This document shows, one piece after another, positions 1 to 57,955 of a stretch of 57,955 nt of DNA; the stretch's first letter is position 1; each line of letters opens with the position of its first letter. The stretch lies in the NCBI GenBank assembly GCA_903904835.1, contig CAIVEI010000105.1, positions 1-57,955 on the forward strand. Direction: 5' to 3'. Below the pieces are notes generated by a model, which worked only from the letters and a program-made list of their open reading frames with translations, searched no databases and was not told the DNA's origin. Origin of the DNA: an uncultured Schlesneria sp. (GTDB taxonomy: Bacteria > Planctomycetota > Planctomycetia > Planctomycetales > Planctomycetaceae). Both the position numbers and the translations under genes were made by a program.

Positions 1-140
1 GAAATCGACGCAACATTATCACGCAATCTCATTTATTGGCTACCCCTGCGAGTTCACGAAAATACGTAGATCCAATTATATCAATGAGTTCCGTCATCGA
101 GGCGAACTGGACATTCAGCGAAAACGAGGGTAAAGACAAG

Positions 141-190
141 GCTTCAGCCCGTGCGCGACAACTTTTCGTGCGGGCTAAACCCCAGACTAC
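141..190. repeat. Dispersed palindrome (GCCCG type), copy 1
   Basis: Imperfect palindrome whose arms read GCTTCAGCCCG and CGGGCTAAACC. A close copy lies at 34118-34176 in a gene-free stretch. It sits directly behind the stop codon of the reverse transcriptase gene (minus strand), so it could also form the 3' end of that transcript. No T-run marks it as a classical terminator. No gene is supported in the rest of 1-211. Confidence 0.6.
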
Positions 191-211
191 AAAACTTCAT
201 AACCCCAATGG

Positions 212-1612
212 TTACCTGGTCCAGTTGATCGCTTGAAACAACTCGCTCAACTTCTGGCCGCGGGCTGGGTTCAGCATGGAAACGTGTGCGATGCGGCCTT
301 GCAGGTGGTGGTAGAAGTCTTCGACTTGATTGCGATTTTGTGTTGAGGGTCCGTGCCGAAGACAGTTCGTCAGGATGGCCTTAAGCTTGTCAAAGTCTGC
401 ACGAACGACATTGGGTCGCTCATTCACGACGACTCCAGTCACCGTCAGTCTCTGGTGAGCACGAAGAATCCGGCTCTTTGAATGGTTAAAGCTGAATCGT
501 TCTTGCCGGACGATTTTATAAACGAGTTGAATGATGGTTCCCAAGGCATAGTGCACGTCAGACGGACCCGAGATCGTAAGATCGTCGGCATACCTTGTGT
601 ATGTTGCTCCAAATGATTTGGCGAATCCGGACAGTCGGATGTCCATCCCGAATGCGGATAAATTCGCTAATGCAGGGGACGTTGGAGCACCCTGTGGCAG
701 GTGTCTGCGAAAGTACGGAACAATCGCGTAGGGTCCCTGCTCTTGAAAGCGAAGATTGCCGGGCAATGCTGACGTTGTCAGCAAACCGAGCCAGATGGCG
801 ACTTCGCGAGAATAGCCCAGACTTCGAAAGATCGCCACGACACGAGCAAAGCTGACTGTCGTGTAGAAATTCTCCAGATCAAATTTCAAGAGAATCGTTT
901 GTCCGACGTGCGGACGGGCATTCGTCAGGATCGACTTTCCTTTGACAAAGCCGTGCGAAGACCCGTGAGCGGGGACTTTGTCCAGTAGTTCGCGCAGAAG
1001 TTTGGATTGCAGAGACTTGAGAACCGATTTAGGAGATTCGATCAAGCGCCATCCGCCAAGTCGCTTCTTCACCCAACGGAAATGATAATGGGCCGCCGCC
1101 TCGGTTTCGGGCCGACCTCCCGAAAATCGATGAACGAGCCAGGCTAACCGGTTCAATGGAAGACCAAACCAATTAGCGAGCTCCTCGGGGGTATGAAAAA
1201 TCGGCAGATTGAAACGTTGAAGCCGAGTCTCATCGCCATCGCGGCTGAGATCAAGATAATGACCGGTCCGCGAACCGTACCTGGCATAACGATAGGGGGC
1301 AGGTCCTTGGGTTTCGACAAAAGGTATCGATCGATGACGAGCCCTCGTCGCTTTTTTGCGCCGGTTCGGAACAAGCCGACTTTTTCCAGGTCTCCGTCGG
1401 TAATGCTTTGGTCTTGGCTCTGACCTTCGGGACGGCTTGAGATGACTTTTCTCTGACGAAGTTCTTGAAACCAACGAATCTTCAGCCCGACGCGCAAGCG
1501 AGGGATCTTCCCTCTTATTATTCGCGTCCGCTTTATCAGGATTTTTTGGCGGTGCGGTGCGAATGGTCGGTCGCCATCCGAACTGTTGCAACAACCAACT
1601 GAAAAACCCCAT
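212..1612 (-). CDS. Retron-type reverse transcriptase with N-terminal extension
   Basis: RNA-directed DNA polymerase that would reverse-transcribe the adjacent msr-msd RNA into msDNA. The 466-residue protein has a basic, Arg-rich N-terminal extension of roughly 150 residues, then an RT palm/fingers region. Visible motifs: TNARPH (retron NAxxH motif, about residue 228), first catalytic Asp in KFDLENFY (D245), LPQGAPTSPALANL, the YADD box at 341-344 and a VTG motif near 391. NAxxH and VTG mark retron RTs. QGAPTSP rather than QGxxSS, and no maturase or HNH domain, argue against DGR and group II intron enzymes. The extension resembles that of myxobacterial retron RTs (Mx162 group), which are of similar length. 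The start at 1612 is preferred because an AGGAAAG ribosome-binding site lies about 10 nt upstream and an upstream in-frame ATG at 1756 would lie inside the ncRNA. No separate effector gene follows before the window edge. Confidence 0.9.
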   Translation of the reverse strand: MGFFSWLLQQFGWRPTIRTAPPKNPDKADANNKREDPSLARRAEDSLVSRTSSEKSHLKPSRRSEPRPKHYRRRPGKSRLVPNRRKKATRARHRSIPFVETQGPAPYRYARYGSRTGHYLDLSRDGDETRLQRFNLPIFHTPEELANWFGLPLNRLAWLVHRFSGGRPETEAAAHYHFRWVKKRLGGWRLIESPKSVLKSLQSKLLRELLDKVPAHGSSHGFVKGKSILTNARPHVGQTILLKFDLENFYTTVSFARVVAIFRSLGYSREVAIWLGLLTTSALPGNLRFQEQGPYAIVPYFRRHLPQGAPTSPALANLSAFGMDIRLSGFAKSFGATYTRYADDLTISGPSDVHYALGTIIQLVYKIVRQERFSFNHSKSRILRAHQRLTVTGVVVNERPNVVRADFDKLKAILTNCLRHGPSTQNRNQVEDFYHHLQGRIAHVSMLNPARGQKLSELFQAINWTR

Positions 1613-1660
1613 AAAGCAACTTTCCTGACGACCGATCGAACCTGAGTATCGAGACAAAAA

Positions 1661-1842
1661 CACTGACCTGCGGGCCGCACAACCGATCCCGTGGCGAAGA
1701 GTCCCCACGGCACATGACTGCCGTGGGCGACTCTTCACAGCTCGATTGAGGAACAACGTGGCGACCGCGGGGTATCCCCGCAGTGTTCAGCTCATCCCGT
1801 AAGGGAAGGCCAAACGAGTCTTGTGCGACCCACAGGACAGCG
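1661..1842 (-). ncRNA. Putative retron msr-msd RNA
   Basis: A 182-nt segment between promoter and RT with retron RNA architecture. Read on the minus strand: a1 (1842-1823); a short TCCC/GGGA hairpin (1806-1795); a 9-bp hairpin with ATA loop (1784-1764), the likely msr stem-loop; a long hairpin (1736-1696) with 17 paired bases, one bulge and a 6-nt loop, the likely msd; then a2 (1680-1661). a1 and a2 pair over 20 nt with three G-U pairs and one mismatch. An AGC at 1792-1790, just before the 9-bp hairpin, could hold the priming guanosine about 32 nt after a1. That placement is tentative; an alternative AGC is at 1742-1740. The predicted msDNA would be short, of the order of 55-80 nt. The structure is seen in the sequence; the function is inferred from the adjacent retron RT. 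Confidence 0.82.
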
Positions 1843-1847
1843 ACAAT

Positions 1848-1875
1848 ATCCTAGCTGACTGCGAAGCGTGGTCAA
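1848..1875 (-). promoter_or_regulatory. Candidate sigma70 promoter of the retron RNA
   Basis: On the minus strand a TTGACC box (1875-1870) is followed after 16 bp by TAGGAT (1853-1848). Only 5 nt separate the -10 box from the first base of a1, so transcription would begin at about the 5' end of the a1 repeat, as expected for a retron RNA. Confidence 0.5.
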
Positions 1876-1978
1876 TGAGCGGACGACACGATCGCTCAAT
1901 CTCTTATGAATCGTCGGTGAGGAATTGAAGACGCACTCGGTTTCGAGCGATCGTTGAACTTCGGTCGTACTAACGTGA

Positions 1979-4900
1979 TCACCGCGCATCACCGTTGAGA
2001 ATAAAAGCGGCCCAAAGCGCAGGGTGCGTGCGAGTGGAATTGGAACCGATGTAATCGGGTTCAACAGGCTCTTTGTTCGTGGCACCACCGTCGATGTCGT
2101 CTTCTTCTCTCGGCACTAGACCTCGGCGGCTCCGGGCCAGTTCCTCCCTTAATTCATCTTTACTCAAATCGGGCAGGGACTGATGCAGTTGAGTGACCAG
2201 ATTGTCACGCTGATTTTTTATCAACCTTGCATCTCTGAGAACGGTCAATTGCGCCTGCCTCAGGGATTCGGATTTTGTCATCCCCCGCTCCCAAAGGTTC
2301 GAGTAAAACTCGCGCATCAGCAGACTGGTTGCTGCGTCGTCGACCTTCCAAAGACTGCTGACAACGGAACGTGCTCCGGCAGTGAGAAAGGCCCGCGTGA
2401 GTCCCAATACGCCGTCCCCACCCGCGGTACAGCCGATCCCCGTTTCGCAAGCCGACAGAACAACCAGGTCCGTCCGGCGAAGGTCAAGACTTCCGATCTC
2501 TTCTGCGGTGAGAAAACCGGGCTTACTGTCGCTCGCAGATGAGGGGGCCAGAACCAGCCCCGATAACAGCAATTGATTGCGCCGGACAAAGATATCGCTT
2601 CGACCCAAATTCGCGTGTCCCGCAGCGCCCCGATCACCTTGCACGGTAACATCCTGAATTTGTCCAGTCAGCACTGCAGCTTGGGAGGGCGGAATGAACA
2701 GCCCGTGACCGGCAAAATGAACGCACTGCCAGTTCCGTTCAAGCGCAGTTGCAAACTCTTCAGCAGTCGCGTGCCGCTGAGTGAGCGTTCGGGTTTCCTG
2801 ATTGACACCAACGTTCTTCGAAAAAAGTTCGTTGACCTCATCGATTTCGAGTTGGGTGGCAATCAGGTTCTGTATGCTTTCACAATCGGGCAAGATTTCC
2901 CGCGACTTTTGCTTACTTACATTGTTGGTCGCGTGATATTGAATGTCGCCAACCACTAGCAGGCCACCTCTTGTGAGAGACCTTCGGTCGGTTCCAACTG
3001 CGGGGTCAGGAGACCCGCGCAATGCATGTGCAGGGTCGGTTGACCCGCGCAAAACTTGCGTTTCTTTCGGGCGCGTCAGTTGTTGGTACAGCCAACGGCC
3101 TGAATTCGCGTAATGGATCGCGTAATCTTCCAAGGCATAAGACCCGCGGGCGCGACCCGGTAGAGCGGCGAATGAGACGAAGCACAATGGACCATCAGGT
3201 GCGATCACGAGCGAATCAACACCCTCAAGATAATTTTGGAGTGGATTCCAGATCAACTTGGCCAACTCGTGAGTTGGCCCTTCAATGTTGTCCAGTTTCC
3301 CAATCGTCAGCTTGTCGATTGACTTTCTCCAAGCCTCGACGCCGGCATGTATCAGCTGTGAATATCCAAGCTCAACACAGACGGGTGGCGCGTCCCGCCT
3401 GACAATAAATGCCAGCATTTCTGGCTCGCGCAACAGCGTACCGCGATTGCCTGGTTGTGGGTGGTAGTAGGTGTATTGCACAAAATCGATGAACGCCGTC
3501 CTGGTTGGTAGCTTGGACTGCATTTCTTGCCATGTGACTTCGGTTTCAACGGTTTGACGGTTGGTTGAAACAATTGAGCGAGTTTCAAACGCCAAACGGC
3601 TATCTGCGATTTCTTTGTTATTTGACGCCTTCACCAACCGCTCGATCCAGACATTGGAATTCGAATTTCCGGTAAATGCCGCGTGCTTGAGCGTCTGGCG
3701 CGCAACGCGAACTTTTTCCCGTTGGCTCGTCAATTCTGGATGATCGTGGGCCAATTGATCGGCAATCTGAAACGACGAAGCGCTCCCCTTAACCACCAGC
3801 ACCTGGTTATATGCTGAGACCAGGTCGTGCTCGACGCGCGCGACAGAAAGCACTTTTTCTAAAGAATAATTAAAATCCTTTAGCATCATCAGCCGTGCGG
3901 AACCGCTTTGGCCGGGCGCGTCTTTTCGATAAAAATCGTGTAGCAATTCCCAAAAGTCGTCATAAAACGCACGGGCTTTTTCATTGATTCCTGCGGAGAG
4001 CAAACTCGACCCGCTCAGCTCCAAAGCGACTTTAAGTCTCCAAGGATCTCGGGTGCCCCATTTTTCTTTGAACAGATCCAAATGATTTTCGGCGAGCACA
4101 ATTGATTGCTCATGTTCGCCGCTCCACCTGTGAAAAAGAGACCGTTCGACGAGGACAAAGAAATAGGCGGGATGCAGTTTGCCGCCGTGCTTCATGATGA
4201 TTTGCTCGGCCCGACCTAACAGTTGCTGGGCGTCTTTCCTGCTCAAATGCTTGTAATTTGTGTAGTAATTTAACTGGTGAAGCTTGAGCATCGCATAAAC
4301 ACAGTCGCCAATCTCTTCGCCATGCGGTAGTGCGCGATAGGCCTCGACGGCATCCAGTGCTCGGGCTCGCGCGGTTTCCAAGAGTCGCCAAGAGAAATCA
4401 TCTTCCGGCGCTCCCGTGTCACGAATTGCATCCGCTTCGCACGAAAGCGACTCCGATTCCAGGAAAATCGCGAAACAAAAATTGGGGTGACGCTGCAAAT
4501 TCAATGACCGTAATGCTTCTTGCACTTTTCGAAACTCATGCGCGGACCCAAAACAGTCATTAAGCCCTTGATATTTGACGGTCCCGAGTAAGATTCGCCG
4601 ATCCGAGGTGATTCGATGTTTTTCGCCGCGCGTCGCTTCAGTAACTGCGAGCGCTTCGCAAGCAAGGACAATCGCCTGCGAAGATTCTCCATGCAGACTC
4701 AGACACGCTGCAAGAAGGCTTTTGGGATAGGCCAAATCCGGGTGACCTACTCCTTGATGTTTGAGGCGGATTTCAATCGCCTCGTTGAGCATCCTTTCGG
4801 CCTGAGAAAATTGCCGCACCATGTACTGCGACTGTGCGAGTGATTCAAGGCTTTCGGCGCAATCGGGATCTTTAGGATCGAGGATTGTCTTGCGAATCAG

Positions 4901-5884
4901 TTGGGCCCGCCCCAACTTGGCTTCGGCATGGTCTTTCCACCATGTATCATGCATCCGTCCTTGACGGTTGAGTACCCGCGCGTAGGGTCGCGAGAATTCT
5001 CCGACACATTCCTTGAAAATCGCCAGTGCGTCCTCGTAAAGACGGTCGGCTTCATCGAAGTCACCTCGGTCGTCAGCCAGCGTCGCCAGAACGTACTGGC
5101 AATCCGCGAAGTCTGGGTGCAGCTCTCCGTACGTTTCTCGCAAGGCTTCGGCGGCTTGTTTTGCTGCATCCGAGGCCAGCAGATAGAAATCAGCGTGTTC
5201 ACAGTAAAGCCAGGCCAGTCGCAACAGAGATTCGGCAACTTCGGCGTGGGGATGACCCCAGATTGCTCGCCGCATGGCGACCGCTTCTTCTGCGGTTGCG
5301 ATCCCTTCAAGGAACCTGCCGCTGGCGTGCAATGCTTCCGCGTGTCGCTGTTTTTGGGATGCCTCACGCCATTGTGCCCGGTCTCCATTCGGTCGATCGG
5401 CCATGACACGAAGATCCTCCAATCTCCTTTTTGCCTGTCGGGCCTGCCAATGGTCGGCATTTGAATGAAGCGAAACGACTTCGTGCAAAACCACTTCACT
5501 CGCCTCAGAAGTTCCGACGGCGAGCTCGAGTTCTGACAGACGCAGCAGCGCTTCCCCCAGCGCCGATGCCGCAGGACGCTCTTCTGTACGAAGGTTGTCG
5601 ACGCCCCGTCGGCTCAGCACAAGTTGTTCATCAAGATCAACGTTGTTGCGGTCGGGCAGCGCGCGAATGATAACGGGGTTTGTTTGAAACGGTATCTTGA
5701 TCGAGTCGATTTTGTTCGCACCCGTCCACCACAGACTGCCGACGACGATTCCCCCCGTCGCGAGTGCAATTATCGCCGCAGACACGCGAAAACGATTCTT
5801 GACTGCCGTTGCGAAGAATCCGGGCGCTGACGCAGCCAGGCTCGCTTCGTTTTCATGGTGAGGCGTTGGTGGCGTCTTTGGCAT
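1979..5884 (-). CDS. Membrane-anchored TPR-CHAT caspase-like protease
   Basis: A 1301-residue protein. A short cytoplasmic N-terminus precedes one transmembrane helix (about 34-53), then a long alpha-helical region (about 90-720) with TPR-type repeats (for example HPDFADCQYVLATLADDRGD), then a C-terminal CHAT peptidase domain (about 790-1301). The catalytic His is in HFAGHG (about residue 1057) and the Cys in LSACETG (about 1145), so the dyad looks intact. CHAT domains are caspase-like cysteine proteases found in bacterial conflict and programmed-death systems; TPRs usually bind the trigger or substrate. It is the last gene of the sigma factor-kinase operon, 33 nt behind the DUF1559 gene, and 136 nt before the retron RNA. 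Oddity: residues about 943-972 are encoded by a dispersed intergenic repeat inserted in frame (see repeat at 2975-3052). Confidence 0.88.
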   Translation of the reverse strand: MPKTPPTPHHENEASLAASAPGFFATAVKNRFRVSAAIIALATGGIVVGSLWWTGANKIDSIKIPFQTNPVIIRALPDRNNVDLDEQLVLSRRGVDNLRTEERPAASALGEALLRLSELELAVGTSEASEVVLHEVVSLHSNADHWQARQAKRRLEDLRVMADRPNGDRAQWREASQKQRHAEALHASGRFLEGIATAEEAVAMRRAIWGHPHAEVAESLLRLAWLYCEHADFYLLASDAAKQAAEALRETYGELHPDFADCQYVLATLADDRGDFDEADRLYEDALAIFKECVGEFSRPYARVLNRQGRMHDTWWKDHAEAKLGRAQLIRKTILDPKDPDCAESLESLAQSQYMVRQFSQAERMLNEAIEIRLKHQGVGHPDLAYPKSLLAACLSLHGESSQAIVLACEALAVTEATRGEKHRITSDRRILLGTVKYQGLNDCFGSAHEFRKVQEALRSLNLQRHPNFCFAIFLESESLSCEADAIRDTGAPEDDFSWRLLETARARALDAVEAYRALPHGEEIGDCVYAMLKLHQLNYYTNYKHLSRKDAQQLLGRAEQIIMKHGGKLHPAYFFVLVERSLFHRWSGEHEQSIVLAENHLDLFKEKWGTRDPWRLKVALELSGSSLLSAGINEKARAFYDDFWELLHDFYRKDAPGQSGSARLMMLKDFNYSLEKVLSVARVEHDLVSAYNQVLVVKGSASSFQIADQLAHDHPELTSQREKVRVARQTLKHAAFTGNSNSNVWIERLVKASNNKEIADSRLAFETRSIVSTNRQTVETEVTWQEMQSKLPTRTAFIDFVQYTYYHPQPGNRGTLLREPEMLAFIVRRDAPPVCVELGYSQLIHAGVEAWRKSIDKLTIGKLDNIEGPTHELAKLIWNPLQNYLEGVDSLVIAPDGPLCFVSFAALPGRARGSYALEDYAIHYANSGRWLYQQLTRPKETQVLRGSTDPAHALRGSPDPAVGTDRRSLTRGGLLVVGDIQYHATNNVSKQKSREILPDCESIQNLIATQLEIDEVNELFSKNVGVNQETRTLTQRHATAEEFATALERNWQCVHFAGHGLFIPPSQAAVLTGQIQDVTVQGDRGAAGHANLGRSDIFVRRNQLLLSGLVLAPSSASDSKPGFLTAEEIGSLDLRRTDLVVLSACETGIGCTAGGDGVLGLTRAFLTAGARSVVSSLWKVDDAATSLLMREFYSNLWERGMTKSESLRQAQLTVLRDARLIKNQRDNLVTQLHQSLPDLSKDELREELARSRRGLVPREEDDIDGGATNKEPVEPDYIGSNSTRTHPALWAAFILNGDAR
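2975..3052. repeat. Dispersed GTCAGGAGACCC repeat inside the CHAT gene
   Basis: Contains GAGACCTTCGGTC followed by GCGGGGTCAGGAGACCCGCGC and a second diverged unit ending GTTGACCCGCGC. Near-identical intergenic sequence flanks the IS element (22366-22404 and 23958-24003). Here it is translated on the minus strand as a Pro/Asp/Arg-rich stretch with the doublet RGSTDPA / RGSPDPA, without breaking the reading frame. Confidence 0.7.
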
Positions 5885-5917
5885 GATTTAATCATTTCTG
5901 AATGCCATGCGGCAGTA

Positions 5918-7180
5918 TTAATAGTCACCGGAGGTGGCTTCGCCGTCACTGATTCCGCCAAGACGAAGCAGATTTAGATAGAGCGAACCCTTATTCATTA
6001 CTTGTCCGTACGACGCAATGTCAGTAGGGTCAGAGCTTCCGATAGCACCGACGGAAATGTTGCTAATTCCTCTTACCGAACCGTCCGCGAGGGCGAAATG
6101 AACGACGTTCGTATGCAAGCTTCCGAACGTGTTGCCGTAGCCGACATCGTTAATCCCGTCTGTGAAATAAATCTGGCCAGTGGCGATCGACATTGTGCTG
6201 TGTATCGGGTTGCTGACGCCCATAGAAGTCGGGCCGATATCCGTGTAGCCGGTTTCGCCAAACATCAACGTGTTGCTGAGTCCGTCAGTGACGTCTGCAA
6301 ACCGATGGCCTTTCGCTTGGGGAAACCCATAAGGAACAGGACCGCTATATCCCGCGCTGTAATTGAAGATACCACGGTATTTCCCTGGCGTTGCGGGGGT
6401 TTCATACCAGTCCCCCCCTACCGCAGCGTAGGAAGCTCTTGTCATCGTCTGGTTTCCAGGTATTCCACAAAAAACGTTATAATTCGCGCCGTACGGCCCC
6501 GGGGTAAAATCGACAAATGGGACTCCCCGCAAAACCAACAACAGTACAGTGTCAAACGAATCGGGTGGCGGAAGGTCGGGGCACATCAGACCGGGGATCG
6601 TTCCTTGGGCACCGTACCGCCCGCCAGGAGCGGGCGGAGCTTGCGGAGACTGTGGTTGAGTCCAGTCGCTCGACTGAGTCGGCGGACGATTGATAGGATT
6701 CTTGAACCAGAAGACGTAATTCGGATCGAAGCTGAAGCCGTTGTAGTACGCGGTTTGTTCCAGATAGGGAAGCAAAACGACAAGCGGCCCCGTCTGTTGG
6801 ATGTCGGTGCCAGGGGGCAGATACCCGTAACTCGACTCGAAATTAATCGCCGCCAAGGCAAGATTTTTGAGGTTGTTCTTACATTGCGTGCGGCGTGCCG
6901 CTTCACGCATCTGCTGTACGGCCGGCAGCAACAACGACACCAGAATGCCGATGATTGAGATCACGACAAGCAGCTCGATCATCGAAAACCCCGAGCGTCG
7001 ATCCCCAAGCGTGCAACGCTCCGAACCCCTCCGAATACTCACAGGTGAGTCGGGATGCGTTAGCACCGGGACTCTTCGGCCATTGAACACAGTACGTCGG
7101 TGGAAGGAAATCGTCCGAGTGCCAACGCATCTCGGCTCACCGGGGCCTAGATTGATTCGTTGTCGGTTCATCTTGCTCAC
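5918..7180 (-). CDS. DUF1559 pseudopilin-like protein
   Basis: A 420-residue protein with a type IV prepilin-like segment, [15 protein letters not shown] (around residue 65), followed by the DUF1559 hallmark [27 protein letters not shown] and the family C-terminus ([13 protein letters not shown]). The family is hugely expanded in planctomycetes; members are thought to be exported by a pseudopilin pathway, exact role unknown. The leader before the prepilin motif is long (about 60 residues, basic), so the true start may be further in; M at 7171 is an alternative. It sits 19 nt after the GspG-like gene and 33 nt before the CHAT gene, so it is probably co-transcribed with both. Confidence 0.87.
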
Positions 7181-7199
7181 TCGCTTCGTTTAGCTCGTA

Positions 7200-7727
7200 T
7201 TACTTGCTGTCACGCAGGTGATAGTTCCGCGTCACATGAATATCATCAATGTCATCATCACTCGTTTGGTCATCAATGCCGTTTGGGCCATAGGATTTAA
7301 GAAAAATCGCCTTCTCTTTGTGATCAACTCGATAAACAAACGGCTGATTCCAGGGATCTTTTACCTGGCAGATCAATCGAAATACTTGCTGAAATTTCCC
7401 GGGACCTTTCCAGGATCGTTTGATCAGATCGAGTGCGCCCGGAAGACTTTCGGGAGGCGTTCGATTTTCACTTAACGCCCGGTCAACAAGGAACGTGCAA
7501 AGCGTTTCGAACTCAGAATTAATCTTCGATTCGTCGTCCTCAGGCACGTCTGACACACCCTTAACTTCGGGGACCTCCGGATTTCTATCAAGATGCAACG
7601 GTTCCGGCGGGAAGAAGTAACCGTAAAGATATGACGTCATGATTCCGACAAAGATCAACGGAAAGATCAACCGCAGATTATCCCAATTCACGTATTTTTC
7701 GAACAGGTTTTGGTTGGGTGAATTCAT
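7200..7727 (-). CDS. Single-pass membrane protein with GspG-like C-terminus
   Basis: A 175-residue protein with one N-terminal membrane helix (about 18-40, LRLIFPLIFVGIMTSYLYGY) and a C-terminal segment of the form DPWNQPFVYR ... SYGPNGIDD ... DDDI. This resembles the C-terminal, calcium-binding end of type II secretion major pseudopilins (GspG/T2SSG). It lacks the prepilin cleavage motif GFxxxE, so it is not a canonical pseudopilin. Its ATG overlaps the TGA of the kinase gene (ATGA), indicating translational coupling. Precise function unknown; membership in the kinase-CHAT operon is clear from spacing. Confidence 0.72.
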   Translation of the reverse strand: MNSPNQNLFEKYVNWDNLRLIFPLIFVGIMTSYLYGYFFPPEPLHLDRNPEVPEVKGVSDVPEDDESKINSEFETLCTFLVDRALSENRTPPESLPGALDLIKRSWKGPGKFQQVFRLICQVKDPWNQPFVYRVDHKEKAIFLKSYGPNGIDDQTSDDDIDDIHVTRNYHLRDSK

Positions 7728-10126
7728 GTCGCATCCTTTTGTGCGAAACGCCAGACTTTGATCAAATCGAAGCGGAATTTCTTGACCCTTGCCTTCACCA
7801 ATTGGAAGACCTTCATGTCCGGTTCTGTCTCGGGATCATCAATGACCGTGCCGACTTCGTCTTCAACGGATGCATCGATTCCACGCGTACAAAATCCCGT
7901 GCGATTCACGTCGTCGGAACCCCACTCGAAATACCTGGCCTTCGGAAACTCTTCGTCGAGTGGACTTCCTGGGAGACCCTTGAACGCATCTTCCAGCTCG
8001 CTGAGCGATTCGAGTGGTTTTGTTCGAGCCAGCAGGACGACGTGTTGCATTCCCGGCAACCCGACGGCGCGAAAACCTTTTGTCGAGCTTTGCGGACACG
8101 AAATCGAAGCGGCAGCCAACATGGAATCTGGCCTGCCGGGTGTCTTTAACGAATCCGGCCTGAGCGGTGCTTTCCAAAGTTTGGCCGAATGCCCGAAGTC
8201 CCAGGGGTAAATCGGCAGCGTTGAGCCATCGCTATCGATCCAGACAACGTAGACATAGGCCGGCCGATCGAGGTTCACCTCCAATTGCACGTGCTCGCCG
8301 TTAAAAAGAAACGTGGGGTTGTTCTCGTTCGGGCTGGTGGCGACCGCGACCTTGGCCGCCGCTGTGCTCATCGGGATCGGCTTGAATTCATTCGCATTTT
8401 GGTGACTGGTATCTGCTTCAGCCGAACCCGATTTGGAGTTCTTGATGAATCGGATAATCATGTGGCCGGCCAGCGGGTGCGACTCAGGACGAACACTGGA
8501 TAGACCGGACGAATGAGCGGCCAAGCGACGTTTATCCGGTCCTGATTTGGATGGCGGCGTTTGTAGAACGGCCATCCATAACGCGGGGATTCCGATCAAA
8601 CAAATCGCGGCGGGGACAAGCCATTGGCGCAAAATGGCCCCGCCCGAACGCGCCGGTGCTACCACCGGTGCTGACGTGACTGATCCGCCTGCGTCCGCCG
8701 ATAGGACCGCCGGCAAACTCGATTTGGGATCGGCTTCCTTTTCGAGCCAGACTTTTAACGCAGATGCCATCGACGCCGCATCGGGAAACCGGTCGCTCGG
8801 ATCGTATTGGATGGCCCATTCGACAATCGCCGCCAGTCGTGGGTCCAGATCCGGGCGGAAGTTCACTGGCGATATCACACTCGCGTGAGTTGCCTTATTG
8901 ACAAGCAGCGAAACCACCCCGCCCATCACGGGCAGTCGTCCGGTCAGAAGCTCGTACAACACCATGCCCAGACCATAGATGTCTGCGGACGGGCCGATTT
9001 GATCCGCATCGCCAATAGCCTGTTCAGGTGCCATGTAAGCGACCGTCCCGACCATCGCCCCGTCGGCTGTCATCCGTTCGTCGAGTACGAAACTGCGTGC
9101 CAGTCCAAAATCTGTGAGGAAGGCCCTGTCTTCCTGATCAACCATGATATTCGCTGGCTTCAGATCGCGATGGATGATTCCGTTTGCATGAACTTCCGTG
9201 AGCGCTTCGGCAATGTTCAAGATCAAGGCGACGGCCTCACGCGGGTTGTCATAACGGCCAACCCGCCGCAGACGCTTTTCCAATGATTCGCCGTTGATGA
9301 ATGCCATCACGACAAATGGCGTTCCATCTTGTTCCCCCGCGTCATAGATCGAGCAGACGTGCGGATGTCTGACCGCCGCGGCGGTCCGTGCCTCACGCCA
9401 AAACCGTGCGATGAATTCCGGGTATTTTTTCGATCGGCGGTCGATCCTGGGAACTTTGACCGCGACCGTCTGGTCGAGTTGCGGGTCATGAGCACGATAG
9501 ACATCGCCCATGGCACCGCTGCCGATCCAGGCTTCAATCTTGTACCGCCCGAAATGCGGTGGAACAGAGATCTCGGTTCGACCGGTTCGGATATCCAAAT
9601 CGCTTTCATCTGGCGATCGAATGACGGTGTCTTCGACCTTCGGCGATTCGTCGGCCCCGGTCAAGACATTCGACCCGATTATTGTTCGCGCTGCGGCTTG
9701 CCAATCTTCGGCCGCCAGCACCAAATCTTTCATTGTCCGGACGAGGCCGTTACCCCGTTCGCCGAATTCCGGATGCTGACGCGACCATTCTTCCGGATCG
9801 AACGAATCTAAAGAACGGATGTCGTCAACTGCCTCATCGATTACGTCAAACAATTGAGTATCAGGATCGTTGTCAGAGTTTGCCATGAGACGCCTTCCAC
9901 GATGATTGAACGCCGGTTTGATCTGCCTTATGGCAACGTCGGGTATCTGCGCCCCGACCAGTTTTTGAAATTGAGAATTGTTGGCAAAAAACGAATCGAG
10001 TTCGCTCCGAATGTCGGCGTGCTCCGCGAGGAACAGTTCCCGATCGAAGTCTTCGTTCCGGTCGGTCGCCTCGAAAAAAAGAGCGATCGCTTCGTTGACT
10101 CGGTCTTCGTGCGAATTTATTCCCAC
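7724..10126 (-). CDS. Ser/Thr protein kinase, membrane-anchored, DUF4384-like tail
   Basis: An 800-residue Hanks-type kinase. Domain order: two N-terminal copies of the planctomycete FDxExFLxxHPE-type module (about 10-55 and 100-140), kinase domain about 193-460, one membrane helix about 499-520, and an extracytoplasmic C-terminal domain about 580-700 resembling DUF4384 (GEHVQLEVNLDRPAYVYVV ... PIYPWD). Kinase residues are intact: GSGAMG (202-207), K224, HRDLKPAN (319-326), DFG (339-341), APE (366-368). The start is GTG at 10126, overlapping the sigma-factor gene by 10 nt behind GAGGAG. An internal ATG at 9886 also has a good GGAAGG site. DUF4384 commonly accompanies caspase-like and CHAT proteases, supporting a joint signalling role with the downstream protease. 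Confidence 0.92.
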   Translation of the reverse strand: MGINSHEDRVNEAIALFFEATDRNEDFDRELFLAEHADIRSELDSFFANNSQFQKLVGAQIPDVAIRQIKPAFNHRGRRLMANSDNDPDTQLFDVIDEAVDDIRSLDSFDPEEWSRQHPEFGERGNGLVRTMKDLVLAAEDWQAAARTIIGSNVLTGADESPKVEDTVIRSPDESDLDIRTGRTEISVPPHFGRYKIEAWIGSGAMGDVYRAHDPQLDQTVAVKVPRIDRRSKKYPEFIARFWREARTAAAVRHPHVCSIYDAGEQDGTPFVVMAFINGESLEKRLRRVGRYDNPREAVALILNIAEALTEVHANGIIHRDLKPANIMVDQEDRAFLTDFGLARSFVLDERMTADGAMVGTVAYMAPEQAIGDADQIGPSADIYGLGMVLYELLTGRLPVMGGVVSLLVNKATHASVISPVNFRPDLDPRLAAIVEWAIQYDPSDRFPDAASMASALKVWLEKEADPKSSLPAVLSADAGGSVTSAPVVAPARSGGAILRQWLVPAAICLIGIPALWMAVLQTPPSKSGPDKRRLAAHSSGLSSVRPESHPLAGHMIIRFIKNSKSGSAEADTSHQNANEFKPIPMSTAAAKVAVATSPNENNPTFLFNGEHVQLEVNLDRPAYVYVVWIDSDGSTLPIYPWDFGHSAKLWKAPLRPDSLKTPGRPDSMLAAASISCPQSSTKGFRAVGLPGMQHVVLLARTKPLESLSELEDAFKGLPGSPLDEEFPKARYFEWGSDDVNRTGFCTRGIDASVEDEVGTVIDDPETEPDMKVFQLVKARVKKFRFDLIKVWRFAQKDAT

Positions 10127-10704
10127 CGACTCATCTCCTCTTCCCCGTAAGCTTCGCGGAGCCGCTCGAGAGACCTCAAAAACAGCATCCGTATCGCGCC
10201 TGGCGACCGATTCATTCGTTCAGAGATCTCTGCGTGGCTGAGTCCGTCGACCAGACGCCACATCAGCACGTCGCGCATTTCTTCGGGAATCCGGCTGAGC
10301 GCGACTGCCATTAAAGCGGAATTCTCTTGCAGCACGGCTTTTCTGTCTGGACCGAGCGACGAGTCTTCCACCATGTTTTCATCGACATCTTCAATGCAAA
10401 CGACTGCCTCGCGGCCAGTACCTTTGTTCAGAGGCTTTTGGCTCGTCCGAATCGCCATCGTTCGGACCCAGCGAACCAGTTGCCCCATGTTGTTTCCGTG
10501 GAAAGTAGCGGCACCCCGGATCCCCTGCAAAATCACTTCCTGCACCAGATCAGACTCGTCCGCAATCCGCACAGAACGGTTACCGCGAGCGGTTCGTACA
10601 ATTGTCCGAATATAGGGACGCAGCCGATTCAGCAGCATTCCCGCCGCCTGACAATCACCCTGCTTGAATCGTTCCAGCACCGTTGAACCTTTCGAATCGA
10701 GCAT
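10117..10704 (-). CDS. ECF-type RNA polymerase sigma factor
   Basis: A 195-residue sigma-70 family protein with region 2 (ADESDLVQEVILQGIRG) and region 4 (LPSR-like helix, GLSHAEISERMNRSPGAIRMLFLRSLERLRE). It would direct transcription of a regulon, probably including its own operon. ATG at 10704 is chosen; an in-frame TTG at 10773 would add 23 residues with no sigma homology. The gene overlaps the kinase gene by 10 nt. Sigma factor followed by a Ser/Thr kinase is a common planctomycete arrangement in which kinase signalling is thought to control sigma activity; there is no anti-sigma gene here. Confidence 0.88.
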   Translation of the reverse strand: MLDSKGSTVLERFKQGDCQAAGMLLNRLRPYIRTIVRTARGNRSVRIADESDLVQEVILQGIRGAATFHGNNMGQLVRWVRTMAIRTSQKPLNKGTGREAVVCIEDVDENMVEDSSLGPDRKAVLQENSALMAVALSRIPEEMRDVLMWRLVDGLSHAEISERMNRSPGAIRMLFLRSLERLREAYGEEEMSRWE

Positions 10705-11192
10705 GATGTTTGGCCGTACTACTCTACTAGAGGTGCCGAGTTCGACATTTGTCACAAGAAAATTGTTTATCAACGAAAAATTCTGGGAAGAATTCGTTTC
10801 CGTTACTCGATAAGCGCAAAGTCCCGCTCACTGAAGCGAAGTTTCATCCGAATGTGCGTCATATTTTCGCAAATAAATCAGGCGAACTCGGACAAGGACA
10901 CGTTCAGGCGATCCATCAGAATTGGCAAATCGACTTTCTTTGGTGCGTGCCGAGGCCAATTTCAAATTGTCGTCGTTCACCGGGAATTCGCCCGAATTCG
11001 CAGAAAACACTCGAAAACGTGGAAGGTATGACGGATCTGCTACTGACCTTTTGAGCACTATTCGGCCGCTTTACCTGTGGCAAAAGTGCAGAGTATCATG
11101 CCGGGAAAAACCTCACGCGCCAATCATTTTTCCAAAAAGATCGGCGGTTTTGCGAATGTTGCCAGACGTCGCAGGGAAATGATCACACTCCG
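10705..11192. other. Gene-free stretch upstream of the sigma-factor operon
   Basis: About 490 bp between the sigma-factor start and the cyclase gene stop. It should contain the operon promoter but I could not single out a convincing -35/-10 pair. Small open frames on both strands show no family resemblance or ribosome-binding site. Confidence 0.5.
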
Positions 11193-12986
11193 TTATTTAT
11201 TCGGAAGTCGTACGATCCCGTCCCAGTTGCGCGGTGCCGTTCGATTGTTCAAGACGATTTGTTGCATCAGAAAATCCTGGGCACGATCACTGGGGGGCAT
11301 TGCGTGCAGGTGCCTGTAAGCTTCGTCCCATTGTCCCGAGATGAAACATTGCACTCCCGCTTCATAACTTTGGATATGAGCGTCACTCAATTCAGGGAAG
11401 TCGCTCGCAGGAGGGAGCAGTTCGCTGACAGCGACGGCGGTTTCCATTCCATAGGGAAGGACAAGTGCTAATCGACGTATCCGTCCTTCTCCCGGATTCA
11501 ACCGTGATCGGACAATGTTCGCGGTTGTTTCATCAAGCAGAATTGGAACTCGCAATTGCTTGGTCATCGATTCCAGGCGGCTGGCCAGATTCACGACAGG
11601 TCCGAAGACGGTGACTTTGACTTGTTCCGCCGTTCCGATTTTCCCTGCTACTGCTCGACCATGAGCGATTCCGATCCCCATTTCAAAATCGGCCAGGGGA
11701 TGATTTTTCGTCGCGGCCGCCTTGGCGAAAGCGGCACGAATGCCGAGCGCCGCGCGACAGGCATTCACGGCAGCGTCGGGAGATGGAAACGGCCAACCCC
11801 AGAATCCGAGTGTCGCGTCTCCCTGAAAATCGCCGGTTACACCCCCATTTTCAAGGATGTGATGCGTCATGACCCCTAGCGCACGACTGACTCGTTCAAG
11901 CAGTCCAATCAGGTCGCCCGCTTCGTTCTCAAGTCGCTGACTGAATCCACGCAGGTCGCAGAACATGACGGTTACGTCGCACTCGCTTGGTTCAAGTAAC
12001 GTCGTATCAAGTTCGTCACCGAGCGCCGCCAGAATCGGTGGGGCAAAGAACTGCCGCAAGCCAGCCTTCTGCCTTTCAAGCCGTTTCGCTCGAACGACCG
12101 AACTGATGATCTCGGCAACGAGCTCGGTGAATTTCACATCCGCTTCAAGCTGAAGGGCGTCAGAGAGGGTTGTTCCGGGGACAAATGTCTTTCCCATACG
12201 GCCGGCGACGTAAAGTCCGGCGGTTTCCATCGAAAGGCCTGGAACAGGAGTACAATAGGCCCAGTCGAATTCTTGCATCAGCGTTTTATCATGAGGCTGG
12301 GGAGCGTCCTTCTCCCAGATATGCAGGACGCTGGATTGACGACGTTCAAGTGCCTCCGTGACCAGGCGGCGACTTGGTCGGAAAGGCCCGGCCGTCTCAT
12401 GTCGACGATCCCAATGCAACATCTGTACTTCTTCCGTCCCCGATGTCGTGACAATCGCAACGGCCTCGGCATGAACCACTCCTTTGAGCAGCAGATTGGC
12501 AAGGCGGGAAAACAGTTCGTTATCGTCGCGAGCACCTGAGATGACTTCGGGCAGATGCGTCAGGACTTCGATCCGGTTTTCAGGGTCCTGATAACGGATT
12601 TTTCTCAGTTCAGCCGGTTTGAAAGCCACTTCTTCAAACGGAGGCGCAACACTTCCCACTTCCGTTTCCGGTTCTGTGACATGAAAGGTCGTCGAACCAA
12701 TCACGAAGTGCTGCCCAACTTCAACACGACATGTTCCGACCGCCTCGCCCGCGAAAAATAACGGATTACGAGCGGATTCCTCTCGCGAGAGCTGCAAGTG
12801 ATCCTGATGAACATCGACCTGCACATGCTGACGTGAGATTTGAATGTCCCAGGGGATACTTAAAGCCGAAAGCGGGTCTCGTCCGATCAGATATCGCGTG
12901 CCCGGTTCCAACGGCTTCCGCCATCGTTGGGTTGACTCCAATCCTTGAGCGACAAGTTCAAGCACTACGGCATCCGCTGTTGACAA
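11193..12986 (-). CDS. FHA-GAF-class III adenylate/guanylate cyclase
   Basis: A 597-residue cytoplasmic signalling protein. An N-terminal FHA domain (about 25-100; RYLIGRDPLS, ISRQHVQV) would bind phosphothreonine peptides, a GAF-like domain follows (about 140-290), then a class III nucleotide cyclase (about 325-495). Cyclase metal-binding Asp residues are visible in VMFCDLRGFS and FQGDATLGFWG; the substrate-binding part is IAHGRAVAGKIG and FGPVVNLASRLE. There is no membrane helix. The FHA domain plus the nearby kinase suggests input from Ser/Thr phosphorylation, but the gene is separated from the kinase operon by about 490 bp and probably has its own promoter. Confidence 0.9.
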   Translation of the reverse strand: MSTADAVVLELVAQGLESTQRWRKPLEPGTRYLIGRDPLSALSIPWDIQISRQHVQVDVHQDHLQLSREESARNPLFFAGEAVGTCRVEVGQHFVIGSTTFHVTEPETEVGSVAPPFEEVAFKPAELRKIRYQDPENRIEVLTHLPEVISGARDDNELFSRLANLLLKGVVHAEAVAIVTTSGTEEVQMLHWDRRHETAGPFRPSRRLVTEALERRQSSVLHIWEKDAPQPHDKTLMQEFDWAYCTPVPGLSMETAGLYVAGRMGKTFVPGTTLSDALQLEADVKFTELVAEIISSVVRAKRLERQKAGLRQFFAPPILAALGDELDTTLLEPSECDVTVMFCDLRGFSQRLENEAGDLIGLLERVSRALGVMTHHILENGGVTGDFQGDATLGFWGWPFPSPDAAVNACRAALGIRAAFAKAAATKNHPLADFEMGIGIAHGRAVAGKIGTAEQVKVTVFGPVVNLASRLESMTKQLRVPILLDETTANIVRSRLNPGEGRIRRLALVLPYGMETAVAVSELLPPASDFPELSDAHIQSYEAGVQCFISGQWDEAYRHLHAMPPSDRAQDFLMQQIVLNNRTAPRNWDGIVRLPNK

Positions 12987-13107
12987 TGAAAAAGAGAAGC
13001 ATTTCCGACCATTTCAGTTGACCGGTCGTCGTGCATTGTAGAAACGACAACGAAGTTTTGATCCGTAGCGGAGGCTTTCAGCCGCCGCGCCACGTCTTCG
13101 TCGAGAA

Positions 13108-13578
13108 TTATGGAAACCCTAAAAAAGCCTTGATGCTCAGGCTTCCACCACCTTTGATCACAAAGGTATCTGAACCAGGCCCGCCATCCAACGAATTGAT
13201 CGCAACATTGGAACTGGTCAGGATGAATGAGTCGTTTCCAGGTCCCAGTTGAAGCAAGGGGATGTTCACCGAACTGTTCAAGATGGTGAGCGAGTCGTTT
13301 CCATCACCGAGGTTTCCTGTCAAAGTGATTGCCCCGGTATGCTTGAAGGACCACGAGGCAAGGCCGTTGATTTTCGTTCCATTTGAGCCGGTCAATGTGA
13401 TCATTCCGTTTTGTGATGTCATCGTCATGATATTGTTCGAGGCATCCCCGGCCAGATTCAACGTGTTTGTACTTGCTGTGTAAGTGGCCGTGACGTTGTT
13501 CGTCAGCGGCGCGGCAGCCGTCAACAGCGTGATGACAAAACCAGCCACGAGCATCGAAAGAGATTGATGACGACTCAT
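13108..13578 (-). CDS. Small secreted RTX-like beta-roll protein
   Basis: A 156-residue protein with an N-terminal signal peptide (SLSMLVAGFVITLLTAAAP) and repeats GDGNDSLTI, GPGNDSFIL and GGPGSDTFVI, which match the GGxGxD pattern of hemolysin-type calcium-binding beta-rolls. Such proteins are exported and fold on calcium binding. It is much shorter than typical RTX proteins and has no recognisable catalytic or anchoring domain, so it may be a stand-alone structural protein or a fragment of a larger ancestor. Confidence 0.68.
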   Translation of the reverse strand: MSRHQSLSMLVAGFVITLLTAAAPLTNNVTATYTASTNTLNLAGDASNNIMTMTSQNGMITLTGSNGTKINGLASWSFKHTGAITLTGNLGDGNDSLTILNSSVNIPLLQLGPGNDSFILTSSNVAINSLDGGPGSDTFVIKGGGSLSIKAFLGFP

Positions 13579-13744
13579 GAAACGCTCCTTGATTTGGCGC
13601 AGAGAACCAACGTCACGCGACCGTCAGAATATTATGACGAACCATTGTTCCCTTGTCGCGTCAATTCAACGTCACCTGTTCCCTCGTCGATGACATTCGG
13701 CTAACTTTGCAGAAGAACCCGACAGAGTCTATCAAGCAGCTAAC

Positions 13745-14212
13745 ATGCGTATCCCAACATCTCGAGCTCGGTCTTCTCAAGTCGACATGCAGACGGCGAT
13801 GACGCCGTTGATCGATGTCGTGTTTCAACTGTTGATTTTTTTCATCTGTGCGTCGACCGGTCACATGAAAGAGTTATTACTGCCGACCGACTTTCGGGCC
13901 GGCGCCATCGGTGCAGCGGAGGCTCCCGAGATCGAAAAGCCACTTGGTGAAGTCTGGCTTCGATTGAAACGCGATAACGATGAAACGATCGCGTTTCTGG
14001 AAGGTCGCGAATTTCGAGACCTTGGTGATTTGGACGGGACACTGCAAATTCTGTCCGAGGCTTCAACAGAAATTCCGGTGATCCTGGAAATCGCGGGTGA
14101 AGTCCCGCTCGGTGACGTCATTCACGTCTACGATTCCTGCCGCGCTGCAAAATTTCGGTCAGTCAATTTCGCCGTTTCAAAGTCGAAAACGACTGAGCCG
14201 GTGAACCCATAA
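13745..14212 (+). CDS. ExbD/TolR-family biopolymer transport protein
   Basis: A 155-residue inner-membrane protein with the ExbD/TolR pattern: short N-terminus, MTPLIDVVFQLLIFFI membrane helix carrying the conserved Asp (about residue 24), then a periplasmic domain. ExbD/TolR couples proton-motive force to outer-membrane processes together with ExbB/TolQ. No ExbB/TolQ gene is adjacent, so its partner must be elsewhere or the gene is an orphan. Confidence 0.85.
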   Translation: MRIPTSRARSSQVDMQTAMTPLIDVVFQLLIFFICASTGHMKELLLPTDFRAGAIGAAEAPEIEKPLGEVWLRLKRDNDETIAFLEGREFRDLGDLDGTLQILSEASTEIPVILEIAGEVPLGDVIHVYDSCRAAKFRSVNFAVSKSKTTEPVNP

Positions 14213-14265
14213 TGTTCTCTGAAGACCTCGGAGCCCTTGTCCGTCATCAGAGTCAATAATGACGA

Positions 14266-14805
14266 TTGCAAGATTCCAGAAGCCAAAAAAGAGACTTCGA
14301 TGATCAATCGGAGGGGCGACGTCAACAGGTTATCAAACCAATGATGACGGACTTCGGCCACGCGATGGTGCTATCGAATTTCCGTCACTACGCGCTTTTG
14401 GACGAACACGCGAATCGTTGTGATGGCTTGACGGGAACTCCGGCTTACATGTCTCCGGAACAGGCGGCCGGTGATTACCACAAAATCGGCCCGTGGAGCG
14501 ACGTCTACCTGCTGGGTGCGACCCTTTTCGAAATGATCGCGGGCGTACCACCGCATCGAATACAGGCCGACAATTGCGGAGCGCTGACGATCACGGCACT
14601 GCTGGAAAACGCCCGTTCCAACAAGATCGCGCAAACCAATACTTCCAACGAATTGCTGGATATCGCCCTCAAAGCCATGAGGACATCGCCGGACGATCGC
14701 TACCCATCGGTCAAGGATTTCATCGAGGCAGTGAAACGATACGTCGCCAGGCTCGATAACCTTTCCCTTACCCCATCGGAAACGGTTCGTCAGTCAGGAC
14801 ATTGA
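14266..14805 (+). pseudogene. Ser/Thr kinase C-lobe remnant
   Basis: The readable frame begins with about 25 unrelated residues and then encodes only the back half of a Hanks kinase: TDFGHA (DFG), GTPAYMSPEQAAG (APE region), DVYLLGATLFEMIAGVPPH and the C-lobe end. The glycine loop, catalytic Lys and HRDLKPxN loop are absent and no N-lobe coding sequence is found in the 53 bp before it. It is most likely a 5'-truncated kinase gene. Expression of an inactive C-lobe protein from ATG 14341 cannot be excluded. Confidence 0.7.
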
Positions 14806-14995
14806 CTGCTACCCGTCGAAGATGTTGATATGACACCGTTGCTGGTCCTGTCGGTCTTGGTCCGCGTTGTTGTCCTTGATGTGGAAGCGTCGTGCTACGA
14901 CACAGTTTGATTCAATGTCTCAGTCGTATTTGACCAGCCACCGTCGAAAGTTGTCGTGATCTTCTCCGTCTCATTGACCGTCTTGACTCCCTTTT

Positions 14996-15532
14996 TCAAA
15001 CAAGCGGTGCAGAGATTTCCAGTAAGTCGACGGCTGGCTGGCGATTGCAGAAGATTGTGGCGAGTCGGCCGTAGGTGATCGCACCGACCGGCATTTGAAG
15101 TTGTTTGGCGAGTTCCGGGCCGGCCGTCAATTCCAGGATTGCTCCGAGATCGATGTGTCTCAGCACATTATGGTTGATCAGGATTCGCCCCAGCGGGATC
15201 TGCTCGGCAATGATCTGTTCTCGAACGGCTTCGGTGACATACTCAAGATGAAAACGGACAAATCCGAATTGAACGGGTATGTCCGTTCCGTGTTTCAGCA
15301 AAAGAATCTTGCGGGCGTATTCATTACCGTCGAGTCTGCTGTCGAGCACTCGAACATCGACCGAACATTGATGATAAGTTTCCATCGCGACTGTCATGTG
15401 ATGGTCGTGTGCGAGCATGGTCTTATACGGCTCGGGCGTGAGGGCGGATGGAATATGTTCCGCGCGAAGAAATAACGATTCTGAACCGGGAAAAAGTTTC
15501 GTCAGTGAGTGAAGTTCGTCGTGAGGATTCAT
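14996..15532 (-). CDS. DUF98 / chorismate-lyase-like protein
   Basis: A 178-residue soluble protein with a pattern like the UbiC-like DUF98 family: [13 protein letters not shown] near the N-terminus, a central strand region with [11 protein letters not shown], and [14 protein letters not shown] near the C-terminus. DUF98 members adopt a chorismate-lyase fold and in some organisms release pyruvate from chorismate to give 4-hydroxybenzoate. ATG 15532 is preferred over an in-frame TTG at 15550. Family assignment is by pattern only, and the substrate is unknown. Confidence 0.6.
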
Positions 15533-15746
15533 CGCTTGGCTGTATCTCAAAAGGAATCGTTTACGCAGAAACAGTCCACTTGATACGAGTCTTAGAACAC
15601 CGGGCTTCCTTCGTCAATTGGTGAATGTCGTCTTCGAAGCGGTGTCCGCTTGCATCCTCGAAAGGATCGGATCATGCTTGTCTTGCGCCGAGTTCCTATC
15701 GCGGGTCCTTCTGAACAAATTGATCCGCTTCAATTCGGAGGTTTTC

Positions 15747-16700
15747 ATGAACAATTTGTCTCGACGCGGTTTCCTGGTCACTTCGTTATCAGCAAGCGCC
15801 GCTGCCCTTGCTTCGGTCACATCGGCTGACGATGCACTGGTTGAACCGATCATCGATATTCATCAGCACACGAATTATCGCGACCGGTCCAGTGCCCAGC
15901 TTATCGCTCATCAGCGAGCCATGGGAGTCACGCAAACGATCCTGCTCCCGGCGGGAACATCCGTCAAACGTCCCTCGACTGGCGATGGAATTCATAACGG
16001 TCTTGGCGGGGTCGGTGCCGGGGGAAATGAGACCGTTCTGACAATGTCGCGACAATATCCGAAGGAATTCTTTTTCGGGGCAAACGACGTCACTGATCTT
16101 TCGGAAGCCCGAACCGAGATTGCCAAATATCTTGACCTTGGTGCCATCATCATCGGCGAACAGAAATTTGGTTTGGATTGCGATTCGGAAGCGAGTCAGG
16201 TTCTCTATTCTCTGGCAGCGGAATATCGAGTTCCGATACTGATCCATTTCCAGCACGGAACTTACAACCTGGGTTTCGATCGTTTTTCGAAGATGCTCGA
16301 AAAATATCCGAAAACAAACTTTATCGGACATGCTCAAACCTGGTGGGCCAACATTGATCGAAACCACAGCGATCAGACAGTCCTTTATCCAAAAGGAAAA
16401 GTCACAGCGGGTGGCCTGACCGATCGATACCTGACCGACTATCCGAACATGTTTGCCGACATGTCGGCCGGTTCCGGACTGAATGCGTTGACTCGTGACG
16501 AAGATCACGCCCGCGAGTTCCTCGATCGGCATCAGGCAAAGATCCTGTTTGGCAGTGACTGCGATGATCGGGTCGGAACGGGGACGGCTTGTCAGGGCTC
16601 TCAAACAATTGCTGCCATTCGCAAGCTGGCCCCCAATAAGGCTGTCGAACGAAAGATCTTTTACGAAAACGCAAAAAAACTGTTCCGGAGTATCGGCTAA
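15747..16700 (+). CDS. Tat-exported amidohydrolase family protein
   Basis: A 317-residue protein beginning with a twin-arginine signal, LSRRGFLVTSLSASAAALAS, so it is exported folded to the periplasm. The mature part has amidohydrolase-2 (TIM-barrel metal hydrolase) features: metal-binding DIHQHTN (His 39 and 41), GEQKFG, LIHFQHG, FIGHAQTWW and LFGSDCDDR. The start at 15747 has a GGAGG site 6 nt upstream; longer upstream reading is unlikely to be translated. Amidohydrolase-2 enzymes hydrolyse or decarboxylate small cyclic substrates; the substrate here is unknown. Confidence 0.87.
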   Translation: MNNLSRRGFLVTSLSASAAALASVTSADDALVEPIIDIHQHTNYRDRSSAQLIAHQRAMGVTQTILLPAGTSVKRPSTGDGIHNGLGGVGAGGNETVLTMSRQYPKEFFFGANDVTDLSEARTEIAKYLDLGAIIIGEQKFGLDCDSEASQVLYSLAAEYRVPILIHFQHGTYNLGFDRFSKMLEKYPKTNFIGHAQTWWANIDRNHSDQTVLYPKGKVTAGGLTDRYLTDYPNMFADMSAGSGLNALTRDEDHAREFLDRHQAKILFGSDCDDRVGTGTACQGSQTIAAIRKLAPNKAVERKIFYENAKKLFRSIG

Positions 16701-16812
16701 CGATTTTTCCTCAGGAAGAATTCGCGAGTTTTTAGCATTAATTTCTGTCCTGGAAGGACTAAAGCCAATAGACAAATACCAGCGCAAAATCTCAATAGAA
16801 GTCTTCAATGGG

Positions 16813-16858
16813 TTAGTGATCCCCTGGCGTGCGTCTTCGCACACCAGGGGATCACTAA
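16813..16858. repeat. 21-bp-stem hairpin between genes
   Basis: Nearly perfect inverted repeat: TTAGTGATCCCCTGG pairs with CCAGGGGATCACTAA, with further pairing inside and a 4-nt loop. It lies between two plus-strand genes and is followed by an A-run, not a T-run, on the plus strand, so it is not a standard terminator for the amidohydrolase gene. It may act as an mRNA-stabilising or REP-like element. Confidence 0.6.
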
Positions 16859-16945
16859 AAAAACAAACCGCCTCCGGCGTTTGCCGAGTTTTCCGTAGCG
16901 GCGTACACTCTGGGATGAAGAAACTCTCTCAGGAAAAACTCGACC

Positions 16946-17806
16946 ATGTCCGCATCGCCCTATGTGATCAATGTCACCCGTGCCACGTTCCAACAGGACG
17001 TTGTCCAAAAATCGATGGAGTTGCCAGTTGTCATCGACTTCTGGGCACCCTGGTGTAATCCCTGCCTGAAACTCGCCCCGATTCTCGAAGCACTCGCAGT
17101 CGAGATGGCCGGCAAATTCATCCTCGCCAAAGTGAATACCGACGAACAGCCGGAAATCGCCCAGGCGTTTCGCGTCGAATCGCTTCCGACCGTATTCGCA
17201 CTGGTGGAAGGCCAGCCGGTCGATCAGTTCACTGGTCTGTTGACAGCCGAACAAGCGCGAGAATGGGTGATGCGACTCCTTCCTTCACCCGCTCAGTTGT
17301 TGGCAAGGGAAGCGATGGAGTTGGCTGAAACCGATCCCAAAGCGGCAGAAAGCAAATTCCGCGAAGCATTAGTCCTGGCACCGGATGAAGACTCGCTGAA
17401 AGTCTGCCTGGTGAGTGTCGTGCTGAAGCAAGGACGGCTCGACGAATGTGCTTCGATGATTGAGGAATTAGAAAAGCGCGGATTTCTCGAACCCGAGGCG
17501 GAGCGGCTGAAGTCCGAACTCGACGTTCGGCGATCAGCGGCGGAAGTGGGTGGAGTCGATATTGCCCGCAAGGCTGCTGAGGCCGATCCGACGAATCTTC
17601 ATCTGCAGATCCAGTTAGCCGATGCTTATGCCGCGTCACAACAGCATCGCAAGGCACTGGAACTTTGTCTGAAGGTGGTACAGGAAGATTTTGGTGACGC
17701 ACGAGCCGAAGCCAAGACGACAATGGTCAAAATCTTTGACATGCTTGGACCTGCTTCTGAGCTGACGGGTGAATACCGACGCAAGCTGGCAACGGCACTT
17801 TATTAA
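16946..17806 (+). CDS. Thioredoxin-TPR protein (CnoX/YbbN-like)
   Basis: A 286-residue cytoplasmic protein: thioredoxin fold (about 1-110) with active site WCNPC (about residues 36-40) and the cis-Pro in ESLPTV, followed by TPR-type helices (about 120-286). This is the architecture of CnoX/YbbN, a holdase that protects proteins from oxidative damage and hands them to GroEL. Unlike E. coli CnoX (SxxC), both cysteines of CxxC are present, so it may also be redox active. Confidence 0.87.
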   Translation: MSASPYVINVTRATFQQDVVQKSMELPVVIDFWAPWCNPCLKLAPILEALAVEMAGKFILAKVNTDEQPEIAQAFRVESLPTVFALVEGQPVDQFTGLLTAEQAREWVMRLLPSPAQLLAREAMELAETDPKAAESKFREALVLAPDEDSLKVCLVSVVLKQGRLDECASMIEELEKRGFLEPEAERLKSELDVRRSAAEVGGVDIARKAAEADPTNLHLQIQLADAYAASQQHRKALELCLKVVQEDFGDARAEAKTTMVKIFDMLGPASELTGEYRRKLATALY

Positions 17807-17835
17807 ACCTGCTCCATCCAGCGGAAAATCTCATT

Positions 17836-18669
17836 TTGCTCAATTCCATCGTCGAGACCGAACCTCGGGTCATCGCTACGGGGTATCTCATCGCGCTGTT
17901 ATTCGCGGGAAGCGCCTTCGTCTGGGGACAATTGATTAAGCGAAAGTCTGTTGAAAAGTCTTTCGTCACACTTAGCGAAGAACCACGCGCTCATTGGAAA
18001 TCCATTCCCGAACTCTTGGTGGTCTTTCTCACCGTCTTCATGTTGTCGTTAAACTTGATAATGAGGTTTTTGAAGACCTCTTCCGAAGCACAGCCGTCAG
18101 TCTCGCTGAATTCGTTGGTGCAGCACATTCTCTTTAACCTGAGCTTAGGCCTCGTCTTGACGTTCGCCCTGGTTTCAAGCGAGCGTCCCTGGTCGGGAAT
18201 CGGAATGAGAATTACTCATTTTCGCGAACAATTAAGAATCGGCGTCTATGGTTTCTTCGCCTCTGTCCTGCCGATGACGATCTCGATGTTCGCGACATTG
18301 CCGTTTCGAGATGCCGAAAATCAGCACTCCCTGTTGAAAAAGCTCATGGAATCGCCCGATGTGACGACAGCCTCAATCATCGCCGTGACTGCAGTCGTTG
18401 CGGCACCGCTGTTTGAGGAATTACTTTACCGGGTGATCCTGCAAGGCTGGCTGTCAACGATTTTTCCGGCTTCAATCGCAATCCCGTTGGTCGCTGTGTT
18501 GTTCGCCAGTGCTCATGGCTGGCGTGATGGTCTGGCACTGATGCCGCTGGCCCTGATCCTGGGCTATGTGTTTCACCGCCAGCACAGTTATCTGTCGGTG
18601 GTCGTGATTCATGCGTTATTCAATGCTACGATGCTGACGTTACAGTTGCTGACTCCAACACCAACGTAA
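17836..18669 (+). CDS. CPBP-family intramembrane metalloprotease
   Basis: A 277-residue multi-pass membrane protein. The CPBP (CAAX protease and bacteriocin-processing, Abi) motifs are present: FEELLYR (E194, E195, R199), a His in ASAHGW (H227) and HALFN (H259, N263). These residues form the metal-dependent active site within the membrane. Bacterial members cleave membrane-associated peptides or prenylated-like substrates; the substrate is unknown. The start is a TTG at 17836, 29 nt after the thioredoxin-TPR gene, suggesting co-transcription. Confidence 0.87.
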   Translation: MLNSIVETEPRVIATGYLIALLFAGSAFVWGQLIKRKSVEKSFVTLSEEPRAHWKSIPELLVVFLTVFMLSLNLIMRFLKTSSEAQPSVSLNSLVQHILFNLSLGLVLTFALVSSERPWSGIGMRITHFREQLRIGVYGFFASVLPMTISMFATLPFRDAENQHSLLKKLMESPDVTTASIIAVTAVVAAPLFEELLYRVILQGWLSTIFPASIAIPLVAVLFASAHGWRDGLALMPLALILGYVFHRQHSYLSVVVIHALFNATMLTLQLLTPTPT

Positions 18670-18795
18670 TGAACTTTTTGCAGGGACGCGTTGTCCTTGA
18701 TCTGTTTTCCTTCCTGGAAATGGAATCCCACTGGCAAGGTGTCCGTGCAATCGAACTCGGTTTGAATCGCATGCATTTGACACCAGGAATTGACG

Positions 18796-20061
18796 ATGAA
18801 TTTCCCTCCCGTAGATGAACAACTCGCGATCATTCGTCGCGGAGTTGACAAGATTGTCCCCGAAGAAGAACTGGCTGCAAAACTCGCCAAAAGCCGCGAG
18901 ACGGGCAAACCGTTACGAATTAAGTACGGGATCGATCCGACGGGGATCGATGTCCATCTGGGTCATACCGTTCCCCTGAGGAAAATGCGCCAGTTTCAGG
19001 AACTGGGACATCAGGCGGTCATTATCATCGGAAACTACACGGCACTGGTAGGCGATCCGAGTGGTCGCGACCAGGCCCGATCGAAAAAACTGACCGAAGC
19101 GGATGTTGAAGCGAACGCACGTGATTATCTGAATCAGGTTGGCAAGGTGATTGATATCTCGAAGGCCGAAGTCCATCGCAATGGCGACTGGTTCGCGAAA
19201 ATGAGCTTTGCCGACATCCTGCAACTGTGCGGCAAGATCACCGTCGCCCAATTATTGACGCGAGACGATTTCGCCAAACGATACGCCAGCCAGTCCCCGA
19301 TTTTCCTGCACGAATGCTTGTACCCGATGATGCAGGCCTGGGACTCGGTCATGATCAAATCGGATATTGAACTGGGGGGGACCGAGCAACTTTACAGCTT
19401 TATGCTGGCCCGCGACCTGCAACGAGACCAGAATCTGCCTCAGCAGATTGGCGTCATGTCACCGATTCTCGTCGGAACCGACGGCGAACAGAAAATGGGA
19501 AAGAGCCTGGGGAACTACATCGGGATCTCGGAATCTCCATTTGACATGATGAAAAAGTTCATGCAGATCCCCGATGCAACGATGGGGATCTATTACAATC
19601 TGCTGACCAATGTTCCTCTGGAGGAAGTGGCGACGATTCTGGCGGGACATCCGAAAGAGGCCAAGATTCGACTCGCGAAACTGGTCATTGCCGGATACCA
19701 CTCTGAACAACAGGCCGACGAAGCCGCCGAACGCTGGCAGCGGGAAGTTGGCGGCGGCGAATTGCCAACCGATATTCCGACTGTCACTCTGAATCTGAAA
19801 ACCCTGGCGAGCCAGCTTCCGCAATGCCAGGCCGATCTCGACAACGGGCGTCTTGCGATTGCCCAGTTGATGAAGGCTGCGGGACTGGTCGCGTCGACAA
19901 GTGACGCCATGCGAATGATCTCGCAAGGGGGAGTTTCCTATTACGACGGAGACCAGCCAACTCCGATCACCGACACGAAGCTTGCTCTCGAACTCAAAAC
20001 CGGAATGCTGATCAAGGCAGGACGGAAGAAGATTGTGCGGTTGGAGATTGTTAAGGATTAG
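18796..20061 (+). CDS. tyrS: Tyrosyl-tRNA synthetase
   Basis: A 421-residue class I aminoacyl-tRNA synthetase that charges tRNA-Tyr. Visible: DPTGIDVHLGH (HIGH-type signature from H54), GDPSGRD, QKMGKSLGNY (KMSKS-type signature from K233) and a C-terminal S4 RNA-binding domain (about 350-421). The length matches bacterial TyrRS. ATG 18796 is chosen because AGGAA lies at the right distance; the in-frame TTG at 18790 is less likely. Confidence 0.95.
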   Translation: MNFPPVDEQLAIIRRGVDKIVPEEELAAKLAKSRETGKPLRIKYGIDPTGIDVHLGHTVPLRKMRQFQELGHQAVIIIGNYTALVGDPSGRDQARSKKLTEADVEANARDYLNQVGKVIDISKAEVHRNGDWFAKMSFADILQLCGKITVAQLLTRDDFAKRYASQSPIFLHECLYPMMQAWDSVMIKSDIELGGTEQLYSFMLARDLQRDQNLPQQIGVMSPILVGTDGEQKMGKSLGNYIGISESPFDMMKKFMQIPDATMGIYYNLLTNVPLEEVATILAGHPKEAKIRLAKLVIAGYHSEQQADEAAERWQREVGGGELPTDIPTVTLNLKTLASQLPQCQADLDNGRLAIAQLMKAAGLVASTSDAMRMISQGGVSYYDGDQPTPITDTKLALELKTGMLIKAGRKKIVRLEIVKD

Positions 20062-20074
20062 CAGAGCCTTTTTT

Positions 20075-20113
20075 CAGCTTGGGTTCGAAGTGATCAGCTT
20101 CGAACTCAAGCTG
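20075..20113. repeat. Hairpin between convergent tyrS and ceramidase-like genes
   Basis: Inverted repeat CAGCTTGGGTTCGAAG / CTTCGAACTCAAGCTG with a 7-nt loop; all positions can pair in RNA with one G-U. It lies at the meeting point of convergent genes, consistent with a bidirectional transcript end, though no T-run follows on either strand. Confidence 0.55.
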
Positions 20114-20173
20114 CTACGTCGCCACGTGATAAAAATGCTGGATGATGCCATCGCAAGCGGCACCAAATGCCAC

Positions 20174-21610
20174 TCAATCACGGACTTGTTTGACCAGTTT
20201 CTTGACCGACTGGGCGATTCGCTCTTCCACTTCGCCGGACCATCGTAAAGCACGGCGACCGTATTCATACAGGTTCGATCCACCTTCGTAACCTCCTTCT
20301 TCCCAGACTCGACGTGAAGGGATGTACGAAATCATGTCGTCGACATAGCCGCAAACCCAGGTCCCTGGACCAAACTCCCCTTTGAAGCGAAGGGCGTAAT
20401 CAACAACGGTCTCAGCCCCCTGACCGATGACCAGCATCTCTTTCCCGAGACGCCATGCGTGGACTGGATAGGGATACGACGTCGAAAATACTTCTCCCGC
20501 GTCGAGTTGTTTTAGTAGCCTCACGGCCCAGCGGGATTTGATTGCATTGCTGTCCTTCACAAATACTTCAAGTTCTTCTCGAGTCACGGTTTTCAAATAG
20601 GGCAGATCAACGATTTCAAACGCCGTTCGAAGGCCTGAAGTCACGGGAGTCATCGGTTGAGCCAATGCTTCCTCGACTCCGGTTGCCAGCATGTGGCCAT
20701 AACGCTGACAGAGTTCAACGGACCGACGTGGCAGCGGGTTCTGATCGCCGCCGCAGGTATTCACGAACATGGCCGTTGCGCCCGGGTGATTCTGTTCCAG
20801 TTCAATTTGAGCGAAGCCGGGATAGTCGCCGCACCATGTGAGAAAACTGAGCGTCGTCGGGTGACAGGCGTAACCGAACAGGATCGCTTCCAGTTTCCCG
20901 TCGGGTCGAGTCATCTTCAGCACGGGGACCGAATGATCCACGGGGCCGACAAAAGGGATTCCACGTTCGATCATTGAAGGAACATCCGCCTCGCGGTTGT
21001 TACGACGATTCACGGCGAATGTCGCTCGACCTTCTCCAAGTCTGAGAGTTGCCGGGGCGAGGTTTGCCAAAGATTGGCCCACCAGATCAACCGCCTGTTT
21101 GACCATCAGCGAGGTGTATTCCTCGACCAGTTGCACTTGTTCGGCATCCACCGGGTAATAGTCGACCAGATCGTTGCCTAGACGGGGTCCGCAGTGGTTA
21201 TGTGAGAACGTGAACATAATCTGGCTGCGGTCGAGGCTGTGCTTGACCTTGACCTGTTCGAATACCAGGTCGCTCATCTCTTTAGGAACACCCTGAAAAT
21301 CGCTGGTGATCAGGACAACTCGTTGTCCGTTTTGACCCTCCAGCGCCAGGGCTTTCATCCATAAATCGTGCAACTTGCCATCCGGGGCCCGTCTGGTACC
21401 GTAACCGGCCAGCCATACCGGCTTTTCGGGCGTGATTACAACCTTTGCAACTCCAGCCTTCCAAACCGGAGCTGACGACTTTGCGGTGATCGCAGTCTCT
21501 TCCGCGAGGCTGGTGCTGTTGAAGAAATTGGTCGCCGCGAAAAACAACGCGATCAGCATGCCAGCGACGGTCGTCGTAAAACCGCCTTTTCTGTGCTTGG
21601 GTCCGACCAT
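20174..21610 (-). CDS. Neutral/alkaline non-lysosomal ceramidase-like hydrolase
   Basis: A 478-residue exported protein with an N-terminal hydrophobic signal (TTTVAGMLIALFFAATNFF). The mature part resembles the N-terminal domain of neutral ceramidases: AGVAKVVITPEKPVWLAGYGTR at its start, TSDFQG, FSHNHCGPRLG (zinc-binding His region) and YACHPTTLS. Many planctomycete paralogues have this domain alone, and their true substrate is unknown. ATG 21610 or GTG 21622 are possible starts. The gene directly follows the response-regulator gene (stop at 21623), so the two are probably co-transcribed. Confidence 0.85.
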   Translation of the reverse strand: MVGPKHRKGGFTTTVAGMLIALFFAATNFFNSTSLAEETAITAKSSAPVWKAGVAKVVITPEKPVWLAGYGTRRAPDGKLHDLWMKALALEGQNGQRVVLITSDFQGVPKEMSDLVFEQVKVKHSLDRSQIMFTFSHNHCGPRLGNDLVDYYPVDAEQVQLVEEYTSLMVKQAVDLVGQSLANLAPATLRLGEGRATFAVNRRNNREADVPSMIERGIPFVGPVDHSVPVLKMTRPDGKLEAILFGYACHPTTLSFLTWCGDYPGFAQIELEQNHPGATAMFVNTCGGDQNPLPRRSVELCQRYGHMLATGVEEALAQPMTPVTSGLRTAFEIVDLPYLKTVTREELEVFVKDSNAIKSRWAVRLLKQLDAGEVFSTSYPYPVHAWRLGKEMLVIGQGAETVVDYALRFKGEFGPGTWVCGYVDDMISYIPSRRVWEEGGYEGGSNLYEYGRRALRWSGEVEERIAQSVKKLVKQVRD

Positions 21611-21622
21611 CTTAATGATCAC

Positions 21623-22105
21623 TTATTCTTCGTCATCATCGGATTCTGTGTCGGCATCGGGCTTAACCGCTTTCTTGCGACCGAGTCGTTTGATGGGACC
21701 AGGCTTTTCTTTTTCGGTGACCGTCGACCTGGTTTCGAAGATGCGGCGGATCGATTCGAGCAGCACTTCCATGGGAAATGGTTTACGCAGGTAATCGGCG
21801 ACCCCCAGCATTTCCGCGTAGGCCTTGTGACGCCCCCCTTCATTGGCCGTGATCATGATCACGGCAGGAGGAGCCGGCAGGGTTTTCAAGAACTCGAGGA
21901 CCGGGAATCCCCCCATGCGGGGCATCATCATGTCGGTGATGACCAGGTCGGGATTCAACGTTTCGATCTGTCGCTGGCCTTCGATGCCATTCGGAGCAAG
22001 AAAGACTCGATATCCATTTCCGGTGAGAACGCCGTGAAGCATTGACGCGATTTCGCGGTCGTCATCGATAATCAGGATTGTTTTGTCAGTCGATTCAGCG
22101 GCCAT
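21623..22105 (-). CDS. Stand-alone response-regulator receiver protein
   Basis: A 160-residue protein with a single receiver domain: acidic pair IIDDD near residue 14, phosphoacceptor Asp in LVITDMMMP (about 57), Thr in MITAN (about 85) and Lys in YLRKPF (about 107). The last 35 residues are a charged tail (Lys/Glu/Asp-rich) with no output domain. It probably acts through protein-protein contact. No histidine kinase gene is adjacent. Confidence 0.92.
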
Positions 22106-22234
22106 TAAACCAGCCTCAGCGTGGAGATAATTTTCATCGTGATGTCACCATCCATCGTAGATGGCCACCGCAAAGGAGACAAGCCGATCAACTTTGTTGC
22201 TTCGGGATAACCTTGGTTTTGCGGTTGTGCGAGG

Positions 22235-22404
22235 GTTTCTGCGGTTTTACGCGGGTCTCCTGACCCTGCACTACCTCTTTTTGGGGTCTCCCGACCCCTT
22301 TAATCGACTTTATCAGAAAATCTTTCAATTCGTTCTTGAGAGGGATTGTGTCATGCGAAATCGAAGAGGAGACCTTCGGTCCGTCCCTGTGCGGGGTCAG
22401 GAGA
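22235..22404. repeat. Cluster of GTCAGGAGACCC-type palindromes, left of IS
   Basis: Contains GCGGGTCTCCTGACCCTGC (22239 onward), GGGGTCTCCCGACCCC and, in the opposite orientation, GAGACCTTCGGTC followed by GCGGGGTCAGGAGA. The last unit is interrupted by the IS element and continues on its right side. No gene is seen in 22106-22404. Confidence 0.65.
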
Positions 22405-23957
22405 CTACTGCTATCAAGGTCTTGATATTGCGTAAAGTCAAGATATTTGGTGAGTTTCGTCTTCGTCTGGGATGTTTTTTTGTGCTGATGAGGGGAGACT
22501 GAGCCATGGATGGCTTCAGCATTGAAGTGATTGAGCGTTTACCTTTGGCTGAGTCAGTAACGCTTTTGTTTCGATCGATCGCGAATGAAGAATTACTTGC
22601 GGAGATCTGGGAAGACAAGCGTGCCCGCTGTTACGAAAAGTTGATTTCCTTTCCCGTTATGGTTCATTTGATCTCGGACGCATTGCTGACATCGAAATCG
22701 GGTCGGCAATCCTTTCGCAAGAACAAGGAATTGGGGATTCTCAAGGCCTCGCTGGTTGCCGCATATGACAAACTGGCACGGATTCCGATTGCCGTCAGTC
22801 AGCAGTTTCTCGAGCGAGCAACTGTGGTATTGCGAGACGCATTCCCCGAATGGTCGACTTGGAAACGGCCAGACTCGCTTCAGAATTTTCGAATACTCTA
22901 TTACGACGGCAAGGCGGTGAAGCGAGTTGCTCACCGCCTCAAGGAGACGCGTGGAGTTAAGGGAGGTCTATTGGGGGGGCGAGCTTTAGTGGCTCAAGAC
23001 TGGGAGACCGGCATGGCTATCGCCATGCATGGTGATCCCGACGGTCAAGCAAATGAAATTAAGCACCTCGGTCAACTTGTCACTCGTGTACGGGAAATAC
23101 TTCCCGAACCAAAGCTCCATGTCGGAGACCGTGCCTTCTGTGATCTCGTCCGACCCCGATCGTTCCAGGAATCACCGGGAGATCACTTTCTGGTACGTTA
23201 TCACCCGAAAGTGACATTTCATCCGGATGATGCCGTTGTTGAGCGTTGTGGTGTGACCAGCACGGGTGCAACGTATAAAGAAAGTTGGGGCTGGCTGGGT
23301 AGTGAAAAAGATGCTCGCCGTCTGTACGTTCGGCGAATCGAAATCTTACGGCCGGATGATGAGCCAGTCGTACTGATCACTTCGCTTCTCGATGCCGCTG
23401 CTTACCCTGCCCAAGATCTATTGTTCATCTACCGCCATCGATGGGGAATTGAGCAAATATTTCAGCAGATCACCGAAGTCTTCGGACTCTCACAATTGAT
23501 CGGCACGACGCCAAAAGCAACGCTGTTTCAATTCGCGTTTTGTTTGTTGCTCTTCAACATGATTCAAGTGATTCGTGGCTACGTGGCACAGGCTCAAAAT
23601 TGCGATCCGTCGGAAATCTCCACCGAACTGCTGTTCCACGACGTCGAAGAAGAACTGATTGCGTGGAATAAACTTTTGACACCCGAACAGACTCAAAAAT
23701 ACTTTGACTCTGTTCCCACAATCGCACATTTAAAACGACGTCTCACAACACTCTTGAAAAAGCGATGGAGCGAAACCTGGCGCTCCACACCAACTCAACT
23801 CGTTCACAATTCAATCCGAAACAAACGCCAGAAAACCCACTCCAGCGTTCACAGACTGCTGTTCGGAGTTCCGACTAAGAAAAAACGAAAAAATCTCGCA
23901 CAAAGAATCAAAACAAATCCTTCCAAACCACAACCAACAAGACCTTGATAGCAGTAG
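22405..23957 (+). mobile_element. IS4-family insertion sequence, complete
   Basis: 1553-bp element with perfect 20-bp terminal inverted repeats (22405-22424 and 23938-23957, starting CTACTGCTATC). It is flanked by a 9-bp direct repeat GTCAGGAGA (22396-22404 and 23958-23966), the target duplication. One transposase gene fills it, and its stop codon lies inside the right terminal repeat. Intact ends and an intact gene indicate a recent insertion. Confidence 0.92.
22506..23948 (+). CDS. IS4-family DDE transposase
   Basis: A 480-residue transposase. Catalytic-type motifs: YYDGKAVKR (first Asp), HVGDRAFCD (second Asp) and YRHRWGIEQIFQQITE (Y-R-E signature with the catalytic Glu), in the order expected of IS4-group DDE enzymes. 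A basic Arg/Lys-rich tail follows. No frameshift or stop disturbs the frame, so the element may still be active. Confidence 0.93.
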   Translation: MDGFSIEVIERLPLAESVTLLFRSIANEELLAEIWEDKRARCYEKLISFPVMVHLISDALLTSKSGRQSFRKNKELGILKASLVAAYDKLARIPIAVSQQFLERATVVLRDAFPEWSTWKRPDSLQNFRILYYDGKAVKRVAHRLKETRGVKGGLLGGRALVAQDWETGMAIAMHGDPDGQANEIKHLGQLVTRVREILPEPKLHVGDRAFCDLVRPRSFQESPGDHFLVRYHPKVTFHPDDAVVERCGVTSTGATYKESWGWLGSEKDARRLYVRRIEILRPDDEPVVLITSLLDAAAYPAQDLLFIYRHRWGIEQIFQQITEVFGLSQLIGTTPKATLFQFAFCLLLFNMIQVIRGYVAQAQNCDPSEISTELLFHDVEEELIAWNKLLTPEQTQKYFDSVPTIAHLKRRLTTLLKKRWSETWRSTPTQLVHNSIRNKRQKTHSSVHRLLFGVPTKKKRKNLAQRIKTNPSKPQPTRP

Positions 23958-24003
23958 GTCAGGAGACCTGCGCACAACCGGTCAGGAGACCCGCGCACAA
24001 CGC
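23958..24003. repeat. GTCAGGAGACCC repeats, right of IS
   Basis: Two tandem units, GGTCAGGAGACCTGCGCACAA and GGTCAGGAGACCCGCGCACAA. The first is the right half of the unit split by the IS element. Same family as the in-gene copy at 2975-3052. Confidence 0.75.
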
Positions 24004-24011
24004 GACTCGGT

Positions 24012-25097
24012 TCAATAATCAGACGTTTGAAGTTTCTTTTCCCCATATGACACACCGTTTGGAGTCAGAAGTCTGACGTAGACATGCGGGTCAATTTTTT
24101 CGCTCAGGAATCGTCCCGATCCATCGCAGAATATTGCGTTAACCCCACCTTTGTGATTCGAACTGGGTCGTGGTTGAGTTCCCGTCTTGGCTTTGAACCC
24201 CGCATTAATCCTCCAGTCTTGAGGAGCGGATGAAGTCAGTGTTCCACCAGTAAACTGGGTATTGAGCGGTTGTTCAATCGATTCGAAAAAGGTCTCGGCA
24301 CCGAAAAGAACTTGTCTATTGCTGTCATTAATTGGCAAACCGAATCCAGTTTTTGCGGTGTCTGTTTCGTACCACGGTCCTGCCTGAAGGTTTTCGGTCA
24401 GCATCAACGTCATCGACATTCCGTCTCCTGTCGCAAAATAGTCCATACTGGATTTGAACGAGGGATGCGCGCGCCAAAAAACACCTGTGGCTGCACTGAC
24501 GCTGATGTCTTTTGGTTCGTTAAAGACGTTATTCCCGTCCCAGCTCATCCGCCCAACTCGGTGCAGACCTTTGGGATCGCCGTGATAAAGACTTCGAGAC
24601 ATAAAACCGGCGTTGGCAACGTAACTCGATCCACCCGACGTTCCATACGAGTCCAAGTCGTCCGGACACGCGAAGAGTTGAATCCAGATCCGTTCCGTAT
24701 CGGCAATTTCCATGCGGAAATCATCTACCTCGCCGGAGACAACAACGGCGTTTTTCTTGATATTCTTGAACACTGCTGCCATGTCGATCATCGGTAGTAT
24801 TTGCATCTGCCAACCCATGGGAATCATCCCCTTTTGGCCAGCGGCATTCGTGATTTCGACTTCTGAACTGAGAGAAGGGAGATCGCCGTTATTACTTGCG
24901 CTGAAATTGATCGTCGCCATCCCGACCTGCCTGAGGTTATTCATGCACACCATGACTCTCGCCGGTCCACGCTTATTCTGAAGCACCCCTGGACCGACGA
25001 CGGCCCACAGCAATACGCAGACGGCGAGTAATACGATGACATCGATCCGACCCATACCTCGTCGACTTTTTGATTGTTCTTGAAGAATGAGTTTCAT
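24012..25097 (-). CDS. DUF1559-like protein with degenerate prepilin motif
   Basis: A 361-residue protein with one N-terminal membrane helix (IDVIVLLAVCVLLWAVVGPG) and DUF1559-type features (VMVCMNNLRQVGMATINFSASN near the N-terminus, NAIFCDGSGRFLSE near the C-terminus). The canonical GFTLIELLVVI motif is replaced by GMGRIDVIVLL, so the conserved Glu is Asp. ATG 25097 is chosen because GAGGTG precedes it closely; the in-frame start at 25145 has no such site. Confidence 0.75.
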   Translation of the reverse strand: MKLILQEQSKSRRGMGRIDVIVLLAVCVLLWAVVGPGVLQNKRGPARVMVCMNNLRQVGMATINFSASNNGDLPSLSSEVEITNAAGQKGMIPMGWQMQILPMIDMAAVFKNIKKNAVVVSGEVDDFRMEIADTERIWIQLFACPDDLDSYGTSGGSSYVANAGFMSRSLYHGDPKGLHRVGRMSWDGNNVFNEPKDISVSAATGVFWRAHPSFKSSMDYFATGDGMSMTLMLTENLQAGPWYETDTAKTGFGLPINDSNRQVLFGAETFFESIEQPLNTQFTGGTLTSSAPQDWRINAGFKAKTGTQPRPSSNHKGGVNAIFCDGSGRFLSEKIDPHVYVRLLTPNGVSYGEKKLQTSDY

Positions 25098-25228
25098 GTT
25101 CACCTCTTCTGCTTTGAGTAAGCCGGCGAATGTGGTCATTTTCACGCAGACTTCATGTTAGCATGTACTGAGATTATTCCAGCACAATATTTTCACACGG
25201 TGAAACTTTATCGCTGACAGGCACAACA

Positions 25229-25909
25229 ATGCTCAATCGTATTTTAGAACCGGAAGTCATGGATACTGCCGAAGAGGCGGTGGACTATGACCGGATGGAT
25301 CATAGCCACGTCAACCGGCTATTCGTCGATGATTTTTTGTTGGCTTTGACCGATGCGAATGGTTTGGGCAATCAACCCTGTTGCGTATTCGACGCAGGGA
25401 CGGGGACCGCTCAAATTCCCATCGAACTGATGCAACGAAAATTTCCCGGAACCGTCGTCGCCAGTGATCTTGCTCAGGCGATGCTGGTCGTCGCACGGCA
25501 GAACGTACAAGCGGCAGGCTTACAGGATTCCATCGAACTGGTTTTACGTGACTGTAAACAGTTGCCCGAGCTCGATGCCACTTATCACGCGGTAATGTCG
25601 AACAGCATCGTGCACCATATTCCCGAGCCACGAGACGTGCTGCGCGAACTTTGGCGCGTGCTGAAACCAGGCGGCGTTCTTTTCGTTCGTGACTTGATGC
25701 GACCAGGCGACATCGATTCACTTAACCATCTCGTCAGAACCTATGCGGGTGAGGCCAACGATCACCAACAAAAAATGTTTCGCGAATCGTTGCATGCGGC
25801 GCTGACGGTTTCAGAAGTTCGTGAAATTCTTGTTGAACTGGGAATTTCAACGGATTCCGTCAAAGCAACCAGCGACCGACACTGGACGATCTCTGCTCGC
25901 AAGACTTAA
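25229..25909 (+). CDS. Class I SAM-dependent methyltransferase
   Basis: A 226-residue cytoplasmic enzyme with Rossmann-type methyltransferase motifs: motif I VFDAGTGTAQIPIEL (about 46-60), acidic residue in VASDLAQ, motif IV region AVMSNSIVHHIPEP and LWRVLKPGGVLFVRDLMRPG (motifs V/VI). The substrate cannot be read from sequence. It converges with the mannosidase-like gene. Confidence 0.85.
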   Translation: MLNRILEPEVMDTAEEAVDYDRMDHSHVNRLFVDDFLLALTDANGLGNQPCCVFDAGTGTAQIPIELMQRKFPGTVVASDLAQAMLVVARQNVQAAGLQDSIELVLRDCKQLPELDATYHAVMSNSIVHHIPEPRDVLRELWRVLKPGGVLFVRDLMRPGDIDSLNHLVRTYAGEANDHQQKMFRESLHAALTVSEVREILVELGISTDSVKATSDRHWTISARKT

Positions 25910-25924
25910 TCCGACCCGTGCTGC

Positions 25925-28900
25925 TTACTGTTCACCAAACCGAAGTTCGACGTCGACGATTTCGTACGCGGTCATGTCAACGACTACCGCGTCACCTTCA
26001 ATCAACAGCTCCGAAATCGTTTCGCCGCGAAAGTCTCGTTTGCGTGCAAACGTGGGCTGACGGAAACAACGTAATTTCGTTTGCTTGGCTCGACCTTCCG
26101 TTTCGATCAGCCGGACCGCAAAGCCCGGATCATGCGGAACAGTGAAATGCTTGGCTTCCTCCAGCGGTGAAGGAATGGCTTTTTTATCCCACGTCTCAAC
26201 GATTCGAGTCACCTGGACTTGCCGGGAATCGACGTGAAAGAACCATCCCGTTAAGCCCGCTTTGGGTGGCCCTTGTTCCGTTGGAATCACCGGCGCCGGC
26301 GTCGTCGCGTTCCACGCCGCTTCCAACGGATACGGAGCATCCACGGCGATCGTGAATCGGAATCGTCGCTCGGGTTCGCCAGCTACGATCAGCAACGAAT
26401 CGACCATCCGCTCGCCAGTCTTTCGATGGAAAGGCAACCCATGCGGCACAATTGTCAGGCGTTCTTCCTCGGACGCGATCTCGATGTAATCAGACGTTTC
26501 GAATCGTTCACCGCCGAAGGTTTGCGCAGAATGATAAATACTGCGTGTCACTGCGGCAGTACTGTCGTTCCAGGCAAACCGCGATGCGAAATAATTATTC
26601 CAGGGATCGCCTTCCAGTTGTTTAACATCACTCAGTTCGATCTCAATTTCCAGGATCGAACTGGCACGCCAGACTCGCACGGTCTGACGAAACGAGGCCA
26701 GCTTCTCTGATTTGACCTGATCAATAATGTCCCCGAATGTAACAACCTCACCGCACGCGGTACCGCTACGCACAACCTCATGACCGCGACACTGCATCTC
26801 GGCGTACTGTGATTTGATCGTCTGGCCCGGCTCGTCTCCGACAGGAATCGTTCGTTCGCGAGGAAAACGAAACGACAACTGTTGGCTCAATCGTTTTGTC
26901 CGCTGGTTATGAAAACGGATGTGAGCAATCCCCCCCGTTCGTTCGTTGATCGCAACCTCGAAATGATCGTTTCGCAGCAGCCAATCTTCGGCCAGCGGTT
27001 GCTTCGGAACCAACGGTAACGCACCGGTTTCGCTTGCCGGAATCCACGCATATCCGCTTCCGGGGATCTCGACGACGCACGAGGTTCGATCGGGATGAGC
27101 TGCGTCAAACTCGACAGCTTTCACCGCTCCTGAGACTGCCGGCGGCGACTTCAGGCCGGGGAGCGGAACGATCACACGCCGAGTAAACGATAACGGATTC
27201 AAAATCAAAAACCCGCGTCCGTTTGACGCCGAATGCATGATAATTCGAGCCAGTTTCTGAGCACCTGTTCGCTCGAATTCCTCGATCGAAGCCAGCAGTT
27301 CCGCCGGGACACCGTCCTGGTCGCGAACCATTGCTTCCAGTTGTGTCTCGATTGTCTGGGACGCAGTCAAATCAATCGGTTTGGAATAGAGAGCGTTGAC
27401 GGTCGCGTAACACCAGCTTGCCGCATCCAATCGACGACGCAGGTTCGCATGATCTGTGTACCTTCCGATCGGACGCTTTTCACGCCGAGCGACATGCTGG
27501 ATCAAGTAAGGCGAAAAGTATTCATTCGGCTTGTAGACGCTGAGCTGACCTGGAAGCTCCGTCTGCTCGAAGAAACGGTCCAGCGTGACGAATCGGCCCA
27601 GGCAGGGGGAGTACTTTTGAGACCGACGCAGGTCACCAAACCAGGGGGCTTCGATTTCCGGCCAGCGAGCCAGGATCAATCCGGCCACCTGATCATGATC
27701 CATCGATTCCGCCATCCGAGCCGGGAATCGCAGATAACTTGATGCTCCTTCCGCCGCGAGCGGGATTCGACTGAGAGCATCAATCAATGTTCCGTCGACG
27801 CCGCGCCAGCGCAGTTTTGTGTATTCTGCATCGGGATAGATTCCGTCATCCAGGACGACATGCAACGCCGCCAGGAAGCCAAACTTCACCAGGATCTGCG
27901 GCAAGAGAGGTGTCAGTCCGAATTTGCGACGGCCCCAGACGATCGGCGATTTCCCCAGCAGTTGCTGCCACTGCTTGCGACCCTGTTCAAAGTGATACAG
28001 CACACTTTCCAATGGAAGCAACGGGATTGAAGTCTCACGATCTTCACCACCGACAACGCTGATTCGGGCCGCCTGGCACGCTTCGGTGAGTGCCGCAATC
28101 AGGCCCGGAGTCTTCTCGCAAATCGCCGTCAGATCGTCAGTGGAAACCAGCAGGCTCCAGGGGACGTTCTGCTTCGATTCAGCCAGTAAATGCTCATGGC
28201 CGACATCAGGGACAGCCAGACAAAGATCCAGCAGATAACAATCGACCGGATAAAACCGTTCACGCGCTTCGAGCAGCATCTCGAAGCAGGCACCCAGATG
28301 AGTCACCGCCGTTTCACGATCATCAGCGAGTGCCGCTTTCGCCCCGGCTTGTGCTCGTTGAAAGAATCGTGAATCGTCGATATTGCCAAACTGGCGCATC
28401 TTGCGTGTCAGCAATTCAATCAACAGCCAGCACGTTCCGAGCGCCAGAAAATCAGCCACTAAATCGGGGTCTGCCGTTAAATGGTCTTCAGTCTCTTCGA
28501 CAACGTCGTCTGCATTTTCCGAAACCGCATCCGATGAGACAACCGGTTCTGCATGACGGACAGGATCACCCATGCCATCGCCAAATTCCGTTGTTTCCGA
28601 TGAGTGATCATGCTCGGTCGTCGTCTGTTCCAACGAGACATCGAGTGCCTTCAGCGCCGCAGCGACCATCTCTGCTCGATCCGACAGACCAGAAACGACC
28701 GTCGCCCCGGCCCGCGTGGCATCATCGGCCCAGCCATGTGGCAACCAGCCATCAGAAACCGTCGGGATGATGACCAACTGACCTCGCCGAGGAAGAGGCG
28801 GATCGTCCGCCCTTCTCCACCGTGGCAGTTCGACTGACCAGGCGAGCAGGGCAGGGTGATAAGCGACAGCAAACGAATTCAACAAACTGGCAGCAAAATC

Positions 28901-28972
28901 ATCCGTTTGTTCCGTCGGAAAATCTTCCAGGCTGTGACAGGGAATCAGAATTTGAATGTCAGGGGAAATCAT
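25925..28972 (-). CDS. Alpha-mannosidase-like (GH38-type) protein
   Basis: A 1015-residue protein without a signal peptide. The C-terminal half (about 640-1015) resembles the beta-sandwich of GH38 alpha-mannosidases (NDHFEVAINERTGGIAHIRFHNQRT, RVWRASSILEIEIELSD, FRFTIAVDAPYPLEAAW). The middle (about 290-520) could be a diverged GH38/57-type barrel. The canonical N-terminal HxDxxW-type start of GH38 catalytic domains is not evident: the N-terminus reads IQILIPCHSLEDFP. A low-complexity acidic segment (about 120-165) separates the N-terminal part. Enzymatic activity is uncertain. Confidence 0.7.
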   Translation of the reverse strand: MISPDIQILIPCHSLEDFPTEQTDDFAASLLNSFAVAYHPALLAWSVELPRWRRADDPPLPRRGQLVIIPTVSDGWLPHGWADDATRAGATVVSGLSDRAEMVAAALKALDVSLEQTTTEHDHSSETTEFGDGMGDPVRHAEPVVSSDAVSENADDVVEETEDHLTADPDLVADFLALGTCWLLIELLTRKMRQFGNIDDSRFFQRAQAGAKAALADDRETAVTHLGACFEMLLEARERFYPVDCYLLDLCLAVPDVGHEHLLAESKQNVPWSLLVSTDDLTAICEKTPGLIAALTEACQAARISVVGGEDRETSIPLLPLESVLYHFEQGRKQWQQLLGKSPIVWGRRKFGLTPLLPQILVKFGFLAALHVVLDDGIYPDAEYTKLRWRGVDGTLIDALSRIPLAAEGASSYLRFPARMAESMDHDQVAGLILARWPEIEAPWFGDLRRSQKYSPCLGRFVTLDRFFEQTELPGQLSVYKPNEYFSPYLIQHVARREKRPIGRYTDHANLRRRLDAASWCYATVNALYSKPIDLTASQTIETQLEAMVRDQDGVPAELLASIEEFERTGAQKLARIIMHSASNGRGFLILNPLSFTRRVIVPLPGLKSPPAVSGAVKAVEFDAAHPDRTSCVVEIPGSGYAWIPASETGALPLVPKQPLAEDWLLRNDHFEVAINERTGGIAHIRFHNQRTKRLSQQLSFRFPRERTIPVGDEPGQTIKSQYAEMQCRGHEVVRSGTACGEVVTFGDIIDQVKSEKLASFRQTVRVWRASSILEIEIELSDVKQLEGDPWNNYFASRFAWNDSTAAVTRSIYHSAQTFGGERFETSDYIEIASEEERLTIVPHGLPFHRKTGERMVDSLLIVAGEPERRFRFTIAVDAPYPLEAAWNATTPAPVIPTEQGPPKAGLTGWFFHVDSRQVQVTRIVETWDKKAIPSPLEEAKHFTVPHDPGFAVRLIETEGRAKQTKLRCFRQPTFARKRDFRGETISELLIEGDAVVVDMTAYEIVDVELRFGEQ

Positions 28973-29041
28973 CGACGTTTACTTGGCTCGTATGAGGCTG
29001 AATGTCAGGCAGACATAAGATGATATCGGCACCGATTCGGT

Positions 29042-29260
29042 TCAGGTAGCAACGTCTTTCTTAGTACGAGCCAGGCAATCGAGAACTCGGCGGTTGAACA
29101 AATCGTTCTCTTCTCGAATTCGTTGATGCTTGCGCCGAACCTGCTCTTCCGTGCCGATATTCAGATACGGCCAACCTTCTTCAATCAAGTCAAACGTCAA
29201 ACGCAACCTCTCCGCAGGGGTCATCCGACGATATTCGGCGAGTTTCTCTTCGCTTTGCAT
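29042..29260 (-). CDS. Small conserved hypothetical protein
   Basis: A 72-residue charged protein with no membrane segment (YRRMTPAERLRLTFDLIEEG, then EEQVRRKHQRIREEND). The MTPAERL motif occurs in small planctomycete and cyanobacterial proteins often encoded near nucleotidyltransferase or toxin-antitoxin genes, but no such partner is adjacent here. Function unknown. Confidence 0.55.
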   Translation of the reverse strand: MQSEEKLAEYRRMTPAERLRLTFDLIEEGWPYLNIGTEEQVRRKHQRIREENDLFNRRVLDCLARTKKDVAT

Positions 29261-29377
29261 GATGAAAAAACCTGGCCGATGGATGTCATGGAATTTGCGT
29301 TAAAACGTATCGGTCGTGCTGGTGCAAAGGCCCATTAACCATCGCCGCAGGGGCGATGGGGCTTATTAGATTCAAAC

Positions 29378-30778
29378 CTATCCGAGAATTTCATGAACAA
29401 CGCGGCCGGCGACATCCGTCAATCGGAAGTCCCGCCCGGCATTGCGATAGGTCAGACGCTCATGATCCAGTCCCAACTGATGCAGGATCGTGGCGTGCAA
29501 GTCGTGCATGTGGACCTTATTGTGAATCGCCTGGCTACCGAATTCATCGGTCTCACCATACGCAAATCCGGGACGAACTCCTCCACCCGCCAGCCAGACA
29601 GTAAACCCGCCCGGATTGTGATCGCGTCCGGTCCCGGCTTTTTCGGAATAGGGTGTCCGACCAAACTCGCCCCCCCACCAGACGATCGTATCTTCCAGCA
29701 GCCCTCGCCGTTTGAGATCTGCCAGTAACCCGGCCACCGGTCGATCGGTCGCACGAGCGTGATCCGCATGTTTTGGAAGATTGGAATGCTGGTCCCAGGC
29801 GGGGTTGGCACTATTGTCGCCGTACGTCACCTGGACGTAGCGAACACCCGCCTCGCTCAACCGCCGGGCCATCAGGCATTGTTTGCCAAAGTCATCCGTG
29901 GCTTTCTCACCGATACCATAGAGAGCCTGAGTTTCCGACGTCTCTTTCGAAAGATCCAGCGTATCCGGTGCGGCAGACTGAATGCGCCAGGCCAGGTCGT
30001 AACTTTCGGCGACCGCCTGCCACTCCATATCGCGTGGCCGACCCTGCTGTTGAATGGCGTTCAGGCGCGAAACCAGATCCAGTTCCGCCCGACGGCTTCC
30101 TTCGGTGTTGGAATCAGTCGACAAATTTCGAAACCGAGCTTCACTCGCCGGCTGTCCGGCACGACCAAGCAGAGTCCCCTGGTGAACCGATGGAAGGAAC
30201 GCCGGGCCGTAATTTCTTGGTCCTCCGTTGCCGCTGCTGGCACCGATCGACACGAAACCGGGGAGGTTTTCGTTCTCACTTCCAAGACCGTAATGAATCC
30301 AGGCCCCCATCGACGGACGCAGGGATGCCGTCGCACCACAGTGCAGGAACAGCGTCGCCGGTCCGTGGGCCACCCCTTCGGTATGCATCGCATGCAGAAA
30401 GCAAAGATCATCCACGTGCTCAGCGATGTGCGGGAAAAGTTCCGACACGGCGTGGCCGCATTCGCCGTATCGCCGGAATTTCCAGGGCGATTTCATCACC
30501 CGCTGCGGTACCCCCAACTTGCCGGTGTTGGCAAAACTTCGAGCATCATTGAACGGCAACATCTGACCGTCACGTTCGTCCAGCAGCGGCTTCTGATCGA
30601 AGCTGTCGACATGACTGACCCCCCCCTGCATGAAGAGGAAGATCACCCGCTTCGCTCGCGGCGGGTGATGCAATGCCACTTCGCGGCCCGACGCCAATCC
30701 CGCCAATGCTAACGAGCCGAACCCGCATGCACCGAAGCGGAGTAAATCTCGCCGAGTTCCCTGCAACGGACTATTCAT
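29378..30778 (-). CDS. DUF1501 protein (sulfatase-like fold), Tat-exported
   Basis: A 466-residue DUF1501 protein. The N-terminus has a Tat-like signal (TRRDLLRFGACGFGSLALAGLA), then RVIFLFMQGGVSHVDSFDQKP, the family signature in the alkaline-phosphatase/sulfatase superfamily. Later motifs: CLMARRLSEAGVRYVQV, DTIVWWGGEFGRTPY, GRDHNPGGFTVWLAGGG and a C-terminal DLHATILHQLGLDHERLTYR. In planctomycetes it is almost always encoded behind a PSCyt/DUF1549/DUF1553 gene, as here (31061-33910, 282 nt upstream). Function unproven. Confidence 0.92.
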   Translation of the reverse strand: MNSPLQGTRRDLLRFGACGFGSLALAGLASGREVALHHPPRAKRVIFLFMQGGVSHVDSFDQKPLLDERDGQMLPFNDARSFANTGKLGVPQRVMKSPWKFRRYGECGHAVSELFPHIAEHVDDLCFLHAMHTEGVAHGPATLFLHCGATASLRPSMGAWIHYGLGSENENLPGFVSIGASSGNGGPRNYGPAFLPSVHQGTLLGRAGQPASEARFRNLSTDSNTEGSRRAELDLVSRLNAIQQQGRPRDMEWQAVAESYDLAWRIQSAAPDTLDLSKETSETQALYGIGEKATDDFGKQCLMARRLSEAGVRYVQVTYGDNSANPAWDQHSNLPKHADHARATDRPVAGLLADLKRRGLLEDTIVWWGGEFGRTPYSEKAGTGRDHNPGGFTVWLAGGGVRPGFAYGETDEFGSQAIHNKVHMHDLHATILHQLGLDHERLTYRNAGRDFRLTDVAGRVVHEILG

Positions 30779-30823
30779 CGTTTCCTCTCAGACTCATTTC
30801 GCGCTTTTATAATCTTCTCTGCC

Positions 30824-31036
30824 GTGCCACTGCTTGACCGTCCTCGGTCAAGCAGTGCTCTTCGACCAAAGTAGCCATCATCGCTCCGCGTGATGTGCAT
30901 TGTTCGAGAACCCGTCATATTCCAAACTGCATTTTTTCAAAAAGTATTCAAACAAGTCCCCGTTCCCATGCGAAGGTGACGCTTGAATCGTTTTCGACAC
31001 ATGCTCATCACGCGGAGCGATGATGGCTACTTTGGT
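30824..31036. repeat. Dispersed palindromes between PSCyt and DUF1501 genes
   Basis: Two repeat families. At 30828-30857 a perfect 13-bp stem CACTGCTTGACCG / CGGTCAAGCAGTG with TCCT loop (related copies near 50198 and 54098). At 30865-30900 and, inverted, at 31001-31036 a 36-bp unit containing CATCACGCGGAGCGATGATGG; a third full copy is at 34312-34347 and a partial one at 34194-34229. Confidence 0.75.
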
Positions 31037-31060
31037 AAAACCCTGACTTCAATCTTTCAT

Positions 31061-33910
31061 TCACGGGACATAACGGAATTCTATCGAACAAATCAGTACA
31101 TGAGCGACGTCAGTCCATCTCTCCAGTTCTGACTTCGAGGATGTTCGAACGACTTCCAACAACAGATTCTTTTCCTCCGATGTCGGAACACGTCCCAACA
31201 GGCTTTGATGCAGCCAGTTCAGACGTTCATTATTGTCGGTGATTTGAGCGTTCCCCAGCACCCGTTCGGCAATCTGTTTACTTTGCGACTGCACCCAGGA
31301 ATGGTTCATCAGAAACAACGACTGTGGTGCCACCGTGCTGACGTTGCGAGCACCCGTCACCACGCTCGTGTCGGCCCCATCAAACACTTCCAGGAATTCA
31401 GGTATCGCATTACGAAATGCCGGCAGGTAGACGGTTCGCAGCGGCACTTCAACGGGGGGACCATAGTCGGTCTCACGCGTTACGGGATAAGTCGATCCCC
31501 CGGGGCATTCGTTCAATACACCACTCACCATCAACATCGTGTCGCGGAGCGATTCGGTGGGCAAACGTCTTCGCGATCGCCAGCTCCACAATCGATGCTC
31601 GGGATCACGCGATTCCTGTTCACCCGGTTGCGAAGCAAGGCGGTAAGTCTGCGACAGCACAATCCGCCGGACAAGTTTTTTGGTCGACCAGCCGTCGTCA
31701 ATGAATCGACGTGATAGCCAATCGAGTAATTCGGGATGAGTCGGCGGTTCACCCGTCGTGCCGAAATTATCCGGTGTCCGGACCAGACCTGCTCCGAACA
31801 ACCAATGCCAGACCCGATTGACGTACACTCGCGGAACCAGCGGTTGCTCGGTTGATGTCAACCAGCGGGCCAGCTCAAGTCGACCACTCGTCCCTTCGGG
31901 AATTGAGGGGACTTCGGTCTGCGTCGCCACCTGCAAAAAACCTCGTGGAACTGTTGGACCCTGATTGCTCACCAGTCCACGAACGTGGATATAGGTATCC
32001 GCAGGTTTCGCCGCTTCAGTCACGGATAACACGGTCGGTCGTACCGGACCCGATTTCTGTGCCTCTTTGAGTTCCTTCTCCAGTTCGGCAACAGACTTTT
32101 CCAAGGCCTTCTGCTCATCACTCTTTTCAGTTGAAACCACTGGCGTCTGTTTCATCGCAGCCAGTTCTTCTTCTGTCAAAAACTGCACGGCATCAGCAAT
32201 AACGTGGCCATCAGCCCCTTCGTTCGTCACGATCACGAAGAACTGTCCGTTCGGTTCGTGACGGTAAGTCCCCAGAGACACAAAGTGACTGTCGAGTGGT
32301 GGTGCCAGCCGTTCATTCACCTTGACGGTCTTGTCGCCGTCGGCACTTGAAATTTGGATCGAAACATTCGTCGCCCGGTTCGAACCGGGGGTGTAGGCAA
32401 ATCGGACTTCATACTTGCCCGGTGGCAATTGCTTCGGCTGAAACGTCAGCGACTTATTCCCTAACCCTTCGTGGTCGTCATGCACATAGCCGTCCCCGAT
32501 GTATGGCTTAACGCTTTGCGAAGCCTTCCACGTGCCGATGACCTGAGCCTCTTTGTCATCGATCACGCGGCCCGTCAGGCTGGCCACGCTACTGATATTC
32601 GGTGGCGCCCCACCCACAGTGTTGGTCAGCTTAGCCAGCTTCTGCTTTCGATCCGCCAAATCCTTGGTCATCGAGGCGTTACGATTCTCACGTTCAGCAT
32701 GAATCGCTTCTTCCTCGGGTTTTAATGGCAATGGTCGTGAGGTCCACATCGAGACGTTCGCGTGCGCCAGCATTGGCGAACTCTTCAAGATCCCCGCCAG
32801 TGCGTAATAGTCCCGCGTCGGGATCGGATCGAACTTATGATCGTGACAACGAGCACAGGTCACTGTCTGAGCAAGCAATCCCTTTCCGATCACATCCAGT
32901 TGCTCATCAACCACATCCATTTCGAGCGTTTTCTTGTCCTGCTCTTCCAGGTTGTGATTACCCAGAGCGAGATAGCTCGTCGCCACAAGTCGCCGCTGAC
33001 GTTCAGCAAGCGTCCCATCGGGCAATAAGTCACCCGCAATCTGCTCACGCAGAAATTCATCGTAAGGCCGATCTTCGTGGAACGAGTTAATCACATAATC
33101 GCGATAGCGCCAGGCATCTTTGAGAACAAACCCGCGTAGCGTCAGCGATTCGGCGTACCGAGCAATATCCAGCCAGTGTCGACCCCAATGTTCGGCAAAC
33201 GCTCGGGACGCAAGCAACCGGTCGACCAGTTCCACGTACCGAGTCTCGCTCGGCTCGCGGCAGAAATCGTTCAGTTGTTCAGGCGTCGGCGGCAGACCAG
33301 TTAAATCAAAATAGAGTCGCCGCACCAGTTCCTCTGGAGTCGCTTCGGCCACTGGCGTCAGTCCCGACGTCAGCATTTTGGCCAGCAGAAACCGGTCGAT
33401 ATCGGAACGTGTTCCAGGCGCGCTGACATTCGGAACGGGAAAATCCGGAATCGGTCGATAAGACCAATGAGATCGCCCCGCCTCCAGATCGATCCCTTTT
33501 CGAGGGGCCCCAGCGTCACCCTCGCGCGGATCAAAAGCCCCCGACTGGACCCAGGTCTCCAACACACGGATTGCGGCGTCGGGCAATTTCCCCTCGGGGG
33601 GCATCTGGTAGCTGTCTTTGCTGTAGCGAACCGCTTTAATCAACAGGCTGGCATCAAGATCCCCGGCGACAATCGCTGGACCACTGTCACCCCCCGTTTT
33701 CCAACCGGCACGAGAATCCAGCCGCAAACCACCTTTAATCTTCGCCTCGCCACCATGACACGACAGACAATGACGAGTCAGAATCGGCCGCACTTGTCGT
33801 TCAAAGAATTCCCGTTGAGCCGCCTGATCAGGCTCCTCGGCCGTAGCGACAACACTCGCCACGATCCAAGCCATCAAAACAAAGAAAAGATCTCGGCCCG
33901 GCCCGTACAT
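31061..33910 (-). CDS. PSCyt1/DUF1549/DUF1553 protein with golvesin-like insert
   Basis: A 949-residue exported protein (signal peptide FFVLMAWIVASVVATAEE). Order: planctomycete cytochrome c domain PSCyt1 with heme motif CLSCH (about 48-52), DUF1549 (LTGLPPTPEQLNDF ... HWLDIARYAES; second CARCHDHKFDPIP), an inserted beta-rich domain (about 465-580, IGDGYVHDD ... GKYEVRFAYTPG ... ADGHVIADAVQF) resembling golvesin C-terminal/xanthan-lyase-type carbohydrate-binding modules, a coiled coil, and C-terminal DUF1553 (PRVYVNRVWHWLFGAGLV ... NFGTTGEPPTHPELLDWL). It probably binds heme in the periplasm; its partner is the downstream DUF1501 protein. Confidence 0.92.
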   Translation of the reverse strand: MYGPGRDLFFVLMAWIVASVVATAEEPDQAAQREFFERQVRPILTRHCLSCHGGEAKIKGGLRLDSRAGWKTGGDSGPAIVAGDLDASLLIKAVRYSKDSYQMPPEGKLPDAAIRVLETWVQSGAFDPREGDAGAPRKGIDLEAGRSHWSYRPIPDFPVPNVSAPGTRSDIDRFLLAKMLTSGLTPVAEATPEELVRRLYFDLTGLPPTPEQLNDFCREPSETRYVELVDRLLASRAFAEHWGRHWLDIARYAESLTLRGFVLKDAWRYRDYVINSFHEDRPYDEFLREQIAGDLLPDGTLAERQRRLVATSYLALGNHNLEEQDKKTLEMDVVDEQLDVIGKGLLAQTVTCARCHDHKFDPIPTRDYYALAGILKSSPMLAHANVSMWTSRPLPLKPEEEAIHAERENRNASMTKDLADRKQKLAKLTNTVGGAPPNISSVASLTGRVIDDKEAQVIGTWKASQSVKPYIGDGYVHDDHEGLGNKSLTFQPKQLPPGKYEVRFAYTPGSNRATNVSIQISSADGDKTVKVNERLAPPLDSHFVSLGTYRHEPNGQFFVIVTNEGADGHVIADAVQFLTEEELAAMKQTPVVSTEKSDEQKALEKSVAELEKELKEAQKSGPVRPTVLSVTEAAKPADTYIHVRGLVSNQGPTVPRGFLQVATQTEVPSIPEGTSGRLELARWLTSTEQPLVPRVYVNRVWHWLFGAGLVRTPDNFGTTGEPPTHPELLDWLSRRFIDDGWSTKKLVRRIVLSQTYRLASQPGEQESRDPEHRLWSWRSRRRLPTESLRDTMLMVSGVLNECPGGSTYPVTRETDYGPPVEVPLRTVYLPAFRNAIPEFLEVFDGADTSVVTGARNVSTVAPQSLFLMNHSWVQSQSKQIAERVLGNAQITDNNERLNWLHQSLLGRVPTSEEKNLLLEVVRTSSKSELERWTDVAHVLICSIEFRYVP

Positions 33911-34498
33911 GAAATTGACCCGTTAAACATCAAAAGCACTTGATATCTGAGAATACTCATCGCGTAAGTCCGAGGCAAGCAGTCTTCCGTAGCGTCGGCT
34001 TCCAGCGAACGAATGGACTGAAAATTCCGAATATTCAGGCAGATCGAAGACGCTGTCGAATCCTTTTCGCTCCGAGGCTGTCAGTTTTCGTAAGTTGAGA
34101 ATTGTGAGCCACGACCCGTAGCATGGGCTTCAGCCCGTGCGACACAAAATCTTGTGCGGGCTAAAGCCCACACTACAAAAACGGACAGCCTTTCCGCGTG
34201 ATGAGCATGCGTCGAAAACGATTCGAACGTTGCCGACGCATCATGACAGATATTCCGTTCGAATTTCTGATTTGAGAACGTGCGGATTGTCATTTTGAAG
34301 GTTTTCGAATAATGCTCATCACGCGGAGCGATGATGGCTACTTTGGTCTGAGACGAAGCCTCGCTGCAGTCTTCTCCGTGACCTCAGTGTCTCCGTGGTG
34401 AAATCTTTCTTCTCTTAAAGATACAATAAAACACGAGAAAGATGTCGAATGATTTTTTTATCGTGCTTTTCAAACCGTCGATCGGATTGGGTGTCACC
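33911..34498. repeat. Gene-free stretch rich in dispersed repeats
   Basis: Holds three recognisable repeats: the GCCCG palindrome at 34118-34176 (other copy 141-190), a partial inverted copy of the ATGCTCATCACGCGG unit at 34194-34229 and a full copy at 34312-34347. It separates divergent genes, so promoters must lie here, but none stands out. No coding sequence is supported. Confidence 0.6.
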
Positions 34499-35740
34499 AT
34501 GAAGATGTTTGATCGAATTGGACTAAACTCGTTGATCGTGGTCTTGTGCTGTAGCGGCTGCTTGAACGCCGTGGCCCGTGCTGAGGACGCGACGGACGTC
34601 AGTGATGCCGCGGTTCGAGCAGCGGTGTCGCGAAGTCTGATCTTCCTGGAAACGGAAGGGGTGGCCTGGATGCGCGATCGCGGTTGTGCGTCGTGTCATC
34701 ATGTTCCGTTCCTGCTGTGGTCGCATCGAACGGCTCAGGCTCACGGGTTGGATGTCGATGCCACGAAACTGGCGGAATGGGACGAGTGGACTCGAAAAGA
34801 TTCCCTGTCGCATCGCAATCTATTCCGTCTGCAGAATTACGATCTCGGCAAAGTTGAAGCTGCGATGCTGCCGGACGGGGTGAAGGAAAAACTCAAGCCG
34901 CTGATTGAAGAACCATTTAAGACCGAAGAAGCCTTGCTGGCGAAATTGGCAACGCTGCTGACTGAGGAGGAACGACAGTCGTATCAGGCCATTGTGCTGA
35001 AGACCGCCGAGCGGACACCGTACGCCGTGGATCGCGCGGGGGGTGGATTGGATGTGCTGGGTCTATTGCTCTTTAGCAATCAGGGGACGGCAAGCGTTTT
35101 GGCGCAAACCGAATTTCGCGAGGGAGTGATCGAACTGATGAACCAGATTCAGTTGGAGGACGGTTCATGGACCCCTGGGTCTCAGTTCGCCACGATGCGT
35201 CGCTGGCCGCTCCCCGCAGCGAATCAGGCGACAACGATGTGGGCCACGCTGGCACTCGCACCCTATGAGACTCGGGAATCAAAACGATCAGCCACCATTG
35301 AGAAAGCAATCGCCTATCAGCGTCAACAACCGCCGAATCTCGATAATCGAGAATGGCTGGCCACTCGATTGTTGTTTGAGCGGGAATTCGGTTCGGCCGA
35401 TGACGTCGCCAGATGGCGTCAGTTATTACTGGAGAACCGCAACGCGGACGGTGGTTGGGGCTGGGAAAAAGGAGTTGCCAGCGATTCGATGACAACGGGC
35501 TTGGCGATTTACGTCCTGGCCAAGGCCCCCGACCCCGATGATTTCAAGGTGTTACAAGAAGCACGTTCGTATCTGGTGAAATCGCAGCAACCGGATGGCT
35601 CGTGGTTGACCCCCTCAAAGAACATCACCAAGTCGACAGACCCGGAACGACTGCAAGCCCGCGACGAAATCTACCATTACTGGGGGACCGCGTGGTCGGC
35701 GATTGGATTGCTTGAAACGCTGGGCAAAGCTGGCGATTGA
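34499..35740 (+). CDS. Squalene-cyclase-like (alpha/alpha toroid) protein with CxxCH
   Basis: A 413-residue exported protein. The signal peptide includes SLIVVLCCSGCLNAVARA. A cytochrome-like motif CASCHH lies early (about residue 62). The rest is an alpha/alpha-toroid of the prenyltransferase/squalene-hopene-cyclase type, with QW-like motifs LEDGSWTPG, NADGGWGWEKG and QPDGSWLTPS. It lacks an obvious DxDD cyclase motif, so it is probably not a hopene synthase. ATG 34499 is chosen because the signal peptide follows directly. Its last 22 residues are nearly identical to those of the remnant at 36924-37148. Confidence 0.78.
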   Translation: MKMFDRIGLNSLIVVLCCSGCLNAVARAEDATDVSDAAVRAAVSRSLIFLETEGVAWMRDRGCASCHHVPFLLWSHRTAQAHGLDVDATKLAEWDEWTRKDSLSHRNLFRLQNYDLGKVEAAMLPDGVKEKLKPLIEEPFKTEEALLAKLATLLTEEERQSYQAIVLKTAERTPYAVDRAGGGLDVLGLLLFSNQGTASVLAQTEFREGVIELMNQIQLEDGSWTPGSQFATMRRWPLPAANQATTMWATLALAPYETRESKRSATIEKAIAYQRQQPPNLDNREWLATRLLFEREFGSADDVARWRQLLLENRNADGGWGWEKGVASDSMTTGLAIYVLAKAPDPDDFKVLQEARSYLVKSQQPDGSWLTPSKNITKSTDPERLQARDEIYHYWGTAWSAIGLLETLGKAGD

Positions 35741-35825
35741 GTTAAATCACTATCCCGCAACTTGGATCTTTTCCGGCGAATTTGTCATTCGAACTTTCTC
35801 TTAAAATACCGCCGCCCCCGCCAAT

Positions 35826-35869
35826 GTGGGAAAATCCCACTTGCAATTGTTTCCCACCTTATGTTAGAA
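35826..35869 (+). promoter_or_regulatory. Promoter with overlapping operator of the TA operon
   Basis: -35 TTGCAA (35841-35846), 17-bp spacer, -10 TTAGAA (35864-35869). A perfect inverted repeat GTGGGA-AAA-TCCCAC (35826-35840) abuts the -35 box, and a third half-site TCCCAC (35852-35857) lies in the spacer. This suits autorepression by the AbrB-like antitoxin encoded downstream. Confidence 0.6.
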
Positions 35870-35900
35870 TGGTGCTGGAGTTGCAACAGGAGAAGACCGT

Positions 35901-36179
35901 ATGCCGACCGAAATTCGCACAACCGATGCAAAAGGGCGACTTGTATTACCAAAGTCGTTTGCGAACGCGACAGTGATTGTCGAACAGGTCAGCGAGACTG
36001 AGGTTCGTATTCGGCGTGCCAAGGTCGTCGCTGAAGACGATCTTCCCTTCGCTGAAGAATCGGCGACATCGCTAAACGACGAGGCTCGTGACCAGTTTCT
36101 GGAACTGCTTGCCAATCCCCCTGTTGCCAATCGAGCTCTCCAGAAAGCCGCTGTTCGTCATAAGGGACGTCGTGGCTGA
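35901..36179 (+). CDS. Antitoxin: AbrB-like DNA-binding plus DUF1778-like tail
   Basis: A 92-residue protein. Residues about 1-45 (TTDAKGRLVLPKSFANATVIVEQ) match the SpoVT/AbrB swapped-hairpin DNA-binding pattern. The C-terminal part (LNDEARDQFLELLANPPVANRALQKAA) resembles the toxin-neutralising tail of DUF1778/TacA-type antitoxins, which normally follow a ribbon-helix-helix domain instead. It precedes a GNAT toxin gene with an 8-nt overlap. It probably represses its own promoter and masks the toxin. Start preceded by CAGGAG. Confidence 0.78.
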   Translation: MPTEIRTTDAKGRLVLPKSFANATVIVEQVSETEVRIRRAKVVAEDDLPFAEESATSLNDEARDQFLELLANPPVANRALQKAAVRHKGRRG

Positions 36180-36675
36180 CTGGATCATTGAACAATTCAA
36201 CAAGGACCACGACCGATCGACCTTCGATTGTGGCAAAGCTTCGCTCGATGATTTCATTCGTGCTCGCGTTAGCCAGTACGAAAAGAGACACCTTGGAAAG
36301 ACCTTTGTCGCTGTCCGTGCTGGAGAAAACCGGGTCATCGGCTATTACACGCTTGCGGCCGGCGCGATCGCATTCGAAAACCTTCCTCCAGGTGCGTCCC
36401 GTAAACTGCCCCAGCACCCGGTTCCGGTCGTTCTTCTGGCTCGACTCGCCGTGGACCAATCGGCTCAAGGAATCCGTCTGGGAGAAGGTTTGTTACTGGA
36501 CGCGCTTCAGCGAACCCTGGATCTTTCCAAAAGCCTCGGCATCCATGCCATCAAAGTCGACGCGCTGGACGACTCCGCAGCGACATTTTATCGCAAATAC
36601 GGATTCAAGCCGCTGATGAATGATCTACGCCACTTGTATCTCCCGATGAAAACCATCGAAGATGTTCTTGGCTGA
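36172..36675 (+). CDS. GNAT-family toxin (TacT/AtaT-like acetyltransferase)
   Basis: A 167-residue GNAT protein starting at GTG 36172, 4 nt after AAGGGA and overlapping the antitoxin stop. Features of GNAT toxins: N-terminal FDCGKASLDDFIRARVSQYEK, GYYTLAAGAI, the acetyl-CoA loop RLAVDQSAQGIRLGEGLL and a C-terminal FYRKYGF with the catalytic Tyr. Relatives acetylate the amino acid on charged tRNAs and block translation. Pairing with the preceding gene makes a type II toxin-antitoxin module. Confidence 0.9.
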   Translation: MADWIIEQFNKDHDRSTFDCGKASLDDFIRARVSQYEKRHLGKTFVAVRAGENRVIGYYTLAAGAIAFENLPPGASRKLPQHPVPVVLLARLAVDQSAQGIRLGEGLLLDALQRTLDLSKSLGIHAIKVDALDDSAATFYRKYGFKPLMNDLRHLYLPMKTIEDVLG

Positions 36676-36923
36676 TTTACTGACCAGTTATCGGTGATTG
36701 AGTAACGCTTTGGCTGAAGTGAATTGGCTCCAATTTGCAATTCACATCGCAAGTTTCTGTTGCATCGTCACTGACACTGATTCAAGACGTCGTCTCCATA
36801 AGAATTATTGATTTTTTTCTGTAAGCCAATCGGAAAACGGAAATCTCGTTCGTTCTGTTTGCAGGACAGCAGCAACGATGTGTTGCTTCTTCGAAACGAG
36901 TTTACCGGTTGGGAATTTTCATT

Positions 36924-37148
36924 ATGAAAAAATTCGTGTGGGGTACATTGTTGGCGGTTCTGGGATTGGTTGGATTGTTTGTCTCTGGAGGACGCGGTTC
37001 TGGTGAATTGCGGGGATATTTCCGGGCTTCGGCTGACAAGACGGTTGATGGCCTGGTCGCGTCGCTCCCCAAGGAAATCTACCACTACTGGGGAACCGCC
37101 TGGTCCGCGATTGGCCTGTTGGAAACGCTGGGAAAGCCGGGGAATTGA
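36924..37148 (+). pseudogene. Deletion remnant of a cyclase-like gene
   Basis: A 74-residue frame: signal peptide (MKKFVWGTLLAVLGLVGLFVS), about 30 low-similarity residues, then EIYHYWGTAWSAIGLLETLG, identical in those 20 residues to the C-terminus of the cyclase-like protein ending at 35740 and similar at DNA level. This looks like a paralogue that lost its middle by in-frame deletion. A short exported peptide could still be made. Confidence 0.65.
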
Positions 37149-37284
37149 TTTGTGTTGTCCGCACGCTATCCCATTGAGGTCCGCAATATTAAATTGATCA
37201 AATCTCATTCCAACGGTCAAAACAAAATGACCTTGTAAGCAGCTCGACAACAGACCCTGTTCCCGCCAGTGAGGTATCCCGCCG

Positions 37285-38493
37285 ATGTTGATCGAAATTT
37301 TGACCGCTTGCGTGTTGTGTGTTGGTGAATGGCCTCAGTTCCGTGGCCCGAACTCGGACGGTCACGCTGCTGGCCCGGCAACGCCGCTGGTCTGGTCGGA
37401 TACCGAAAGTGTAGCGTGGAAGACTCCGATTCCCGGTTTGGGATGGTCGTCTCCGGCGATCGTAGATGGCCGGGTGTTTCTGACCACGGCGGTGCCGCAG
37501 GGTGCAGGGCTGTCGCTTCGCGCGTTGGCTGTGGATGCCAGGACGGGAAAAATCGTCTGGGACCGGGAAGTTCGGGCGATCGAGAAGGCTCCTTCGATCC
37601 ATGCGAAAAACAGCCATGCCAGTCCGACGCCGATCGTTAAAAACGGAAAAGTTTACGTTCATTTTGGTGCACAGGGGATGGCTCGGCTGGCGGCTGCCGA
37701 TGGAACTGTGGAATGGCTGAATACTGAACTGGAATATCCGCCAATGCATGGCAACGGCGGTTCGCCCGTTCTGCATGACGGCAAGCTGGTGGTCGTTTGT
37801 GATGGGAGCAAGAACCCGTACGTCGCCGCTGTTGATGCCGAGACGGGGAAGGTGGCGTGGAAACGTCCTAGGTCGGTGGAGGCTCGTATCAGCCATTCAT
37901 TCGTGACGGCAACCGTAGCTGTCGTCGATGGTAAAGCCCAGGTGATGGCACCTGGCCCGGATCACTTTGCGGCCTATGATCTGAATGACGGAACGGAACT
38001 CTGGAAGGTGATGGCACCGGGCTGGTCGGTGGTCCCTCAACCGACGCTTGGGCATGGCCTGGTGATTTACAACCATGACTATGACCATCCCGAATTAATT
38101 GCGATCAAGCTTGGCGGCAAGGGAGACGTGACTGATTCTCACGTTGCCTGGCGAACGAAGCGCGGGGCACCGAGTACGCCATCTCCACTGCTGGTGGGGG
38201 ATGAGCTGTATTTTGTGTCTGATGGAGGAGTTGCCTCGTGCGTCGACGCGAAGACGGGCGATCGGCATTGGATGGAGCGACTTGGCGGCAACTTTTCGGC
38301 GTCACCGGTCTATGCCAACGGTCGGGTTCTGTTTCTGAACGAAACCGGTTCGGCAACGTGGGTCAAGCTGGGTCGGGAATTTGAAGTTTTGGGTACGAAT
38401 GAAGTTCCCGGTCGGACATTTGCGACGCCCGCCTTTTCCGAGGGGGCAATGTATTTGCGAACGGACGAGAATCTTTACAAGTTCGTTCGGTAA
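37285..38493 (+). CDS. PQQ-like beta-propeller protein
   Basis: A 402-residue protein made of seven to eight propeller blades with the repeated VDGKVYV..AxDAxTGKxxW pattern (for example ALAVDARTGKIVW, AAVDAETGKVAWKR, CVDAKTGDRHW) and an opening WPQFRGPNSDGHA, typical of planctomycete PQQ-binding-like/BamB-like proteins. The N-terminus (MLIEILTACVLCVG) may be a short signal peptide. Likely a periplasmic binding or scaffold protein; no dehydrogenase motif is seen. A GAGG site lies about 10 nt upstream. Confidence 0.87.
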   Translation: MLIEILTACVLCVGEWPQFRGPNSDGHAAGPATPLVWSDTESVAWKTPIPGLGWSSPAIVDGRVFLTTAVPQGAGLSLRALAVDARTGKIVWDREVRAIEKAPSIHAKNSHASPTPIVKNGKVYVHFGAQGMARLAAADGTVEWLNTELEYPPMHGNGGSPVLHDGKLVVVCDGSKNPYVAAVDAETGKVAWKRPRSVEARISHSFVTATVAVVDGKAQVMAPGPDHFAAYDLNDGTELWKVMAPGWSVVPQPTLGHGLVIYNHDYDHPELIAIKLGGKGDVTDSHVAWRTKRGAPSTPSPLLVGDELYFVSDGGVASCVDAKTGDRHWMERLGGNFSASPVYANGRVLFLNETGSATWVKLGREFEVLGTNEVPGRTFATPAFSEGAMYLRTDENLYKFVR

Positions 38494-39096
38494 TTGATCG
38501 CCGGCCACCGTGGTGGAACTTTAATCACCAATTCGATGTTGTATTGTTAAATTTTTTCGATTCGGAAATCCCGATAATCGGATTTTTTTGGCGATTTTTC
38601 GGAAATGTTATTGACAAATCCCCCGCATATGACGAAAATATAAAGCACAACCAGTTTGGTGATATATTTGGATGTGGCAGAAGTCGCACCAACCGTAAAA
38701 CACATTGCGAAGCTGACCGGCAAAAGCTGGAGGCGGATGCTCAGACTTTGGAAGTCTGTATGTTTTCTTCAAATTCAACTTGTTGAAGCCGCCCCCCCGA
38801 ACATGGGTTCGTTTGGCAGTTTGTTAGCGGCCACTAGTGATATTTCTCTTGTTCACAAGTACCACATTAAACGGTGGCCTCTTCTGAGCATTTCGAATCA
38901 TCTGCCCGCCTCGTGCTGCCACGTTTACCCCCCTTAATCGCCCCGTCTGCACCCCTGTTGCTGCGTGAGTCTTCGTGATCTCGCGCGGACGCCACCGGTG
39001 ATTGCAGCGCAAGAGTCTCTATGCGCTTGGGACGCTCCACGAATGGAGCGGATTTTTCTGACCACCTGAATTTTCTCATTGTCGTTAGGATTGAAA
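38494..39096 (+). other. 600-bp gene-free region with promoter- and terminator-like signals
   Basis: No convincing gene. A TTGACA box (38611-38616) is followed by AT-rich sequence including GAAAAT at 17 bp. At 39033-39050 a CGCTCCA / TGGAGCG stem with CGAA loop precedes GATTTTTCT, like an intrinsic terminator, only 38 nt before the DUF1559 start. It could be a leader with attenuation or a small RNA. Confidence 0.4.
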
Positions 39097-40167
39097 ATGA
39101 ATCGTTTTGAACCCCGCCGCCGTCGTTCTCATTATGGTTTTACGTTGATCGAATTGCTGGTGGTGATCGCCATCATTACAGTTCTGATTGCACTGCTTTT
39201 GCCCGCAGTTCAGCAAGCTCGTGAAGCGGCCCGCAGGACGCAATGTCGCAACAACTTGAAGCAGCTTGGCCTGGCTCTGCATAACTACCACGATGTCAAT
39301 AACGTGTTTCCGATGGGTTTCAGTGACAGCGTGATGGGCAATACTGAGATTCTCGGTGATGGATGGGCATGGGGTGCGGCCGTGCTCCCGTTCCTGGATC
39401 AGGTCAACCTCTACAACCAATTCAACTTTAATACCAACCCTTACAACTGCGTGACGTGTGGGGCCGTTCCGACGGGGAATCAGGCCCTTGTCGCGACGCC
39501 ACTTGCTGCATTTCGTTGCCCGACGGACGTCAACCCTGGCGTCATTTCCAATAATCCTGGTAGTGCGGCAGCGGGAAAAGGGACGAATGCTGTGGCCCTA
39601 TCAAATTACATGGGATGCGGCGGTCCGTTCGATGGTTCACCCTGCGTGGCGAGCGCGTCAAACGCGACGGTTCCCGTTCCAGAAGCAAGGAATATCGGCC
39701 TGTTTCGAACCAACACCAGCGTCAGTTTTCGAGATATCTACGACGGCACGTCCAACGTCTTCGCCGTAGGTGAGGTTCGTTATATCCCGAACGGAACCGA
39801 CTCGACCGGTGCGGCGTACGGGTCCAGCCGTCAGTTCATTTACGGCAATGTGACAACCGGCGGCGGGCCTTTGTGCAGCAATAACGGCTACAACAACAAC
39901 GGCTTTCATCTGCATGGCCGATGGACTCGCGAGAAGATTAATGTTCCGCTTTTAGCGGCGCTCAACCCAGATCGGTCGTTTCATAGCCTGCATGTCGGCG
40001 GAGCTCATTTCCTGATGGCGGATGGGGCCGTCAGGTTCGTCAGCGAAAACATTGACCACACCAACACGAATTATGTCGCCGGTCCTCCATCGAATCTCAA
40101 CGGTCCTTACGGGACATATCAGCGGCTGGGAGCGATTAATGATGGTCAGGTCGTATCCGACTTCTAG
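39097..40167 (+). CDS. DUF1559 pseudopilin-like protein
   Basis: A 356-residue protein with a canonical prepilin N-terminus, RSHYGFTLIELLVVIAIITVL (20 residues or fewer from the start), the DUF1559 signature [33 protein letters not shown] and the C-terminal H-x-G-GAHFLMADGAVRFV. ATG 39097 is supported by AGGA 7 nt upstream; the in-frame TTG at 39079 is less likely. Followed by a small lipoprotein gene, a very common pairing in planctomycetes. Confidence 0.93.
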   Translation: MNRFEPRRRRSHYGFTLIELLVVIAIITVLIALLLPAVQQAREAARRTQCRNNLKQLGLALHNYHDVNNVFPMGFSDSVMGNTEILGDGWAWGAAVLPFLDQVNLYNQFNFNTNPYNCVTCGAVPTGNQALVATPLAAFRCPTDVNPGVISNNPGSAAAGKGTNAVALSNYMGCGGPFDGSPCVASASNATVPVPEARNIGLFRTNTSVSFRDIYDGTSNVFAVGEVRYIPNGTDSTGAAYGSSRQFIYGNVTTGGGPLCSNNGYNNNGFHLHGRWTREKINVPLLAALNPDRSFHSLHVGGAHFLMADGAVRFVSENIDHTNTNYVAGPPSNLNGPYGTYQRLGAINDGQVVSDF

Positions 40168-40218
40168 GACGATTTTAGTTTTGGGCCGTTCCACGACTCT
40201 TTTTTTGGAAAACACATT

Positions 40219-40698
40219 ATGCGTGGTTCATATTTGCGAACAATGCGAAAAACATGTCTCGGCGTTGCGTTGGTTGTCTTCGGGCTTGGTTGTGGACGCA
40301 GTAGCGGCCCATCGCTCGGTACCGTCACGGGGACGGTAACTCTCGATGGTGAGCCACTTTCTGGCGTGAGGGTGACTTTCGTTCCTCAAGAGAAGGGGTC
40401 CCCTTCTTACGGCGTCACCGATGAAAATGGCAGCTATCGGTTGTATTTCAATCAGAAACGCTTCGGTGCCGAATTGGGCACCCACAACGTTGTCCTCCAA
40501 AACTGCGAACGGGAAACCGATGATAGTGGTAAGCCAGTTGATGATACACCGATCGTGCCGATTCCCAGGAAATACCAGCTACCAGGCCAATTAACGGCAG
40601 ACGTCGATTCGGGTCGAAACAGCATCGATTTTGACCTGGAACCGGAGACCCGGCAAAAACAGCAAGCGACAAATGCCACTCGCACCGCCAGCAAATAG
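40219..40698 (+). CDS. Carboxypeptidase-regulatory-like lipoprotein
   Basis: A 159-residue lipoprotein: N-terminal signal with lipobox (VVFGLGCG, Cys about residue 25), then a beta-sandwich region GTVTGTVTLDGEPLSGVRVTF..., the pattern of carboxypeptidase-regulatory-like (transthyretin-like) domains (GVTDENGSYRL). Its position 51 nt behind a DUF1559 gene is typical, and the pair is probably co-transcribed. Role unknown, perhaps an envelope partner of the pseudopilin-like protein. Confidence 0.85.
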   Translation: MRGSYLRTMRKTCLGVALVVFGLGCGRSSGPSLGTVTGTVTLDGEPLSGVRVTFVPQEKGSPSYGVTDENGSYRLYFNQKRFGAELGTHNVVLQNCERETDDSGKPVDDTPIVPIPRKYQLPGQLTADVDSGRNSIDFDLEPETRQKQQATNATRTASK

Positions 40699-40800
40699 CC
40701 GGAGCCAGCATCCATTGATGTTCCGAGTCGAAAGATTTTGCAACAAAACTGTTGTCGGACGTTCAGGAACTTCGCACAATTATTGTGATTCAGTTGGGCT

Positions 40801-43581
40801 ATGTCAGTCAGGGGAATTATCTTGCGTCAGACGATTTCAAAAAATAAGCAATCGACGGGCCAACAACCACTTCGGACTTGTGCTCAGCGATTGCTGATCG
40901 CCGTCGTCTCATCGGGACTGTGTTCGATATCAGCGGCGTACGCTGCCCCACCCTCCACGCCCAGCGACCCAGCAAAGGTCGAGTTCTTTGAGAAGAAGAT
41001 CCGGCCATTATTGCTGGAGAATTGCATCAATTGTCATTCGGAGGAAAACGGCGGCAAAGGCAACCTTCGCGTCGATGACCGGAACGGTCTGATCGAAGGG
41101 GGTGGGCGTGGTCCCGCCATCAAGCCCGGAAAACCGGAAGCAAGTCTATTGATCAAGGCGGTCCGTCATAAAGGCCCGTCGATGCCTCCGAATAAGACGC
41201 TCACCGACGAACAAATCGCTGACCTTGAGAAATGGATTCTCGATGGTGCTGCATGGCCCGCGATCGAGGTTCCTGAGGATCTTACGAAGCCGAAACCCGA
41301 ATATGACGAACTGAAGAAAACCCATTGGTCTTGGCAGCCTCTCAAGGAGGTTGCTCCCCCTCAGGTTGCCAACGAAGCATTCGTCATCAACGGGATCGAT
41401 CGATTCATTCTCGCCAAATTGAATGAAGCGGGTTTGCAGCCCGTTCAAGATGCCGACAAGCTGTCGTTGATCCGCCGCGTGACGTTTGACTTGACCGGCC
41501 TTCCGCCCACTCCGGAAGAAATTACGAAATTTGTGGAAGATAACCAGCCGAACGCATTTGAAAAAGTGGTCGATCGGTTGCTGAAGTCGCCCGCCTTTGG
41601 CGAACGATGGGGCAGGCACTGGCTGGACGTTGCTCGTTATGGTGAATCTTCAGGATCGGCAAGGAACATCCCTTTCCCGCATGCCTGGCGATATCGTGAC
41701 TATGTGATCGAATCGTTTACCAGCGACAAGCCGTATAACCATTTCATTCGGGAACAGATCGCGGGCGACTTGCTTCCAGCAAACTCACCAGCCGAGAAGG
41801 CTGACCAGTTAGTGGCCACCGGCTTTCTGGCGATCGGTGTGAAAGACGTGAATCAACGATTCAAAGTTCGGTTCACGATGGACAACATCGATGAACAGAT
41901 CGATACCGTCAGCCGGTCGATCCTGGGTTTGACGGCCAGTTGTGCCCGTTGCCACGATCACAAATTCGATCCGATTCCAACTGTCGATTACTACGCTCTC
42001 GCTGGTATTTTTCACAGCAGCGACTTGTGCGCCGGGGTGAGAAGTAAGATGGGCGGAGGCGGACTCGACTACTACGACTCGGCGATGCTTCTCCATGTCG
42101 GCACCGATTCAAAGCCCGACCCGAATATCGCCGAAAAGATCGAAGCGGCCAAAGAGGTTTATGAAAAGGCGAAAGCCGAATTTGAAGCGATTCGTGGCAC
42201 ACCGGAGGGATTATCACTCGGTCCCAACGGCCGACCAAAACAACAACCATTCAGACTTCGCATGGATAAAGCTCAAAGAGACTTGTTCGCACTGACAGAT
42301 CCGGCGGTGACAGGAAAAGTTGCGTACGGCGTTCGCGAAGGAAAGAAAATTGGCGATACCGAAGTACGTGTACGCGGTGAAGCCGAGAAGATTGGCCCGT
42401 CGGTTCCACGTGGTTTCCTGAGTACGCTCGAGTTTCCCGATCAGCCGAAAGTCAATCCGAATCAGAGCGGACGACTTGAACTCGCTCAGTGGCTTACCAG
42501 TGAAAAGAATCCGCTGACACAGCGCGTGATCGTCAACCGGATCTGGCAACATCTGTTTCAACAAGGCATCGTCACGACCGTCGACAATTTTGGAACGACG
42601 GGTGATCGACCATCGCACCCGGAATTGCTCGACTACCTCGCGAAACAGTTTGTCGAAGGGGGATGGTCTGTCAAGAAGCTGGTACGAACCGTCGTGCTGA
42701 GCCACACGTATCGTTTGAGTGCCGAATCGACCGCCGCCAACTTTGCTGTCGATCCTGCCAATCGGCTGGTCTGGAGACACAGCCCACGTCGACTGGATGC
42801 AGAGGAAATTCGCGATGCAGCGCTGGCAGCCTCGGGAAAACTGAACCTGGCACGGCCCGAGGGTTCGCTCGCGAAAGATTTCAAAGTAATGGAAATGCGT
42901 AACAATGGACCTGAAGCACGAGGTTTGATCGACAAATCGAGTGAAAGCGTTCATCGCAGCGTTTTCCTGCCACTCGTTCGCGGAGTGACTCCACGAGCTC
43001 TCGAAGTCTTCGACTTTGCCGAGCAAGGCATGGTGACAGGGAATCGCGATTCAACAACGGTTCCAACGCAGGCACTGTATCTGTTGAATGATCCGTTCGT
43101 GCGACGTCAGGCGTTAGCTTTCGCTGATCGACTGCTAAAAAACACCGAGCAAAATGACTATGACCGCGTGAATCTTGCCTATCGCCTGGCGTTTGGCCGA
43201 CCAGCGACACCAGCCGAGATTGACCGGGCAAATAGTTACTTGAGCGAATTCGAGGCGATCTCAAAAGAGACCTTCGCAGCTACCCGGAAACCGGAATCGA
43301 CTCTTGTCGCTGACGCCACTGCCACGACGTCTGTCCCTGCTGCTGCGGGTCAGAATGCATCTTCAGACGCGTCGGCAGCCGCATCGCAAGGATCGAATCA
43401 GACGAACGCCGGAAGTGCGGCACCGACGCTACCGGTGATTCCAGCAAACCCTGACGATATCGATCCAACCGATGCGCCAGTCAAAGAGGTCGTTATTGAA
43501 GCGAAGGACCCGAGAACCGCTGCCTGGACCAGCTTTTGTCAGGCGCTGCTGGGGACCGCTGAGTTTCGATATCTGAAATAA
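40801..43581 (+). CDS. PSCyt1/DUF1549/DUF1553 cytochrome-like protein
   Basis: A 926-residue exported protein with a signal peptide (LLIAVVSSGLCSISAAYA). PSCyt1 heme motif CINCH (about 76-80) with the following GKGNLRVDDRNGLIEGG; DUF1549 (LTGLPPTPEEITKF ... HWLDVARYGES; CARCHDHKFDPIP); DUF1553 (QRVIVNRIWQHLFQQGIV ... NFGTTGDRPSHPELLDYL). A Ser/Ala-rich low-complexity segment (about 830-890) sits near the end, before a final GTAEFRYLK. Paired with the DUF1501 gene 74 nt downstream. Second such module in the window, in opposite orientation to the first. Confidence 0.93.
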   Translation: MSVRGIILRQTISKNKQSTGQQPLRTCAQRLLIAVVSSGLCSISAAYAAPPSTPSDPAKVEFFEKKIRPLLLENCINCHSEENGGKGNLRVDDRNGLIEGGGRGPAIKPGKPEASLLIKAVRHKGPSMPPNKTLTDEQIADLEKWILDGAAWPAIEVPEDLTKPKPEYDELKKTHWSWQPLKEVAPPQVANEAFVINGIDRFILAKLNEAGLQPVQDADKLSLIRRVTFDLTGLPPTPEEITKFVEDNQPNAFEKVVDRLLKSPAFGERWGRHWLDVARYGESSGSARNIPFPHAWRYRDYVIESFTSDKPYNHFIREQIAGDLLPANSPAEKADQLVATGFLAIGVKDVNQRFKVRFTMDNIDEQIDTVSRSILGLTASCARCHDHKFDPIPTVDYYALAGIFHSSDLCAGVRSKMGGGGLDYYDSAMLLHVGTDSKPDPNIAEKIEAAKEVYEKAKAEFEAIRGTPEGLSLGPNGRPKQQPFRLRMDKAQRDLFALTDPAVTGKVAYGVREGKKIGDTEVRVRGEAEKIGPSVPRGFLSTLEFPDQPKVNPNQSGRLELAQWLTSEKNPLTQRVIVNRIWQHLFQQGIVTTVDNFGTTGDRPSHPELLDYLAKQFVEGGWSVKKLVRTVVLSHTYRLSAESTAANFAVDPANRLVWRHSPRRLDAEEIRDAALAASGKLNLARPEGSLAKDFKVMEMRNNGPEARGLIDKSSESVHRSVFLPLVRGVTPRALEVFDFAEQGMVTGNRDSTTVPTQALYLLNDPFVRRQALAFADRLLKNTEQNDYDRVNLAYRLAFGRPATPAEIDRANSYLSEFEAISKETFAATRKPESTLVADATATTSVPAAAGQNASSDASAAASQGSNQTNAGSAAPTLPVIPANPDDIDPTDAPVKEVVIEAKDPRTAAWTSFCQALLGTAEFRYLK

Positions 43582-43655
43582 ACCGGTTCGAATTTCCATT
43601 TTGATTTTCAACACGATTCATTACATAAAATTCAATCGATCTACAGGACTATCGC

Positions 43656-45059
43656 ATGTTCGACAAAAATGATTTGCCGATTCTGAATTCAAACCAGATT
43701 ACCCGACGACAGGCTTTGAAGGCTGCCAACGCGGGGTTCGGCTACCTGGCTCTGGCAAGTTTATTGCGAGAGACAGCGCCACGGACCGCTGCGGCCAGCC
43801 AGGAGGCGGCGGCCGATCGACCGCTGGCACCCAAACCACCACAGTTCCCGGTCAAAGCCAAGCGGATCATCTTCTTGTACATGGATGGGGCCACGTCCCA
43901 GATGGATACGTGGGACTACAAAGCGAAACTTCAAGAAGACGACGGCAAAGTCGGTCCTGGCGGAGGAACACTCACGGCATCAAAATTCAAGTTTGCCCAA
44001 TACGGTGAAACAGGAACCTGGGTTTCCGAGCTCTATTCGAACGTGGCAAAACACGTTGATAAGCTCTGTTTCATCCGGGGACTGCATACTGATACGCCGG
44101 CCCATCCTCAAGCGGTAATTCAACTGCATACGGGTGCCGCTCAAGCACAACTGACCCGTCCGTCGATGGGGGCGTGGTTGATGTACGGATTGGGGACCGA
44201 GAATCAGGATTTGCCTGGATATATCACGATCAATCCACCACCGAACTTCGGCGGTGCGGTCAACTACGGCAGCGCCTTTCTGCCCGCTCACTACCAGGGA
44301 ACAAGGATCAATGACACTGGTTATCTGCCGAACTTAAAGGCACAAACAGCGACGTCGTTGCAGCGGCGGCAGATCGATCTGCTTCAGTCGATGAATCGTG
44401 ATCTCGCTGCAACGCCGGGTGCCCCGGACCAGCTTGAAGGGGTCATTCAATCCTACGAGCTCGCCTTTAAGATGCAGGGAAAGGTCCCTGAATTATTGGA
44501 TATCTCGAAAGAGCCTCAACATGTACTCGACGCTTATGGAGTCAAGCCGGGTCCCGACGGTGCCTTTGCCCGTCAGTGCTTGATGGCACGACGATTGAGT
44601 GAAGCGGGTGTCCGGTTCGTCGAGATCTGCCAGCCGGGATGGGATCACCACACAAACCTGCATAAGGGGCTGATCAAGAACTGTGCTGCGACGGATCAGC
44701 CAACAGCAGCACTGCTTGCCGATCTTGAACAACGAGGAATGCTGGAAGATACGCTGGTATTGTTCGGCAGCGAATTCGGTCGACTTCCAACCGCGCAGGG
44801 ACAAGACGGCCGCGATCACAACATTACCGGCTACCCGATGTGGTTGGCGGGTGCTGGGGTGAAGAAAGGTTTTTCATACGGAGCCACCGACGAATATGGA
44901 AGACATGCTGTCGAAGGCCGCATGCACACGACCGACCTGCACGCCACATTACTCGCCCTGATGGGTCTTGATCACGAGTCGTTAACCTACCGTTATGCTG
45001 GCCGTGATTTCCGATTGACCGATGTCAAAGGAAATGTGGTCCGAGAGATTTTTGCCTGA
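43656..45059 (+). CDS. DUF1501 protein
   Basis: A 467-residue DUF1501 protein. N-terminus ITRRQALKAANAGFGYLALASL is Tat-like (one RR). Family motifs: RIIFLYMDGATSQMDTWDYK, CLMARRLSEAGVRFVEI, DTLVLFGSEFGRLPT, GRDHNITGYPMWLAGAGVK and the C-terminal DLHATLLALMGLDHESLTYR. Probably acts in the periplasm with the preceding PSCyt protein. An intrinsic terminator follows 21 nt after the stop. Confidence 0.93.
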   Translation: MFDKNDLPILNSNQITRRQALKAANAGFGYLALASLLRETAPRTAAASQEAAADRPLAPKPPQFPVKAKRIIFLYMDGATSQMDTWDYKAKLQEDDGKVGPGGGTLTASKFKFAQYGETGTWVSELYSNVAKHVDKLCFIRGLHTDTPAHPQAVIQLHTGAAQAQLTRPSMGAWLMYGLGTENQDLPGYITINPPPNFGGAVNYGSAFLPAHYQGTRINDTGYLPNLKAQTATSLQRRQIDLLQSMNRDLAATPGAPDQLEGVIQSYELAFKMQGKVPELLDISKEPQHVLDAYGVKPGPDGAFARQCLMARRLSEAGVRFVEICQPGWDHHTNLHKGLIKNCAATDQPTAALLADLEQRGMLEDTLVLFGSEFGRLPTAQGQDGRDHNITGYPMWLAGAGVKKGFSYGATDEYGRHAVEGRMHTTDLHATLLALMGLDHESLTYRYAGRDFRLTDVKGNVVREIFA

Positions 45060-45080
45060 AATCGAAATCGTCTTGTCTGA

Positions 45081-45110
45081 GGGTGGTCGTGAAACGACCA
45101 CCCTTTTTTT
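45081..45110 (+). terminator. Intrinsic terminator of the PSCyt-DUF1501 operon
   Basis: Perfect 10-bp stem GGGTGGTCGT / ACGACCACCC with GAA loop (45081-45103), followed by seven T. Placed 21 nt after the DUF1501 stop. Confidence 0.92.
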
Positions 45111-45145
45111 GATTCCGTTTCGATTTTCAGCTCACAAGCGAACCG

Positions 45146-45796
45146 TCAACCGATCGTGTAAATAAACGGTGCCAGGGCCGATGTTTGTACGAAGAACAAG
45201 ATCATTCCCAGCATCAGCAGAAACAGCAGTACCGGCAACAGCAGATAATGGCCACGTTCGGCGAAGAAGATCAAAGTTTCGGCGAACAACGAGACTAACG
45301 ACCGCGAGCCCTTTTGTTGGACATCGCTGGTAATTGCATCTGGTACCGACTGTGGCAACGCTTCCCATCCTGTGGTCAACGTCGGTGGTTGAGTGTCCCA
45401 TGAGTGAAATGGATGTGATCCCCCGCGCCGTCGGCGTTCCCACCAACCCAAGGGGGACATCAAACCGAAGTAGACGACCGTTAAAAGCACGGTCATGACC
45501 ACCCGTCCTTGGAGATGGGCCAGCCCCATCCAGAGTCGACGTGGCCAGTAAAGCGATTGAGGTAACGCGGTCCCCAGGAAAAGCAGCAACAGACCGGCAG
45601 TCATCATCATTCGCCAGAACCAGTCGATCTGGCTGATGACACAGAACCAGCAGAATCCCCCCAGCAACGAAAATAGCCAGCCAATCGTCAAACCGAAATT
45701 TGTCAATTGGCGGATCTCGTCCGTCTCGCGCCGTTCATCGAGTCGGCGGAGATATCGTGATCGCGTGAAGACTTGATTGGTCTCAGTCGAGTTCAA
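45146..45796 (-). CDS. SxtJ-SxtK (DUF5989) fused membrane protein
   Basis: About 216 residues if started at TTG 45796; an ATG at 45892 would overlap the carbamoyltransferase gene by 110 nt. The first part (GLTIGWLFSLLGGFCWF ... YWPRRLWMGLAHLQGRVVMTV) resembles SxtJ-family membrane proteins. The last 50 residues (SLVSLFAETLIFFAERGHYLLLPV ... QTSALAPFIYTIG) resemble SxtK/DUF5989. These are normally two genes next to an SxtI-type carbamoyltransferase; here they are joined by a linker of about 40 residues. About four membrane helices. Function unproven, but the link with carbamoyltransferase is consistent across bacteria. Confidence 0.75.
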   Translation of the reverse strand: MNSTETNQVFTRSRYLRRLDERRETDEIRQLTNFGLTIGWLFSLLGGFCWFCVISQIDWFWRMMMTAGLLLLFLGTALPQSLYWPRRLWMGLAHLQGRVVMTVLLTVVYFGLMSPLGWWERRRRGGSHPFHSWDTQPPTLTTGWEALPQSVPDAITSDVQQKGSRSLVSLFAETLIFFAERGHYLLLPVLLFLLMLGMILFFVQTSALAPFIYTIG

Positions 45797-47612
45797 AGCG
45801 TTGAAGCCATTTGGCACGAGCAGCCTCGTCCATAGGGGGGTGTGGTTGACGGGTTCGTTCCAGATACCGGTTTCCGACGACAAGGTTGTCAATTTCGGTG
45901 GCCATGAAACAGCGATAGGCGTCTTCGGCCGTGTTCACGATCGGTTCACCACGGACGTTAAACGACGTGTTGACGATCACACTGCAACCGGTCTGACTTT
46001 TGAAATTGCCTATGACGCCGTGCATAAACGGATTTCGCTGGACATCAACGGTCTGCAGCCTTGCTGAATAATCGACGTGGGTGACCGCAGGGATCTCGGA
46101 TCGAGTGAGTTTCAACAAGTCGATACCGAACTTGTCAGTCTGTTCCACGGCTTTTCTCAGCCTTTCAGCGACCGGATAAACGAGCAGCATATAAGGACTT
46201 TCCTGGCGGCTGTCGAAATAGGCTGCTGCATCTTCGGCAAGTACCATCGGAGCGAATGGCCGAAACGATTCACGAAACTTCACCTTCAAGTTCATGCGAG
46301 ATTGCATCGTTTCAGATCGAGCATCGCCGAGAATCGATCGCGAACCAAGTGATCGAGGTCCAAATTCCATCCGCCCCCGTGCCACCGCAACGACTTTTCC
46401 AGATGAAATGTCGGCAGCAATTCGGCGCTGTAAGGCTGTCTCATCAAGGACATCCCAAACAGCGCCGAGCGTACGAAGAATGGCATCATCCTGGGACGAT
46501 TCCGGCGGGATATCAGGCCCTAAGAAAGCCCCTTGCATTCCGTCAGGACTGGCAACCGACCTGGGCTGACGTAACTCCCGATGCCAGAAACTCAATGCCG
46601 CACCGAGTGCCCCCCCTGCATCGCCTGCAGCGGGCTGAGTCCAGATTTGTTTGAAGGGACCGTCAGACGATAGCTTGCCCGTTGCCACGCAGTTTAAGGC
46701 GACGCCACCCGCCAGCACCAGTTGATCAAGCCCGGTACTCTTGTGGATAAACCTGCCCATGCGCAGAAGGGACTCATTGATCACGGTCTGGATACTGGCC
46801 GCCAGATCCATTTCCCGCTGCGTCATCTGCGACTCGGGCTGACGAGGCGGACCATCGAACAATTCATGAAACGCTGCTGAAGTCGTGGTCAGTCCCGTGG
46901 CGTAACCGAAGTACTTTTGATTGAGCAGCATCGTTCCGTCATCCATCAGGTGAATGACGCGCTTCAGAATCCGATCTGCATAGACCGGCCGTCCATAAGG
47001 GGCAAGGCCCATCAACTTATATTCGCCGCTATTAATTTTGAAACCGCAGTAGTACGTAAAGGCCGAATACAATAGACCGAGTGAATTAGGAAAGCGGAGT
47101 TCCTCGCGAAGATCAATCGTCGACTGCGACCCAATGCCCCAAGTCGCTGTCGACCACTCGCCAACACCATCGATGGTGAGGATTGCAGCCTGATCAAATG
47201 GAGAGGGATAAAATGCGCTCGCTGCGTGTGAGCGATGATGGTCGACAAAATGAATCTTACGTTTGACGTTCAGTTCAGCCGAGATTTCACGTTCGAGCCA
47301 AAGTTTTCTGGTCAACCATTCTGGCAACGTATGAAGGAAACTGCGAAGACCCTGCGGTGCCGTCAGCAGGTACGTCATCATGAGGCGTTCGAAATGAACG
47401 AGAGGACGCTCATAGAAAACGATGTGGTCGATCTCCTCGATATCGAGACCAGCCTGCTCAAGGCACCAGCCGACGGCGTGATGGGGAAACGACGGATCAC
47501 CTTTAATTCGCGTGAATCGTTCTTCCTGCGCTGCGCCGATGATTTGCCCATCGACGATTACCGCAGCGGCAGAATCGTGATAAAAAGCGGAAATACCAAG
47601 AATCGACGTCAT
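45783..47612 (-). CDS. Carbamoyltransferase (NodU/CmcH/SxtI family)
   Basis: A 609-residue cytoplasmic enzyme that transfers a carbamoyl group from carbamoyl phosphate, through carbamoyl-adenylate, to a hydroxyl. The N-terminal Kae1/YrdC-like ATPase part shows MTSILGISAFYHDSAAAVI, VDHHRSHAASAF, ILTIDGVGEWST and LVLAGGVALNCVATGKL; the C-terminal carbamoyltransferase domain shows RMEFGPRSLGSRSIL and VNTSFNVRGEPIV. It overlaps the SGNH hydrolase gene by 4 nt and is followed by the SxtJK-like gene, so the three form an operon, probably decorating an envelope or exported glycan. Confidence 0.93.
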   Translation of the reverse strand: MTSILGISAFYHDSAAAVIVDGQIIGAAQEERFTRIKGDPSFPHHAVGWCLEQAGLDIEEIDHIVFYERPLVHFERLMMTYLLTAPQGLRSFLHTLPEWLTRKLWLEREISAELNVKRKIHFVDHHRSHAASAFYPSPFDQAAILTIDGVGEWSTATWGIGSQSTIDLREELRFPNSLGLLYSAFTYYCGFKINSGEYKLMGLAPYGRPVYADRILKRVIHLMDDGTMLLNQKYFGYATGLTTTSAAFHELFDGPPRQPESQMTQREMDLAASIQTVINESLLRMGRFIHKSTGLDQLVLAGGVALNCVATGKLSSDGPFKQIWTQPAAGDAGGALGAALSFWHRELRQPRSVASPDGMQGAFLGPDIPPESSQDDAILRTLGAVWDVLDETALQRRIAADISSGKVVAVARGRMEFGPRSLGSRSILGDARSETMQSRMNLKVKFRESFRPFAPMVLAEDAAAYFDSRQESPYMLLVYPVAERLRKAVEQTDKFGIDLLKLTRSEIPAVTHVDYSARLQTVDVQRNPFMHGVIGNFKSQTGCSVIVNTSFNVRGEPIVNTAEDAYRCFMATEIDNLVVGNRYLERTRQPHPPMDEAARAKWLQRFELD

Positions 47613-49153
47613 TGCACCCTTTCCGTCGATGGCGGCTGGCGTTCCGTCTTGTCTAATTCCAAGTTCAGTCGGCGATTGGTCGGCTGGACGTCAGCCTTCA
47701 ACAGGATGACTGAGGCTTCGCGACTGGAGAGTTCAGCAGGGATCGTCCAGCTCAATTCGGTTCCGTGTACCAACCCGAGATCACTCCACTCTTCCGTATC
47801 GTAGAGTTCCACGGGATCGTAGGTGGACAGCCAAAGACGAGCCGATTTGAGCCCGGCACCGCTCAGGCGAATCCTGCTTAGCGGTACGGGCTGCTCCAGC
47901 GCAAGAAGCACCGTCGGGATTTCGAGTGGCATCGTCGGTAAGAATTCATCAGTTTCGGGATACGTCAGTTCAAATGTTCCTGTTTCGGTTTGCGGCTTCA
48001 AATCCAGATTAAAAGGCAACCAATCATTGATTTGGACATTTTCAGAAGTCGATGACTTGAGCCCCAGAAGTTGCGGGTAATCTTGTTCTAATCGATCGAC
48101 AGTTTGCCGTGCGAGAAACGCCGTGGCACGAGGCCCCGGATGTCCGTCAGCCGGATTGATGCCCCACATTAAGGCGTTCGGTCCGATAGCTTCCGTCTGT
48201 GGAAATCGCTGAATGAACGCAGGCAAGTTGTCGAGAACCGGAATCCCCGCATCGCGCCAGAGCGGCAGAACTTTGTCATAAGAAAATGCGATTCGCTCGG
48301 CGATCGGAGCTTCAGGCAGCGTGATCATCAATCCCGGAATTTGAACTTCATTGAGAAACAGCCTGACATCTGTGACCGTTTGACGATAGAGATTGAAGTT
48401 TTCACCGTCGTGAATTCGACGCAGCCAATCCGAATATTCATAACCATATTCAGCCCCGAGATAGCTCTTTGCCAGCTTGTCGTTTCTTCGGGTATTGAAC
48501 AAATCGAGCAATCGAGGGGTCACTTGCCGAAGCAGCGATTGAACGCGGCCCGGAATCGGGCTGGCGAGCTGGCTTGTGTTGATCTGTTTGACGATCCGTT
48601 CATCTGGATCGTTGGTGACAAACCCCCACAGGATCAGATCCGGTTGAAATTGCGGAACAACCTTTCTTGCCAAGTCCAGCTCTTCATGCGTTGACATTCC
48701 CGAGCGTCCTGCCGCAATGACTTCGACATCGTTGTAACCACGACGTCTGAGTTCGATGGAAAGCTGACGCCACCACATGTGATTTAACGTCATATAGGGC
48801 GCGCCCCAGACGTACGAATCACCCATTACGAGAAGTCTTCGCTTCTTGACTCGTTCTTGAGACACCTCGTGACCAACCCATGCACGCACGTCGGGTGCGT
48901 TCGCAGTCGTCAATTTGGGTAAAAGCACTGCACGAGATTTACGATTGAGGTTCAAGTCGATCACTCGGTTATGACGCTTCCATCCGTCGGACGCGACCAG
49001 ACCACGACGTTCTAATCCGGCGAGAATCCAATGATCGAACAACACGGCGGATGCCGCGACAACGACCAACGATAAGACTGCGTAACGAACGGAAGTCCAC
49101 GGGCAGATTCGCCATGTTTTTCGTCGCCATCGGATGTTAGCCAATGCCCGCAT
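47609..49153 (-). CDS. SGNH/GDSL-type hydrolase, membrane-anchored
   Basis: A 514-residue protein with one N-terminal membrane helix (RYAVLSLVVVAASAVLFDHW), then an SGNH hydrolase domain: VMGDSYVWG (catalytic Ser in GDS, about residue 108), AAGRSGMS, WGFVTNDPDE, and NPADGHPGPRATAFLA with the late Asp-His pair. The last 120 residues look like a beta-sandwich. SGNH enzymes remove or add acyl groups on glycans. First gene of the carbamoyltransferase operon, suggesting both modify the same exported product. Confidence 0.85.
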   Translation of the reverse strand: MRALANIRWRRKTWRICPWTSVRYAVLSLVVVAASAVLFDHWILAGLERRGLVASDGWKRHNRVIDLNLNRKSRAVLLPKLTTANAPDVRAWVGHEVSQERVKKRRLLVMGDSYVWGAPYMTLNHMWWRQLSIELRRRGYNDVEVIAAGRSGMSTHEELDLARKVVPQFQPDLILWGFVTNDPDERIVKQINTSQLASPIPGRVQSLLRQVTPRLLDLFNTRRNDKLAKSYLGAEYGYEYSDWLRRIHDGENFNLYRQTVTDVRLFLNEVQIPGLMITLPEAPIAERIAFSYDKVLPLWRDAGIPVLDNLPAFIQRFPQTEAIGPNALMWGINPADGHPGPRATAFLARQTVDRLEQDYPQLLGLKSSTSENVQINDWLPFNLDLKPQTETGTFELTYPETDEFLPTMPLEIPTVLLALEQPVPLSRIRLSGAGLKSARLWLSTYDPVELYDTEEWSDLGLVHGTELSWTIPAELSSREASVILLKADVQPTNRRLNLELDKTERQPPSTERVQ

Positions 49154-49362
49154 GAGCGAACCGTACCCTGCAAAAAAGGGGAAATCTTATTGGCTTGCGA
49201 GGATAGTGACTTGGAATCGCCGACGGAAGCCACGGAATCAGAAGTTGGAAACCGATGTGTCAGCCTTAAGCATCCTTGCAGAAAATTGTCCGGTCGAGTG
49301 TTATCTTGTGTTTCTTCGTATCGACCCCATCCAAACGATTGTTCTTAATCAAGGATCAAATC

Positions 49363-50175
49363 ATGTCCGCGTTTATCTATTGCCTGAATGCCAGCACGAT
49401 TCGACCGACACCGATTCTCGACAAAATTCGGATTGCCGGTGAGACGGGATACTCGGCCATCGAACTTTGGCACGATGAGATTGAGGCTTACGTCGCGGCG
49501 GGCGGGAAGTTGATGGACATTCGTAAGGCGCTGGACGATCAACGGCTTCAGCTTCCAACCACGATCTACCTGCGTGGCTGGTGCGACACGACCGGCGCCG
49601 AACATGCCGCAGGACTCGACGAATGTAAGAAGCGACTGGAAGACGCTGCGAAACTTGGGGCGATCTATTCGATCGCCAGCCCGGCGGGAGGAAAAGTCGA
49701 TGTGGCCCTGGCCGCCCGTAATTATGCCGAACTGCTGAATCTGGGCCTGTCGTTCGGCGTTAAGCCAGCGATGGAATACCTGGGGTTTGTTGAGCAGATT
49801 AATACGATCGAGTCGGCGGTCGAAATCATGACCCTTTCCAAACATCCGGAAGCGACGATTGTCGTTGATCCGTTCCACAACTTCCGAGGTGGTGGCCCCT
49901 TCTCATCCCTCAGCCTGCTGCGTGGTGATCAGATTGCCATCAGCCATTTCAACGATTCCCCCGCGTCGCCACCGCGCATCGAGCAGCACGATCACAGCCG
50001 AGTCTTGCCAGGGGAGGGGCATTGTGATCTGAAACAATGGTTGGGATTGCTCAAGCAGATCGGGTACACACGCTGGTTGTCTCTGGAGTTATTCCGGGAA
50101 GACTTGTGGGCACGCGATCCGAAGGAAGTGGCTCGGATCGGACTTGAATCGATGAAGGCTGTGGCTGAAGCATAA
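49363..50175 (+). CDS. Sugar-phosphate isomerase/epimerase-like TIM barrel
   Basis: A 270-residue protein of the xylose-isomerase-like/AP-endonuclease-2 TIM-barrel family: GYSAIELWHDEIEAY, GVKPAMEYLGFVEQI, ATIVVDPFHNFRGGG, ISHFNDSP and PGEGHCDLKQWLGLLK ... WLSLELFRED. The metal-binding Glu, Asp, His and Glu positions of the family appear present. ATG 49363 has AAGGA 8 nt upstream. Substrate unknown; often inositol or sugar derivatives. Confidence 0.87.
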   Translation: MSAFIYCLNASTIRPTPILDKIRIAGETGYSAIELWHDEIEAYVAAGGKLMDIRKALDDQRLQLPTTIYLRGWCDTTGAEHAAGLDECKKRLEDAAKLGAIYSIASPAGGKVDVALAARNYAELLNLGLSFGVKPAMEYLGFVEQINTIESAVEIMTLSKHPEATIVVDPFHNFRGGGPFSSLSLLRGDQIAISHFNDSPASPPRIEQHDHSRVLPGEGHCDLKQWLGLLKQIGYTRWLSLELFREDLWARDPKEVARIGLESMKAVAEA

Positions 50176-50197
50176 GCGGGACCGTCTCTTAATGTGC

Positions 50198-50293
50198 CAC
50201 TGTATGACCGTCTTCGGTCATGCAGTGCACTTCTCGATCGAAGTTGATAAGTCGAAGCCACTGCGTCGGAGCAGACTCCGATGCGGCAGTGCA
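50198..50293. repeat. Two CACTG...CAGTG palindromes
   Basis: 50198-50227: CACTGTATGACCG TCTT CGGTCATGCAGTG, same family as 30828-30857. About 50261-50293: a variant with GTCGGAG / CTCCGAT inside CACTGC...GCAGTG. They sit between convergent genes. Confidence 0.7.
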
Positions 50294-50311
50294 CCTTGTT
50301 GGATCTCGGTT

Positions 50312-50731
50312 TCAATTCGTTTCGACGGGCTTCCCCTTCCCCGGCCAGTGGGGTGGCGCGACCAGGAACGAGATCAGCACGAGCAGGCCAAACAATGTGT
50401 GAGCCATCGTGAAGACCCATTTGGGCGCGTCGTAGAACATCACGTTATGGACGAGTTTGGCCATGAAGCTGTCTGAATATGTTTCTTGCAGGGCAAGTAC
50501 CCGAAGCTGATTTTCCCAGTCGGTCAACGGGCAACTGATCCCCGCCCAGGCCTCGGCGACGACGATGGCGATCATCAACAGATGCCCGCATCGCCACCAG
50601 AAGTTTCGTGTCCACTTGCCTCGACAAAGAATTCCAATCCAGATTGCCGGAAGTCCCAAAACCACCGTCAGGAAGTAAACCAGGTGGATGAGCATCACTG
50701 CGTCGGCGGCGAGTCGATAGAAGAGCGTCAT
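50312..50731 (-). CDS. DUF2784 family membrane protein
   Basis: A 139-residue protein with about four membrane helices, matching DUF2784: LAADAVMLIHLVYFLTVVLGLP at the start, RCGHLLMIAIVVAEAW and the family core ISCPLTDWENQLR. Function of the family is unknown. ATG 50731 chosen; an in-frame GTG lies at 50776. Starts 57 nt behind the deoxyribosyltransferase-like gene on the same strand. Confidence 0.8.
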   Translation of the reverse strand: MTLFYRLAADAVMLIHLVYFLTVVLGLPAIWIGILCRGKWTRNFWWRCGHLLMIAIVVAEAWAGISCPLTDWENQLRVLALQETYSDSFMAKLVHNVMFYDAPKWVFTMAHTLFGLLVLISFLVAPPHWPGKGKPVETN

Positions 50732-50788
50732 GTGATGTACTGCGGTCACTGGTTGAGATTGTTCCTGGTGGTACACCTGACCCCAGTT

Positions 50789-51433
50789 TCAACGTGTTTC
50801 CTTGTTTGAGCCGGGGCCAAACAGTTTTGCCACGCAATCTGCGATAATCTTGTTCTCGCCGTCCGCTTTCTCCTGTTGAAGTGCCTTCCATAGCTCGGCA
50901 CCACGATCAACAGTCGTCTTCAATTTGGCTGGCAGTCGATCGTGATCGATCGGATTGACTTTCGTTTTAAGTCGTTCGGCGTCGAGTGCCTTGGGGATGT
51001 CCTTGATGCGACAAACAGTCACGAATTCAACCAGGCCCACAAGAAGCGGGTTCATTCTACCCGCGATCAATGATCGGGCATCGTCTTGAAAACCAACCAG
51101 GGGTTTGCCCAGTGTCCAGGCAATGGCGGCTTCCGAGACGGCCCCTTCATCAGGAACTCGACCATTCAGATTCCAGACCATGGCATCGCAACCAATCGCC
51201 AACTGATAGACATCCAGAGCGAAGATCGCTTCATGCAAAAACGAACCAGCAATTTCAGGGGCCCAGCCTTGTTCAATCAGGGCTTCGCGTACGAGACGAA
51301 ATTCCATTCCATCCCGATGTGGTAGAAACACAGAATATCCGTGGCTCACCAGAACTTCGGCGATCGCAGTCATTTCATCACGTTCTGACTGATTGAACAG
51401 AGGTCCGGCGCAGTACGCGCAAAGGGAATCCAT
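50789..51433 (-). CDS. Nucleoside 2-deoxyribosyltransferase-like protein
   Basis: A 214-residue soluble protein. N-terminus AYCAGPLFNQSERDEM and the following YSVFLPHRDG are the nucleoside 2-deoxyribosyltransferase pattern. A further motif, CDAMVWNLNGRVPDEGAVSE, carries the Asp and the catalytic-type Glu region (family form D...PDxGtxxE). These enzymes exchange or hydrolyse the base of deoxynucleosides. ATG 51433 is chosen because the family begins there; an in-frame TTG at 51514 adds 27 unrelated residues. Confidence 0.82.
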   Translation of the reverse strand: MDSLCAYCAGPLFNQSERDEMTAIAEVLVSHGYSVFLPHRDGMEFRLVREALIEQGWAPEIAGSFLHEAIFALDVYQLAIGCDAMVWNLNGRVPDEGAVSEAAIAWTLGKPLVGFQDDARSLIAGRMNPLLVGLVEFVTVCRIKDIPKALDAERLKTKVNPIDHDRLPAKLKTTVDRGAELWKALQQEKADGENKIIADCVAKLFGPGSNKETR

Positions 51434-51661
51434 GCGATCGATATTCCGTGAAAGAGAATTCAGTGCCCATCCGATCAAACCGCGCGGATGAAATTCTATC
51501 GTCTTAACCGCCAATCACACAGACGTCGGCGATAAATGTTTGGTTATTTCGCCTGCCTTATACAAGGCTTGTTTTGTCCAGCTTCCCGTACAATCAAGGC
51601 GAATATCAGCAAGGCAAGAAATGGAACACTCATTGGCGTTCATTTTCGCTATTCCGAAGTA

Positions 51662-52699
51662 TCAATCGATGGAGCTTGCCGTTTTGGGCTTTGCCACGAA
51701 TAAAACGGCTGCTGTGATCAATTCGGTGACAAACCAGACAACACGCAATAGACCTGCTGCGATCAGTGCCTTTGAAGGTCCAATCTCGGGGTGATCTTTG
51801 AGTGCCTCGATCAAAATTCCTTCACGTACCCCGAATCCGCCCGGTGCAATCAGGACAACAAAGCCACCGACCAACGATAACGACGACGACGCCAGCCAAA
51901 CTGGAAATAGAGTCAATTTAAATGGTGCGTCTGATAATGACTGCAGGACGAACCCAAGGCTAAAGGCATGACAGATCCAGCCAATCGTCATGACGACAAT
52001 CCCTTGAGAAATGAGTCCCGCAGAAATCGAGGGGGAAGTGTCACCGATTCCCTTTTGGCCAGGAACGACCTTGCGTCCTATTTTCGTAAATAGCCACGAA
52101 CTGAACGGGGTCGTGGCGAACGTGGCGACAACAATGGTTACCGGCCACAGCAGAGGCTGATCCTGCAACCAACTTCGTTGTAATGGTAACCACTTCGAAA
52201 AAGTTGGCCCCAATGCTGAAGGGGCCAGAGCCAGACCCAGCATTGCTCCCGTCGCCATGAACACAAGCGATTCATACGCTGCGGTGACTCCCGCCAGCAC
52301 CGGGTTGACGTTGGCACTTTTCGTCAGCGCACCTCGAATGATCAGCAGCATTGCCTTCCCGGGTACGTATTTGCCAATTTGCCCGACGTGATACGCCCTG
52401 ATCGCCGTCCACCAATCGAGAGGCTGCTGCAGGTGACGCAGTGTCACTCGCCAAAACCAAATGGAAGGGAACCACCCGATCAGGTACGACAGGGCAGCGG
52501 GTATCAGCCACCAGAAATTAATCTGAATCGATTTTGGCGGTGCCAATTTCCAGAGTTGAAACGCCCGTCGTCCGATGAATGCCAGCACGATCAAAAATAC
52601 AATCAACTTCACGACCGGCCAGTACGACTGCGGACGAGTGTTCGGAACAATCGGTTCATCACCATTTTCAGAAGTGGTGACGGAGTCAATTTGTGACAT
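51662..52699 (-). CDS. LPG-synthase/UPF0104-type flippase-like membrane protein
   Basis: A 345-residue integral membrane protein with about eight helices, of the lysylphosphatidylglycerol synthase TM / UPF0104 type: AYHVGQIGKYVPGKAMLLIIRGAL is the family's conserved IGNxxPGK-like segment, and PGGFGVREGILIEAL the C-terminal PGGlGvrE motif. Members without the synthetase domain are thought to move lipids or glycolipids. The start overlaps the Kdo transferase gene by 14 nt, so a role in the lipid A/outer-membrane path is likely. Confidence 0.85.
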   Translation of the reverse strand: MSQIDSVTTSENGDEPIVPNTRPQSYWPVVKLIVFLIVLAFIGRRAFQLWKLAPPKSIQINFWWLIPAALSYLIGWFPSIWFWRVTLRHLQQPLDWWTAIRAYHVGQIGKYVPGKAMLLIIRGALTKSANVNPVLAGVTAAYESLVFMATGAMLGLALAPSALGPTFSKWLPLQRSWLQDQPLLWPVTIVVATFATTPFSSWLFTKIGRKVVPGQKGIGDTSPSISAGLISQGIVVMTIGWICHAFSLGFVLQSLSDAPFKLTLFPVWLASSSLSLVGGFVVLIAPGGFGVREGILIEALKDHPEIGPSKALIAAGLLRVVWFVTELITAAVLFVAKPKTASSID

Positions 52700-54008
52700 T
52701 GGCGACCTTTGCAATCAAATCGACAGTTCGAAGTGTCGCACCCCGTTGTGACGCAACAAATGCGTGCGCCGCCTGGCCCATCCGGTGCGCTTCATCGGGA
52801 TGACGCAACAACTGGCGAATGGTCTCGCGCAATTCATCAGGGCCGCTGACGACTTTGGCTGCGTCAAGTGATAACAAGGCTTCTGTAATGTCTTTGAAGT
52901 TCCAGGTATTCGGTCCAAACAGAACCGCAGTACCGTACCCCGCAGGTTCGATCATGTTCTGTCCACCTCGGTTCGTCAGGCTACCGCCGACAAAGGCGAT
53001 GTCTGCTAATCCCCAGCATGCTGCTAATTCCCCGAGCGTGTCCAATAAGCCGACTTCAGGACCGTCAGGGACGTTGTTCGCTTCCATCGATGACTTCCCC
53101 TGATCCACGAGCGTACTGCGGCGAATCAGGCGGCATCCTCGCTGTCGAATCAAATCCGCAACCTCGTCGAAGCGCTCTTTATGCCGAGGAACGATTATCA
53201 AACGGAGTCGTGGGAATTCGTTTCGTAAAGCCAACCAGGCATCAATCGCGTAAATCTCTTCCGGGTCCTGCGTACTGCCTGCGATAAATACGAGATCGGA
53301 TGCATCCAAACGGAACCAGCTTTTCAGTTCCAGCGTTTTCGGGTTTTTGCGATCCGATTCAGACCGATCAAATTTGATGTTGCCACTGACGATGACGCGA
53401 TCAGCCGGGGCGCCCAACCCGAGCAAACGGTCCTGATAGGTTTCTGTCTGAACGGCAAGGATTTCAAAGCACGATAACAATCGTTTCATCAGTGGTTTCA
53501 ATCTTGAATAACCGCGAAAGCTTTTCGCTCCCATCCGTCCATTAATCAAGATCAGCGGAATCTTACGTCGCTTGGCCGTGAGGATCAGGTTTGGCCAAAG
53601 TTCTAATTCCACGAGTACGATCAGCCGAGGTCGAATCGCCGAAAGCGCATGATTTATAGCCCAGCTAAAATCCAGGGGGAAGAACGATACGGTGTACCGG
53701 GGGTACTTTTCCCGTGCGACGTCATAGCCTGTTTCGGTGGTGACCGTGATCAACAGTTCGGCCAACGGGAAACGGGCTTCTGTTTCCTCCAGAACCTTCT
53801 GCAACTGTAACACTTCACCGACACTGACCGCATGGAACCACAGGCACGTCCGATCAGGGTGCTGACGGGATAATCGACCGGTCAGCTTCTCGTACCAGCC
53901 ACGCCGATATTTCCCCTGAGTGATTCGGCGGTAGATCAGTACGGGTGCAATTGCCATCAGCAGCAGCAGGTACAAACCGTTCAAAAGCCAGCCAAAGACC
54001 AGGGGCAT
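52686..54008 (-). CDS. waaA: 3-deoxy-D-manno-octulosonic acid (Kdo) transferase
   Basis: A 440-residue GT-B glycosyltransferase that adds Kdo from CMP-Kdo to lipid IVA at the inner membrane. N-terminal membrane anchor (LNGLYLLLLMAIAPVLIYRR), KLTGRL, WFHAVSVGEV, TVTTETGYDVA, VLVELELWPNLI (catalytic Glu) and C-terminal FVGGSLTNRGGQNMIEPAGYG are all diagnostic of KdtA/WaaA. Length matches the family. Its presence shows the cell makes Kdo-type lipopolysaccharide. Confidence 0.95.
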   Translation of the reverse strand: MPLVFGWLLNGLYLLLLMAIAPVLIYRRITQGKYRRGWYEKLTGRLSRQHPDRTCLWFHAVSVGEVLQLQKVLEETEARFPLAELLITVTTETGYDVAREKYPRYTVSFFPLDFSWAINHALSAIRPRLIVLVELELWPNLILTAKRRKIPLILINGRMGAKSFRGYSRLKPLMKRLLSCFEILAVQTETYQDRLLGLGAPADRVIVSGNIKFDRSESDRKNPKTLELKSWFRLDASDLVFIAGSTQDPEEIYAIDAWLALRNEFPRLRLIIVPRHKERFDEVADLIRQRGCRLIRRSTLVDQGKSSMEANNVPDGPEVGLLDTLGELAACWGLADIAFVGGSLTNRGGQNMIEPAGYGTAVLFGPNTWNFKDITEALLSLDAAKVVSGPDELRETIRQLLRHPDEAHRMGQAAHAFVASQRGATLRTVDLIAKVANVTN

Positions 54009-54211
54009 CCTCTCCCTTTACGGCAAGACTCTCAATCGGGAGGGCAAGGTTCCAGCCGAGCCGCGATTGCGCGTCCAAACTTCATCAGGATCTTTTGCCA
54101 CTGCTTCGGAGTCTTCGGAGAAGCAGTGGCTTCTCCTTCTTCCGGTCAAAGAGCACGGCGTGACCGAAGCCGGTCATACCGTGGCACCCTGATTTCCAGA
54201 ATCTCAAACAA
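54009..54211. repeat. Gene-free spacer with CACTGC palindromes
   Basis: CCACTGCTTC / GAAGCAGTGG stem (54098-54129) of the same general family as 30828 and 50198, followed by a second fold, GACCGGCTTCGGTC-like, to about 54190. No gene seen. Confidence 0.6.
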
Positions 54212-57200
54212 TCACGTCGCACCGTGGCACTTCTTATATTTCTTCCCGCTGCCACAAGGGCAGGGGTCGTTCCGGCCAACCTTATTTCCATAGTTCCTGA
54301 TTGGATCAATTGCTGGTGCCGCTGATCCATTATGGCTTGATCGATTTCCACCCCCCTGTTGTTCCAAGGCTGGGTGATCATCAGGAATGTCATCAGCGGG
54401 TGATTCATGGACCTGCGACGTAATCTGCCAGCGATCTGATGTCGGTTCAGGGATTTCCACAGCGATCCTGAAGATCATTCCGGTGACTTGCGACGCGATC
54501 CGGTCCCACATTTGTTCGAAGGCCCGCATTCCTTCGCGGCGATATTCAACCTTGGGGTCTTTCTGTGCGTAACCAACCAGCCCAATCCCTGACTTGAGTT
54601 GATCCATGAAGTACAGGTGGTCTTTCCAGGCGGTATCGAGTGTTTCAAGGACCACGGATCGTTCGGCATGGTGAATTTCATAGCGATACTTGCGCTCGAA
54701 GCTGTTCCTGAGATCACGCTCCAACGTCGCTCGGTCCAGCTCGGCAACCTTGTCAGCCACCAGCTCGGTTCCGAATTCCTGGTTGGACCAGTCGGCCAGT
54801 TCCCTGGCGGCAGCGGTATTGATGATGCGTTCGCGTGGGGCCGGTCCAATTTTTCGAAGAAGGTCTTTACTGGAACGAGGTCCGCAGACGGCATTCAGCA
54901 ATTCTTCAATGCGCTTAGAAACCTGTTCACCACGGGAAAGAAACTGCGTACTTGTTTCCCGCAACATCTGGGTCAGGTCGGCCTTCGATCTGGACTCGAC
55001 TTGTTCCGGTTCGAGCGACGTTTCAAAACGGCCGTTCGCCCACTTTGCCAACCCTTCGCGGTCGTATCGAGCGTTTCCGTTAAACTCTTGCATGTAATGA
55101 GAAAGACCGACCGAGACCGGGAACTCGATTTCTTTGCGGTGGTACAGGTCGGTGATTTCTTTTTGGATCAGTTCAGCGGCTTCCTCTGGAGGAAGGCCTT
55201 CGAACTGACTTGCCTGCATTTCAATTCCGTATTGCTGATGCAGCCATTCGGCAAGTGATTGCCGGCCCCACTTTTCATCGAGAAAGACTTCCACCGGCGT
55301 GAAGTCGTATCGGTTGATTGACTCTAGGGCTCGCTGGTAAAGATATTCGTGAAGTTTTCCAGAATCATACGAATCGGGATCACTTTCGGTCAGGAAGCCC
55401 GCTTTGCGAAGCTCTCGCTCGTTGGTGTTCAAACCATAATTGGAATTGACCCACTTTGAGAGAGCCTGCCAGTTCTGCTCGCGAGCGTCGACCCCTTCCG
55501 GAATGTTGTCTTCGATCTGTTCGCGAATGCTTTCGTAAGCCTGACGGTCGGCCCGATCCTTGAGAAAGGCCTCAAGCTGATCGGGTGCCATGTCGCGCAC
55601 TTCTCGCAGCTTCAGTTCCAGACCGCATTGTTGTTTGACCCAGGCGGTCACGGTCTCCCAACGATAGTTGGGTTGCAGGAAGTATTCGGCCTTCAGCGTT
55701 AACTGCTTTTCGATCATCGACAGAATCAGCGCCCGGCAATCCGCACCTTCGAGCACCGACTGGCGATAGGAATATACGCGCTTGCGCTGCTCATCCATCA
55801 CTTCGTCGTATTCGAGCAGATGCTTTCGCTGTTCGAAGAATCGTTCTTCGACTTTCTTTTGTGAGCTTTCGATCTGACGTGTGACCAGCGTACTTTCGAT
55901 CCGCTCACCTTCCTGCATGCCGAGTCGAGCCAGCCAGTCCTTGACCCATTCTCCGCCGAACTTTCGCATCAAATCGTCTTCGAGCGAAATGAAGAATCGG
56001 CTGGAACCGTTATCACCCTGGCGACCTGCACGACCACGCAACTGAAGGTCGATGCGGCGCGAGTCGTGACGTTCAGTCCCCAGCACGTGAAGACCACCCA
56101 GCTCGGCGACCTCACGACCTTCGTCTTCCATCCCTTCGCGCTGAGCAATCTTCTTCGTCAGATCGTTCCAGACAGACTTGGGGACGTCCAGTCGAGTTGG
56201 ATAGAGCGGACGGCCATCCTCATTTTTCATCTGCTTGAGTTCGTCCCAGGCCAGATATTCGGGATTCCCGCCGAGAATAATATCCGTACCACGACCTGCC
56301 ATGTTCGTCGCAATCGTCACGGCGTTCTTGCGACCTGCCTGAGCAATCGTTTCGGCTTCGCGTTCGGCGTATTCGGGCTTGGCATTCAGCAGCTTGTGCT
56401 TAATGCCATTCTTGATCAGCTTGTTGCTGAGTTTTTCAGAATTCTCGATCGAGACCGTTCCGAGCAGTACCGGCCGACCCGTGACATGGACCTCTTTGAT
56501 TTCTTCGACAACCGCGTCCCACTTTTCGCGTTCGGTCCGGTAAACCGCGTCAGGGTACGTGATACGGGCAAGTGGTCGATTCGTGGGAACGGTAATCACG
56601 TCCAGATTGTAAATCTTGACGAATTCGGCCGCTTCGGTCATGGCCGTACCAGTCATCCCGGACAGCTTCTTGTACAGCTTGAAGAAGTTTTGCAGGGTGA
56701 TCGTCGCGAGAGTCTGGGTCTCTTCCTTGATCCGCACCCCTTCTTTGGCTTCGACCGCCTGGTGAAGACCGTCACTCCACTGACGACCTTCCATCATACG
56801 TCCCGTATGTTCGTCGACGATGATGATCTCGTCGCCGCGCACGATGTAGTTCACATCCCGTTTGTAAAGGTGATGGGCTCGCAAGGCGTTATCCAGCAGG
56901 TGCGGCCATTCCATGTTGCCGGCAGTATAGAAGCTTTCGACACCCGCCAGTTCTTCAGCGTAGCGCACCCCTGCTTCCGTCAGGTGGCAGGTATGCTCTT
57001 TCTCCTTCACTTCGAAGTGAAGGTCGCGCTGCAACTGCCGAGCGATCTTTTCGGCTTTGGGATACTTTGTCACGTCGTCGTGAGCACGGCCCGAGATGAT
57101 CAGCGGCGTGCGTGCTTCGTCGATCAGAATGTTGTCGATTTCGTCGATAATCGCGTAGGTCAGCTTTCCTTGTACCTGATCTTCGGCAAACATTTTCATG

Positions 57201-57856
57201 TTGTCGCGCAGGTAATCGAAGCCGAATTCATTGTTTGTGCCGTACGTGATGTCGCAGGCATACGCGGTCTTGCGATCCGACGTCTCCATGTTGGACTGGA
57301 TGGCACCGATTGTCAGTCCCAGACCCATGTGCAGCGGACCCATCCATTCCATGTCGCGCTGGGCCAGATAGTCGTTGACGGTAATGACGTGAACTGATCC
57401 GGCGAGTGCATTCAGGAACGCCGGCAAAGACGCGACCAGGGTCTTCCCTTCACCCGTCGCCATTTCGGCGATCATCCCCTGGTGCAGGATGTAACCGCCA
57501 ACCATCTGGACGTCATAATGTCGCATCTTCAAATAGCGTTTGCCCGCTTCACGAACGGAGGCGAATGCTTCTGGAAGCAGCATGTCCAGTGTTTCGCCAT
57601 CGGCAAGTCGCCGACGCATTTTTGAGGCGGTTTCACGGAGCTCGCCGTCGCTCAATTTTTCCAGATCCGGCTCCAACCGATTGATTCGATCAAGAAACGA
57701 ACCGGGAAGAATCACCGATTTCCCGCTTTTATCGCGTGAGAATCCGATATTGCGAACTCGTCGTTCGTTCGACGAACCGAAAATGTTCGTGATGAACCGT
57801 TCAGTTCCGCCCAGTACCAGGTTGAAGGCATCGCCGACTTTATCCAGAATTTCCAT
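54212..57856 (-). CDS. secA: Protein translocase ATPase SecA, enlarged
   Basis: A 1214-residue preprotein translocase motor that pushes proteins through SecYEG. NBD1 has MATGEGKTL (Walker A) and [15 protein letters not shown] (Walker B region); NBD2 has [10 protein letters not shown] and RGRAGRQGD; the C-terminus ends in the zinc-binding SEC-C motif [19 protein letters not shown]. Usual SecA is about 850-950 residues. The surplus lies around 730-1040 in the helical-wing region, before the scaffold end [17 protein letters not shown]. It contains five imperfect repeats centred on a Trp (about 739, 802, 871, 939, 1023). Confidence 0.96.
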
Positions 57857-57955
57857 GATTCATCCGTTGAGTAACAAGCTGCGGATTGTGCAGAAGATAG
57901 AGTAGTTGTACCAAAGGTGAAAGACGGAGCTGTTTGTGCACCATCAACCAAAGCA

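Follow-up and report, generated by a model that had tools for sequence, protein, structure and literature searches.

A stretch of 57,955 nucleotides from an uncultured Schlesneria sp., a planctomycete (contig CAIVEI010000105.1; the whole stretch is referred to as the window), carries near its start what a reading of the bare letters had taken for a complete retron. This raises two questions: is the locus a retron, and what does a retron do when no toxin is constantly found next to it? The first can be answered directly. The object is a retron, and its promoter, RNA and reverse transcriptase (RT) are all there (cf. Table 1); "complete" goes too far only in that a linked effector, as in typed tripartite retrons, was not found. 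As the best overall explanation, we propose that a retron has probably settled in one planctomycete family as a single-copy gene, passed on largely by vertical inheritance. The locus is unsurprising as a retron; its worth lies in testing retron function without a linked toxin, since a single-copy, family-wide retron with no constant linked effector is a way to ask what retrons do in the absence of a neighboring toxin.

Table 1 Features of the retron locus in the window (positions are those of the window; minus, reverse strand)
Feature	Position	Strand	Basis or remark
Whole retron	212-1875	minus	promoter, ncRNA (a1/a2 arms with the msr and msd hairpins) and retron-type RT
Sigma-70-like promoter, TTGACC-N16-TAGGAT	1848..1875	minus	ends 5 nt before a1
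Retron ncRNA (a1 - msr - msd - a2)	1661..1842	minus	fold z -7.4, 38 consensus pairs, covariance-model match
a1 arm	1821..1842	minus	fold, pairing; consensus helix 1
Predicted branch (priming) guanosine	1820..1820	minus	first base after a1; putative role, from retron biochemistry
msr hairpin 1	1785..1815	minus	geometry; consensus helix 2
msr hairpin 2, GC-rich, nearly invariant	1765..1783	minus	geometry; consensus helix 3
msd hairpin	1694..1738	minus	geometry; consensus helix 4
Predicted cDNA	~1683 to ~1738-1745		56-63 nt, inferred
a2 arm	1661..1682	minus	fold, pairing, consensus
Retron-type reverse transcriptase, 466 aa	212..1612	minus	RVT_1 residues 182-395, YADD 341-344
Conserved hydrophobic N-terminal motif, RT residues 1-12, MGFFSWLLQQFG	1577..1612	minus	pattern counts, identity
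Variable basic linker, RT residues 13-78	1379..1576	minus	mean pairwise identity 19%
Cassette: TPR-CHAT, DUF1559 (pseudopilin-like), T2SSG-like, Ser/Thr kinase, 218-aa gene	1979..10773	minus	outside the retron

The geometry of the RNA element was recomputed from the sequence. The promoter was located as originally predicted, with TTGACC at 1875-1870, TAGGAT at 1853-1848, a spacer of 16 nt, and 5 nt left before position 1842. A promoter-like site 4-16 nt before a1 was present in 26 of 36 loci, whereas 300 mononucleotide shuffles averaged 0.55 and never exceeded 4. The predicted pairing of a1 (1842-1823) with a2 (1680-1661) was likewise confirmed, 19 of the 20 positions being paired (16 Watson-Crick and three G-U pairs, with one mismatch), and an arm at least as good 130-200 nt downstream was available to only 7 of 20,000 random starts in the window. 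The inner reach of the arms had been slightly understated, however: because the stem extends inwards (CAA/TTG) in the fold of the region, a1 spans about 1842-1821 and a2 about 1682-1661. Between them, the GC hairpin (1783-1765) exists and has the announced 9 bp in the whole-region fold, though 8 bp with a 3-nt loop when taken alone, and the bulged msd-like hairpin (1738-1694) comprises 19 bp with one bulged base rather than 17 bp. The msr hairpin at 1815-1785 had been overlooked in the first reading. The RT starts 48 nt below position 1661, as claimed, with an ATG at 1612. The region folded at -121.2 kcal/mol as against a shuffled mean of -88.3, and none of 200 shuffles was as good.

Orthologues of the RT, defined as the best match and hereafter termed RT-A, were present in 47 genomes (window included), all in the window's family and 50-91% identical; the 60% identity in one of them (G033) refers to a fragment. 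From these 47 rows, 36 RNA sequences were picked by sequence anchors and aligned, which favors conserved a1, a2, and msr sequences and omits 11 rows. The consensus fold consists of 38 pairs, with two-sided compensatory change in 26 of them across the 36 orthologous loci. In the same loci, 94.0% of cells were paired, compared with 80.3% in shuffles and 39-44% with partners slid, and two-sided change was found in 188 cells versus 53.4 in shuffles. None of 500 shuffles reached any of the five covariation measures, some of which can exceed shuffles through relatedness alone. All four helices contributed to the signal: the a1/a2 helix showed two-sided change in 12 of 18 pairs and had 96.1% of its cells paired, msr hairpin 1 and the msd hairpin showed it in all of their pairs (5/5 and 7/7, respectively), and msr hairpin 2 was paired in 100% of cells. 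The G directly following a1 (alignment position 21) was invariant in 36 of 36 sequences. The covariation test suggested along with the original prediction thus supported it, since covariation across the 36 orthologous loci extends to a1/a2, to both msr hairpins, and to the msd stem.

The RT and the ncRNA are retained as a pair. With a cut-off of E≤0.001, covariance model R1, for which the window's RNA (167.5 bits) is among the training sequences, detected the RNA in 46 of 99 related genomes, all of them with RT-A and 36 of them represented in the model, and in 0 of the 52 genomes without RT-A. Conserved a1/a2 arms and hairpins, which had been expected in related genomes, were hence found in 46 of the 47 RT-A genomes, and in the sole exception, G033, the RT lies at a contig end. 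In eight of the 11 rows omitted from the alignment, the model recovered a same-locus RNA; of the other three, one is a genome with a split retron (G017, see below) and two are loci truncated at contig ends. When 170 family genomes were searched, RNA was detected at E≤1e-8 in 106 of them. Four genomes of this set (G137, G139, G160, and G200, all <90% complete) contained the RNA and no RT match, and one (G152) contained a partial RT match and no RNA. Weak R1 matches were also noted near RTs of a second planctomycete retron-type group, B, in G002 and G005. With the threshold at E≤0.1, such matches (16.7-48.9 bits) were obtained for a Burkholderia locus and for 11 of the 14 group-B loci, the exceptions being L098, L101, and L105. 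The search with existing retron RNA models, which had also been proposed, gave a negative outcome: Rfam 15 returned 0 matches at gathering score, and at E≤1 solely three microRNA matches far below that score. The covarying RNA set provides a covariance model for this class of retron RNA, which goes unreported by Rfam 15 here.

The RT itself bears the predicted motifs NAxxH, YADD, and VTG, in the form of NARPH, YADD, and VTG at residues 231, 341, and 391, and RVT_1 is the only Pfam domain in it. Among PADLOC profiles, it scored best with RT_other (412 bits), followed by RT_outgroup (390 bits) and RT_XIII (353 bits). An assignment to type XIII was rejected on account of this third rank; another planctomycete RT (L127) does score best on RT_XIII (514 bits). 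Three NCBIfam retron models yielded 177-181 bits versus 37 bits for the group II intron model, all under the curated cut-off. Matches to solved structures (E≤0.001) were led by retron RTs, with the Ec86 retron RT first at 1e-32, and ended at Drt2-type RTs (0.00018). As far as this is testable, the RT belongs to the retron group, as the original prediction had it. In a quick tree of 87 rows, RT-A formed one clade (SH-aLRT 100), which was grouped (SH-aLRT 100) with group B and with three RTs encoded on plasmids of Burkholderia, Tsukamurella, and Dietzia; deep rooting is unreliable because L116, L117, and L138 have long branches, and our use of the tree is confined to clade A and its grouping with B. 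Group B (L094-L107, L119, L120, and L122) occurs alongside RT-A in some genomes, and its weak R1 matches lie upstream. In the window's own genome, the only match of the RT was itself. Two other RVT_1 proteins are encoded there (L108 and L110, on contigs C131 and C121), neither of which matched the retron RT by tblastn at E≤1e-3. The Y341-A-D-D344 tetrad was invariant in 40 aligned orthologues, and dN/dS amounted to 0.09-0.15 in five close RT pairs, a sixth pair being saturated. As judged from coding sequences, the RT is thereby shown to be under purifying selection with its active site intact.

A basic extension of 150 residues had also been ascribed to the RT. An N-terminal extension is indeed present: about 135 residues precede the conserved part, and residues 13-135 contain 33 K+R versus 13 D+E; however, about 65 of them (13-78) constitute a poorly conserved linker. 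At the very start, RT-A proteins share a short hydrophobic consensus, MGLFxWLxxLFG. A strict pattern for this motif matched the first 160 residues of 35 of the 47 RT-A frames, in contrast to 1 of 475 unrelated open reading frames from the same loci (first 150 residues). Looser patterns uncovered variants in five of the 12 frames lacking the strict motif (L058, L063, L072, L077, and L090), two frames are cut by contig ends, and neither pattern matched in five of the 47 (L067, L081, L082, L085, and L089). Mean identity in 40 aligned proteins, chosen for having a motif-like start, was 47% for residues 1-12, 19% for the linker, and 61% for residues 136-466. Hydrophobic moments of the motif were moderate (0.31-0.70). 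In another family, f54, four RTs (L143-L146) carry MGLFDLLKRLVLG, MGLSFLKKLFGG, MGLGFLRRLFGG, and MGLGFLKRLFGG near the frame start and have an R1 match upstream (24-53 bits). Frames of group B possess another N-terminal part, as read by eye, in place of the motif and linker of RT-A. Two RTs of a third group (L126 and L127) start with MSLYDW/MSLFDW, which is reminiscent of the RT-A motif.

RT matches at E≤1e-30 were found in 73 of 99 genomes (the window's included) and represented several RT kinds. RT-A proper was detected at E≤1e-100 in 103 of 170 family genomes, corresponding to 87 of 130 good-quality genomes and 41 of 58 genera, with one match in each of the 103. Since the remaining 67 of the 170 genomes have no RT-A at this threshold, the retron is not essential. 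A same-genus genome (G004) was not counted among RT-A carriers, as it holds an RT fragment only, 47% identical over residues 238-465. In a sample of the phylum, 30 of 392 genomes gave a match at E≤1e-95, 26 of them from the window's family and four from f54. RT identity to the window correlated with that of TyrS (Spearman 0.71, n=38, i.e., 45 RT-A genomes minus seven without a full-length TyrS match, with G033 omitted for its RT fragment). The correlation dropped to 0.46 (p=0.0099, n=31) when the seven closest genomes were left out, and for this reason some transfer is possible. The position of the retron in the genome differs among genera. On these comparisons, inheritance appears to be mainly vertical, with losses. 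Retrons otherwise have a sporadic distribution and have often been acquired laterally; myxobacteria are exceptional in that their retrons are vertically inherited and occur in 27 of 28 strains, all according to the available part of PMC6868368.

In one genus, g4, the two components of the retron have come apart. Three g4 genomes are listed as carrying an RT (G017, G110, and G148), and in each the RT (L072, L139, and L141) and the ncRNA (L111, L140, and L142) lie on different contigs. Both locations are syntenic in all three: the RT sits between a gene of 920-922 aa and a c1-like gene (c1 is a membrane protein discussed below), and the RNA follows a sulfotransferase and, in G017 and G110, precedes a transporter (both read by eye), the contig ending at this point in G148. 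With filters off, R1 gave 96-110 bits at the RNA loci compared with ≤9.8 bits in the RT loci. The g4 RTs are intact and retain YADD, and contig positions in G110 place the RT and RNA at least ~96 kb apart. Apparent splits in G058, G100, G105, and G166 were attributed to contig ends and discounted, and g4 alone was taken as real. To judge from this arrangement, the g4 RNA may act with the RT in trans, and the separation makes the working of a natural retron in trans testable.

Among close relatives, the msd hairpin changes fastest and yet keeps its pairing. In the eight closest sequences, mean identity was 0.58 for the msd stem-loop versus 0.99 for a1/a2 and 0.97 for msr hairpin 2; it was 0.83 for both msr hairpin 1 and the linker, and 1.00 for the msd base and the stretch after msd. 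A second set of six sequences gave 0.55 for the msd stem-loop as against 0.77-1.00 elsewhere. Over all 36 sequences, fast change is not special to msd, because msr hairpin 1 is as variable (0.36 vs. 0.34 for the msd stem-loop). The msd part formed a long hairpin in all 14 sequences folded. Two cases illustrate this behavior. G049 has tandem ncRNAs on the minus strand (L091:3933-4081 and 4252-4400), each preceded by a promoter-like site, with nearly identical a1/a2 and msr and with msd stems that differ and are both paired. In G110 and G148, the RTs are 93% identical and the msd stems largely different.

How might such an element work? The retron almost certainly makes msDNA, if the biochemistry of known retrons (available part of PMC6868368) is any guide. 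The transcript would start near a1 and then fold, the RT would bind the nearly invariant GC hairpin of msr, and the 2'-OH of G1820 would prime cDNA synthesis from ~1683 through the msd hairpin. The product would be a branched RNA-DNA with ~56-63 DNA nt, staying with the RT. More speculatively, the hydrophobic N-terminus could dock the complex to a membrane or an unlinked partner, and the msd duplex, variable in sequence and always paired, could serve, by structure alone, as a sensor of phage or DNA-repair proteins or as bait for them. If it did, the whole would be, by analogy, a surveillance (anti-phage) complex with its output protein encoded elsewhere. We favor such a function with an unlinked output, ahead of a housekeeping role, and rate its chance of being right at about even. 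A fuller scenario may be offered tentatively: the retron would have been adopted in the ancestor of the window's family or earlier, would have shed a linked toxin, and would now form a membrane- or partner-docked surveillance complex in which the RT has its own docking helix, the RNA is able to act in trans (stably in one genus), and the DNA hairpin diversifies under structure-only constraint in an arms-race-like manner. "Or earlier" is included because the four f54 RTs share the kind of N-terminus and a related RNA.

The main competitor is a domesticated housekeeping retron, that is, an RNA-DNA complex serving DNA repair, regulation, or cell biology and not defense. Wide, single-copy, and mainly vertical retention, strong purifying selection, and the absence of a linked toxin would all suit it, as would the resemblance to the myxobacterial retrons, which are called vertically inherited in the accessible text of PMC6868368. 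However, the absence of RT-A from 67 of the 170 family genomes at E≤1e-100 argues against such a role, and the quick turnover of msd among close relatives would be explained no less well by an arms race. We regard it as a possible explanation, though on balance a doubtful one.

If the locus were instead an ordinary tripartite anti-phage retron, its effector would be a neighbor, namely TPR-CHAT in the window, c1 (downstream in other genomes), or c2, a site-2-protease-like gene. We inspected 46 fetched RT-A loci with 6 kb per side where contigs allowed (L064, L067, and L075 were incorrectly displayed). No constant linked effector was seen within ~6 kb of RT-A in these 46 loci, some of them limited by short contigs, and nothing matched the linked or fused effector of typed tripartite anti-phage retrons. 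The commonest neighbors were c1 in 16 loci and c2 in 12, while MutL, HslU, and HslV (identified by eye) recurred in ≤7 loci each. Frequent as they are near the retron, c1 and c2 were both rejected as effectors, being core genes that occur in 52 and 57 of 61 family genomes, respectively, including genomes without RT-A. In four of the latter (G019, G021, G055, and G060), c1 and c2 stand side by side, ~250-360 nt apart, like a site without the retron, and they also adjoin in G043, where the retron is on another contig. TPR-CHAT (CHAT 6.3e-61) lies directly upstream of the retron in the window, yet it belongs to the cassette that separates the retron from a gene at 11193-12986, and L048, L049, L050, and L053 have, immediately upstream of the retron, a gene 89-98% identical to that one. 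The five cassette proteins had no tblastn match (E≤1e-10) in 13 same-genus loci, and TPR-CHAT was rejected as the effector because the cassette was not found beside the retron there. The downstream side in the window is unseen, as the contig ends 211 bases past the RT, which speaks for a tripartite retron to some extent; all in all, we hold this alternative to be improbable. That the retron is mainly vertical and without a linked effector seems to us very likely.

Two further alternatives concern the activity of the element. The RT could bind the RNA and no longer make DNA, with an RNA-protein complex as the functional form, but YADD is invariant in the 40 aligned orthologues, compensatory changes maintain the msd stem, and all 36 sequences share the predicted priming G, which makes this very improbable. 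A selfish or neutral remnant, for which patchy absence and locations differing among genera would speak, is the least credible of all in view of a dN/dS of ~0.1, invariant catalytic residues, 94.0% of cells paired, and one RT-A match per genome.

The preferred explanation, a retron become a largely vertical, single-copy family gene, can finally be set against known systems. RT-A groups with the RTs of the PADLOC profiles RT_other and RT_outgroup, and its RNA is a tighter family. A study of planctomycete retrons was not found by title or abstract opening in partial literature listings, and the classification papers (Mestre 2020; Gonzalez-Delgado 2021; Rice and Lampson 1995) may well tabulate planctomycete RTs. 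Passage searches met no mention of planctomycetes in the available parts of PMC6868368, PMC12548924, and PMC8934634, and a sole one, in the reference list, in that of PMC8867640. In the literature searched, outside which the main classification papers lie, we met no family-wide retron that lacks a constant effector, has an N-terminal motif of its own, and includes a split variant. The likeness to Mx162 (Retron-Mxa1) drawn in the original prediction holds at the level of description, in the extended N-terminus, vertical inheritance, and commonness in the group, as given in the accessible part of PMC6868368; the sizes differ, with a 162-nt msd and a 241-nt transcript reported there for Mx162 compared with a predicted ~56-63 nt and ~180 nt here. 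For an RNA apart from its RT, Ne160 (Retron-Nex1) is a partial precedent, having msr-msd copies with no RT less than a kilobase away (same source, in the part available); it has several repeated copies, whereas in each of the three g4 species a single RNA and a single RT occupy two syntenic loci.
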